Below are positions 1 through 43,151 of a DNA stretch of 43,151 bases, one piece after another. The stretch comes from Bacilli bacterium. GTDB lineage: Bacteria; Bacillota_I; Bacilli_A; RF39; UBA660. The stretch covers positions 1 to 43,151 of the forward strand of contig JAFSEX010000018.1 in the NCBI GenBank assembly GCA_017435465.1, given 5' to 3'. Below the pieces are notes generated by a model that saw nothing but the letters and a program-made list of their open reading frames with translations, was not told where the DNA came from and made no database searches. The position numbers and the translations under genes were made by a program. The stretch's first letter is position 1; each line of letters opens with the position of its first letter.

Positions 1-639
1 ATCATTACATAAGTCCATTACTTTATCTAGAATTTCATCCATATCTCCTATTACTCCTTTTAGTTCTTCAGAATTTTCACTTAATAAGAATTTACTTACT
101 TTTTCTAATTTTGTTAATTCATTTACATCCTTATTATAACATTCTTCTTTGATTACTTCAAGGTTAACATTATGGATTTCTAATAACTCTAATTCTTCAT
201 TTGTTTCTATATCTTTTAACTTTAGAATTTGAACTTTTCTATTTCTTGGATTATTATAATTATTTAGATTTATTTGTATATGTTTATTAATTTTTTTAAA
301 TTGATTCTTACCTTTCCCACTTATATATTGTTTTCCTATTAATCCTGTTATATAACTAAAATTTCTATTTTCTATTCCTTTCCAAAATGTTTTATTCATT
401 TCTAAATTTATTACTACATCATTTAATGTTACTATTATATCTGTATTATATTTATAATCTTTTATATTATCTATTTTTAAACTTGTATTTAAATGTACTA
501 TATTATCATATACAAGATTATATTCTATATCTAAATAATTACTTAAGAAGAATGATAATATATCTTTATTTTCAATTCTTCCAAATAGTTCTTTAAACAT
601 TGTATTTGATGTAAGTGGTATTATTTTTGTATTTTTCAT
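1..639 (-). CDS. Rpn-type PD-(D/E)XK nuclease/transposase family protein, 3' end off the window
   Basis: Reading the minus strand from the ATG at 639 gives 213 uninterrupted codons that run off the left edge. A ribosome site (AGAAAGGA) lies about 7 bases upstream of the ATG. The N-terminus contains NTMFKELFGRIENKDILSFF, the usual opening of the Rpn recombination-promoting nuclease/putative transposase (PDDEXK_2) family, followed by a conserved-looking segment with DIIVTLNDVVINLEMN, which fits the D...ExN/ExQ part of the PD-(D/E)XK core. The family is known for DNA nuclease activity; the role here is not known. It is transcribed in the same direction as mutS but separated from it by a hairpin terminator. 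The C-terminal part is not visible. Family assignment is from memory of motifs. Confidence 0.7.
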   Translation of the reverse strand, partial: MKNTKIIPLTSNTMFKELFGRIENKDILSFFLSNYLDIEYNLVYDNIVHLNTSLKIDNIKDYKYNTDIIVTLNDVVINLEMNKTFWKGIENRNFSYITGLIGKQYISGKGKNQFKKINKHIQINLNNYNNPRNRKVQILKLKDIETNEELELLEIHNVNLEVIKEECYNKDVNELTKLEKVSKFLLSENSEELKGVIGDMDEILDKVMDLCND

Positions 640-740
640 TTTATCAATCCTTTCTTGTTGTATTAACAAAATATCATACCTATTTTTACTAATCAAATCG
701 ATGTTTTTATATATTTAAAACAATAAACATACAAATATTA

Positions 741-781
741 AAAAACAATTACAGAAATTTTTATTTTCTATAATTGTTTTT
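741..781. terminator. Bidirectional rho-independent terminator after mutS
   Basis: Arms 741-757 and 765-781 pair at 16 of 17 positions, with A-runs on the left and T-runs on the right, so it can work on both strands. It lies between the mutS stop (820, minus strand) and the start of the next minus-strand gene (639). A near twin occurs at 27559-27598. Confidence 0.75.
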
Positions 782-819
782 ATATATATTATATAAAATT
801 TGTAGTTTTTTAAATTTTT

Positions 820-3354
820 TTATTTTATTTCTTTTTTTAATTCATATAAAATATTTAAGGCTTCTAATGGTGTAATTTCTAACGGGTTTAAATTTTTAAT
901 TTTTTCTTCAATAGGATTTGTTTTAGGCTCTAATTTATCAAAATCCAATGAAATTTGCGCAAAATTCTCTTGCTTTTTATCTTGATGTTCATAGACATTT
1001 AAAATTTCACTTGCGCGGATTATTAATTCTTCAGGAAGATTTGCTAGTTTTGCAACATGAATACCATAACTTTTATCTACCGGACCATTTTTAATCTTGT
1101 GTAAGAAAGTTATATTTCCATTTTCTTCATGAGCTGAAACATGAACATTTTTTAAACCTGGAACTTTTTTTTCTAAAGATGTTAACTCATGATAATGAGT
1201 TGAAAACATAGTTTTCGCACATATATTATTACAAATATATTCTAAAATTGCTTGAGCAAGACTCATACCGTCGTATGTTGCAGTACCTCTTCCCAACTCA
1301 TCAAATAAAATTAAACTGTTTTTAGTTGCATTACTTATCGCATTATTAGCTTCTATCATTTCTACCATAAATGTAGATTCTCCACTAACTAAGTCATCGC
1401 TGGCACCAATTCTTGTAAATATCTTATCAAAAATTGGAATTGTACAAGAACTTGCTGGCACAAAACATCCCATTTGAGCCATTATAACAGTAATTGCAAA
1501 CTGTCTCATATAAGTTGATTTACCACTCATATTTGGTCCAGTAATTAATAGTAGATTAGTATGATCATTCATGATAATATCATTATCTACATATTCATCT
1601 TTAATTACTTTTTCTACTACTGGATGTCTATTATTTTTAATAATAACCTCATTAGTATTAGTAAGGATTGGTCTTACAAATTTATTTTCTTCAGCAACTA
1701 CACTAAATGAAACTAAAACATCTATTTCAGATAATACTTTCGCAACTTCTTGTAGTTTTGCAATATATTTACCAATCTTTTCTCGTAGTTCACAAAACAA
1801 ATTGTATTCAAGTTCAATAATACGTTCTTCAGCATTTAAAATCATTGCTTCTTTTTCTTTTAAAAGTGGTGTAATAAATCTTTCGCCATTTGCTAGTGTT
1901 TGTTTTCTTTCATATCCAAATTCTTCTTTTACATCCTTAATACTACCTTTAGATACTTCTATATAATATCCAAATACTTTGTTATATCCTACTTTTAAAG
2001 TTTTAATTCCAGTTCTTTCTCTTTCTTCTTGTTCTAATTTTGCAACAAAATCTTTACCTGAAAATCTTATAGCTTTTAATTCATCAAGTTCTTGATTATA
2101 TCCTTCTTTTATTAAATATCCTTCTTTAATACCTAATGGTGGATTTTCATAAATACTATTTTCTAGTAATTCATATAAATCATCTAATGTTTCAATATCA
2201 TAATAAAAATTAATATCATTTAAACATCTTTTAATACTTGGTAATACTTTTAAAGAATTTTTAAGTTGAAGTAAGTCTCTTGCATTCGCATTACCATATG
2301 CAATTCTACCTGTTAACCTTTCGATATCATAAACATCAAATAATAAATCACGTAATTCTTCTTTAATAATAAATTGATTTAACAATGTATCAATTACATC
2401 ATATCTTTGTTCTATTTTAAATTTATCAGTTAATGGATTTTCTATCCATTTCTTTAATAATCTAGAACCAGCTGCTGTTTTAGTTTTATCAAGTAACCAA
2501 ATTAATGAATAATTTCTTTGTTTTAATCTAAGTGTTTCAGTAAGTTCTAGATTCCTTTTTGTATGAACATCCATTTTTAAGTAATCATTATCACGTATTT
2601 TAACTTTTTGCAAATGACCTAAACTTCTTTTTTGTGTATTAATTAAATAGCTAAGTAAATGTTTTATAGTAGTTTGATATCTTATATCAGAAAGTTCAGA
2701 ATATAAATATTGATATTCACTACTTTCATATAATTCATCATAAACACTTAATGATAAATGATATTGATTTTTTAAAATATTAATTATATTCTTATCACAT
2801 TTATCTGTTAGTATTACTTCATTTAATCCTAAATTGATAATTTCATTTATAAGTTTAGTTATTTCATGTTCAATTAAAAATACATTAAATTCACCAGTTG
2901 ATATATCTGCATACCCTATTCCATATGCATGTGAAAAGTCATATACATTTCCAATATAATTATTTTCTTTTTCATTTAATAATTCATTATTTATTACAGT
3001 TCCCTTTGATACAATTTGTACTACTTCTCTTTTAACTATTCCCTTTACATTTTTAGGATCTTCTACTTGTTCACAAATACCTACTTTATATCCTTTTTCA
3101 ATTAATTTTTCTAAATATGTATTAACTGCATGATATGGAACTCCACACATTGGTATTTTTTCCTCTAATCCTGCATTTTTACCTGTTAGAGTAAGTTCTA
3201 ATTCACGTGACATATTAATGGCATCTTCAAAGAACAATTCATAGAAATCACCAAGTCTAAAAAGTAAAATAACATCCTCATGTTGTTCTTTTATATCTAG
3301 GTATTGTTGCATCATTGGACTAAGTCTACGCTTGTCTACTTCACTACGTTTCAT
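820..3354 (-). CDS. mutS: DNA mismatch repair protein MutS
   Basis: MutS recognises mismatches and small loops as a dimer and signals repair through MutL. The 844-residue protein has the usual size. The mismatch-reading Phe-x-Glu is visible as GDFYELF at residues 35-41. The ATPase has Walker A GPNMSGKST near residue 605, a Walker B block LILFDELGRG near residue 681, and the STHYHEL motif after it. A longer reading from a TTG at 3381 is possible, but the ATG at 3354 has GGTGG five bases upstream and gives the standard N-terminus (KRSEVDKRRLSPMMQQY). mutL does not follow; a terminator does, so mutS is the last gene of its unit here. The upstream neighbour, a surface protein gene, ends in its own terminator, so mutS probably has its own promoter. 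Confidence 0.97.
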   Translation of the reverse strand: MKRSEVDKRRLSPMMQQYLDIKEQHEDVILLFRLGDFYELFFEDAINMSRELELTLTGKNAGLEEKIPMCGVPYHAVNTYLEKLIEKGYKVGICEQVEDPKNVKGIVKREVVQIVSKGTVINNELLNEKENNYIGNVYDFSHAYGIGYADISTGEFNVFLIEHEITKLINEIINLGLNEVILTDKCDKNIINILKNQYHLSLSVYDELYESSEYQYLYSELSDIRYQTTIKHLLSYLINTQKRSLGHLQKVKIRDNDYLKMDVHTKRNLELTETLRLKQRNYSLIWLLDKTKTAAGSRLLKKWIENPLTDKFKIEQRYDVIDTLLNQFIIKEELRDLLFDVYDIERLTGRIAYGNANARDLLQLKNSLKVLPSIKRCLNDINFYYDIETLDDLYELLENSIYENPPLGIKEGYLIKEGYNQELDELKAIRFSGKDFVAKLEQEERERTGIKTLKVGYNKVFGYYIEVSKGSIKDVKEEFGYERKQTLANGERFITPLLKEKEAMILNAEERIIELEYNLFCELREKIGKYIAKLQEVAKVLSEIDVLVSFSVVAEENKFVRPILTNTNEVIIKNNRHPVVEKVIKDEYVDNDIIMNDHTNLLLITGPNMSGKSTYMRQFAITVIMAQMGCFVPASSCTIPIFDKIFTRIGASDDLVSGESTFMVEMIEANNAISNATKNSLILFDELGRGTATYDGMSLAQAILEYICNNICAKTMFSTHYHELTSLEKKVPGLKNVHVSAHEENGNITFLHKIKNGPVDKSYGIHVAKLANLPEELIIRASEILNVYEHQDKKQENFAQISLDFDKLEPKTNPIEEKIKNLNPLEITPLEALNILYELKKEIK

Positions 3355-3412
3355 TTTTACCACCCATAATAATTGTATCAAATTTTAAAAATTAGTGCAT
3401 TAAAATTAGAAA

Positions 3413-3435
3413 AAAACAACGAAAATCGTTGTTTT
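3413..3435 (-). terminator. Rho-independent terminator of the BspA-like gene
   Basis: A 10-bp perfect stem (3413-3422 with 3426-3435) and a 3-base loop are followed on the minus strand by a run of T. The stop codon of the surface-protein gene (3434-3436) lies inside the stem. It separates that gene from mutS. Confidence 0.8.
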
Positions 3436-4603
3436 ATGGAACATATATAACTTCAGCAAGATTAATAAAAGTACTAGTAGATTCATCATATCCATTAGCA
3501 TCCCATCCTTCAGTGAAAGTATCTGGTGCACTACTTTTTCCTTGTACAGTAATTAAGGATATATTACCTGCAAACAATCTATTATCAAGGTTAACAATGC
3601 TTTTTGGAATTACCACATTACTAATTGAATTTTTTGCAAACACACTGTCTTCAATTGTTACTATTCCATCCGGAATCATAATACTAGATATTGAATTATC
3701 ATAAAATGCCATTCCTTTAATATGAGCAATACTATTTGGTATTGATATATTAGTTAATTCATTCATTTCAAAAGCATTATATCCAATAGAAGTAACACTA
3801 TTTGGAATAACAACCTTTTCTATACTCCCACCAAAAAATGCTGAATCCTCTATTGTAACTACACCATTTGGTATTATTACATTTTTAATTTTTTCTATAT
3901 CAGTTTCAATAAGTAATTCTGAACCAATTTCAGTAACAGTAACACCATTAACTACTGGTGGTATTACTACTGTTGCATCTGATCCATTGTATGCTGTTAA
4001 TACTCCCTCTTCTGTTACAGTAAAATCACTTTCTGGACTTGTCCAATATACTTCTCCTTGTGCTTGAATTGTCACATTAAATGTTTGAGCCATCATTGAA
4101 CTTTGATCTACACCTGTTTCATCTATCCATATATATAAACTATATGATTTTTCTTCACCAACTTCAAACACTTGGTATGGGGCTATTTCCATACTAGTTC
4201 CTGCATCCGCAAATGTTCCATTACTTACATTTTTATTTCCTTCATATAATGACCATACAAAGTCATATCTTTTTAATTTTTCTGGTATTACCATATCTTC
4301 TAATGAAATATGCATATACATTTTTTCTGTTCCTGTATTTTCTACTGTAAATGTTTTCTTTGCGGCTTTGGCGAATACTTCATCCCTTTTAATTGGTTTT
4401 AAAAATGTTGTGCTCATTAATTCTGCACCTTCAGTAAAATCTATTTCTATATCTGATGTTGTAATTGTTTGTTCTGCACTTTGTCCTTGTGCTGTGAAGT
4501 ATGCATAGCTTATTCCTAGTACTAATGATACTAAAGCTAAAATTGAAAAGGTCACTATTTTTTTATTTAAAATTATACTTTCTTTTTCTTCCATTCTACT
4601 CAT
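3434..4603 (-). CDS. Surface protein with SipW-type signal segment and BspA-type leucine-rich repeats
   Basis: The 389-residue protein begins with a charged stretch and one hydrophobic segment ending in GISYAYFTAQGQS, which resembles signal segments of SipW-processed (TasA/camelysin-like) proteins. Residues about 40-190 form a beta-rich domain of the kind following such signals. From about residue 205 there are repeats of the BspA/LRR_5 type: units such as NVVIPKSIV and IMIPDGIVTIEDSVFAKNSI recur at about 23-residue spacing. LRR_5 proteins are usually secreted or cell-surface adhesins; the ligand here is unknown. No sortase motif or C-terminal membrane segment is seen. Either the first ATG (4603) or the one at 4594 could be the start; neither has a strong ribosome site. 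The gene lies 37 bases after miaA and may be cotranscribed with it, an odd placement between housekeeping genes. Confidence 0.8.
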   Translation of the reverse strand: MSRMEEKESIILNKKIVTFSILALVSLVLGISYAYFTAQGQSAEQTITTSDIEIDFTEGAELMSTTFLKPIKRDEVFAKAAKKTFTVENTGTEKMYMHISLEDMVIPEKLKRYDFVWSLYEGNKNVSNGTFADAGTSMEIAPYQVFEVGEEKSYSLYIWIDETGVDQSSMMAQTFNVTIQAQGEVYWTSPESDFTVTEEGVLTAYNGSDATVVIPPVVNGVTVTEIGSELLIETDIEKIKNVIIPNGVVTIEDSAFFGGSIEKVVIPNSVTSIGYNAFEMNELTNISIPNSIAHIKGMAFYDNSISSIMIPDGIVTIEDSVFAKNSISNVVIPKSIVNLDNRLFAGNISLITVQGKSSAPDTFTEGWDANGYDESTSTFINLAEVIYVP

Positions 4604-4640
4604 CTCTATGATAACATTCTACAATATCTTTTGTATTAAA

Positions 4641-5507
4641 TCAATTATTATCTATAAATTTTTTTATATAATTGATAGTATTTGTAAAATTAATGTAATC
4701 TACATCAAACCAATTTATTTTTAATTGATGATTAAAAAATGTATATTGTCTTTTAGCATATCTCCTAGAGTTCTTTTTAATAAGCTCAATAGCCTCTTCC
4801 AAATTAATTTCTTCATCAAAATATTTATATAATTCTTTATATCCAATACCTGTCATAATTGCTTTACTTCTTATATTATTATCATATAGATTTTTTGTTT
4901 CTTCTAATAATCCATTATTTATCATTTTATCTACTCTATTATTAATTATTTTATATAAGTTTTCTCTATTAGTAGTTAATCCAATAAATATTGCATCATA
5001 TAATAATTTATCAGTAACAGTTGTTTCACTTGTTTTATTTAGTGCACGAATAACTCTTTTTCGATTGTTCTTATGAATATCAGTATCTGGATATTTTTTT
5101 AATAATAATTCGTATAATTCATCATTAGAATAATTTTCATAATTATTTATTTTATGCTTTTCTTCTTCGAATTTATAATCATAAAGTGCAGCTTTTATAT
5201 ATAATCCTGTTCCACCAACTATGATAACATTTTTACCTCTAGATTGTATTTCCTTAATTTTTTTTCTGCAATCTTTTTGATAATCATAAACTGAATAATC
5301 TTCAGTTACTTCTTTAATATCAAATAGATGGTGAGGAATATTTTCTTTTTCCTCTTCTGTTACTTTCGCACTTCCAATATTTAATTCTTTATAAATTTGA
5401 ATACTATCCCCATTAATTATTTCAGCATTATAAATTTTAGACAGTTCAATACTTAATTTTGTTTTGCCAACTCCTGTTGGCCCTACTATTACTATTATTT
5501 TAGACAT
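4641..5507 (-). CDS. miaA: tRNA dimethylallyltransferase MiaA
   Basis: MiaA adds a dimethylallyl group to the N6 of A37 in tRNAs reading codons that start with U. The P-loop GPTGVGKT is near the N-terminus (residues 9-16 of the 288-residue form), followed by the typical NGDSIQIYKELNIGSAKVT and the PHHLFDI segment, then IVGGTGLYIKAALYD. The C-terminal RRYAKRQYTFF segment is also typical. The start is placed at 5507: AGAGGA sits eight bases before this ATG but touches the earlier in-frame ATG at 5516. With this start the gene overlaps the rnhB stop by eight bases, so translation is probably coupled. Confidence 0.96.
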   Translation of the reverse strand: MSKIIVIVGPTGVGKTKLSIELSKIYNAEIINGDSIQIYKELNIGSAKVTEEEKENIPHHLFDIKEVTEDYSVYDYQKDCRKKIKEIQSRGKNVIIVGGTGLYIKAALYDYKFEEEKHKINNYENYSNDELYELLLKKYPDTDIHKNNRKRVIRALNKTSETTVTDKLLYDAIFIGLTTNRENLYKIINNRVDKMINNGLLEETKNLYDNNIRSKAIMTGIGYKELYKYFDEEINLEEAIELIKKNSRRYAKRQYTFFNHQLKINWFDVDYINFTNTINYIKKFIDNN

Positions 5508-6120
5508 TTTCTTCATCCTCTAACATTTGTTTTATTGGTTTATATGTTTTACGATATATATCTAATATTCCATATTTGCGTACATTTTCTATATGTTTTT
5601 TTGTAGGATATCCTTTATGTTTTCCAAATTGATATTCAGGATATTGTTTATCTAATTCATACATCATATTATCTCTTGTAACTTTTGCAATTACACTTGC
5701 AGCCGCAATGGATAAGCTAAGTGCATCTCCATGTATTATAGAAGTTGATGGCACATCTAAATTTAGTGGCATTGCATCAACTAATACATGTTCAATTTTA
5801 CATTTAACATTATTTATAGCTTCTATCATTGCTTTTTTACTAGCTTCGTATATATTTATTTCATCTATTATTTTTTCATCAATAATACCAATACCAATGC
5901 CTAATGCCTCTTTTTTAATTATTTCATAAAACATATCACGTTTTTTTTCACTTAGTTTTTTAGAATCAGTAAGACCATCTAATTTATAATTTTTAGGTAA
6001 TACAACACAAGCTGCGACAACTGGTCCAACTAGCGGACCTCTTCCTACTTCATCTACACCTGCAATGAATTCTATACCACTTTTATATAATTCTTTTTCG
6101 TATTTTAATAAATCTTCCAT
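5500..6120 (-). CDS. rnhB: Ribonuclease HII
   Basis: RNase HII cuts RNA in RNA-DNA hybrids and removes single ribonucleotides from DNA. The 206-residue protein shows GVDEVGRGPLVGPVV near residue 20 (first Asp and Glu of the active site), LVDAM near residue 110 and ASVIAKVTRDNMM near residue 140 (the other acidic residues), then the conserved QFGKHKGYPTKKH. A ribosome site AGGTGA lies six bases before the ATG. It begins seven bases after the rbgA stop and overlaps miaA, so the three genes form a tight operon. Confidence 0.97.
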   Translation of the reverse strand: MEDLLKYEKELYKSGIEFIAGVDEVGRGPLVGPVVAACVVLPKNYKLDGLTDSKKLSEKKRDMFYEIIKKEALGIGIGIIDEKIIDEINIYEASKKAMIEAINNVKCKIEHVLVDAMPLNLDVPSTSIIHGDALSLSIAAASVIAKVTRDNMMYELDKQYPEYQFGKHKGYPTKKHIENVRKYGILDIYRKTYKPIKQMLEDEENV

Positions 6121-6127
6121 AATTCAC

Positions 6128-6997
6128 CTAATCAAATGTAACTTTCCCAATTAATCCGTCTCTTAAATCACGAAGTACTACATTATATACTTTATCATAA
6201 TCTATTTCTCCACCACGTATAACACATCCTCTTTTTTTACCAATTATATCTAATGTATCAACTATTTCATCAAAATCAATATTATCTATTTCATATCTAT
6301 TTTTTAATAATTCTGGATACTCATTATATAATTTTTTTAAGATATAAAAACATACATCATCAAGTGGTAAAACTTCTTCTTTAATCGCAGTCATACTGGC
6401 AAGATTATATGCAATTTTTTCATCATCAAATTTCGGCCATAAAATTCCTGGAGTATCCAATAGTTCAATCTTATCATTTATTCTAATCCAATCTAGAGTT
6501 TTAGTTACCCCTGGTTTATTTCCAACATTAACTGCTTTTCTACCAACTAATCTATTTATTAGTGTTGATTTACCTACATTTGGAATTCCAATAATTAGTG
6601 CACGTGCTTTTCTTTGTTGTAATCCTTTTTGTTTTCTTTTTTCATTAATATCTTCTAAAACTTTATTAGACACTTCTAAAATTTTATTTATATTTTTACC
6701 ATTTATTAAATCCACTTCAACTACTTCATATCCTAATCCCTTATAATAATTAATCCATTCTTTAGTTTTAGTCATATCACATAAATCAGTTTTAGTCATA
6801 ATTAAAATACGTTTTTTATTTTTTACTAATTCATCAATATCTTTAATTTTAGAACTTTTTGGTATTCTTGCATCAATTACTTCATATACAATATCAATCA
6901 AATCCAATTTTTCCTTTATTAATCTTTTAGTTTTGGCCATATGACCTGGATACCAGTTAATACTAGTTTTTGGGAACTTTTTGTCCATGATTTCCAT
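6128..6997 (-). CDS. rbgA: Ribosome biogenesis GTPase RbgA (YlqF)
   Basis: RbgA is a circularly permuted GTPase needed for late assembly of the 50S subunit. The N-terminus has WYPGHMAKTKR; the GTPase motifs then come in permuted order: TKTDL (G4), GIPNVGKST (G1) and DTPG (G3). The 289-residue length fits the family, and a C-terminal helical domain follows. The start is taken at the ATG 6997: AAGGA is ten bases upstream, while an in-frame GTG at 7004-7006 lies too close to that site. It is the first gene of the rbgA-rnhB-miaA operon and the last core gene before the accessory island. Confidence 0.96.
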   Translation of the reverse strand: MEIMDKKFPKTSINWYPGHMAKTKRLIKEKLDLIDIVYEVIDARIPKSSKIKDIDELVKNKKRILIMTKTDLCDMTKTKEWINYYKGLGYEVVEVDLINGKNINKILEVSNKVLEDINEKRKQKGLQQRKARALIIGIPNVGKSTLINRLVGRKAVNVGNKPGVTKTLDWIRINDKIELLDTPGILWPKFDDEKIAYNLASMTAIKEEVLPLDDVCFYILKKLYNEYPELLKNRYEIDNIDFDEIVDTLDIIGKKRGCVIRGGEIDYDKVYNVVLRDLRDGLIGKVTFD

Positions 6998-7046
6998 AAT
7001 TTTCACTTCCTTTTTAAAGTCTCGAACACATATAATTATAACATAA

Positions 7047-7069
7047 AAAAATGGATTAATTCCATTTTT
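7047..7069 (-). terminator. Terminator at the island edge, before rbgA
   Basis: A 9-bp stem (7047-7055 with 7061-7069) with a 5-base loop is followed on the minus strand by seven T. It lies four bases after the stop of the last island ORF and separates island transcription from the rbgA operon. Confidence 0.75.
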
Positions 7070-7072
7070 ATA

Positions 7073-7375
7073 CTAATATTTTTCATGATACTCTTTTAAA
7101 ACAATTTCCTTAAGATCGCATAACCTTTTTAATAATACTTTGAAATTGCTAATCTCAAACTCACAATTATATTTCAAATCAAAATAATTATACTCTTTTA
7201 TGATTGCAGAATTATCTTCAGGATATCTTAACGATTCGTATAATTCTTTTGTTGTTGTAATATTATTAGTTTTTTTAAAGTTCTTTATTATATCATCCTG
7301 TTCCTTATAAAATGCCCTGATTTTTTTATAAATATCAGGCTTATCATCATATATATCCCTAATTTTAGTAATCAT
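7073..7375 (-). CDS. Small protein, probably the C-terminal part of a broken HEPN-domain gene
   Basis: The 100-residue ORF has no recognisable catalytic motif of its own. It is rich in charged residues and predicted helix and contains TKELYESLRYPED, which resembles a segment found in the second half of HEPN-type helical proteins. Its ATG overlaps the stop of the preceding HEPN fragment in an ATGA arrangement, so it is either translationally coupled or the downstream piece of a single ancestral gene separated by a frameshift. The second view is favoured because the upstream fragment ends abruptly after LELFLKGLLLLNG...AHKVRE, where a HEPN protein would normally continue. Confidence 0.5.
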   Translation of the reverse strand: MITKIRDIYDDKPDIYKKIRAFYKEQDDIIKNFKKTNNITTTKELYESLRYPEDNSAIIKEYNYFDLKYNCEFEISNFKVLLKRLCDLKEIVLKEYHEKY

Positions 7376-7652
7376 TCCCTAACTTTATGAGCATTTTCTA
7401 TTTTAACACCATTAAGTAAAAGTAAACCTTTTAAAAACAACTCAAGACTTTGATAACTATTAAATATGGTAGGTATTAACAAAGTAGCATCACTTTTTAA
7501 AACATTTTTACACATTTCTTCATATGATTCTTCTTGTGTTGAACCAAAACCAGCATTTGAATTATCATTACTAATTAATGTTTCAATAACAATTTAGATG
7601 TTACTAAATATTGATCTGCTAACAAAAAATGTTTTCGTACTCTATCTTTCAT
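7372..7652 (-). pseudogene. HEPN-domain protein, N-terminal part, frameshifted
   Basis: A good start (AAGGAG then ATG at 7652) opens a 25-codon reading, MKDRVRKHFLLADQYLVTSK and a few more, that stops at 7575. A shift of one base brings the reading into the frame ending at the TGA 7372-7374: it contains ISNDNSNAGFGSTQEESYEE and SYQSLELFLKGLLLLNGVKI followed by AHKVRE. This is the pattern of a HEPN helical domain (helix with LELxLKxLL, then xxxHxV). Together with the 100-residue ORF downstream it would make about 190 residues, the usual size for such proteins. HEPN proteins are often toxins or RNases; the catalytic RxxxxH motif is not clear here. No slippery heptamer for programmed frameshifting was seen. 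A sequencing error is possible. Confidence 0.6.
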
Positions 7653-7700
7653 ATTTACTCCTTGTAAATTTAATGTGTTCTAAAAATAAATTTCTTATTG

Positions 7701-7856
7701 TTAATTCCAACCTAACAGAAATACAACTCCCGCTATAATAATTCCAACAACAATCTCAATTATTATAAGCGCTATTTTCTTTTCTTCTTTAGTATTTAAT
7801 TTATTGTTATTACCAACTACAGATTTTTGAATTTTATTATTATTACCTATTTTCAT
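7701..7856 (-). CDS. 51-residue single-pass membrane protein overlapping the AbiTii gene
   Basis: The ATG at 7856 lies inside the last codons of the AbiTii gene in another frame and the ORF ends at a TAA at 7701. The N-terminus, IGNNNKIQKSVVGNNNKLN, repeats the IGDNNVIKDSVVGDNN motif at the end of the AbiTii protein. A charged linker and one strong hydrophobic helix (about residues 28-48, ALIIIEIVVGIIIAGVVFLL) follow. Because AbiTii-like proteins often continue into such Asn-rich repeats and membrane helices, this is probably the natural membrane tail, either split off by a frameshift or made as a separate coupled subunit. It is too short for routine gene calling. Confidence 0.6.
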   Translation of the reverse strand: MKIGNNNKIQKSVVGNNNKLNTKEEKKIALIIIEIVVGIIIAGVVFLLGWN

Positions 7857-8517
7857 TATTATCACCTACCACAGAATCTTTAATAACATTATTATCCCCA
7901 ATAATAACCGAGTTATCATTATAAATTACAGACTCAATTTTTTCTATGACAGCATTTCTTTTTTCTATATCAGAAAAATCAATATATAAATCATCAAGAT
8001 TCCCATAATTACTTTCTAATTCTTTAAAAATTATTAAACATTTGTCTTTGATTTTTGCCATCATATTACTATATGAATACATACTTAACTTGCTATGTGC
8101 ACGAATTACAGTTCCATTAGAAACTTTATAATGGTTAACAAGAACTGTATTCGCCTCCATACACAAACAATGATCTTCTATTTGTTCTTCTGCCTTAGCC
8201 ATATGCATAATAGTAGAAACCGGTGACGTTATTTTTGCAGAACTAAAAAGTTCAAGTGCTTCTTTATCAACTATTGGAATATTTACATTACTATAAACTG
8301 CATATCCTACCTGAAGGTCTCCAATTAAAATAGCATTAAGCTTTCTATAATCAGGAACATCTTTTTCAGATAAATACCCAGAAAGTTCACTATTTACCCA
8401 CTTTATTATTTCTTCACTATCAATATCTTCTAACATAAATGATAAGCTTTCTAACGCTTGTAATACATTAATTTTATCCATTATCAAATCTTTTATAACC
8501 TTACTTCTTTTTTTCAT
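7843..8517 (-). CDS. AbiTii-domain protein (abortive-infection type)
   Basis: The 224-residue protein matches the pattern of the AbiTii domain: KVIKDLIMDKINVLQALESL, then a WVNSELSGY segment and DVPDYRKLNAILIGDLQV. The domain was named for association with abortive phage infection; its biochemistry is not established. The C-terminus carries IIGDNNVIKDSVVGDNN, an Asn/Gly turn repeat continued in the overlapping membrane ORF. A ribosome site AAAGGAAG precedes the ATG at 8517. It follows an unknown gene by 22 bases, so the two are probably cotranscribed. Family assignment rests on motif memory, not on a search. Confidence 0.7.
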   Translation of the reverse strand: MKKRSKVIKDLIMDKINVLQALESLSFMLEDIDSEEIIKWVNSELSGYLSEKDVPDYRKLNAILIGDLQVGYAVYSNVNIPIVDKEALELFSSAKITSPVSTIMHMAKAEEQIEDHCLCMEANTVLVNHYKVSNGTVIRAHSKLSMYSYSNMMAKIKDKCLIIFKELESNYGNLDDLYIDFSDIEKRNAVIEKIESVIYNDNSVIIGDNNVIKDSVVGDNNENR

Positions 8518-8539
8518 AAAATCTTCCTTTCTACATCAA

Positions 8540-9343
8540 TCAAATATTTTTATCATTTTGAATATTTCTACATTCATCTGTTATTTTAATAAAATTATAA
8601 TTATTAAGTACTAATATATCTTCTTTAGTTAATTTTTTAGAATAAGTATTAACAAAGAAAATAGCGTCTTTAACCAAAGACATCAAAGTTAATAAATATA
8701 TTTTATTATAAGTATTGGAACTACTAATTGTTTTAGGTATAATCTTATCAATCGTTGATATGTGATGAATATCACCAGAATACAAATTATACAAAAAATA
8801 ATAATTATACTTTCTTGCTAAATTACCATATTTTCTTCCAGTTCTAAATACTTTCAATAAACCTTCATTATTCATATTTAGTCCATCAATTTCTAACGAT
8901 TTTGATCCTATGTGCATATTATGTGATTCAATCATAGCCTCTACTATTTTTTTACTAGGTATTTTTTCATAATTTATTTCTTTAACCACACATATTTGCT
9001 CAATCATTTGACGTGCAATTGTAGATAATAAAGAGGAATATACAAAATCATTTTTTAATATTCTACATAATTCATTTGCAAATATAGAAAACGGATAGAA
9101 AATAACAATATTTTCTTTAGATAAACAATTATCGGAATTAGAAGAAATTGATTCAAAGTAAGGAAGAAAAGAAATTCTATATAAAGTCATACTTAACCAA
9201 TAAATTTTATTAATTAATTCACTATACTGTTCTACTGCTATTTTTTGAGTGAATAAATCAAATTTATTATCATTTAATACCTTGTCATATAATTGATTAT
9301 TAATTTTTTCATTCTGTAAAAAATTATTTAATTCATTCATCAT
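8540..9343 (-). CDS. Uncharacterised 268-residue protein
   Basis: I do not recognise this protein with certainty. It is mainly helical, with no signal peptide or clear membrane segment. The stretch SSLLSTIARQMIEQICVVKE and the later YSGDIHHIS have a loose likeness to DUF5677/HEPN-like helical proteins, which is only a guess. The reading frame also allows GTG starts at 9355 and 9352, but ATG 9343 has GGTGAT at a good distance. That ribosome site contains the TGA stop of the serine recombinase gene upstream, which shows TGA is a stop here and suggests coupling. It precedes the AbiTii gene and may belong with it as a defence pair. Confidence 0.65.
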   Translation of the reverse strand: MMNELNNFLQNEKINNQLYDKVLNDNKFDLFTQKIAVEQYSELINKIYWLSMTLYRISFLPYFESISSNSDNCLSKENIVIFYPFSIFANELCRILKNDFVYSSLLSTIARQMIEQICVVKEINYEKIPSKKIVEAMIESHNMHIGSKSLEIDGLNMNNEGLLKVFRTGRKYGNLARKYNYYFLYNLYSGDIHHISTIDKIIPKTISSSNTYNKIYLLTLMSLVKDAIFFVNTYSKKLTKEDILVLNNYNFIKITDECRNIQNDKNI

Positions 9344-9348
9344 AACTA

Positions 9349-10577
9349 TCACCACTTTATACTATTTTTATAATCTATCTCTACTTTACCATTTTCATAT
9401 ACATATATTTTATTAATGTTTTGTTCAACTAATTCTTTAGTTAATTCTTTTACATCTTTGTTTAATCTATGTTTTAAATCTTCTAAAACAATTCCTTCTA
9501 GCATAGATTTAACAATTGAATGACTACTGCTACACTTTTTATTTCTATAGTAGTTATTGCAATAATAGTATTCATTATATTTAGCTTTTCTCTTATAAAA
9601 CTTACTACCACAATCAGGACATTTTAAATATCTTAATAGAATATCATCTGACTTTAACATAGTTGGACTATATTCTAACATTCTTTTAACTGTTTCAAAA
9701 TCATTTTTGCTAATTATTGGTTCATGTGTATTTTCAACTAATATCCAATCTTCTTTTTTAGTTTTTACTCTCTTATCTAATCTTCTAATAGGTTTCTTTA
9801 TTTTTCCTTGACACATATTTCCAATATAAACTTCATTAGTAAGAATTTCCCTAATCATATTTTGAGTCCATTCTTTAGCAACTTAGTAGATTTACTTGTT
9901 ACTTTAATAACTTCAGCTTTATATTTAGAAGGTGGTAATGTCTTTTCCTTATTTAATGTATCTACTATTTCTTTTCTACTTTTACATTCCAAAGTCATAG
10001 CAAATATTCTTCTAACAATATTAGCTGCATAATCATCAATAATAAATTTATGACAATCTTCAGGATCTTTTAAATATCCATAAGGAGCTGATACACCAAT
10101 AAAATCGCCTTTATCTTGTTGCATATGTTTTATTGTTGCAACCTTGTTCGAAATATCAATAGCATAATATTCATAAGTTAAGTTTAATAAAGCAAATTCT
10201 AAACTATCAGTGTAGTTTTTTGTTTTTAAACTATCTAATTTATCATTAATTGAAATAAATCTTATATTGTGTTCTGGAAACGATTCACCTAAATATACTT
10301 TTACCCATCCTGAATCTCTTCCAAATCTAGACATATCTTTAACAATAACACAATTTATTTTCTTTTTAACAATATCAAAACACATTTGAACGAATTCTGG
10401 TCTATTAAAATTAGTTCCTGTATAACCATTATCAACATAATAATTTACTAATTCAAATTCTTCATTTCCTTTTATATAATTTTTAATTATACTTTTTTGA
10501 TTTTTAATACTATCAGATTCACTATAATTATCATCTTTTGATAATCTTATATAAGCACCAACTTTGTATTTTACCAT
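9349..10577 (-). pseudogene. Large serine recombinase, one frameshift
   Basis: Two frames together give one recombinase. The first (to about 9855) has the resolvase domain: YIRLSKDD with the nucleophile Ser, DNGYTGTNFNRPEF, and KDMSRFGRDS with the catalytic Arg residues, then the start of the recombinase domain (YGYLKDPEDCHKF). The second (from about 9858, another frame) continues with MIREILTNEVYIGNM and a zinc ribbon CPDCGSKF...YYCNNYYRNKKC. Reading one base differently near 9882 joins them smoothly through KEWTQNMIREI, so a single missing A in an A-run is likely. The joined product is about 410 residues, somewhat short for TnpX-like enzymes. Start at ATG 10577 (AGGA upstream) rather than GTG 10586. 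This marks the island as a former mobile element. Confidence 0.85.
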
Positions 10578-10612
10578 ATGTTTCACTTCCTATTTATATT
10601 GTACCATAGAAA

Positions 10613-10632
10613 AAACAGGATTTCTCCTGTTT
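10613..10632 (-). terminator. Rho-independent terminator upstream of the recombinase
   Basis: Stem 10613-10620 with 10625-10632 (AAACAGGA/TCCTGTTT), loop of four, followed on the minus strand by TTTTTTCTA. It would end transcripts coming from the Nudix gene. Between them lies a 13-codon reading (10681-10722 region, starting MTVPGIITNV) overlapping the Nudix stop, of unknown meaning. Confidence 0.7.
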
Positions 10633-10719
10633 GGTAATAAAATTATGTGTTTAAAAATTGTATTTATTCAAAAGACGGTTATTCTTTAGTGACATTGGTG
10701 ATTATACCTGGAACAGTCA

Positions 10720-11214
10720 TTATTTATTTAGTTCATTAAAAATCAAATGATTAAATTCTAAATTATTGTTCTTAAATAAATCTTTTAAAAAATTGGGTCT
10801 AATATCAAAATTATCTACTTCATCTATATTAATCCATTTAAAATCTAACTTTATATTATGCCCTTTATCATTTTCAATTAAAGTAAAGTTAGATTCTTCA
10901 ACATCACAAGAAACAAAATCCATTAAATAATAAAACGATATTTCATGCATCTTTTTAGAAAATTTATTAATAAAATAATTTTCTACCACACCTAAATATT
11001 TTTTTACCATAATATCTTTGCCAATTTCTTCAATAAGTTCTCTTTTTACAGCTTCTTCTGTTGTTTCGCCTAATTCAACATATCCACCAGGAAGACATAA
11101 AAAACCACTATCATCCATATCAACTAATAATATCTTATTATTTCTGATTATTAATCCTGAAACTCTAAATTTAAAATTATAATCATCAGTTTTCATTTTA
11201 ATACTATCTCTCAT
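10720..11214 (-). CDS. Nudix hydrolase
   Basis: Nudix enzymes hydrolyse nucleoside diphosphates linked to another group. The Nudix box is complete: GGYVELGETTEEAVKRELIE followed by EIG, with the metal-binding Glu residues in REx2EE. The 164-residue protein is a single domain with no targeting signal; the substrate cannot be read from the sequence. A ribosome site (AGGAAA) lies about ten bases before the ATG. It is downstream of the first RhuM gene and upstream of a frameshifted recombinase, so it is probably cargo of the mobile region. Confidence 0.9.
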   Translation of the reverse strand: MRDSIKMKTDDYNFKFRVSGLIIRNNKILLVDMDDSGFLCLPGGYVELGETTEEAVKRELIEEIGKDIMVKKYLGVVENYFINKFSKKMHEISFYYLMDFVSCDVEESNFTLIENDKGHNIKLDFKWINIDEVDNFDIRPNFLKDLFKNNNLEFNHLIFNELNK

Positions 11215-11301
11215 AAGTAATTTTCCTATCTATATTTGTATTTCTTTTCAAATTACATATTAATTTTTATAATCCGTGGGATTCGACGGGGTTAAATATT
11301 A

Positions 11302-12354
11302 TTATCTTTTATCACTCACATCAAGTTTTTCAAGTTCATTTATATATTTATCAAAATCACTAAGATATATTTGATCTTGTATAATTCTATATTTTTCAAA
11401 TTCAGATTCCGCTTTATCACAAGCAATTTTATGTGAAATTTTTCCGGCATCTTGTAATATTTCTCTATCAGTCAGTTTTAAAAACTCATCTAATCTATTA
11501 GACCAATCTTCCATAGTCATTGGAATATGTCTTATTGCCCTACTTTCAGCCAAATCAAGATATGCTGATACGATTCTTCTTAATGAATATAATTCTTCTT
11601 CGCTTAAATAATTTTTGGCAATTACAACATCACTTTTAATTATTTTACCTTTTGGTGCATCAGACCAATTAGTAAGTCCCATATGTTCTTTATTTGAATC
11701 AACTCTATTATATATAATTTCTGCCGCTGTATTACCAGTTACTGCATAATGCATTTTGTTTTGAACTTTTTTAAAGAATTCTATAGTAGTTTTTGAGTTT
11801 CTATCATAATCAATACTAGTTGCATATATATCTGTTACTTTTTGATAAAATCTTCTTTCAGATAGCCTTATTTCTCTAATTCTTTCAAGTAATTCATCAA
11901 AATATTTTTCAGTTAAAATAGAACCACTATTTTTAATTCTTTCATCATCCATTGCAAAACCTTTAATAGTATATTCCTTTACAATTTCATTTGCCCATTT
12001 TCTGAATTGAACAGCTCTTTCATTATCCACTTTAAAACCTAAAGCAATGATCATTTGTAAATTATAGTGAACAACATCTCTTGTAACTTCTCTATTTCCT
12101 TCTTTTTGAACTATTCGAAATTTTCGAATAGTTGAATCTTCGTCCAACTCACTATCATTATATATTTTTTTTATATGATAATTTATTGTATTTATTTCTA
12201 CATTATATAAAGTAGACAACATTTTTTGAGTAAGCCAAATGTTCTCATCTTCATATCTTACCTCAATTGCTTCTTTATCATCTCCAGTTGCAGCAATAAA
12301 AGTCAAATATTCTGCTGCACTAGATCTAATTGTAACTTCATTTTTTTTCTTCAT
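11302..12354 (-). CDS. RhuM-family protein, copy 1, with an in-frame palindrome
   Basis: The 350-residue protein matches the virulence RhuM family: EVRYEDENIWLTQKMLSTLY, then a winged-helix-like region (NVEINTINYHIKKIYND), the variable STIRKFRIV at residues 74-82, VQKEGNREV, YNLQMIIALGFKV, FRKWA, and a long C-terminal helical part (RLSERRFYQKVTDIYATSID). Family members are common in islands and near restriction systems; the function is unknown. The DNA for residues 75-82 is a perfect palindrome (see 12109-12133). Its paralog at 14636 is very similar in the C-terminal half and more divergent in the N-terminal DNA-binding part. GGAGGT precedes the ATG. Its leader resembles that of the KilA-N gene. 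Confidence 0.88.
   Translation of the reverse strand: MKKKNEVTIRSSAAEYLTFIAATGDDKEAIEVRYEDENIWLTQKMLSTLYNVEINTINYHIKKIYNDSELDEDSTIRKFRIVQKEGNREVTRDVVHYNLQMIIALGFKVDNERAVQFRKWANEIVKEYTIKGFAMDDERIKNSGSILTEKYFDELLERIREIRLSERRFYQKVTDIYATSIDYDRNSKTTIEFFKKVQNKMHYAVTGNTAAEIIYNRVDSNKEHMGLTNWSDAPKGKIIKSDVVIAKNYLSEEELYSLRRIVSAYLDLAESRAIRHIPMTMEDWSNRLDEFLKLTDREILQDAGKISHKIACDKAESEFEKYRIIQDQIYLSDFDKYINELEKLDVSDKR
12109..12133. repeat. Perfect 12-bp-arm palindrome inside RhuM copy 1
   Basis: The left arm AACTATTCGAAA (12109-12120) is exactly complementary in reverse to 12122-12133, with a single centre base at 12121. On the coding strand it encodes TIRKFRIV. It lies mid-gene and has no T-run, so it is not a terminator. 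Confidence 0.95.
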
Positions 12355-12374
12355 AGTTACCTCCTTTTCTATTT

Positions 12375-12393
12375 TCTTAAATGGTGTAATACC
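12375..12393 (-). promoter_or_regulatory. Shared leader motif upstream of RhuM copy 1
   Basis: TTCTTAAATGGTGTAATACC on the plus strand here matches TTCTTAAACGGTGTAATCACC upstream of the KilA-N gene at 16859-16878. Both lie about 30 bases before the start codon of a palindrome-bearing gene and are partly symmetrical (GGT...ACC). An operator or promoter part is possible; function is inferred only. Confidence 0.4.
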
Positions 12394-12780
12394 TTATTTT
12401 TCCATCTGTCACTAATATTTTAAACTGACTACAATTTGTAGCCACTTCACTGCCCTCTTTTTTTCACTATCCAAAATACTTCTTATTTCATTTTATCCAA
12501 ATAAATTTGAAATCGTTTGTAACTTATTATCAATACAAATTTCCCTTTGCTAAATAAAATAATTTATTTTCAATATTTACGTTTGTGCTAAATATTAAAG
12601 CATTAAAAGTATATATAATTAATACTATCTTTCAAGCTTTTTAACTCCAATTACAATAGGGGGTTAAACGTCGATGTCACCTTGATAATTCCTACCCCTT
12701 TTTTTACTAAAATTAGCGTATTTTTGCTGTTTTTTGCCTTTTTTTAACATTTTTTCAACAAAATATGCATTATCTAATTT
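12394..12780. other. Intergenic stretch before RhuM copy 1, no gene seen
   Basis: No reading frame of convincing quality was found. It contains a degenerate copy of the boundary motif, GGGGTTAAACGTCGATGTCA near 12660, resembling the repeat at 12815 and 16972, and T-rich runs. It looks like decayed cassette flank. Confidence 0.5.
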
Positions 12781-12847
12781 CTAGTAATTCCTTATTTTAT
12801 AAGGGTTTAAGGAAGGGGTTAAATAAATTGATGTCAAGCAGTTGATG
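12760..12847. repeat. 88-base direct repeat, copy A
   Basis: Aligned without gaps to 16917-17004, with about ten mismatches by eye. The last 37 bases (12811-12847 and 16968-17004) are identical. Copy A lies upstream of RhuM copy 1 and copy B upstream of the KilA-N gene, in the same orientation. Confidence 0.95.
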
Positions 12848-12882
12848 CTCGTCGATGGTAAACTTTTTGTGTTTTCATCCAT
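12781..12882 (-). CDS. 33-codon small ORF running into the repeat
   Basis: The ORF from ATG 12882 to TAG 12781 encodes a peptide containing INCLTSIYLTPSLNPY and RN. The same run, INCLTSIYLTPS then N-Y-IRN, occurs in the ORF at 16941-17024, because both pass through the 88-base repeat. There is no good ribosome site here. It is probably a host ORF start joined to cassette DNA rather than a working gene. Confidence 0.25.
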   Translation of the reverse strand: MDENTKSLPSTSINCLTSIYLTPSLNPYKIRNY

Positions 12883-12923
12883 CTTTTTATTTTTTCTCAT
12901 CTCTCTTTTTTGATACATATCCA

Positions 12924-14133
12924 TTATTTATCACTTCCATTCACTTTTATAATTTCAATCTCATAATTAGAAACAACACTAATATATTTTATATTATTAT
13001 TTATATTTAATCTAGTAATCTCATTTATATTTAATTCTTTTTTAATAAATTCCTCTACTATACTTTTTGATACTGATTTATTATTTTCACACTTCTTTGT
13101 TCTATAATAATTAGAACAATAATAATAAACCTTACCTTTAGATGTTCTTTTTATCATATTACTGCCACAACATTTACACTTTAAAATTCCAGATAATATG
13201 TCAATACTTCCATCTTTATTTACTTTAGATTTCCTATCTAAAATTTCTTGAACTTTATCAAAATTTTCTTTACTTATAATTGCTTCGTGATGATTTTCAG
13301 TAACAATCCAATTTTCTTTATCTAGCTTTATTTTCTTATCAATCCTATAATTAGTTTTCTTTTCTTGCCTTGAAATAGTGTTCCTGTATAATTTTCATTT
13401 CTTAATATTGAATTTACCATTTAAGGATTCCACTTTTTTATTATAGTTGTATCTTTATCCGTATTAATTTTTAAATACTCACTTGGAGTTAATATATCAT
13501 TGTCATTTAAAAAGTTTGCAACTTCTCTTCTACTTTTTCCGTCAAGTATCATATCAAATATTTTTTTAATTATATGTAATACATTTTTATCAATTAAAAA
13601 TTTATGTTTATCTTTTGGATCTTTTATATATCCATAAGTGCTAATTTACCAACAAACTCTCCATTATATTTCTTTACAATTAAAGAACTTCTTACTTTCT
13701 TTGATATATCTTTAGCATACATATCATTAAACAAATTCTTTAATGGTAAATAATCATCACCATAGTAATCTGATGAATCAATTTCACAGTTTTCATCTAC
13801 TGAAATCACAGATACTCCCATAGCAGGAAATATTACCTCTATATAATTACCTGTTTCAATATAATTTCTGCCAAGTCTTGATAAATCTTTTATAATTATT
13901 CCATCTATTTTCTTATTTTTTATATCTATTAGCATTCTTTGGAATTCTGGTCTATTAAAATTAGTACCAGAATATCCATCATCTATGTAACAATCAACTA
14001 ATTTATATTCTTTATGTTCTTTTAAATAATTATCTATAATTAGTTTTTGATTAGTTATACTATTAGATTCTTTTTCATTACTAAATTCTTCTTTTGATAA
14101 ACGAAGATATGCACCAACTTTATACTTTTGCAT
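12924..14133 (-). pseudogene. Second large serine recombinase, multiply broken
   Basis: The N-terminal 169 codons (14133-13624) contain the resolvase domain: AYLRLSKEE with the nucleophile Ser, DDGYSGTNFNRPEF, KDLSRLGRNY. The frame is lost near 13640, where the reading shifts into YGYIKDPKDKHKFLIDKNV. That frame meets an in-frame TAA after KKWNP (near 13423) and continues with MVNSILRNENYTGTLF. A second shift near 13355 leads into KLDKENWIVTENHHEAIISK and the zinc ribbon CKCCGSNM...YYCSNYYRTKKC, ending at 12924. At least two frameshifts and one nonsense change mean the enzyme is dead. It is a relative, not a copy, of the recombinase at 9349-10577. Confidence 0.88.
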
Positions 14134-14166
14134 TATATCACTTATTTTATTGATTTTCTTTAATAA

Positions 14167-14619
14167 TTATCCTTCAATATCATTTCTTTTTATAAAATCA
14201 TCATAAATCCATTCTGGTGCATAGTCAAAAATATGTATTAGTTCTTCAACCAATTTTTCTTTTGACATTTTATTTATAAACTTAATTGCATTTTTATATT
14301 CATTTTCTTGATATTCCTCATATTCTTCTTGTAATCTATTTTGTTCATCTTCAAACTCTTTAGCACTTTCAGGAATAACACTAAAATATGTAGCAACAAT
14401 GTGCTTACAAATTATTCTTTTTCCATTTGCTAAAGGACAGTTACAAGTTGATTTTCTTGGCTTTTCTAAATTTAAATATACATTATATTCTTTGGTTCCA
14501 CTAACTATACTAGTATATTCTACATCACTAATTTTTTTAATGTCTCTTATTTTCTTACTCTTATAGTAATCTAATCCTCTCCAACATGATGAACCACTTG
14601 CACTTGATATAATTCCCAT
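14167..14619 (-). CDS. SWIM zinc-finger protein
   Basis: The 150-residue protein has a SWIM motif CxCx9CxH (Cys59, Cys61, Cys71, His73, within STCNCPLANGKRIICKH). SWIM fingers bind DNA or protein in several families; no enzymatic domain is attached here. The C-terminal half is acidic and helical with many Glu. AGAGGT lies upstream of the ATG, and the gene starts 16 bases after the RhuM copy 2 stop, so the two are cotranscribed. The pairing suggests a shared role, but none is known to me. Confidence 0.75.
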   Translation of the reverse strand: MGIISSASGSSCWRGLDYYKSKKIRDIKKISDVEYTSIVSGTKEYNVYLNLEKPRKSTCNCPLANGKRIICKHIVATYFSVIPESAKEFEDEQNRLQEEYEEYQENEYKNAIKFINKMSKEKLVEELIHIFDYAPEWIYDDFIKRNDIEG

Positions 14620-14635
14620 ATTCTTAATACCTCTA

Positions 14636-15652
14636 CTATCCTTCAGTTTCCTCTAATAACAAATCAAAGTCTGATTTATATAATTTATCTTGTTTTATTC
14701 TATATTTTTCAAATTCAGTTAATGCTTTATCGCAAGCTATTTCATGTGATATTTTACCTGCATCATTTAATATATCCCTATCATCGGATAATAAAAATTT
14801 ATCTATTCTAGTTGCCCAATCTTCCATTGTCATAGGAATATGTCTTCTTGCTCTATTTTCAGCAATTTCTAAAAAGGCACTTACAATTCCTTCTAAATCT
14901 TGAAGTTCATCTTTTGATAAATAATTCTTAGCAATTACAACATCTGATTCCATAATTTTACCATTAGGAGCTTTTTTCCAAGAAGTAAGCCCCATATTTT
15001 CTTTTTCAAAATCTGCTCTACTATAAATAATTTCTGCTGCCGTTTGGCGAGATACTGCATAATGCATTTTATTTTGAACTTTTTTAAAGAATTCGATTGA
15101 TATTGGAGATTTAGAATCATAATCAATACTAGTTGCATATATATCCGTTATTTTTTGATAAAATCTTCGCTCAGATAGTCTTATTTCTCTTATTTCTTCT
15201 AATAACTTTTCAAAATAATCTTTATCTATAAATGACCCGTTTTTCATTCTTTCTTTATCTAGTACATATCCTTGGATAGTGAATGTTTTTAATACATTAG
15301 TTGCCCATCTTCTAAATTGAGTCGCTCTTAAAGAATTCACTCTATATCCTACTGAAATAATTGCATCTAAATTATAAAATTCTACTTGTCTTTTTACTTG
15401 TCTATTTCCTTCTTTTTGAACTAATTCCATTTTGGAATAAGTTGAATTTTTATCTAACTCTTTTTCGTTATAAATATTAATTAGATGCTTTGCTATTGCA
15501 GGTTGTTCTACATTAAACAATTCTGCCATAGCTTTTTGAGTCATCCATAAAGTTTCATTTTCGTATCTTACTTGTATACCTTTATCTTTTTCTTGTACTT
15601 TAAATGTTATAAATTCTTCAGCACTACTTCTAATTATTAAATCTTTTGCCAT
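14636..15652 (-). CDS. RhuM-family protein, copy 2, with an in-frame palindrome
   Basis: The 338-residue protein has the same architecture as the gene at 11302: VRYENETLWMTQKAMAELF, a winged-helix-like region (NVEQPAIAKHLINIYNE), the variable STYSKMELV at residues 70-78, VQKEGNRQV, YNLDAIISVGYRV, TQFRRWA, and the conserved RLSERRFYQKITDIYATSID half. The helix before the variable peptide differs strongly from that of copy 1 although the C-terminal half is highly similar. The DNA for residues 71-78 is an imperfect palindrome at the same codons as in copy 1. A GGGG ribosome site precedes the ATG. It is followed closely by the SWIM gene. Confidence 0.88.
   Translation of the reverse strand: MAKDLIIRSSAEEFITFKVQEKDKGIQVRYENETLWMTQKAMAELFNVEQPAIAKHLINIYNEKELDKNSTYSKMELVQKEGNRQVKRQVEFYNLDAIISVGYRVNSLRATQFRRWATNVLKTFTIQGYVLDKERMKNGSFIDKDYFEKLLEEIREIRLSERRFYQKITDIYATSIDYDSKSPISIEFFKKVQNKMHYAVSRQTAAEIIYSRADFEKENMGLTSWKKAPNGKIMESDVVIAKNYLSKDELQDLEGIVSAFLEIAENRARRHIPMTMEDWATRIDKFLLSDDRDILNDAGKISHEIACDKALTEFEKYRIKQDKLYKSDFDLLLEETEG
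15419..15443. repeat. Near-perfect palindrome inside RhuM copy 2
   Basis: The arms 15419-15430 and 15432-15443 pair at 10 of 12 positions around a centre base at 15431. It has the same 25-base span, same frame and same codons as 12109-12133, but a different sequence (arm AACTAATTCCAT). Four arm positions differ from copy 1 with the matching change on the other arm. Confidence 0.93.
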
Positions 15653-15761
15653 ATTCTTGCCCCTTTCTAAAGTTTTCCTTAAGTCGTAATTACCTCTATT
15701 TATTTAAATTTTTATTATTTTTTTGCCTATTAAATGTAAAAAGAAATCTAATTTAAAACCT

Positions 15762-15836
15762 TTATTTATAAGCATTTACAGGAAGTTTTTCATAAGTCGG
15801 TATTTCCCAGTTGATGTTTGTTTTATTTTCATTCAT
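15762..15836 (-). CDS. 24-codon small ORF
   Basis: ATG 15836 to TAA 15762 encodes MNENKTNINWEIPTYEKL plus six residues. It has an ideal ribosome site (GGAGTGATATC) and overlaps the preceding ORF by ATGA. Its first nine codons recur at 17024, where a different sequence follows. The family is unknown; it may be a leader or a short conserved peptide of the mobile element. Confidence 0.4.
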   Translation of the reverse strand: MNENKTNINWEIPTYEKLPVNAYK

Positions 15837-15864
15837 GATATCACTCCTTTATTTCTTTCATTAC
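15808..15864. repeat. 57-base direct repeat, copy A (small-ORF start)
   Basis: Aligned without gaps to 16996-17052 with few mismatches. It includes the ribosome site and first codons of a small ORF in both places. The two copies flank the KilA-N gene. Confidence 0.85.
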
Positions 15865-15994
15865 TTGATTTTCTTCTATCTATTTTAATAAAACTTATAT
15901 CATCCACTTCATCAGGATTTATATTTTCAAGTTTAATATTTTTACATTTATTAATTTTTTCTTCTAATTCTTTTATATTATACTTGTTCTTCAT
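15833..15994 (-). CDS. 53-residue protein, likely truncated DUF6870-type
   Basis: The ORF begins at ATG 15994, overlapping the 3' end of the KilA-N gene by 17 bases, and ends in a TGA that overlaps the next ATG. The sequence is charged, with ENINPDEVDDISFIKIDRRK followed by SSNER. It resembles the first half of DUF6870 proteins found next to recombinases in conjugative elements, but the usual C-terminal part (ending in a KNPY-like segment) is absent. It looks truncated, and the identification is tentative. Confidence 0.4.
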   Translation of the reverse strand: MKNKYNIKELEEKINKCKNIKLENINPDEVDDISFIKIDRRKSSNERNKGVIS

Positions 15995-16832
15995 ATTCTT
16001 TACTATCTCCTAATAATTTTATCTTTTCAGCATTATTTAATATATTCAATTGATATTTAGCAATCTGACTTAATATTTCAAATCTTTCTTCTTTACTTTT
16101 TCCTTCTTTAATCATTTCTGCATTATGTGATTCTAAATTTGATAATACAGTTAATTCATTTATTGAAGCAAAATCTCTTATATTAGAAGTTTTTGCTAAA
16201 TCAGGATTTAGTTTTCTCCATTCTTTTGCTGTTGTATTAAATAAAGCTACATTTAAAATATCTGCTTCTTCTGCATATTTCAACCATTCTTTATTTTTAT
16301 GATAATTATTATTAGGTAATATATAGTTTTTAATAGCATCTGTATGTATTAAATAATTGTTTTTTGTTAATATTCTTTTTATATCCCATTCTCTATTTTG
16401 GTTTTCTATTTGTTTTAATCTTTCAAACTCTTTTATTAAATATAATTTAAACATTGGACTAATAGCAGCAGCAAATTCAAACGCAATGTCTTTATGTGCA
16501 TAAGTTCCACCATATTTTCCCATTTTAGAATACATACCAATAGCATTAGTCTTTTCACACCATTCTGATACACTTGGTGTAAATGTTAAGAGTCCAACTT
16601 GTTTTCTAAAGTGTTCAGATTCGAACACTTTAAAATTAGGATTATATAATTGTTCCCAGGCAGTTAAAAAATCTAATGTACTTCGATTACGTAACCAGTT
16701 TCTTATAACATCAGCAGCTCTTGATTTATCACTTTTAGCTTTTGCTATATCAGAAATACAAATATAATCTTTTTCATTTAAATTAGTAACATTTATTTGA
16801 ATATTTTGTACTTCAATTATATTATTTTTCAT
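15978..16832 (-). CDS. KilA-N domain protein with an in-frame palindrome
   Basis: The 284-residue protein matches the KilA-N family of phage and island DNA-binding proteins: YICISDIAKAK, IRNWLRNRSTLDFLTAWEQL, YNPNF, a variable peptide KVFESEHF (residues 68-75), then EKTNAIGMYSKMGKYGGTYA and HKDIAFEFAAAISPMFKLYL. The C-terminal half is helical and includes a conserved-looking region with TAKEWR and ASINELTVLSNLESHN. KilA-N proteins are usually antirepressors or regulators; the target is unknown. The variable peptide is encoded by a palindrome (16607-16632). The gene has its own AGAGGT ribosome site and a leader resembling that of RhuM copy 1. Confidence 0.88.
   Translation of the reverse strand: MKNNIIEVQNIQINVTNLNEKDYICISDIAKAKSDKSRAADVIRNWLRNRSTLDFLTAWEQLYNPNFKVFESEHFRKQVGLLTFTPSVSEWCEKTNAIGMYSKMGKYGGTYAHKDIAFEFAAAISPMFKLYLIKEFERLKQIENQNREWDIKRILTKNNYLIHTDAIKNYILPNNNYHKNKEWLKYAEEADILNVALFNTTAKEWRKLNPDLAKTSNIRDFASINELTVLSNLESHNAEMIKEGKSKEERFEILSQIAKYQLNILNNAEKIKLLGDSKEYEEQV
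16607..16632. repeat. Palindrome inside the KilA-N gene
   Basis: Perfect 10-bp arms (TAAAGTGTTC at 16607-16616, its reverse complement at 16623-16632) around six bases. It encodes KVFESEHF, between the conserved YNPNF and the RKQVG/WCEKTNAIG region. No T-run follows. Confidence 0.93.
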
Positions 16833-16858
16833 CTATATATTTACCTCTTTCTATATGT

Positions 16859-16878
16859 TCTTAAACGGTGTAATCACC
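16859..16878 (-). promoter_or_regulatory. Shared leader motif upstream of the KilA-N gene
   Basis: Contains GGTGTAATCACC (GGTG/CACC symmetrical ends) after TTCTTAAAC. It matches the motif at 12375-12393 upstream of RhuM copy 1. Position and symmetry suggest an operator or promoter part; this is inference. Confidence 0.4.
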
Positions 16879-16916
16879 ATTGAAATTTCTACTCACTTTT
16901 TTATTATTTCTTATAT

Positions 16917-17004
16917 AAAATATGCATTGTCTAAATTCTCTTAATTCCTTATAAAATAAGTGTTTGTGGAAGGGGTTAAATAAATTGATGTCAAGCAGTT
17001 GATG
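16917..17004. repeat. 88-base direct repeat, copy B
   Basis: Ungapped match to 12760-12847 with about ten mismatches, identical over the last 37 bases. It includes the GGGGTTAAA boundary motif, also seen at about 11290, 12659 and 12816. Confidence 0.95.
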
Positions 17005-17024
17005 TTTGTTTTGTTTTCATTCAT
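16941..17024 (-). CDS. 27-codon small ORF, chimeric with the repeat
   Basis: The ORF starts like the one at 15836 (MNENKTNIN, same GGAGTGATA ribosome site) but after the ninth codon continues as CLTSIYLTPSTNTYFIRN through the 88-base repeat. The sharp switch at this point suggests cassette DNA joined inside an older small ORF. It begins four bases after the stop of the CxxCxxCC gene. Function doubtful. Confidence 0.3.
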   Translation of the reverse strand: MNENKTNINCLTSIYLTPSTNTYFIRN

Positions 17025-17052
17025 ATTATCACTCCTTTATTTCCTTTATCAC
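16996..17052. repeat. 57-base direct repeat, copy B (small-ORF start)
   Basis: Partner of 15808-15864. It covers the end of the CxxCxxCC gene, the ribosome site and the first codons of the small ORF at 17024. It overlaps the end of the 88-base repeat by nine bases. Confidence 0.85.
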
Positions 17053-17505
17053 TTTATATTTTAATTTTTTCATTTTTGTATAATTTCTATCATCTGTATA
17101 GTCTATTATCCAAGGGTTTATCTTCTCAATTAAATCATCAAGATAATCAAAATTATCAACTACTGTATGTTCTTCAATACAACCCAATTGATATAAAACC
17201 AGATAATACTTCGAATCCTTTTTAATAATATCAAACGGATATAATTTACAATCTAAAGGTCTATAATTATATACCTGACATCTTCCGTTTTTTAGAAAAA
17301 TACATTCATTATTATTTAATTTTATTTTATACAAATTATCATCAACAGCATCATAGAAATCATTTCTTTTTAAGATTTTTCTTAGTTTCATTAATTCTTC
17401 TTTGTTTAATACTGGAGCATTAATTCTATCAAATGAAGAACAACATTTTCCACCAGTAAAACAATTAGTACAAACATCATAACATCCATTTTGTATATCT
17501 TGCAT
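17029..17505 (-). CDS. YkgJ-type CxxCxxCC protein (putative zinc/iron-binding)
   Basis: The 158-residue protein has Cys8, Cys12, Cys15, Cys21 and Cys22 at the N-terminus (CYDVCTNCFTGGKCC), then CIFLKNGRCQVYNYRPLDCK and YPFDI, the signature of the YkgJ/UPF0153 CxxCxxCC family thought to bind zinc or an Fe-S cluster. Enzymatic role unknown. A GGGGGA ribosome site precedes the ATG. It stands at the right edge of the island; its end carries one copy of the small-ORF repeat, so it may be cargo or the last native gene. Confidence 0.85.
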   Translation of the reverse strand: MQDIQNGCYDVCTNCFTGGKCCSSFDRINAPVLNKEELMKLRKILKRNDFYDAVDDNLYKIKLNNNECIFLKNGRCQVYNYRPLDCKLYPFDIIKKDSKYYLVLYQLGCIEEHTVVDNFDYLDDLIEKINPWIIDYTDDRNYTKMKKLKYKVIKEIKE

Positions 17506-17684
17506 TTGAATCCCCCATGTCTTTATAAAATTAATTAAACTGTTTTCTAATATATTATATTATATATTTTTAAATTCAATTTTTATATTATCTATATCTA
17601 AAACATAAATCATATCTATTAATTCATTTAATATTTTTTCTAAGTTTATAAGATATTATATATATTCTTTATTTTTCAGATGAA

Positions 17685-18257
17685 TTACTCCTCTTTAAAG
17701 TATATATAAATATCTCCCCAATTATTTACTTCATGGATATATTTTGTTTCATCTAATTTTTTTAAATTAACATCTCTAAAATATAATGTTTTAATATTAT
17801 TTTTGCTTAAATCTTCTATTATTTTATAATCATCATCTATCATAATATCTATATTTTCTTTCTTACATATTTCTACTTTATTAGTAATATTCCAATAGTA
17901 TTTATCAAAAACTATATTATTTTTTTCTAATAATCTTAATGCATCATCTTTCATTTCTTCAAAATGCATACCTCTAGCAGTTATTACTATTAATTCATAA
18001 CCAAATTCTTTAATTTTTTTATATACTGGTAAAAATCCAGGCTTTAAATTACTTTCTTTGGCGGCTTTTAGTAAATATTTATCAAAAAATAATTTTTGTT
18101 CTTCTAAAGAACAATCATATCTATTTTGAAATTTTGGCTCTTCACGATTATATATTTTTCTATTATTCAAATCATCAATCGCAAATATTTCTTCATAAAC
18201 TCTCCATATATTTTCACTATCTATTACTACACCATCTAAATCTATTCCGATTTTCAT
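17685..18257 (-). CDS. HAD-superfamily 5'(3')-nucleotidase-like protein
   Basis: HAD motif I is GIDLDGVVID at the N-terminus (the two catalytic Asp), motif II is LIVITARG near residue 95, and motifs III/IV are NKVEICKKENIDIMIDDD near residue 125. The 190-residue size and the layout fit the NT5C/YqfW-type nucleotidase group (PF06941) better than phosphoglycolate phosphatases. It would dephosphorylate nucleotides or a similar small phosphate; the substrate is not certain. It diverges from popT, with about 125 AT-rich bases between them. Between it and the CxxCxxCC gene lie about 180 bases that may hold a decayed ORF fragment. Confidence 0.85.
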   Translation of the reverse strand: MKIGIDLDGVVIDSENIWRVYEEIFAIDDLNNRKIYNREEPKFQNRYDCSLEEQKLFFDKYLLKAAKESNLKPGFLPVYKKIKEFGYELIVITARGMHFEEMKDDALRLLEKNNIVFDKYYWNITNKVEICKKENIDIMIDDDYKIIEDLSKNNIKTLYFRDVNLKKLDETKYIHEVNNWGDIYIYFKEE

Positions 18258-18383
18258 AAAATCATCTCCACAAAATATTTAATATATTATAAGTATAACA
18301 TATTTTAAAATAAGTTTCATAACATTATAGTAGTATTTTATTAAATAAGCATTTTGTTTTATATGAAAGAGATGATATTTTAG

Positions 18384-19205
18384 ATGAAAAAAACATTAAT
18401 TTTATTTTTAAAAGGAATGATAGTTGGTATTGGACAAATAATTCCAGGTGTTAGTGGAGGTATGCTTGCTATAACACTTGGTATATATGAAAAAGGCATT
18501 GAAATTATTAGTGATATTTTTAAAAGTTTCAAAGAGAATATTCACTTTATTTTAACAGTTGGATTTGGTATTTTAATATCAATAATATTTTGTAGTAAAC
18601 TTATAAAATATTTTTTAATAAAATTTTATTTTCCCACAATGCTTTTATTTATAGGTCTTATTATCGGTGGTATTCCATCATTAATAAATAAAATTAAAAG
18701 TTTTAAAAAAAATAACATTAAAAATGTTCTTATTGCGGTTATCACTTTTTTTATATTTTCTTTTCTTGCCTTAATTAATTTTTCATCCAAAAATAATTAT
18801 TTTGGTACTATTGGATTTATAATTATTGGTTTTATATATGCTTCAGCAATGGTTATACCAGGAGTTAGTGGTACTGCACTTATGATCTTAATTGGATGCT
18901 ATGAAATAATAATTAATATGATAAGTAACTTGACAAATCTTAATGTTATAATTTCTAATTTCAAAATTATTATTCCTTTTGGTATTGGATTGGTATTAGG
19001 TATAATATACGTATCTAAATTTATGAATTATATTATTAAAAATCATGAAATAAAGACCTATTATTTTATAATAGGCCTAGTATTATCATCAATTTTTATA
19101 ATGTTTATACAAGCATTTAATACAAATATTAATTTTACGTCTTTTTTAATAGGGTTAATTTTATTAATAATTGGATTTAAAATATCTACATGTTTTGATT
19201 CTTAA
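18384..19205 (+). CDS. popT: DUF368 membrane protein, polyprenyl-phosphate translocase PopT family
   Basis: The 273-residue protein has about eight hydrophobic segments and two related motifs: QIIPGVSGGMLAITLGIYE near the N-terminus and MVIPGVSGTALMILIGCYE near residue 155. These are the inverted half-repeats of DUF368. Members of this family (PopT) were reported to recycle undecaprenyl phosphate across the membrane for wall synthesis; the role here follows from the family. It is a plus-strand gene whose last 20 bases overlap the end of prs on the other strand. The ribosome site (GAGATGAT) is only moderate. No second copy or DedA homolog is in the window. Confidence 0.92.
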   Translation: MKKTLILFLKGMIVGIGQIIPGVSGGMLAITLGIYEKGIEIISDIFKSFKENIHFILTVGFGILISIIFCSKLIKYFLIKFYFPTMLLFIGLIIGGIPSLINKIKSFKKNNIKNVLIAVITFFIFSFLALINFSSKNNYFGTIGFIIIGFIYASAMVIPGVSGTALMILIGCYEIIINMISNLTNLNVIISNFKIIIPFGIGLVLGIIYVSKFMNYIIKNHEIKTYYFIIGLVLSSIFIMFIQAFNTNINFTSFLIGLILLIIGFKISTCFDS

Positions 19206-20283
19206 TTTTTTCATTTACTTTACATAAAATTTTTTCTTTACCATTAGCAAGATTGCAAATAGATTGTTGTTTGTTTAGTGTGTTTATATATTTAGCAAGT
19301 AATCTTGAACAATCAACAGTTTCTACCCATTCATTGTTTTTGTAATCATCATTCATGTATGTTAAATTTGTCGTGTAAAGCTTGTCAAAATATCCCTTTT
19401 TATATGCTTCGTTAAATTTATCTATTCCTTCATTAAAGAGTGCAAATGTTGCAGTTAAATATACTTTGTTTGCACCTCTTTTTTTAAGTTCTTCAGCAAC
19501 TTCTAACATGGATGAACCAGACGCTATCATATCATCTACTATTATCACATTTTGGCCTTTTACATCTTTACCCATATATTCATGAGCAACTATCGGGTTT
19601 TTACCATTTACCACTTTTGATAAGTCACGTCTTTTATAAAACATACCAACATCTGCTTTTAACATATCTGCAAAATATCTTGCTCTATCCATTGCACCTG
19701 TATCAGGACTAATAATTAATAAGTTCCTAAAATCAATATTTTCGTTATCAATAAATTTATTCAAAATTGCATTTGTTGGATATATATTCTCAAATGGTAA
19801 ATAAGGAATCGCATTTTGAATATCAGGATCATGAACATCAAAAGTTATAATTCCTTTTACTCCCATATTTTCAAGTTCTTGTAGTGCCATCGCACAATCC
19901 AAACTTTCTCTTCCCTTTCTTCTATGTTGCCTAGATTCATATAATAATGGCATGACAACTGTTATTGATGTAGCATGTCCCATAATTGCTCCTATTACTC
20001 TTTTTATATCAGTAAAATGATCATCAGGTGACTTATGATTTATATATCCATGCATTTTATAAGTACAACTATGATTATTTACATCTGAAATTATATATAC
20101 ATCTTTGCTTCTAATTGTATCTAAAATTTTAACTTTTGATTCACCATTACTAAATCTTGGATTATCAATTGGTACAATATAACTTTTACTTTCATCTCTC
20201 ATGTTGTTTAAATGTTCATTTACTTTTTCTCCAAACTCTTTACAATTATCTAATACTATTAATCTTAAATTATCATTTTCCAT
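19186..20283 (-). CDS. prs: Ribose-phosphate pyrophosphokinase (PRPP synthetase)
   Basis: Prs makes PRPP from ribose 5-phosphate and ATP for purine, pyrimidine, His and NAD synthesis. Visible motifs are the Mg/ATP region (PLLYESRQHRRKGRESLD), the ribose-phosphate block ITFDVHDPDIQNAI and the PRPP loop NVIIVDDMIASGSSM. The 365-residue protein is 40-50 residues longer than the classic enzymes, with an extended and divergent N-terminal half, typical of the variant form of some Clostridia and Bacilli. The stop TAG lies inside the 3' end of popT on the other strand. AGGAG lies 12 bases before the ATG, a little far. Confidence 0.95.
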   Translation of the reverse strand: MENDNLRLIVLDNCKEFGEKVNEHLNNMRDESKSYIVPIDNPRFSNGESKVKILDTIRSKDVYIISDVNNHSCTYKMHGYINHKSPDDHFTDIKRVIGAIMGHATSITVVMPLLYESRQHRRKGRESLDCAMALQELENMGVKGIITFDVHDPDIQNAIPYLPFENIYPTNAILNKFIDNENIDFRNLLIISPDTGAMDRARYFADMLKADVGMFYKRRDLSKVVNGKNPIVAHEYMGKDVKGQNVIIVDDMIASGSSMLEVAEELKKRGANKVYLTATFALFNEGIDKFNEAYKKGYFDKLYTTNLTYMNDDYKNNEWVETVDCSRLLAKYINTLNKQQSICNLANGKEKILCKVNEKIKNQNM

Positions 20284-20343
20284 ACTACTTTACTACTCCT
20301 TTTTAATACAATAAAAAGAAATCATTAATATATAACGACTTCT

Positions 20344-20901
20344 TTATTTTCTTGAAACATATTTTCCATCTTTAGTTGATACAACAATTTCTTCACCTTG
20401 TTCAATAAATAATGGTACTCTAACAGATAACCCAGTTTCGATTTCTGCGTCTTTTTGGGCATTGTTAGTTGTATTACCTTTGATAGCTGGTTCAGTTTTT
20501 GTTACTACATAATCAACTTTTTCAGGCAAATTAATACCTAACATTTCACCTTCATAAAATATTATATCAACCATTAAATTTTCTTTTAAATATTTAACTT
20601 CTTCTTGAATTTGTGACTTATTAATTTCAATTTGATCAAATGTTTCCATATTCATAAAATTATAAGTATCTCCATCAGAGTATAAAAATTGCATATTTTG
20701 TTTACTAACATGGGCTTTTTCTACTTTGATACTTGAGTTAAATGTATTTTCAACTATTGAACCTGTTCTAAGATTTTTTAATTTAGTTTTTACAAATGCT
20801 GCACCTTTACCAGGTTTAACATGTTGGAATTCTAAAACTTGATATAAGTTTCCTTCATAAGTAATTGTCATTCCTGTTTTAAAATCATTAACACCAATCA
20901 T
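20344..20901 (-). CDS. efp: Elongation factor P
   Basis: EF-P relieves ribosome stalling at polyproline. The 185-residue protein has all three beta domains; the modifiable loop is HVKPGKGAAFVKTK (Lys near residue 32). The C-terminal signature region (GLSVRVPLFIEQGEEIVVST) is complete. A strong ribosome site AGGAG stands eight bases before the ATG. It follows rpmG after a hairpin. Confidence 0.97.
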   Translation of the reverse strand: MIGVNDFKTGMTITYEGNLYQVLEFQHVKPGKGAAFVKTKLKNLRTGSIVENTFNSSIKVEKAHVSKQNMQFLYSDGDTYNFMNMETFDQIEINKSQIQEEVKYLKENLMVDIIFYEGEMLGINLPEKVDYVVTKTEPAIKGNTTNNAQKDAEIETGLSVRVPLFIEQGEEIVVSTKDGKYVSRK

Positions 20902-20921
20902 TTAAATTCTCCTTTCTTACC

Positions 20922-20951
20922 AAAAAATAAGCTAAACAAGGCTTATTTTTT
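20922..20951 (-). terminator. Hairpin between rpmG and efp
   Basis: Arms 20922-20932 and 20941-20951 (AAAAAATAAGC/GCTTATTTTTT) with an 8-base loop. The rpmG stop codon lies in the stem. The T-run on the minus strand is six bases; it may end or reduce read-through into efp. Confidence 0.7.
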
Positions 20952-21107
20952 TTCTTTATGTACCGTATGTTTTTGACATCTTGAACAATATTTATTAATT
21001 TCTAAACGTTCTGGATCATTTTTCTTATTCTTACTAACTCTATAATTTTCTTCTTTACATTCTGTACAGAATAATGTGATATTGTTTCTGTTTCCTACTT
21101 TTGCCAC
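20943..21107 (-). CDS. rpmG: 50S ribosomal protein L33, zinc-ribbon form
   Basis: The 54-residue protein reads [20 protein letters not shown] and onward, with [20 protein letters not shown] then SRC, a typical L33 with two Cys pairs (CTEC, CSRC) that bind zinc, the C+ form. The start is a GTG at 21107 with AGGAGG seven bases upstream; the non-ATG start and short length explain why it is easily missed. It is probably cotranscribed towards efp, with a terminator between. Confidence 0.93.
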
Positions 21108-21197
21108 AATAATCCCTCCTCTTTTTAAATCCTTACATATTATACCAAATAAATTTTAGATTGTAAACAAAATATTAAAATCATTGAATTTTATTAC

Positions 21198-21692
21198 TTA
21201 TTTTTCATCTATAAAATTAATTTCACAACAAGTAAGTTTTTTTAATCGTTTGACTTGCATTCTTTTTTTTGTTCCTAAAAACAAATAATTATAAGCGGCT
21301 TCCCATATTACTAACCACCCTATAATAAGTATTATCTCTGCTAACCAAGATATATTAAGACTATCAAAGAATGTGCATATAAACACTAAAATTATACCTA
21401 TAATAAATAAGATTATTCTTGGAATATTTATATATTTTAAATATAATAAATTTTCTTTAATATCAATTCCAAAATTAGAACGAATCATATCTACTATTTT
21501 TTCTTTTTGGTCATCATCTAATTCAAATAAACTATTTATATTAATTTTCACTTTATTTTTTAAAGGTTTTCCTTTACATTCATTATATATATAATTACTT
21601 AATTCTTCTGATAACATATCACTATTAAATTTATTACATATATCTGAATAATCACTTATAGTTATATTAATGCTAGTTACATTATTATCCAT
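21198..21692 (-). CDS. Uncharacterised membrane protein
   Basis: The 164-residue protein has a soluble N-terminal part (about 1-88) with many acidic residues, then two hydrophobic helices (IILFIIGIILVFICTFF and WLAEIILIIGWLVIWEAAYN) and a basic tail. No family is recognised with certainty; similar small two-helix proteins occur in Clostridia and Bacilli. It lies between rpmG and the PBP gene, 50 bases after the latter's stop. Confidence 0.7.
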   Translation of the reverse strand: MDNNVTSINITISDYSDICNKFNSDMLSEELSNYIYNECKGKPLKNKVKININSLFELDDDQKEKIVDMIRSNFGIDIKENLLYLKYINIPRIILFIIGIILVFICTFFDSLNISWLAEIILIIGWLVIWEAAYNYLFLGTKKRMQVKRLKKLTCCEINFIDEK

Positions 21693-21743
21693 ACAGCATC
21701 TCCATCCTAAAAATATTATACATTAAAAATGGAAAGAATAAAA

Positions 21744-23813
21744 TTATTTTTGATATATTTCAAAAAATTTTGTTGATATTCTGGATGCAATTTGCTTATT
21801 TACATTTGATGAATAATTTGAAGTACCATAACTATGACTTATATCCGGTGATACTACAACTATACTCATAATTGGATTATCAGCTGGTGCATATCCAACA
21901 AAGGTTTTGGTAGTAGTTTCTTTATCTATAACTCCATCACCATCACTGTCATAGAAACTTTCACTCGTTCCAGTTTTACCAGCAGGATTTGGGGCATCAC
22001 CCATATATCCTATTCCTATTCCACCAGGATTCATAACAGCCAAAAAACCTTCTTGAACTCTTTTCATATATTTTTCTTCAGTTTCAATTTTGTTTAAGAT
22101 TTTTGTTTCTACACTTTCAATTACATTATCTAAAGTACCATCTTTATTAGATTCATAAACATTTTTTAAAATATGTGGTTCTAATCTACTACCACCATTG
22201 GCAATTGTAGAAATATATTGACTAAGTTGTATTGGAGTATATGTATCATATTGTCCAATTACAAAGTCTAATAAATGTCCAGGAAGTGTACTTTTACCCT
22301 TATATCCCATACTTTCTACAGGTAAATCAATACCTGTTTTAACACCTAATCCAAAATTATTATACATTGTTCTATATATACCAAATGCTTGATCATTAAT
22401 TTTTAACGCTTTATTATATTGATAATTACCTTCACCAACCATTATCGCAATTTTATATTGATAAACATTTGATGATTGTGCGATGGCACGTATGTCGTTT
22501 ATATTTCCAAGTTTTTTATTTAATGAACATTTTTCAGGTGTATCTTTTATTTTTAGACATTCATCTAATAATACAGTTCCAATGTCTATTACTCCTGTAT
22601 TATATCCAACAAGAATTGATGCGCCTTTAACTACTGAACCAACTATAACTGGTGATGTAGTAATACCAGGTGTATAGTCATATATTTTATATTCCTTATC
22701 TTTTTGTATAACTTGTTTTCCAGCCATCGCTAAAATTTCACCAGTATTTGGATTTTGAATAACTACCATACTTTTATCATAATAATCTGTATTTGGCTCT
22801 TTTTTTGCATTTAATACTTCTTCTTGTAAAATATTTTCTAATTCCTTTTGAACATTTATATCAATACTAAGAACTATATCATTACCACGTTTCCCTTCTT
22901 CTACAAGTTCATATGAATTATCATTTAATATTTTATATTTTGCTTTAGTTCCTTTTAACACATCTTCATATTGATATTCTAAATAACTAATTCCTACTCT
23001 ATCATTTAAACTATAACCTTTCTCAATATATTCATCTTTTAATTCAGCAGGAATACCTTGAGATTCACTTGATACTTTTCCTAAAATAGTTTTAAATGTA
23101 TCACCATACGGATATATTCTTTCCCAGTCTAATTTTGTATTAACACCATTTAATTCCTCCGCACTTTCACTAATTTTTGCGTATTCTAATTCAGTAACAT
23201 CTTTATTTTTGATAATTTTCTCATCGTATGAATATCCTTTATTCATTAAATAATATATATATGCAGTTTTTTTATCAATTTCTGAGTATTCACTTAATTC
23301 TTTTTCGGTAATTCTTTCTAGTTTTAATTTGTATAAATCATCACTATCTAATTTTCTTTCGCTATATTTCTTTCTTTCTTTTTTAGTGATTTTATTTTCA
23401 GTTTCTTCTGGATTATTTGCCATCCAAAATTCTTTTAAGTTTGTGATGGTAAGTTTACTATAATCTAATTCAATAATTGAAGCTACTTTATAAGCAATTT
23501 CTATTTCATCTTGTTTTGTAACCCCTTTAATTTTTTTATAATATATTGTTTTTACTGGAACATTATCAACTAACAAATTCATATTTCTATCATATATTCT
23601 ACCACGAGGTGCACTTGGTCCATCTACAATATTTGTTGAACTTTCTAGTGCTAGTGTTTCATATTTTTCATTTTGTATTAATTGAACACTAAAAAGCCTA
23701 AAAGCTACAATTGAAAATAAGACGATTATTATTCCCATTAAAATATTAAATCTTTTTTCAATTATTTCTTTTATAAATCTTACTTTTTTAAAGTTAAAAT
23801 TATATTTTGCCAA
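21744..23813 (-). CDS. Class B penicillin-binding protein (PBP2-type transpeptidase)
   Basis: The enzyme crosslinks peptidoglycan. One N-terminal membrane helix (about residues 24-45) is followed by the dimerisation domain (APRGRIYDRNMNLL) and the transpeptidase domain with SxxK as SVVK near residue 391, SxN as SSN near 446, and KTG as GKTGTSES near 607. The 689-residue length is normal for class B enzymes. Right after KTG comes DSDGDGVIDKE, which looks like a calcium-binding loop. The best start is the TTG at 23813 with AGGTGAT just upstream. Whether it serves elongation or division cannot be told from the sequence; no rodA/ftsW is adjacent. Confidence 0.92.
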   Translation of the reverse strand: MAKYNFNFKKVRFIKEIIEKRFNILMGIIIVLFSIVAFRLFSVQLIQNEKYETLALESSTNIVDGPSAPRGRIYDRNMNLLVDNVPVKTIYYKKIKGVTKQDEIEIAYKVASIIELDYSKLTITNLKEFWMANNPEETENKITKKERKKYSERKLDSDDLYKLKLERITEKELSEYSEIDKKTAYIYYLMNKGYSYDEKIIKNKDVTELEYAKISESAEELNGVNTKLDWERIYPYGDTFKTILGKVSSESQGIPAELKDEYIEKGYSLNDRVGISYLEYQYEDVLKGTKAKYKILNDNSYELVEEGKRGNDIVLSIDINVQKELENILQEEVLNAKKEPNTDYYDKSMVVIQNPNTGEILAMAGKQVIQKDKEYKIYDYTPGITTSPVIVGSVVKGASILVGYNTGVIDIGTVLLDECLKIKDTPEKCSLNKKLGNINDIRAIAQSSNVYQYKIAIMVGEGNYQYNKALKINDQAFGIYRTMYNNFGLGVKTGIDLPVESMGYKGKSTLPGHLLDFVIGQYDTYTPIQLSQYISTIANGGSRLEPHILKNVYESNKDGTLDNVIESVETKILNKIETEEKYMKRVQEGFLAVMNPGGIGIGYMGDAPNPAGKTGTSESFYDSDGDGVIDKETTTKTFVGYAPADNPIMSIVVVSPDISHSYGTSNYSSNVNKQIASRISTKFFEIYQK

Positions 23814-23905
23814 GCTATCACCTACTTTTCAGTTATTAAATTATTATATTATATATATATTATTTTGTACATAATTAGTCTAAATATTAATGTTAAAAAT
23901 GTAAA

Positions 23906-23935
23906 AAAGACATTATATTTAAACATAATATCTTT
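23906..23935 (-). terminator. Terminator after the pyrophosphatase-like gene
   Basis: Arms 23906-23916 and 23925-23935 pair with one mismatch, and the minus strand then runs into T-rich sequence. The stop codon of the gene at 23934 touches it. AT-rich, so moderately convincing. Confidence 0.5.
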
Positions 23936-24284
23936 ATTTTTCTTTAATAATAACTGATTCAAAAAATCTTTCTTGAAATTCAGTTAGAGCACGAATTGCT
24001 TCATCAGAATATTCTACATCTTTTGGAGCAACAACTAATTTGTCATCATCATCATTTGTTCTATGTATAATCGCAATTACATATCCTTCAAAAGTTTCAA
24101 CCGGCTCAAAAACTCCTACTAAATAAACATCCAATTCTTCACCATCACCACTTATAGTATTAGGAATAAACCCATAATTTAACATATACATAAATCCATG
24201 TTTTGGATGTCTACTACCTAGTTGTCTATCAATTTCAACCAATACTTTCTTTCCTAAATAATATTTTGCATCCTCTTTTTCCAT
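23934..24284 (-). CDS. Short family-I inorganic pyrophosphatase-like protein
   Basis: The 116-residue protein has VEIDRQLGSRHPKHGFMYML, NYGFIPNT and SGDGEELDVYLVGVFEP, the core of soluble family I pyrophosphatases, including the two Asp of the DxxxxD metal site, then AIIHRTNDDDDKLVVAP. It is shorter than the classic enzymes of about 170 residues; such short versions are common in Firmicutes and are annotated as pyrophosphatases, but their substrate may differ. No good ribosome site is seen before the ATG. Confidence 0.78.
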   Translation of the reverse strand: MEKEDAKYYLGKKVLVEIDRQLGSRHPKHGFMYMLNYGFIPNTISGDGEELDVYLVGVFEPVETFEGYVIAIIHRTNDDDDKLVVAPKDVEYSDEAIRALTEFQERFFESVIIKEK

Positions 24285-24446
24285 TTTTTAATTCAATCTC
24301 TAATAATTAATAATTATTTTTAAATAACTTTTTTTCAAATATATTTTATTATTATTTAATATATTTTTCAATACCTTGAAATTATTTAAAATATATTTAA
24401 TATATGATAAAATGTAAATGAGTAATTTAGATTGGAGAAAATTCTT

Positions 24447-25190
24447 ATGAAATATGGAATGCCTACTTTAATAATGTTTAATACAATTAGTGAAAATGTT
24501 GATTTTGCATTAAAAAACAATATAGATTTTATAGAATTAAATATGGATTTACCATATTGTAATAATATTAAAAATCAAGAATTGAATAAATTTAATATTG
24601 AATTTACAATGCATATTTCTGAAAAAATAAATGTAACTGAGTTAAATAATAATTTAAGAATTAAATATCTTAATGAGGCAATTAGACAAATAAAATTGGG
24701 GATTAACAATAATATTAAAAAATTCAATTTACATTTAGATTCTGGAGTATATTTCACTTTACCAAGTGGCAAATACTATTTGAATGAAAAATTTTTAGAT
24801 ATATATCTTAAAAATTTAGATAAGAGTTGTAAAGTATTAAATCTGCTTGCTAAAGAAAATAATATTGAAATAAATTTTGAAAATACAAAAGTTCATAATT
24901 TTACAAAAGAAGTATTTAAAATTATTGAAAAATATAAATATTTAGGATTTACTCTAGACATTGGACATAATGAGAGAAATGGTAATAAAGCATATGAATT
25001 ATTAAAAGATACTAATAAAATACGACATATACACATGCATGATTATGATGGAAAAAAGGATCATTTAACATTAAATAGTGGAATAATTGATTTTAAAAAA
25101 TACGATAAATTAATAAGTAAAAATTATGTGGTTATAGAAATAAAAGATGAAAGTGAACTAATCAATAGTATTAACTATTTGAATAATTAA
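24447..25190 (+). CDS. Sugar phosphate isomerase/epimerase-like TIM-barrel protein
   Basis: The 247-residue protein fits the xylose isomerase-like (AP endonuclease 2) TIM barrel: FIELNMDLP after the first strand, FTMHISEK, FNLHLDSG, IEINFENTK, FTLDIGHNE, RHIHMHDYDGKKDHLTLNSG. The His, Glu and Asp of these strands match the usual metal site. The exact sugar or other substrate is unknown. ATG 24447 is preferred over the TTG at 24432 because GGAG stands at the right distance. It is convergent with the aluminium-resistance-type gene. Confidence 0.8.
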   Translation: MKYGMPTLIMFNTISENVDFALKNNIDFIELNMDLPYCNNIKNQELNKFNIEFTMHISEKINVTELNNNLRIKYLNEAIRQIKLGINNNIKKFNLHLDSGVYFTLPSGKYYLNEKFLDIYLKNLDKSCKVLNLLAKENNIEINFENTKVHNFTKEVFKIIEKYKYLGFTLDIGHNERNGNKAYELLKDTNKIRHIHMHDYDGKKDHLTLNSGIIDFKKYDKLISKNYVVIEIKDESELINSINYLNN

Positions 25191-25209
25191 CTTTCTTCTT
25201 TTAATTATT
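25182..25209. terminator. AT-only hairpin between convergent genes
   Basis: AATAATTAA (25182-25190) pairs with TTAATTATT (25201-25209) around ten bases. It contains both stop codons and could serve both genes. It is weak because it has no G or C in the stem. Confidence 0.35.
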
Positions 25210-26458
25210 TATTATTAATTAAATTTTGTACTGCTTTCATTACTCCTAATTTTCCATATTGATATGTTAATCCACCTTGTTGGTATGCAATAAATGGTTC
25301 TCTAATTGGTCCATCACAAGATAGTTCAATTGATGAGCCTTGTGTAAATGCACCAGCGGCCATAATTACTTGATCAGTATATCCTGGCATATCCCATGGT
25401 GTTGGGATTGCATATGAATCAATTGGTGAACCCATTTGAATTCCTTGGCAATATTTTATTAAATCTTCACTATTGCTAAAACAAATATTTTGTACAATAT
25501 CTGCCCTTTTTTCATTGAATTTTGGTGATGCAACATATCCTAATTTTTCTATTACTTTACTTGTTAGAATTGCCGTTTTAAGGGCACTTGCTACTACTGA
25601 AGGCGCAAAGAATAATCCTTGTAAGATCGATTTATTAATTCCAAGAGTTGGACCCACTTCAGCACCTTCACCTGGTACTGTTAGCCTTTCTGCACACAAA
25701 TCAACTAGGTTAGTTTTACCTGCAATATACGCTCCATTAGGGGCAATTCCACCACCTAAATTTTTAATTAATGATCCAACAATTATATCAGCACCATATT
25801 TTAATGGTGTATCAACTTCTACAAACTCACAATAACAATTGTCTATCATTATTAATACATCTTTATCTACTAAACGTATTTCTTCAATAACTTTTCTTAC
25901 TTTATCTAATGTAATACTTTTTCTAGTTGAATATCCTTTTGAACGTTGAATTTCAATTAATTTAACTTTATTATTAATTAAATATTCTTTTATTTTTTCA
26001 TAATCAAAGTCATCATTAACTAAATCAATCTCAGAATATTTAATCCCAAATGATTTTAAGGAGCTAGCATTTTCTTTAATACCAATTACTTCATGTAATG
26101 TATCATATGGAGTACCAGTAATACTTAATAACTCATCATTTGGTCTTAAAAGTCCAAATAAACAAACTGTAAGTGCATGTGTTCCAGATATAAATTGACT
26201 TCTAACTAAGGCACTTTCTGCACCTAAAATGTTTGCAAAAACTTTTTCTATTGTATCACGTCCAATATCTCCATACCCGTATCCTGTAGTACTTCCAAAA
26301 TGCGCATCAGATATTTTATTATCTTGAAATGCTTTTAAAACTTTTAAACTATTTATATCACAAGTTTTATCTACTTCATTAAATATACTTTCAAGTTCTT
26401 TTTCACTTTCTTCAAATAAATTTATAATATTTTCATCTATTCCCAATTCTTTATACAT
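25205..26458 (-). CDS. ynbB: Aluminium-resistance/methionine gamma-lyase family PLP enzyme (YnbB-like)
   Basis: The 417-residue protein matches the PF06838 group (named aluminium resistance protein, related to cystathionine lyases): an N-terminal LKAFQDNKISDAHFGSTTGY, then GRDTIEKVFANILGAESALV, MIDNCYCEFVE for the PLP-binding Asp, and GSLIKNLGGGIAPNGAYIAG for the Schiff-base Lys. The substrate is unproven. The ATG overlaps the stop of the SDR gene by one base (TAATG) and GGAGGA lies just upstream, so the two are translated together. Confidence 0.9.
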   Translation of the reverse strand: MYKELGIDENIINLFEESEKELESIFNEVDKTCDINSLKVLKAFQDNKISDAHFGSTTGYGYGDIGRDTIEKVFANILGAESALVRSQFISGTHALTVCLFGLLRPNDELLSITGTPYDTLHEVIGIKENASSLKSFGIKYSEIDLVNDDFDYEKIKEYLINNKVKLIEIQRSKGYSTRKSITLDKVRKVIEEIRLVDKDVLIMIDNCYCEFVEVDTPLKYGADIIVGSLIKNLGGGIAPNGAYIAGKTNLVDLCAERLTVPGEGAEVGPTLGINKSILQGLFFAPSVVASALKTAILTSKVIEKLGYVASPKFNEKRADIVQNICFSNSEDLIKYCQGIQMGSPIDSYAIPTPWDMPGYTDQVIMAAGAFTQGSSIELSCDGPIREPFIAYQQGGLTYQYGKLGVMKAVQNLINNK

Positions 26459-27198
26459 TAAAATCCTCCATCTACTCTTATAACTGCATTATTTATATAA
26501 CTTGCATCATCACTTGCTAAAAAGGTAATTACTTTTGCAATTTCTTCTGGTTTAGCAAATCTCCCTAACATTATTTTATCAGTTTCATCTTTAATGAACT
26601 CTTCATCTAGTTCTTCATTCATTTCTGTCATTACCCAACCTGGTGCAATAGTATTGACATTTATGTAAGGCGCAAATTCACTTGCCAAATTTTTTGTTAA
26701 AGATATAACTCCTGCTTTTGATGCGTCATAATCTAAACTTTCAATATATGTTGTATCAATCCCATTCGTAGAACTTATATTAATTATTTTTCCATATTTA
26801 TTTTTAAGCATTGACTTGCTTGCATATTTACTTACTAAAAATGTTCCAATTAAATTTACATCTAATGTTCTTCTAAAATTTTCTACAGTCTTATCTTCAA
26901 AAGTTGTATCAATTGCGATACCTGCATTATTAACTAATATATCTAATTTACCAAATACATTTATTATTTCATTGATCATATTTTTAACTTCTTCTTCATT
27001 TGAAATATCACATTTGATTGCTAGTGCTTTTACATTGTATGTTTTTTCAACTTCTTCTTTTAACTCAAGTGCTTCATATTCACTATTATTATAATTTATA
27101 ACTACATTACATCCAAGTCTTGCAAACTCTAATATAGTAGATCTACCTATACCTTTACTTGAACCTGTAACTAATGCAACTTTATCATTAAAATTCAT
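26458..27198 (-). CDS. Short-chain dehydrogenase/reductase, FabG-like
   Basis: The 246-residue SDR has the NAD(P) motif VTGSSKGIGRS, NNAG near residue 90, the catalytic Ser (NISSTNG) and YxxxK (YDASKAG), and the C-terminal VRVDGG-type ending (VIRVDGGF). This is the layout of 3-oxoacyl-ACP reductase, but no fatty-acid genes are adjacent and the partner is a PLP lyase, so the substrate could differ. GAGGTGG precedes the ATG. Confidence 0.88.
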   Translation of the reverse strand: MNFNDKVALVTGSSKGIGRSTILEFARLGCNVVINYNNSEYEALELKEEVEKTYNVKALAIKCDISNEEEVKNMINEIINVFGKLDILVNNAGIAIDTTFEDKTVENFRRTLDVNLIGTFLVSKYASKSMLKNKYGKIINISSTNGIDTTYIESLDYDASKAGVISLTKNLASEFAPYINVNTIAPGWVMTEMNEELDEEFIKDETDKIMLGRFAKPEEIAKVITFLASDDASYINNAVIRVDGGF

Positions 27199-27299
27199 AA
27201 TTCCACCTCTTTTTTTCTACAATAAGTATATACTAAAATATATTTTTTAACAAGCACATAAAATTTATTCAATTACATATAAATTTAATGGTGATAAAA

Positions 27300-27554
27300 A
27301 TGTATGATTATTTAATAAATGAATATATAAATAAACTTTCCCTAAAAGAAATTAAAGATTTTGCATTTAAGCAAGGTATTGAACTTACACAAAGTGAATT
27401 AGATTTAATTTATGATACAATTAAAAATCATTGGAGAACTTTTGTCCATGGGAATCCAAGATCTATACTAGAAGATATTAGAACAAAAGTTAGACCAATA
27501 ACTTATAATAAAATAGAAAATTTGTATGTAGATGCTAAAAAAAGATTTTTATAA
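27300..27554 (+). CDS. Small DUF2624-like protein
   Basis: The 84-residue, mainly helical protein reads YDYLINEYINKLSLKEIKDF and later KNHWRTFVHGNPRSILEDIR. It recalls the YqfT/DUF2624 family of Bacilli (small, unknown function). The ATG at 27300 has GGTGAT four bases upstream; the ATG at 27288 does not. A strong hairpin follows. No function can be assigned. Confidence 0.65.
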   Translation: MYDYLINEYINKLSLKEIKDFAFKQGIELTQSELDLIYDTIKNHWRTFVHGNPRSILEDIRTKVRPITYNKIENLYVDAKKRFL

Positions 27555-27558
27555 ATTT

Positions 27559-27598
27559 AAAAACAATTATAGATTTTTATTTTTCTATAATTGTTTTT
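27559..27598. terminator. Strong bidirectional terminator
   Basis: A perfect 15-bp stem (27559-27573 with 27584-27598) with A-run and T-run ends, between the DUF2624-like gene and the convergent aminopeptidase gene. Very similar to 741-781. Confidence 0.85.
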
Positions 27599-27631
27599 TA
27601 TCAATTTCATAAAATTATATTTTAAAAATTT

Positions 27632-28741
27632 TTATTCATCATAATTTAAATGTTTTAAACTATCAATAACAAACTTTCCATCTTTTCTTATTAATTCATC
27701 ATCAAAGTATATATCTCCACCACCATATTCTTCTCTTTGAATTAAAACCATATCCCAATGAATAGAAGAAATATTTCCATTAGATGCTTCATCATAAGAC
27801 CTACCTGGAGTAAAATGTATACTCCCTATTATTTTTTCATCATATAAAATATCTCCAATGGGATCAGTTATTTTTGGATTTATACCAATTGAAAATTCAC
27901 CAATATAACGTGCGCCTTCATCTCTATCAAATATTTTATTTAATCCCGTATTATCTTCATCACAAGTTGCTTTAATTATTTTACCATTTTCAAACTCTAA
28001 TCTAACATTATGAAAAACATTACCTTCATATGGAGATGGTGTATTATATGTAATATATCCATTAACACTATCCTTAATTGGTGCAGTAAAAACTTCTCCA
28101 TCTGGAATATTACATTCACCTGTGCATGGAACTACAGGTATATCTTTAATGCTGAAAGTAAGATCTGTATCTTTACCAGTTATTCTTACCCTATCAGTTT
28201 TTTCCATTAATTCTTTTAAGGGTTTTACATCATTAGCCATCTTATCATAATCAATGGTCATTACATCTAAAGCATAATCATAAAAATCACTAATTTTCAT
28301 TTTAGCTTTATGAGCATCAACATTAGATGGATAATTTAATAATACCCATTTTCTTTTATTAGTTTTTATATCTGAATATTTTTGGGTCTTTTCTGCCAAT
28401 AATTTTTTCATATCCTCATCCATATTTTTATTTTCATAATCATTTAATTGATATTTAATATTTATAAAACTATCAAAATTATTTGCTTCAAATTCCATGT
28501 GTTTAGCAATCTCTTCAATTCTCATCTTTGTATTTCCCTTACTTAACAAACTACTAATTTCTGGATCATTTAATACATTTACAAAAACAATTCCTTTTCT
28601 TTCTTGAATTTTTTTAATTAACTCTTTTACTAAAGGATTTACATCTAAAGTCTTATAAGTTATTAATACTCTTTCATTCTCTTTTACTTTTAGTGAATGA
28701 TCTACTATGATAGTTGCTAATTCTTTTAATTTTTTTTCCAC
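27632..28741 (-). CDS. M29-family aminopeptidase (AmpS/PepS type)
   Basis: The 369-residue protein resembles AmpS/PepS metallo-aminopeptidases: TGECNIPDGEVFTAPIKDSV, EGARYIGEFSIGIN, SIHFTPGRSY and SSIHWDMV carry the Glu, His and Asp metal ligands of the M29 family. Cytoplasmic, with no signal peptide. The start is a GTG at 28741 with AAAGGTGAT upstream; the frame extends to another GTG at 28750 that lies inside this ribosome site. It lies between two hairpins and is a single-gene unit. Confidence 0.92.
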   Translation of the reverse strand: MEKKLKELATIIVDHSLKVKENERVLITYKTLDVNPLVKELIKKIQERKGIVFVNVLNDPEISSLLSKGNTKMRIEEIAKHMEFEANNFDSFINIKYQLNDYENKNMDEDMKKLLAEKTQKYSDIKTNKRKWVLLNYPSNVDAHKAKMKISDFYDYALDVMTIDYDKMANDVKPLKELMEKTDRVRITGKDTDLTFSIKDIPVVPCTGECNIPDGEVFTAPIKDSVNGYITYNTPSPYEGNVFHNVRLEFENGKIIKATCDEDNTGLNKIFDRDEGARYIGEFSIGINPKITDPIGDILYDEKIIGSIHFTPGRSYDEASNGNISSIHWDMVLIQREEYGGGDIYFDDELIRKDGKFVIDSLKHLNYDE

Positions 28742-28793
28742 GATTATCACCTTTCTATAATTAACACATACTATACTTTGAGGGGAGATTAAT

Positions 28794-29042
28794 ATGAATA
28801 ATAGTTATGAATCATATAATCCTTACAATAATATGATGTATCAAAATAGTGATAATATTCATTATATAAGTGAGGATGATAAAAGATTAATTGGTGGTGG
28901 TTTTGCATTTCCATTTTTACTTGGTGGTGTGACTGGTGCAGCACTTGCTCCATCATTTTATAGACCATATCCATATTACAACAATTATTATCCACCATAT
29001 TATTATAATAGACCATTTTATCCAAGAAGAAGATGGTGGTAA
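28794..29042 (+). CDS. Small Tyr/Asn/Pro-rich protein with a Gly-rich hydrophobic core
   Basis: The 82-residue protein has an N-terminal half rich in Asn and Tyr, a hydrophobic Gly-rich centre (IGGGFAFPFLLGGVTGAALA) and a C-terminal half rich in Tyr and Pro ending in RRRWW. The GGGGAG ribosome site is strong. This composition is typical of small surface or coat-associated proteins in Firmicutes; no function can be claimed. A strong hairpin follows. Small spore-coat proteins have a similar look, which may matter with the sigK-like gene in the window, but this is a guess. Confidence 0.7.
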   Translation: MNNSYESYNPYNNMMYQNSDNIHYISEDDKRLIGGGFAFPFLLGGVTGAALAPSFYRPYPYYNNYYPPYYYNRPFYPRRRWW

Positions 29043-29074
29043 AAAAATTACTGAGTTTTTTCAGTAATTTTTTT
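29041..29074. terminator. Strong bidirectional terminator
   Basis: 14-bp stem (29041-29054 with 29061-29074), loop of six, A- and T-runs at both ends. It serves the small Tyr-rich gene and the convergent rnfD, whose stop codon touches it. Confidence 0.85.
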
Positions 29075-29813
29075 AATTTGCAAGATAAATTGCAATATTT
29101 AAATCTATATATTTATTTAAAAAATTTATAATTATTATTGATAATATGAAATATTCAATTGGTAATAAAATACTTAATATTCCAAGTATTAATCCACATA
29201 ATATTTGTGACATAGCAAGATTTGGTGTAGAAAACAATTCAGGTATTACAAATAATCCAAATACTATTATTAAATATAGTCCATTTAATTCTAAATTCAT
29301 TATAAATCCTAAAAGATTAATAAGTAGGAATGCTAAAGATATTCTAAATTTAATTGCATTATTAATAATCAAATATATCAAAATTATTATTGATATTCCA
29401 ATTAATATATATATATTATATTCTGGTAGTATAAATTCATTTTTAGTTACTATAAAAAATATATATGTAATAAAGGATGATATCGCAATTGGGTTTATGA
29501 AATTAACAAATTTAAATATAATCATAGAAATAATATTTGTTAAAAATATTAACATGAATGGTGTATTTGATGGCATTACAAGAAAGATTATAATACCCAT
29601 TATAATAGAATAAATATAATTTTTATTAGTGTTTTTAATATATTCTATTAATATATTTGTAGTTAAAGTAGTTATTGAAGAAACTAATAATAAAATTAAC
29701 CCATTTATACCAGTTAAAAATAATTTATATATTAACAATGGTATTAAAGATATTAAAATATTTCTAAATATTTTTTTACTATTATTTAAATCTTTTATGT
29801 ATGGCCCATTCAC
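29073..29813 (-). CDS. rnfD: RnfD/NqrB-family membrane subunit, short form
   Basis: The 246-residue protein is almost all membrane helices, with FINPIAISSFITYI, FRISLAFLLINL and the late segment IPELFSTPNLAMSQILCGLI, which matches the EPxTSP...GI region of RnfD. It is about 80-100 residues shorter than usual, and the SGAT-type motif that carries covalent FMN is not visible, so it may not hold flavin. The start is a GTG overlapping the rnfC stop by one base. It is the last gene of its unit; no rnfG, A, E or B follows. Confidence 0.75.
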   Translation of the reverse strand: MNGPYIKDLNNSKKIFRNILISLIPLLIYKLFLTGINGLILLLVSSITTLTTNILIEYIKNTNKNYIYSIIMGIIIFLVMPSNTPFMLIFLTNIISMIIFKFVNFINPIAISSFITYIFFIVTKNEFILPEYNIYILIGISIIILIYLIINNAIKFRISLAFLLINLLGFIMNLELNGLYLIIVFGLFVIPELFSTPNLAMSQILCGLILGILSILLPIEYFILSIIIINFLNKYIDLNIAIYLAN

Positions 29814-31072
29814 TATTTATCACCTACTTTTTCTTTGGATGAGATAACAATATCTCTTAATTTAATTTTAGAAGGACATATATATGAACACAAACCACAT
29901 TCTATACATTTTTTTGGATTTAATTTATTTAATATTTTTTCATTATTTTGATTATCCATAATTAATACTGGTGCAAGTCTTACTGGACAAATATTTGTAC
30001 ACTTACCACAATTTATACACTCTATTTCTTTATCAGTTGATTCTTTTAAAATAATTACCCCAGTTGTATTTTTTGTTATTATAACATCATCATCAACCAT
30101 TTTACCCATCATTGGTCCATTGATAATTGCTATATAATTACCCTTTTTTGTTCCACCAATAAATTTTATTACATCACTAACCTTTGTACCAACTTTTACT
30201 AAAACGTTTTGTGGCTTTTTAATACCTTCTCCACTAAATGTTACAATTCGCTCAATTATTGGTTTGCGATGTTTTAAAGCCTCATAAATACTATATATAG
30301 TAGAAACATTATTTACTAATACGCTTTTTTCAATTGTATTATTCTTAACATCTAAATTTAAAAGATATTTAACTAAATATTTATCCCAACCCATTGTATA
30401 TGAATCAGGAACACTTCTAATTTTAATTTTGGTATATGAACCAATATATTGTATTAAATCATCTACTGCCTTTTTATTAAAATCTTTTACCGCAATAATA
30501 CATTCATTAATATTAAATATTTCTAATAATGCATCTATAGTTTCAAGTATTTCAGAAGTTTTAGAATTTAGAATTGTGAAATCACTAGTTATATAACTTT
30601 CTGCTTCAACCGCATTTACAATCAAAGTATTTATTTTAAGTTCAGTTCCATATTTATAATATGTTGGATAGTTAGTCCCACTCATTCCAACTACTCCTGC
30701 ATTTTTAAGTAATTCTAGTACTTCTTCTATACTATAATTATTTATTTTTTTAACTGAACCTATTTTCTTTTCTTTTTCTAAGAAATCATTTTCAATTACT
30801 ATTGTATCAATTAATGTATTATCAATATATGAATGTTTTTCAATACCTTTTACAGTTCCACTAACACTACTATGTATTGGAAATGAAAACTTATCATCAG
30901 ATATTGCAAGTATTTGACCTTTTAAAACATAATCTGAAATTTTAACTTTTACATCAAAGGATGTATTATTATAAGATATTAGAGGAATATATACATAATC
31001 AGGTTCACTAAACTTTTTAATATTTTTAGTAATAGACATATTTTTTCTATTAATTATTTTTTTACCACGCAT
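29813..31072 (-). CDS. rnfC: RnfC-like electron transport subunit
   Basis: The 419-residue protein has a divergent RnfC core: AGVVGMSGTNYPTYYKYGTE in place of the GxGGAxFPTxxK block, NAVEAESYITSDF, then two [4Fe-4S] motifs CINCGKCTNICP and CIECGLCSYICP near residues 355 and 392. The N-terminal GGIHPxxxK motif of Rnf complexes is not seen. In the Rnf complex RnfC takes electrons from NADH; here only C and D are present. AGGAGG precedes the ATG. The upstream 173-residue Cys-containing protein is 21 bases away, so the three genes form one operon. Confidence 0.85.
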   Translation of the reverse strand: MRGKKIINRKNMSITKNIKKFSEPDYVYIPLISYNNTSFDVKVKISDYVLKGQILAISDDKFSFPIHSSVSGTVKGIEKHSYIDNTLIDTIVIENDFLEKEKKIGSVKKINNYSIEEVLELLKNAGVVGMSGTNYPTYYKYGTELKINTLIVNAVEAESYITSDFTILNSKTSEILETIDALLEIFNINECIIAVKDFNKKAVDDLIQYIGSYTKIKIRSVPDSYTMGWDKYLVKYLLNLDVKNNTIEKSVLVNNVSTIYSIYEALKHRKPIIERIVTFSGEGIKKPQNVLVKVGTKVSDVIKFIGGTKKGNYIAIINGPMMGKMVDDDVIITKNTTGVIILKESTDKEIECINCGKCTNICPVRLAPVLIMDNQNNEKILNKLNPKKCIECGLCSYICPSKIKLRDIVISSKEKVGDK

Positions 31073-31093
31073 AACTTATTCCTCCTTTGTCAA

Positions 31094-31615
31094 TTATTGT
31101 TTTTTTAAAATTTTTGTATTGTTTGATATAAATTTAGTTTTATCATATTCGTTACGTGAAGATGCATATTCTTTTAGACAATCATGACAATCATCAAAAG
31201 CACAACATCTATTCGATGCTGAACCAATTGCATCTCCTGGTGCACATAAACCAAGTCTTTCCCACTCTTCAACTTTTTCTATTGAAGTAATTTTTCCTCT
31301 AGAATGAATATCATCAATTTCTTTTTGTGTTAATTCTTTATTAATTTTATATTTTTTAATGGTATAATCACATAATCCTTTTAATGCAATAATTGTACCT
31401 TTTTTTGTAGTTATCATTCTACATAATTCTAATAAATTATCACTTATATTATCAAATCCATTCTGAAGAAAATAATTTTTAAATTCATTATAATTATTAA
31501 ATTTATATATAATATTTTTATCACATGGCATAAAAGAATATTGTTTATTTTTTTCTTCTTTTAAATGTAGAAGCCAAATAAAAAATTTAGCTTGCATATC
31601 GTTATTTTTTTTCAT
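31094..31615 (-). CDS. Uncharacterised protein with a C-terminal Cys cluster
   Basis: I do not recognise this 173-residue protein. The N-terminal two thirds are helical and charged. The C-terminal part has LGLCAPGDAIGSASNRCCAF then DDCHDCLKEYASSRNEYDK, with five Cys and a His in a small region, which suggests a metal or Fe-S site. Its place directly before rnfC supports a redox-related role, which is inference from context. GGGAG lies ten bases before the ATG. Confidence 0.65.
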   Translation of the reverse strand: MKKNNDMQAKFFIWLLHLKEEKNKQYSFMPCDKNIIYKFNNYNEFKNYFLQNGFDNISDNLLELCRMITTKKGTIIALKGLCDYTIKKYKINKELTQKEIDDIHSRGKITSIEKVEEWERLGLCAPGDAIGSASNRCCAFDDCHDCLKEYASSRNEYDKTKFISNNTKILKKQ

Positions 31616-31640
31616 TATATCAAAACTCCCTTATTAATTT

Positions 31641-32219
31641 TTATTTGATGTATTTAGAAATTAATTTTATATATTTATCTTGTTCAGCTTTATTATTTAA
31701 TTTTTTATTAATGTTTAACAAATAATTTATTCTTTTTTCTAGTTTTAAAGGATTATGAGCTAAAGCATCACAATGTTGTATTTTGAATTTAGTCATTGCT
31801 AAATTTCTATCTGCATATATTTCTTCGTCTATTATTGGTGTATCATGTTGTTCAATTAAATAGCATAATTTAAAAATTTCTTCATCATTAAAATTTAATC
31901 TTTGTAAAATATTAAATGCCATTTTAGAGGATACTTCTGGATGTCCTTTAAAATGTCTTACTTCTTTATCTTGATAAGAATGTGGTTTGCCAATATCATG
32001 TAGTAATAATACCAACCTTATTTCAAAATTCTTTGGTGAAAAACTTAGTGCTAATAAAGTATGATTCCAAACATCAAGATGATGATAAGAATGTTTATGT
32101 TCAAATCCTATTGTATCTTTAATTTCAGGAATTAGATTTAAAATAAAATCTAAATTATTATTAATACTATTTACAACATCATCACTCATTAAAATATTAT
32201 ATAGTTTTTCTTTTTTCAT
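31641..32219 (-). CDS. HD-domain phosphohydrolase resembling the CCA-enzyme HD module
   Basis: The 192-residue protein has EHKHSYHHLDVWNHTLLALS, then LLHDIGKPHS, VRHFKGHPEVSS and LIEQHD. This is a full set of His/Asp metal ligands of an HD hydrolase, and the spacing resembles the HD module of tRNA nucleotidyltransferases rather than YqeK. No nucleotidyltransferase domain is attached. It follows yqeH by 22 bases, the approximate place of yqeK in Bacilli. The substrate is unknown. Confidence 0.82.
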   Translation of the reverse strand: MKKEKLYNILMSDDVVNSINNNLDFILNLIPEIKDTIGFEHKHSYHHLDVWNHTLLALSFSPKNFEIRLVLLLHDIGKPHSYQDKEVRHFKGHPEVSSKMAFNILQRLNFNDEEIFKLCYLIEQHDTPIIDEEIYADRNLAMTKFKIQHCDALAHNPLKLEKRINYLLNINKKLNNKAEQDKYIKLISKYIK

Positions 32220-32240
32220 AACATCACCTAACGATATAAT

Positions 32241-33260
32241 TTATACCAATGAATCTCTTTTAACTACACTAACGCCTTTAGGTACATATACTGTAACTGT
32301 ACCAGGATCAACTATTTTTATATATCCAAGTCCATTTATTACTATATCTTCTCTACCCTTAACGTCAAATATATACTTTTCATGTTCTAAAAATTCTTTT
32401 TTATGAGTAGATACATTTATTTGATTAATCCTTAAATCATTTGAAAAATATGATGTAAAACTATTTTTATTTCCACCTAAATAATCGATTCTAATCAAGT
32501 TTTCAACTTCAATAGTTTTACCAACTTTAAGTTGAAATGTTTTAGGTTTAATTTCTTTTTTAGGTGTTATTCTTTTTAATATTTTAATATCTACATAATT
32601 AGAAAAACTACTTTCATCTATTAAACCTGGTGTATCTACTAAAGTTAGTGTTTTATCTAATTGAATATTCATTTGACCAAGTGTTGTAGCAGGTAAAATG
32701 CTAGTTGTAATCGCACTATCAGTTGTCGAATAATTTTTCATCATTTTGTTTATCAAAGTAGATTTTCCAGCATTTGTGTTTCCAACTACATAAACTAATT
32801 TTTCTGTTTGATATTTTTTAATTTTATTATATAGTTCGTCTAAACCATCGTTATTTACTGAACTGATAATTTCTATATCTTTAATATTTTTAGATGTATT
32901 AAGATTTCTAATATATTGTAATATTTTATCATTATTAATAGATTTAGGCATTATATCTCTTTTAGTAATAACTAGAATTGTATCATTTTTAAGATATTTA
33001 TTTATATTATCTATATTATTTGTAAGTGTAAATAAATCCACTAAATATAAAACTAAAGAATTTGTTTCACTTACTCCCTTTAATATATCTATAAATTCAT
33101 CATTTTTTCTTTCTATAAAATGAAATTCACCATAATATTTCATTCTAAAACATCTTCTACATAAATTAGCTATACTATAATCTTTTTCTTCAACATACCC
33201 ATCTAATTCTCTATTTTCAGTTTGTAAAACACTTCCACATCCTAAACATTTTTTAGTCAT
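32241..33260 (-). CDS. yqeH: Ribosome biogenesis GTPase YqeH
   Basis: YqeH is a circularly permuted GTPase involved in 30S assembly. The N-terminal zinc finger (CLGCGS and CRRCFRMKYYG) is followed by TKRD (G4), GNTNAGKST (G1) and LVDTPGLID (G3), then a C-terminal domain ending in GTVTVYVPKGVSVVKR. The 339 residues are slightly short but complete. The ATG overlaps the end of yqeG by eight bases with GAGAGGA upstream, the conserved yqeG-yqeH arrangement. aroE, yhbY and nadD, which follow in B. subtilis, are missing. Confidence 0.96.
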   Translation of the reverse strand: MTKKCLGCGSVLQTENRELDGYVEEKDYSIANLCRRCFRMKYYGEFHFIERKNDEFIDILKGVSETNSLVLYLVDLFTLTNNIDNINKYLKNDTILVITKRDIMPKSINNDKILQYIRNLNTSKNIKDIEIISSVNNDGLDELYNKIKKYQTEKLVYVVGNTNAGKSTLINKMMKNYSTTDSAITTSILPATTLGQMNIQLDKTLTLVDTPGLIDESSFSNYVDIKILKRITPKKEIKPKTFQLKVGKTIEVENLIRIDYLGGNKNSFTSYFSNDLRINQINVSTHKKEFLEHEKYIFDVKGREDIVINGLGYIKIVDPGTVTVYVPKGVSVVKRDSLV

Positions 33261-33774
33261 AGTATTTTCCTCTCTTAAATAATTCTCTTTTTAAGAATTT
33301 TTTTTCAATAAATTTTTCTATTCTTCTATTCAATTTAGTACACATTATATCTTTTTTACTAATTGGATTAACCAAAATTGTTGTAATACCTGCTCTATTA
33401 CCTCCAAAGATGTCAGTAAGTAATTGATCACCAATAATAGCAGTTTCACTAACATCAAATTTATATTCTTTTAATACTTTTAAAAATTTCTTTTTTAAAG
33501 GCTTCATTGATGATGCACTACAATCTACAATTAGCTCATCTTTAAATGGGGTTAATCTTTTTTTTCCACTATTAGACATAATTATTACTTTAAAATCTAA
33601 TTCTTTTAAATTATCAAATAAATCTCTAATTTTTTTATTTGGTTTATTTATATGTGGCGGAACTAATGTGTTATCTAAATCAAATAATAAACATTTAATT
33701 CCATCTTGTTTTAATTGTCTATAATTTATTTCGTATATATTTTTATAATATTTATCTGGCAAAAATATTTCCAT
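33253..33774 (-). CDS. yqeG: YqeG-family HAD-IIIA phosphatase
   Basis: The 173-residue protein has LLFDLDNTLVPPHINKP (motif I), VIIMSNSGKKR (motif II), the SMKPLKKKF Lys (motif III) and IIGDQLLTDIFGGNRAG (motif IV), the usual YqeG layout. The in-vivo substrate is not settled; a phosphatidylglycerophosphate phosphatase role is known for relatives in some lineages. It leads the yqeG-yqeH-HD operon. A ribosome site GAAGGTG precedes the ATG. Confidence 0.93.
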   Translation of the reverse strand: MEIFLPDKYYKNIYEINYRQLKQDGIKCLLFDLDNTLVPPHINKPNKKIRDLFDNLKELDFKVIIMSNSGKKRLTPFKDELIVDCSASSMKPLKKKFLKVLKEYKFDVSETAIIGDQLLTDIFGGNRAGITTILVNPISKKDIMCTKLNRRIEKFIEKKFLKRELFKRGKYYD

Positions 33775-33842
33775 TAGCTACACCTTCTTCATTAATATCC
33801 ATTATACTATGTTTTGACAAATTTAGATAGCATAAATTAAAA

Positions 33843-33866
33843 AAAGATATCAAAAATGACATCTTT
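33843..33866 (-). terminator. Rho-independent terminator before yqeG
   Basis: AAAGATATCA (33843-33852) pairs with TGACATCTTT (33857-33866) with one mismatch; the minus strand continues into TTTTTTT. It ends the upstream unknown gene. Confidence 0.65.
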
Positions 33867-33871
33867 AAAAA

Positions 33872-34756
33872 TTATTTATTTTTAAATCTTGATAGATTGA
33901 AAATTTTTTTATTGTTATTAGTTTTATTATTCATTTTAAATTTAAATACATCATCAAGAGTCGTTGAGATCATACTTAGTATTTCTAACATTTCTTTTGA
34001 ATGTGTTTCATTTAATTTTGGCGAATATTCTTTATAAATTTCTTTATACTTATTTAATTCTTCATCTAAGATTTTTACTTTCTTTTCGTCAATTATTGGA
34101 ATTAAATTTGATTCAATCAATTCTTCAAATCTATTATTGGTAAATTCATTAAGTTCCTCTTGATTTTTACTACAACTTATTGTATTTTTATTAATAATAT
34201 TAATTAACTTATTATATTTAGTAATAAACCTATAAATATCACCACTAACAGTCACAGAATTTTCTTTAGTTACAGAATTACCAATATTATTTTTTCTAAT
34301 ATACAATTTTTTTTCATCATTCTCTAAATTGTAAGTAAATTTTATGTTACTTGAATCTGTAACTTTTTTTACAAGCAATCCATCAACTATATAATAACTT
34401 GGACCTGCTAGAGTTGAATTATTATAATTATAAATACAATTACCATGTATTTCAAATTTTTCGTCATTCTCATCTATATATTCAATTGTATTTTTATTTT
34501 CTAATATTTCACGTTTTAAAATATATTTTTGATCATTATTTTTTAGATGTATTTTTTCCCATAGATGTGTATAATCAAAAGTTGAATAAATAATTTCATC
34601 ATATAATTCATCATTTATAAATATTTTAACTGTTTTAAAATCATTCCTTTCATTAGGTTTAGTATTTATAATTTTAATATTACCCAATTTACTTTTATTT
34701 AAATATTCACCTTCAGGTAAGTTACAAAGTTTTAAAGCTATTTCTTTTATTTCCAT
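33872..34756 (-). CDS. Uncharacterised 294-residue protein
   Basis: No family is recognised. The first half is predicted beta-rich with NINTKPNERN-like turns (around 30-130), the middle has SVTVSGDIYRFI, and the last 110 residues are helical and charged, with LDEELNKYKEIYKEYSPKLN and a very basic tail (KTNNNKKIFNLSRFKNK). No signal peptide. The start is placed at ATG 34756, with GAGGA upstream, instead of the GTG at 34765. The gene is isolated by a terminator downstream. Confidence 0.6.
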   Translation of the reverse strand: MEIKEIALKLCNLPEGEYLNKSKLGNIKIINTKPNERNDFKTVKIFINDELYDEIIYSTFDYTHLWEKIHLKNNDQKYILKREILENKNTIEYIDENDEKFEIHGNCIYNYNNSTLAGPSYYIVDGLLVKKVTDSSNIKFTYNLENDEKKLYIRKNNIGNSVTKENSVTVSGDIYRFITKYNKLINIINKNTISCSKNQEELNEFTNNRFEELIESNLIPIIDEKKVKILDEELNKYKEIYKEYSPKLNETHSKEMLEILSMISTTLDDVFKFKMNNKTNNNKKIFNLSRFKNK

Positions 34757-34818
34757 ATTTTTCACTTCCTCAAGGAACTATTATATCATTTTTTTTTAAT
34801 GTGTAAATATTTTTTATA

Positions 34819-36270
34819 TTAATTATTTACTGAATGTTTTACTTGTGGTGTAGAAGTAGTTATATTTGAAAAACTATATCCATTATTTTTTCCATAATGA
34901 ATAATATCTCTTAACGCATTAAGTGTTTTATAATTGTTTTCAAAATCATGCATTAATACAACGTTAGTTTTAGAATGTGATAATCCTCTTATAACATTAT
35001 TATATACTTGTGTTTTATTACTTGCTCCACCAGCATCCCCACTACCAATATTCCAATCGAAATATATATAACCTCTATTAGTAACTTCATTAATTAATGT
35101 TGACATAATTCCTTTAGAATAATTTCTACTTATTGTATTAGAACTTCCACCTGGAAATCTTATAATTTTTGAATCAATACCAATAATATTTTTAACTTTA
35201 TTACTTATAGTATATAAATCATTAAAATATGCATCCACACTTGAATATATTTTAGCATAATTATGTGTAGATGAATGTAGTGCGATAGTATGTCCTTCAT
35301 CGTGTGCACGTTTTATTAAATAATTTAAACTATCACTTTTATTGATTACAAAGAATGTCGCTTTTACCCCTTCTTCTTTTAAAATATCTAAAACTTTAGG
35401 TGTAATAGATGCGCTTGGACCATCATCAAATGTTAAATAAATTACACCATTTCCCACACTATCATTTTTAACGGGTTCTACTTTTGTATATACTTTTACA
35501 TTTCTATTAACACTAGTTTCATTACCATTACTATCTTTAACAGTATAAGTTAAAATATAATTGCCATTTTTAGATGTATCTACATTACCACTTACAACTA
35601 CATTACTTGAAATATCACCTTCACAATTATCTGATGCATTATATCCTGGTTCATTATATGAATTACCATTAACAACATAAATAGTTGACTTACCATTCAA
35701 TGTAATTTTTGGTTTTTCTGTATCTTCATATTTGATTTTTCTTTCTACATTTATTGTATTATTAGATGTATCACTAACTTCATAGCTTATAAAATCTCTT
35801 TTATTATTAACAATGACTTTATTAGTAATATCACCATCATAATTATCAGATGCACTATACCCTAGTTCAACAAATTCTTGATTTGGACAAACTACAACTT
35901 CATTTCCACCTTCTAAAATAATTTCTGGATTAATATTATCTTTTACTTCAATAATTCTTTCTATATCATTAGAAAATATATTATTTTGAATTTTATATTT
36001 TATTTTATATTTTCCAACTTTAGTATTATTTACTTTACCACTTATATTAATTTTATTATTTGTTTTTCCAAACATATTATAAGATGTTGCGCCTTTTTCA
36101 ATATATTCATTATTTAATACTAATGTAATATTTTTTTCACCATTTATTTTTAAATATTCTCTAGTTCCAAAAAAAAGACTTAAACACATAATAAAGCACA
36201 GTAAGATCAATATAGGAGAAAAAATTAATATATTGTTTGTCATATATTTTTTATTTTTTATTATTTTCAT
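34819..36270 (-). CDS. Membrane-anchored polysaccharide deacetylase with Ig-like domains
   Basis: The 483-residue protein has one N-terminal membrane helix, three bacterial Ig-like/DUF5011-type domains (each with a GYSASDNYDGDITNKV- or GYNASDNCEGDISSNV-like signature; first copy more divergent) over about residues 40-265, and a NodB deacetylase domain from about 275. The catalytic motifs are TFDDGP, HSSTH (metal His), RFPGGS, DWN and LMHDF. Such enzymes remove N-acetyl groups from peptidoglycan or another surface glycan. The start at ATG 36270 is preferred (AGGTGG at good distance). It is not coupled to the cohesin operon, which ends in its own terminator. Confidence 0.93.
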   Translation of the reverse strand: MKIIKNKKYMTNNILIFSPILILLCFIMCLSLFFGTREYLKINGEKNITLVLNNEYIEKGATSYNMFGKTNNKINISGKVNNTKVGKYKIKYKIQNNIFSNDIERIIEVKDNINPEIILEGGNEVVVCPNQEFVELGYSASDNYDGDITNKVIVNNKRDFISYEVSDTSNNTINVERKIKYEDTEKPKITLNGKSTIYVVNGNSYNEPGYNASDNCEGDISSNVVVSGNVDTSKNGNYILTYTVKDSNGNETSVNRNVKVYTKVEPVKNDSVGNGVIYLTFDDGPSASITPKVLDILKEEGVKATFFVINKSDSLNYLIKRAHDEGHTIALHSSTHNYAKIYSSVDAYFNDLYTISNKVKNIIGIDSKIIRFPGGSSNTISRNYSKGIMSTLINEVTNRGYIYFDWNIGSGDAGGASNKTQVYNNVIRGLSHSKTNVVLMHDFENNYKTLNALRDIIHYGKNNGYSFSNITTSTPQVKHSVNN

Positions 36271-36352
36271 ATACTCCACCTACTACATCAACTTTTTAAT
36301 ATATATAAATTATATCATTTAATATATTTTTTTTAAATATATAAAAGAAAAA

Positions 36353-36378
36353 AATGTATAGTACATTGACTATACATT
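36353..36378 (-). terminator. Terminator of the dockerin-cohesin operon
   Basis: A perfect 10-bp stem (AATGTATAGT 36353-36362 with 36369-36378), 6-base loop, then seven T on the minus strand. The stop codon of the cohesin gene overlaps the stem. Confidence 0.85.
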
Positions 36379-37309
36379 AATGTTTTTTCTTTTTAATAAT
36401 CATTATTATTACTCCAATTAAGACAACTAGTCCAATTGAAATAGGAATAATTAAATTTAAGTTTTCCTTTTCTACTATTTCCTCTTGTTCTTCTACATTA
36501 TCTATTTTTTCTTTTTCTCTTTTAACATTTATAGTATATATTTTTTCACTACCATCTTCTGCTTTTACTTTTAATTCAATTTTGTTGTTTCCAACACTTA
36601 AATTATGTTTTCCAAATCCTTCAATTATTGATTTTTCATCTTCTAAAGTACCATTTATTTCAATGCTATCTGTATTATAATCTACAACTAAATCATAAGT
36701 TAATATATCTTTTGAAAAATTAATAGTACCATTACTTAAAGTTAAAGAACTAAGATATGTATTACTTGATTTTTTTGTTTCTTCATCTAATTTTTCAGTA
36801 GTATTATCTTTATTCGAATTATTATTTATTGGTTTTTTATTTGTTTGTTTATTTTCAATTACATATTTAATTGTTTTAGAAGTATCAGTAGATGTTATAT
36901 CTTTTGCACCATCACTTGCAGTTATATTTGAAATACTTATTTTTGTACTTTCATTATTTTGTAATCTCTTATTTTTAAATCTTAATGAAAGAATATTTGT
37001 ACCATTTGTCACTCCAGTTGCTTTATATAATACAAGTGATTTACCTTGTGTTAAACTAAAGTTTTCTAATGGTTCTACTTTTATTAATTCAAGTTTATTA
37101 GTATCATAATTTAGTGTTCCAACTAGACCACATAATCCATTACATGAACCATCAAAATCCACTAAATTATTTACTTGCACATATAATGTTATTTCACTAC
37201 TAAATTTATCATCACCAACTATAGAAGTATCAAAGCTACTAGCACTTACTTTTTCTGAAAATAATAGTAATGATAAAACTGTTGTTAAACATATTAATAT
37301 TTTTTTCAT
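36377..37309 (-). CDS. Membrane-anchored cohesin-domain protein
   Basis: The 310-residue protein has a signal peptide (about 1-23, ending KVSAS), a cohesin-like domain from about 25 to 150 (GLVGTLNYDTNKLELIKVEP, then SLRFKNKRL and ISISNITASDG), a polar linker rich in Asn, Lys and Thr, a cadherin-like beta-sandwich domain (SSLTLSNGTINFSKDILTYD, about 185-265), an acidic stretch and a C-terminal membrane helix with a Lys-rich tail. So it should display a cohesin outside the cell. The gene starts one base inside the stop of the dockerin gene (TAATG) with GAGGTG upstream, and ends in a terminator. Cohesin identification is by pattern, without a search. Confidence 0.78.
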   Translation of the reverse strand: MKKILICLTTVLSLLLFSEKVSASSFDTSIVGDDKFSSEITLYVQVNNLVDFDGSCNGLCGLVGTLNYDTNKLELIKVEPLENFSLTQGKSLVLYKATGVTNGTNILSLRFKNKRLQNNESTKISISNITASDGAKDITSTDTSKTIKYVIENKQTNKKPINNNSNKDNTTEKLDEETKKSSNTYLSSLTLSNGTINFSKDILTYDLVVDYNTDSIEINGTLEDEKSIIEGFGKHNLSVGNNKIELKVKAEDGSEKIYTINVKREKEKIDNVEEQEEIVEKENLNLIIPISIGLVVLIGVIIMIIKKKKH

Positions 37310-39714
37310 TATTGCACCTCTTTTATACCCGCAACATCTTGGCTTATTTGTACTAAATCAGTTAATCCAATAGTTCCAGTATCTGTAACATTCGCAGCAA
37401 TTTCATATATACCATCAAGTTTATTTATGTCTGCCACATGTCTTGCAACATTAACTACATCAGTTATTGAAATATTTCCATCACCAGAAACATCTCCTTT
37501 AACAACAACATCTAAATCCATAATATTATTATTATATTCATCAGTTATACGAGCAATCATACCTGTTCCAACATTATCAGTAATTTCTTCAGTGCCTGTT
37601 TTATCATATACTTTTATATTTCCAGAATCTTTAATATCAAGGCTTGCTACAAAATCATTTACACTTGTTTCTTTTTTAATACTCTTTATTAGATCTTTTG
37701 CATTATCTATAACATATGGTATATCAGTAGGAAAATATTTTTTTGAATCAACATATTCAATATCAATTTCACCCCAAGATATTCCGAAACCTTCTTCATC
37801 AAGAACTACGACTCCAATATTTCTTGTTGTTAAGTCATCTTTACCTTTTGAAATTTTAAAAGTTGCAGTTCCATTATTTAAATCTTTTCCACTAAATGTA
37901 GCATATGTTTCAGTTTCTTCACTATTATAACTATCAAATAATATATATGTATAATCTTTAGTTTCATCAAATCCAATTCCATCAACTGCAATAGTTAAAG
38001 GTGCATTTTTTGTTGCAATAAAATTATAGTTTGACATTTGCATATAAACATTTTTATTATTTGATGACACCTTAATAGTTGTTAGTGTTGGAGTATTTAT
38101 TTTATTAAGTTGTGATTTATCATAATAAACTAAATTATTACCTTTTTTTACAACAAACATATATGCAGGAAATAAATAATCATTTTCATCAGTTATTGGT
38201 TGCATAACACCATTTTCATTTAATTCTTTTCCAGTTATTGTTCCCGATGTAATTAATTTTCTATTAATAATATTTTCATTTACATCATCATCTTCACCAT
38301 AATAAATTTCATAATTATACATTGTATCATTTTCAAAATTTGTTCCTAAATAATGAAAATACATTGTTTTATATTCATTAAAAATTTTATCATTAACTTC
38401 AAATATAAGTCCACTACCATAAATTCCATCCCAACCTGCGTGTCTTATAATAGTTTTTTCTCCAGTGTCATAAAATAAACTTCTATTTATTTTTCCATTT
38501 TCTCTATATGTTAGGTAATCTTTAGTAGTTATATTATTTACTCTAACAAATATTTCATATGCAGATAATTTATTTTCAACATCAGTCGGAATTTCTAATT
38601 TAAAATTATCTAAATCTAAATCATAACCATTATTTAAACTTAGACCATTTATATTTACATCTTTACTATATAATTTTTCATTATTTCTATAAATAGAAAT
38701 TTCAGTTTTATAATCTTTATTTTCTAAATCTTGTGTTTGAATATTTAAAGTTAGAGGCTTTGTATCATCATATTCATTTGGTGTTATTGTATGAATATCA
38801 CCATAATCTTCATATAAATAATCTTCTAAATTATTATCAAGATCTAATTCTTTATTTTCATATTTAAATTTTATATTTGGAATACTAATTTCATCATTTT
38901 CATTAAAATTATAACTAGCTGTATAATAAACATAATCATTAACTTTATAAGAATTAATTATATTTTCATTATAAATATCTAATTTTAAATCCATTTGTAT
39001 TCCTTTTTGATTAAAAGTATTAATAGGTATTACAACATTTATACCATTTTTTAATTCTAATCCTGTGTATTCATTTTTTTGTTGTCTATACTGATTATTA
39101 AACACTTTATATTTTGTATCATCATCTAAATTTTCACCTATTAAAGTTAGTTCAACATCTTCAATATCATTTAATTCATAATCTGCAGTATTATAATATT
39201 CATTTATAGTTGGTGTTATTTCTTTACCACCTTGTTCAACTTTTGAAACCACTAATTTAGAGTTTGCATAATTTAAATCATTATAATTTAAATTATTTAA
39301 AACAAATTGTTTTTCAGCAACTAATTTTATAAATTCATCATTTTGGTTTACTTCATATACACATAAAGTATAATCTGTATCTTGATGATATTTATCAAGC
39401 CATATTGTTGTATTTTGAATTTCATTAATTCTTTCTTCATCAATCCCTATTCCAAAAGAAAAATAATTATTTTTTAACTGAATGCTATATCGAATATTTT
39501 CTTTTGAATTATTGATTTTAAAATTCAATGTTAATTCTTCAACACCTAAAACTTCATACTTCCCATTTTTAAGTTCTAGTGTATCACCATCTTGTGTAAT
39601 TGAAACAATTTCAACACTTGTTTCATTGTTTTCTTCTGCAAAAACTGGTATTACAAACGAAAAATTTTGTAATAGTAATCCTAAACATAATAATAATCCT
39701 AAATATTTTTTCAC
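37309..39714 (-). CDS. Secreted multi-domain protein with C-terminal dockerin
   Basis: The 801-residue protein has a signal peptide (KKYLGLLLCLGLLLQNFSFV then IPVFAEE), a long series of beta-rich regions without a recognised enzyme, and a C-terminal type I dockerin (residues about 740-801): first calcium loop GDVSGDGNISITD, second degenerate loop ANVTDTGTIGLTD. The start is a GTG at 39714 with AGGAGG seven bases upstream; an earlier in-frame ATG at 39738 lacks a ribosome site. The next gene encodes a cohesin and is coupled to it, so the two are likely binding partners. The large middle part could be adhesive; no catalytic motif was seen. Confidence 0.82.
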   Translation of the reverse strand: MKKYLGLLLCLGLLLQNFSFVIPVFAEENNETSVEIVSITQDGDTLELKNGKYEVLGVEELTLNFKINNSKENIRYSIQLKNNYFSFGIGIDEERINEIQNTTIWLDKYHQDTDYTLCVYEVNQNDEFIKLVAEKQFVLNNLNYNDLNYANSKLVVSKVEQGGKEITPTINEYYNTADYELNDIEDVELTLIGENLDDDTKYKVFNNQYRQQKNEYTGLELKNGINVVIPINTFNQKGIQMDLKLDIYNENIINSYKVNDYVYYTASYNFNENDEISIPNIKFKYENKELDLDNNLEDYLYEDYGDIHTITPNEYDDTKPLTLNIQTQDLENKDYKTEISIYRNNEKLYSKDVNINGLSLNNGYDLDLDNFKLEIPTDVENKLSAYEIFVRVNNITTKDYLTYRENGKINRSLFYDTGEKTIIRHAGWDGIYGSGLIFEVNDKIFNEYKTMYFHYLGTNFENDTMYNYEIYYGEDDDVNENIINRKLITSGTITGKELNENGVMQPITDENDYLFPAYMFVVKKGNNLVYYDKSQLNKINTPTLTTIKVSSNNKNVYMQMSNYNFIATKNAPLTIAVDGIGFDETKDYTYILFDSYNSEETETYATFSGKDLNNGTATFKISKGKDDLTTRNIGVVVLDEEGFGISWGEIDIEYVDSKKYFPTDIPYVIDNAKDLIKSIKKETSVNDFVASLDIKDSGNIKVYDKTGTEEITDNVGTGMIARITDEYNNNIMDLDVVVKGDVSGDGNISITDVVNVARHVADINKLDGIYEIAANVTDTGTIGLTDLVQISQDVAGIKEVQ

Positions 39715-39811
39715 AAATATTCCTCCTACTCTGTCCATATTATATCATCAAAAAAATAAAAAATAAATATTTTGTCGGATTTTGTATATACTTTATTAGG
39801 ATGTGATTTTA

Positions 39812-40510
39812 GTGTTATTTAATATGTTAGTAGAATTTATTAAAGGTTGTATGTTTTTTACAGGATCATATAGTAATAATGTATTTCCTGATCCCCTATC
39901 AAAAGAAGAGGAAGAAGAATGTATTAATAAAGCCAAACTTGGAGATAAAGATGCTAGAAATAAATTAATTGAACATAATTTAAGATTAGTTGCGCATATT
40001 GTTAAAAAATTTGAAAATAAAAATACTGATAATGATGATTTAATTAGTATTGGGACAATTGGATTAATAAAAGGCGTTGATACATATAAAGATAAACATG
40101 GTACAAGAATAACTACTTATTGCGCTAGATGTATAGAAAATGAGATATTAATGTATTTTAGATCCAATAAAAAAAATGATAAAAATATAAGTATTAATGA
40201 AAGTATTGGATATGATAAGGAAGGTAATGAAATAACATTTATAGATATTTTAAAAACACCAAATCCAGATTTCGTTGAAGATATTTATGTTAAAGATAAT
40301 ATTGAGTCACTAAAAGATTATATTAAAGTTTTAACTGAAAGAGAAAAAATAATAATTGCAAAAAGATATGGATTATTTGGATGCGAAGAAATGACTCAAA
40401 AAGAGATTGCAAAAGAATTAAAAATTTCTAGAAGTTATGTATCTAGAATTGAAAAAAGGGCTCTTACAAAAATGCTTAGAGAATTTATTAAGAATAAAAC
40501 TATTGAATAA
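39812..40510 (+). CDS. sigK: RNA polymerase sigma factor, SigK-like (sporulation type)
   Basis: The protein of about 232 residues begins with a short hydrophobic stretch and SNNVFPDPLSKEEEEECINK, then RNKLIEHNLRLVAHIVKKFE (region 2.1), DLISIGTIGLIKGVDTYK (2.2-2.3), TRITTYCARCIENEILMYFR (2.4) and a complete region 4 (TEREKIIIAKRYGLFG, MTQKEIAKELKISRSYVSRI). This is the SigK/SigE sporulation type; the short leader before region 2 resembles the pro-sequence of pro-SigK. It is uninterrupted, so no skin-type insertion. The start is uncertain: GTG 39803 lies on top of the ribosome site, GTG 39812 has AGGA ten bases upstream. It diverges from the dockerin operon. Confidence 0.9.
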   Translation: MLFNMLVEFIKGCMFFTGSYSNNVFPDPLSKEEEEECINKAKLGDKDARNKLIEHNLRLVAHIVKKFENKNTDNDDLISIGTIGLIKGVDTYKDKHGTRITTYCARCIENEILMYFRSNKKNDKNISINESIGYDKEGNEITFIDILKTPNPDFVEDIYVKDNIESLKDYIKVLTEREKIIIAKRYGLFGCEEMTQKEIAKELKISRSYVSRIEKRALTKMLREFIKNKTIE

Positions 40511-40558
40511 ATATTGCTTTAAATTTGTATTTACGATATTATTTATATGGTGATTTAA

Positions 40559-41419
40559 ATGAAAATAGATTTAATTAATGCATGTAGTGATTTAGGAGTT
40601 CATGTAAATGGTTCTGATAAAGGTCCTAATTTTATTCTTGATAATAATAAATTAAAAATTAATAAAATATATAGTGTTAAAAAAGATAATGTTAATAAAA
40701 GTTTAGATATAAATGATAAAGAAAAAAATTTAGTATCATTAAATAAATTTAATGAAGAATTATATAATGTTATAAAGGAAAGTTTATCAAGTAACAGTTT
40801 ACCCATTACTTTAGGTGGAGATCATAGTGTTGTAATTGCATCAGCTCTAGCATCAATCTCAAAACATAAAAATTTAGGAGTCATTTGGATTGATTCGCAT
40901 GGTGATTATAATAACTTTGAAACAACTATCTCTGGCAATTTACATGGGCTACCTTTTGCTACTATAACAAATTTTAAAGACACTCAAAAACTTTCATGCT
41001 TTCACAAAGAAAATTTTTATAACCCTAAAAATTCTGTATTAATTGGCGCTCGTGATTTAGATGAATTAGAAATTAAAAATTTAGAAGAAGCTGGAATAAA
41101 AATCTTTACAACGGATGATATAAAAGAATATGGGGTATCTTATGTAATGGATAAAGCATTTAAAATTGCTTCAAATAATACTATTGGAGTTCATATTAGT
41201 TATGATATTGATGTTATTGATCCTAAATTAGCACCTGGGGTATCAATTCCTGCAATTAATGGAATAAATATTGACGAAGCTTATGAGATAATGGATGAAA
41301 TTGTAAAAAATAAAGAAAATATTAAAAGTTTAGATTTAGTAGAATATAATCCTGATACTGATATTGATAATAAAACAATGATAATTGCACAAAATTTATT
41401 AAAAAAATTTATTAATTAA
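40559..41419 (+). CDS. rocF: Arginase-family ureohydrolase
   Basis: The 286-residue protein carries the manganese ligands of arginase: GGDHSV, the DSHGDYNN block (DxHxD), and SYDIDVIDP (DxD). NLHGLPFA and SLDLVEYNPDTDIDNKT are also typical. It should cleave arginine to ornithine and urea; agmatinase or formiminoglutamase is less likely because the N-terminus (SDLGVHVNGSDKGPNFI) is arginase-like. GGTGAT precedes the ATG. It follows the sigma factor by 48 bases and ends in a clear hairpin. Confidence 0.9.
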   Translation: MKIDLINACSDLGVHVNGSDKGPNFILDNNKLKINKIYSVKKDNVNKSLDINDKEKNLVSLNKFNEELYNVIKESLSSNSLPITLGGDHSVVIASALASISKHKNLGVIWIDSHGDYNNFETTISGNLHGLPFATITNFKDTQKLSCFHKENFYNPKNSVLIGARDLDELEIKNLEEAGIKIFTTDDIKEYGVSYVMDKAFKIASNNTIGVHISYDIDVIDPKLAPGVSIPAINGINIDEAYEIMDEIVKNKENIKSLDLVEYNPDTDIDNKTMIIAQNLLKKFIN

Positions 41420-41440
41420 AAGAGACCGATGGTCTCTTTT
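41418..41440 (+). terminator. Terminator after the arginase gene
   Basis: AAAAGAGACC (41418-41427) pairs perfectly with GGTCTCTTTT (41431-41440) around three bases. The arginase stop touches the stem. Confidence 0.85.
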
Positions 41441-41685
41441 ATCTATATAAACGCTAACTACACGTAGCGTACTTCATAATATTTTATGGTGATTTATTTT
41501 AAATGTTCCACTTTTTTTTAAAATACCAATTCATAAAAATTAAATCTATTATAACCTACTTTTAGTATATCAATATTTTTTAAAATATATTCCAAAATTA
41601 TTTATTAAATTAATCATCTGTCTCATATGGTTGTAGTATCCATGTGGTGATTGTCAAAAAGTAAGTCGAATTATCCAAAGAAAAA
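41441..41685. other. Intergenic stretch, no gene seen
   Basis: About 245 bases with short imperfect repeats such as ACGCT...AGCGT near 41450 and no convincing ORF. It separates convergent units and probably holds decayed DNA. Confidence 0.5.
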
Positions 41686-41704
41686 AAGTTGTAATGTACA
41701 ACTT
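41686..41704 (-). terminator. Terminator of the amidohydrolase pseudogene
   Basis: AAGTTGTA (41686-41693) pairs with TACAACTT (41697-41704), loop of three, followed on the minus strand by TTTTTTTC. Confidence 0.75.
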
Positions 41705-41705
41705 C

Positions 41706-42322
41706 TTATCTATTAATATACTCATTATATTGTTTAACAAAATTTTGTAATGATTGAATAAGATTTTCAAATTCTTTTATGTTATTATAATCTCTATATT
41801 TGCCATTTATTTCTATTTGAATAACATCTACATCATCTAGAGAGTATATTCCTTGCGTAATTGCACCGTCTTTAAATGGATCGTTATGATTAATATTATT
41901 AATACCGTTTTCTATAAATGCTTCTTCTAATTCTCTTATTGTTGAAAAATCTGCTAACAAATTATTTAATGTTCTAAATTCTATATCAAAATCTCGTTCT
42001 TTAGAAGCACCATGTATATCTATTACTAATTTGATATTATGGTCTTTTATTAATCTTCTCATTTCAACATTATATTGATCATAATTATCTTTATTAGAAT
42101 CTATTCCTGTATCATTATTCTTAATAATTGCATATGTATTACAATATTTATTTAAATATAGTGCAATCGCTTTAGTATATGGTTCTTTTAATTTAGTACT
42201 TCCATCATCACGTAATTGATAGTATGAGGTGCCGAAAATAATATTGGAACGCTGCCTTTTAATATTGTATAATCATCAGATAATTCCATCTTTTCTAATT
42301 CATTAATTTGTTGTTCAAACAT
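41706..42322 (-). pseudogene. N-formylglutamate amidohydrolase-like protein, frameshifted
   Basis: A good start (AGGAAG then ATG 42322) opens 44 codons ending SVPILFSAPHTINYVMMEVL plus one, stopping at 42188. The next frame continues without a start: QLRDDGSTKLKEPYTKAIAL, then YNVEMRRLIKDHNIKLVIDI and HGASKERDFDIEF to the stop at 41706. SAPHT and DIHGA with later acidic residues are the metal-binding pattern of N-formylglutamate amidohydrolase-like hydrolases. One base change near 42220 would restore a protein of about 205 residues. A downstream ATG (42062) gives an open 118-codon piece that lacks the SAPHT half. Function probably lost. Confidence 0.75.
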
Positions 42323-42347
42323 ATTACTACTTCCTACATTTATTATA

Positions 42348-43010
42348 TCACACTAATTCATATTCTCTAGCAATTATCCTATCATCTGAACAATATTTAA
42401 TTACATATTTATTATTTTGTTTACAAATAATTATACCTATAGTTTTATCTTGATTAAACTTCTTTAAATTTTCATCTATATAATTCATATAAATTTCTAT
42501 TTGTCCAATATGTTCTTTCTTAAGTTCTGTTACCTTTAATTCTACAACTACAAAACAATTATATTCATAATTAAATAAAAGTAAATCTATATAGTTAAAA
42601 GTATTATCTAATCTGATTTTATATTCACTTCCAATAAAACAAAATGAATTACCTAATTCAGTCATAAATGACTCAATATCTTCTAATACTAACTTTTGCA
42701 GTATTTTCTCGGATATAATTTGATAATTATTTTTATTTCTAATCATTATAGGATTTTTCACAAAATCTGCTACACTTGATTTATCCTGTTTAATTAATTT
42801 ATTCTTTGTTTCTTTAGGTAATCTTATATATTCATTACTTTTCACTTTATCCCTAAGTTGTCTAACAGACCAATTATTTAATTCTGTACTTTTTATATAA
42901 TAATTAATTTCTTCTACATTTTCTAAAGACAATAATTCGCAATAATGAGACCAAGATAATTGTGCAGACACTGTCTGCATTTTTTCTCTTAATTCATAAA
43001 ATCTCAGCAT
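42348..43010 (-). CDS. YhcG/DUF1016-type PD-(D/E)XK nuclease, N-terminally truncated
   Basis: The 220-residue protein matches the C-terminal part of the DUF1016/YhcG family: LSWSHYCELLSLENVEEINY, NWSVRQLRDKV, then a nuclease-fold domain with YIDLLLFNYEYNCFVVVELK (D...ExK active-site pattern), QIEIYMNYID and IGIIICKQNN. Full-length members have about 100 more N-terminal residues that are missing here, and there is no ribosome site before the first ATG. So it is probably a 5'-truncated gene. The catalytic domain itself looks intact. DUF1016 proteins occur in mobile elements and defence regions. Confidence 0.8.
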   Translation of the reverse strand: MLRFYELREKMQTVSAQLSWSHYCELLSLENVEEINYYIKSTELNNWSVRQLRDKVKSNEYIRLPKETKNKLIKQDKSSVADFVKNPIMIRNKNNYQIISEKILQKLVLEDIESFMTELGNSFCFIGSEYKIRLDNTFNYIDLLLFNYEYNCFVVVELKVTELKKEHIGQIEIYMNYIDENLKKFNQDKTIGIIICKQNNKYVIKYCSDDRIIAREYELV

Positions 43011-43019
43011 TTGTTAATG

Positions 43020-43076
43020 GTAATATAAGAATGTACAAAAAATGTAATATAAAAATGCACAAAATTGTACATTCTT
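43020..43076. promoter_or_regulatory. Operator-like tandem and inverted repeat before the right-edge gene
   Basis: Two tandem 24-base units (43020-43043, 43044-43067) of the form GTAATATAAnAATGnACAAAA are joined by a perfect 12-bp inverted repeat: AAGAATGTACAA at 43027-43038 and its complement at 43065-43076. Three copies of the AATG(T/C)ACAA motif lie just upstream of a start codon with its own ribosome site. This fits a repressor-controlled promoter; the regulator is unknown. Confidence 0.6.
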
Positions 43077-43111
43077 TTTGTTATACTGAAAGTATAAAAT
43101 GGAGGTATAAC

Positions 43112-43151
43112 ATGAAAGAATTAAATAAATTAAAACAGGAGTTAATGATAA
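43112..43151 (+). CDS. Start of a gene running off the right edge
   Basis: ATG 43112 with an ideal GGAGG six bases upstream opens 13 codons, MKELNKLKQELMI, before the window ends. Too little to identify. Its promoter region carries the repeats at 43020-43076, so it is probably tightly controlled. Confidence 0.55.
   Translation, partial: MKELNKLKQELMI

Follow-up and report, generated by a model that had tools for sequence, protein, structure and literature searches.

In-frame palindromes co-diversify with the recognition helix of their own proteins: likely operators within KilA-N and RhuM reading frames

A KilA-N domain gene in the window (the whole stretch of 43,151 nucleotides that was analysed) contains an inverted repeat within its coding sequence, which raises the question of whether the palindrome is an accident of the codons or a symmetrical DNA site that the encoded protein itself reads. 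The gene met the profile requirement for the KilA-N domain family (PF04383; 70 bits against a curated cut-off of 23.8) and the following features were assigned to it:

15978-16832, minus strand: KilA-N domain gene, 284 aa (Pfam KilA-N 1.8e-19; PADLOC phage-defence candidate PDC-S22, 2.5e-113)
16607-16632, minus strand: in-frame palindrome and proposed operator, TAAAGTGTTC GAATCT GAACACTTTA, with compensated changes in homologs
16692-16727, minus strand: predicted recognition helix KSRAADVIRNWL, codons 36-47, covarying with the palindrome (assigned from the AF2 helix 36-47 and from coupling)

The palindrome lies approximately 200 bp inside the open reading frame and encodes K68-F75. Read on the forward strand it is TAAAGTGTTC-AGATTC-GAACACTTTA, with 10-bp perfect arms around six central bases, as an earlier sequence-only reading had reported. 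It is real, yet borderline when judged by the single gene, with about one palindrome of this information content expected per window at 24% GC (our own arithmetic) and a better palindrome arising in 1 of 60 permutations of the gene's codons. Separately, a 120-nt direct repeat (72% identical) was observed on both sides of the gene, at 15753-15872 and 16941-17060, and it is possible that the gene is a cassette dropped beside a duplicated short gene start.

Three further genes of the window carry palindromes in frame:

14636-15652, minus strand: RhuM gene, 338 aa (Pfam Virulence_RhuM 8.6e-110; PADLOC PDC-S05)
15419-15443, minus strand: in-frame palindrome AACTTATTCCAAAATGGAATTAGTT of that gene, with one T.T mismatch in the arms
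15485-15511, minus strand: recognition-helix codons VEQPAIAKH of that gene (Pro type; pairs with a TTCC/GGAA core)
11302-12354, minus strand: RhuM gene, 350 aa (Pfam Virulence_RhuM 1e-112; PADLOC PDC-S05)
12109-12133, minus strand: in-frame palindrome AACTATTCGAAAATTTCGAATAGTT of that gene, with 12-bp perfect arms
12175-12204, minus strand: codons 51-60 NVEINTINYH of that gene, start of the recognition helix (NTINYH type; pairs with a TTCGAA core)
42348-43010, minus strand: DUF1016/YhcG-like gene, the family named from sequence motifs and not by profile search
42963-42979, minus strand: in-frame palindrome TGCAGACAGTGTCTGCA of that gene, compensated in homologs
42849-42866, minus strand: codons 49-54 VRQLRD of that gene, within residues 45-55 that covary with the palindrome

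Both RhuM genes met family membership (PF13310; 366 and 376 bits against a curated cut-off of 33.7). The sequence-only reading had counted three of three island genes with palindromes and concluded that chance was unlikely. The count held loosely, given the T.T mismatch at 15419-15443, and three genes in one island were by themselves too weak a basis for the inference; it was the homologs that decided the matter. It had also named many equally strong palindromes in unrelated genes as a result that would refute it. Only 3 of 41 window ORFs outscored all 60 of their codon shuffles, two of them being the RhuM gene at 11302-12354 and the DUF1016-like gene, whose palindrome proved to be an instance of the same phenomenon. 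The third was the gene at 36377-37309, with its best palindrome, AGGAAAACTTAAATTTAATTATTCCT, at residue 281.

Homologs were sampled by searching genome contigs, by a search across the phylum and, for RhuM, by a search across the order together with targeted fetching. Of KilA-N, 73 genes were usable, comprising 44 distinct segments; of RhuM, 112 were usable, comprising 85. The RhuM set came mostly from one bacterial order, in which 125 of 193 genomes have RhuM, and plasmid records from other phyla agreed with it. Nearly all KilA-N and RhuM homologs displayed a palindrome at the same codons, with arms that differed by compensated pair changes, as in these examples:

TTTTAAACCCGTCGAATTCGACGGGTTTAAAA: second copy, from the host genome (L002)
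TTTTAAAGGTGTCGAATTCGACACCTTTAAAA: Riemerella (L024)
TTAATTATGGCGAATTCGCCATAATTAA: a further homolog (L031)
AATGTTATGGAATTCCATAACATT: a further homolog (L042)

Enrichment was overwhelming when compared to controls in which synonymous codons were shuffled while each protein and its codon usage were held fixed, a check that the earlier reading had itself proposed: 560 paired cells were observed in KilA-N against 383±9 after shuffling (z about 20), and 902 in RhuM against 684±12. Treated as a structure, the KilA-N palindrome had 89.8% of its cells paired, with 106 double-changed compared to 35±6 in the shuffles, and most of the pairing was lost when one arm was displaced by one base. Within its gene the site outranked every other palindrome in 40 of 44 KilA-N and 69 of 85 RhuM segments. 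Within the KilA-N family the innermost A-T pair never varied and the next pair was kept in 91%, while some members had broken palindromes (L041, Aureispira) or partial arms (L018, L176). A chance palindrome is thus excluded by the homologs, though the test on a single gene would not exclude it. We also rejected a mobile palindromic insertion, of which the palindromic elements of Rickettsia are an example, because the occurrence of different arms at the same codons across several phyla fits a maintained site and not a recent insertion.

Protein columns most associated with the palindrome were residues 38, 40, 41, 44, 45 and 48 in KilA-N and in RhuM included 52-56, 58 and 59 (inner bases) and 85-92 (outer base). 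AlphaFold (AF2) models, all of monomers, placed the coupled residues within the second helix of the predicted helix-turn-helix or at its beginning (HTH; KilA-N 36-47; RhuM 54-66), with RhuM residues 85-92 falling in the predicted wing. Partial Mantel tests linked the palindrome core to the helix when distances in the C-terminal domain, in the linker and in the remaining N-terminus were controlled (r = 0.595 in RhuM and 0.476 in KilA-N; 0 of 500 permutations each), with r of about 0 between the core and every other protein region. As the linker between helix and palindrome was itself uncoupled, linkage through short recombination tracts is not the reason for the association. The core could also be predicted from the gene with the nearest helix, using only donors with C-terminal identity below 60%: in RhuM 80% of bases were right compared to 40% at random, with the exact 6-mer recovered in 43% compared to 2%, and in KilA-N 74% of bases were right compared to 42%. 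Other protein regions predicted the core barely above chance.

For RhuM the association could be written as a code. TTCC/GGAA cores occurred with xxPAIxKH helices (Pro55 in 17/17), TTCGAA with NTINYH (10/10), TTCGG/CCGAA with STxxEH, TGCA with DRSGI/DRTVI, TAAG with NNI, CAAG with QN and CGAG with DN. On a tree built from the C-terminal domain only, the core changed at least 42 times and core and helix switched together repeatedly; TTCC and Pro55 were found together in 11/11 independent pairs (P = 0.001) and CGAG and Asp in 8/8 (P = 0.008), with seven independent pairs for and none against in the case of TAAG (P = 0.016) and about 5.5 of 6 for TGCA (P = 0.03). Pairs were too few for TCGG, CAAG and TCGA, which stand outside the pair tests. 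Plasmid-borne RhuM genes of other phyla, excluded from the code table, agreed with it: QN with CAAG in Roseomonas of 66% GC, CSTDN with CCGAG in Phocaeicola and AAISKH with TTCC in Aeromonas. An AT-rich AACT...AGTT palindrome was kept even in genes of 65-66% GC.

The peptide encoded by the palindrome could be separated from its DNA in three RhuM genes (L169, L170 and L173), where the palindrome is shifted 8 nt downstream into another reading frame and encodes FGISEF or FGNSEF. These genes retain the KSTINEH helix and the TTCGGAA-TTCCGAA site, like a relative (L165) with the palindrome at the usual place, which indicates that the helix follows the DNA and not the peptide. The core-helix link likewise remained when peptide distance was controlled (0.49 in RhuM, 0.31 in KilA-N), and the link between peptide and helix given the core was 0.18 and 0.21, respectively. 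The helix boundaries used in the coupling tests were picked after a coupling scan of the same data; independent support is consequently strongest from the plasmid genes kept out of the sample, the palindromes in a shifted frame and the two further families in which coupling was found. Three further RhuM genes (L167, L172 and L174) had half-changed palindromes (left CCGAG, right CTTGG) and a mixed helix, TTDNISYH, and may be evolutionary intermediates between the CGAG and CAAG types.

Palindromes of the same kind were present in three more families, with ORF6N and Bro-N named from profile searches and DUF1016 recognised by sequence motifs. In nearly all of 29 ORF6N genes the LRSQ motif coincided with a palindrome, and when the N-terminus was scanned only two coupling peaks emerged, one at the helix (residues 42-50, r up to 0.55) and one at the palindrome. 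In most of 30 DUF1016 homologs compensated palindromes were detected near the N-terminus, and coupling outside the motif peaked at SVRQLR, downstream of the palindrome. Among Bro-N genes 15 of 26 outscored all codon shuffles, chiefly in DinD-like and related subgroups, and classical Bro-N genes had weak palindromes. The dinD gene of E. coli K-12 MG1655 (L278:3761-4585) carries ACCATTTCGAGGAGATCCTCGATATGGT in frame at codons 59-68 (nt 176-203 of the gene), with a palindrome score of 22.0 against at most 17.4 for the other tested genes of the 10-kb stretch. Results on helix coupling cover KilA-N, RhuM, ORF6N and DUF1016, with Bro-N outside that set.

Computation thus shows that the palindrome is under DNA-level selection and co-diversifies with the recognition helix of its host protein, and that across hundreds of relatives in five families the site keeps changing while remaining symmetrical, with helix coupling in the four families tested. 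This covariation in KilA-N, RhuM, ORF6N and DUF1016 gives strong computational support, with binding unproven, to the suggestion of the sequence-only reading that these genes hold their own symmetrical DNA target within the coding sequence. Its alternative, an mRNA hairpin used for control, is unsupported, there being no G.U preference and the bases tracking a DNA-reading helix. The design it described, a palindrome following the DNA-binding part, is not general, as the DUF1016 palindrome precedes the coupled helix.

We infer that each gene is likely to carry the palindromic operator of its own product within the reading frame and probably to be autorepressed by roadblock. Binding, dimerisation and autorepression are all inferred, without binding, footprint or expression data. 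That the protein binds its own palindrome can be held with considerable confidence; autorepression, granted binding, is favoured only by a narrow margin. In the proposed mechanism, a protein dimer would place an HTH recognition helix into each half-site, with the RhuM wing probably contacting the outer bases, and protein bound about 200 bp downstream of the start codon would most likely block RNA polymerase and limit its own synthesis. Such a feedback loop would be independent of the promoter and would move with the gene. Any change of the recognition helix would require both arms to follow, so that helix and operator would diversify together and paralogs would remain distinct.

A second copy of the palindrome, which the earlier reading had proposed to look for, was absent from the host genome with up to three mismatches for the two sites tested, and upstream of the genes own-site matches were no better than swapped sites (13.03 compared to 13.08; 13.19 compared to 13.28). 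The lack of a second copy upstream or elsewhere in the host genome indicates that the site serves no regulon. In one record (L042), a palindrome, AATGTTATCGAATTCGATAACGTT, was observed approximately 39 nt upstream of the start of the KilA-N gene at 5001 and resembles the AATGTTATGGAATTCCATAACATT of the neighbouring paralog; it is the only case seen of what might be a second operator. Between RhuM paralogs of one genome, identical sites were found in 0 of 55 pairs (1.05 expected) and the mean distance between sites was 6.18 compared to 5.63 expected (P = 0.024), a modest effect.

The nearest demonstrated precedent is C.Kpn2I, which has its binding site within its own ORF and was shown to act as an elongation roadblock (PMC6237814); its authors considered such a loop suited to horizontal transfer (PMC6237814). 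The genes described here resemble it in that their own ORFs carry a covarying palindrome, a putative binding site, from which binding and roadblock are inferred. C.Kpn2I is, however, a small restriction-modification controller that according to its paper is not of these domain families (PMC6237814), and its site lies at the ORF start, whereas the single palindrome here is internal and diversifies along with the helix across families. LacI likewise regulates itself by a roadblock at an operator, O3 (PMC3711431), although that is a single regulator without a family-wide, in-frame, co-diversifying operator (PMC3711431).

The main rival to an embedded operator is a self-recognition tag, in which the protein acts on foreign DNA or invading mobile elements and the cognate palindrome in its own gene inactivates it or signals self. 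A variant, graded jointly with it, has the resident protein recognise incoming copies of the same type by their palindrome. Both are possible, and no interference activity has been shown. Several observations fit: the KilA-N and RhuM genes score as PADLOC phage-defence candidates, the KilA-N gene adjoins the integrase in a Staphylococcus phage (EW) and a Streptococcus satellite phage (Javan279), as bstA adjoins a CI-like repressor, RhuM is embedded in type I restriction-modification operons in Aeromonas and Roseomonas, and the sites are single-copy with paralog sites within a genome differing beyond expectation. The aba element of the BstA system offers a parallel, since a protein with a KilA-N-like N-terminus, a resemblance at the level of the domain only, is there paired with a DNA element that overlaps its own gene, and the effect is DNA-based and specific to the cognate variant (PMC8585504). 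Against this, the 63-bp aba element spans the start codon of its gene and contains direct CCCGCC repeats. The KilA-N palindrome fails a description of roughly 63 bp across the start codon with terminal direct repeats, being an inverted repeat approximately 200 bp into the ORF, and bstA lacks any palindrome in frame (best score 14.5 compared to a shuffle mean of 14.4), which excludes BstA from the same palindrome class. The paralog effect is also modest. The data do not separate autorepression from self-recognition, and both roles may coexist.

The remaining rivals fare worse. A hairpin in mRNA or single-stranded DNA, serving translational control or as an RNA target, would account for compensated arms around a short centre, but mismatches at inner pairs were 36 G.T and 36 A.C on the coding strand where an RNA stem would tolerate G.T far more, a hairpin loop would not need the invariant innermost A-T and 91% kept next pair of KilA-N, and a folded stem would not need to track the HTH recognition helix; we consider it very unlikely. 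Equally improbable is that the coevolution takes place inside the protein, between the peptide and the recognition helix, with the palindrome merely following. The peptide does belong to the same DNA-binding domain and could touch the helix, yet palindromicity is far above that of codon shuffles of the same peptides, the core-helix link survives the peptide control but only a weak link of peptide to helix is left once the core is given, the palindrome moved by +8 nt has another frame and peptide with the same helix and core, and AT-rich palindromes are kept in hosts of 65% GC. Template-switch repair between the arms could keep a palindrome perfect without selection, and replication is known to perfect quasi-palindromes. 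It explains neither the tracking of the recognition helix nor the same-codon position in each family and is all but excluded as the sole cause, though it may be the mutational route.

Although an embedded operator remains the preferred reading, the PADLOC candidacies and the membership of DUF1016 in a described PD-(D/E)XK nuclease family make a role beyond autoregulation likely for these genes. The PADLOC models concerned (PDC-S22 for the KilA-N gene, PDC-S05 for both RhuM genes) name protein families and include no embedded DNA site, and the literature searched, which left out most subscription papers, yielded no account of palindromes in frame within these families. A bolder reading, which we offer only as a possibility, is that unrelated families (KilA-N, RhuM, ORF6N, DinD-like Bro-N and DUF1016) embed a helix-read palindrome in their own codons as a tag that decides between self and non-self. 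If so, the gene would be inseparable from its identity tag, many mutually distinct types would coexist, and the tag would act in mobile-element conflicts and restriction-modification operons. These very common, poorly understood genes (RhuM, KilA-N, ORF6N, DinD-like and DUF1016) would gain a concrete, testable molecular target and an entry into how they tell self from other. Since each gene discloses its own recognition site, thousands of helix-site pairs would be readable from sequence and could serve as naturally occurring training data for a code of protein-DNA recognition, and in-frame motifs such as the LRSQ of ORF6N would be explained partly as DNA-level constraints.

The N-terminal domain of the KilA-N model has the fold of the KilA-N/APSES domains of Mbp1 and PCG2 (Mbp1 1bm8, Z 8.3, rmsd 2.5 over 86; PCG2-DNA 4ux5, Z 8.0); to our knowledge these fungal regulators have no embedded site. 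DdrC of Deinococcus radiodurans was the best or near-best match among solved structures for the models of both KilA-N 15978-16832 (mfe1f98aaa477; Z 6.4, rmsd 3.9 over 81) and RhuM 11302-12354 (m9bc9a56d5964; Z 8.2 but rmsd 11.9 over 190). In the fold search of the C-terminal parts only DdrC recurred, with superposition too weak to name a function, and the absence of other matches there is uninformative. The matches, which rest on predicted models, tentatively hint at an architecture common to the KilA-N and RhuM proteins. Finally, an AbiTii-domain gene (7843-8517; Pfam 5.4e-21) was observed in the same island, with split serine recombinase genes nearby (9349-10586).
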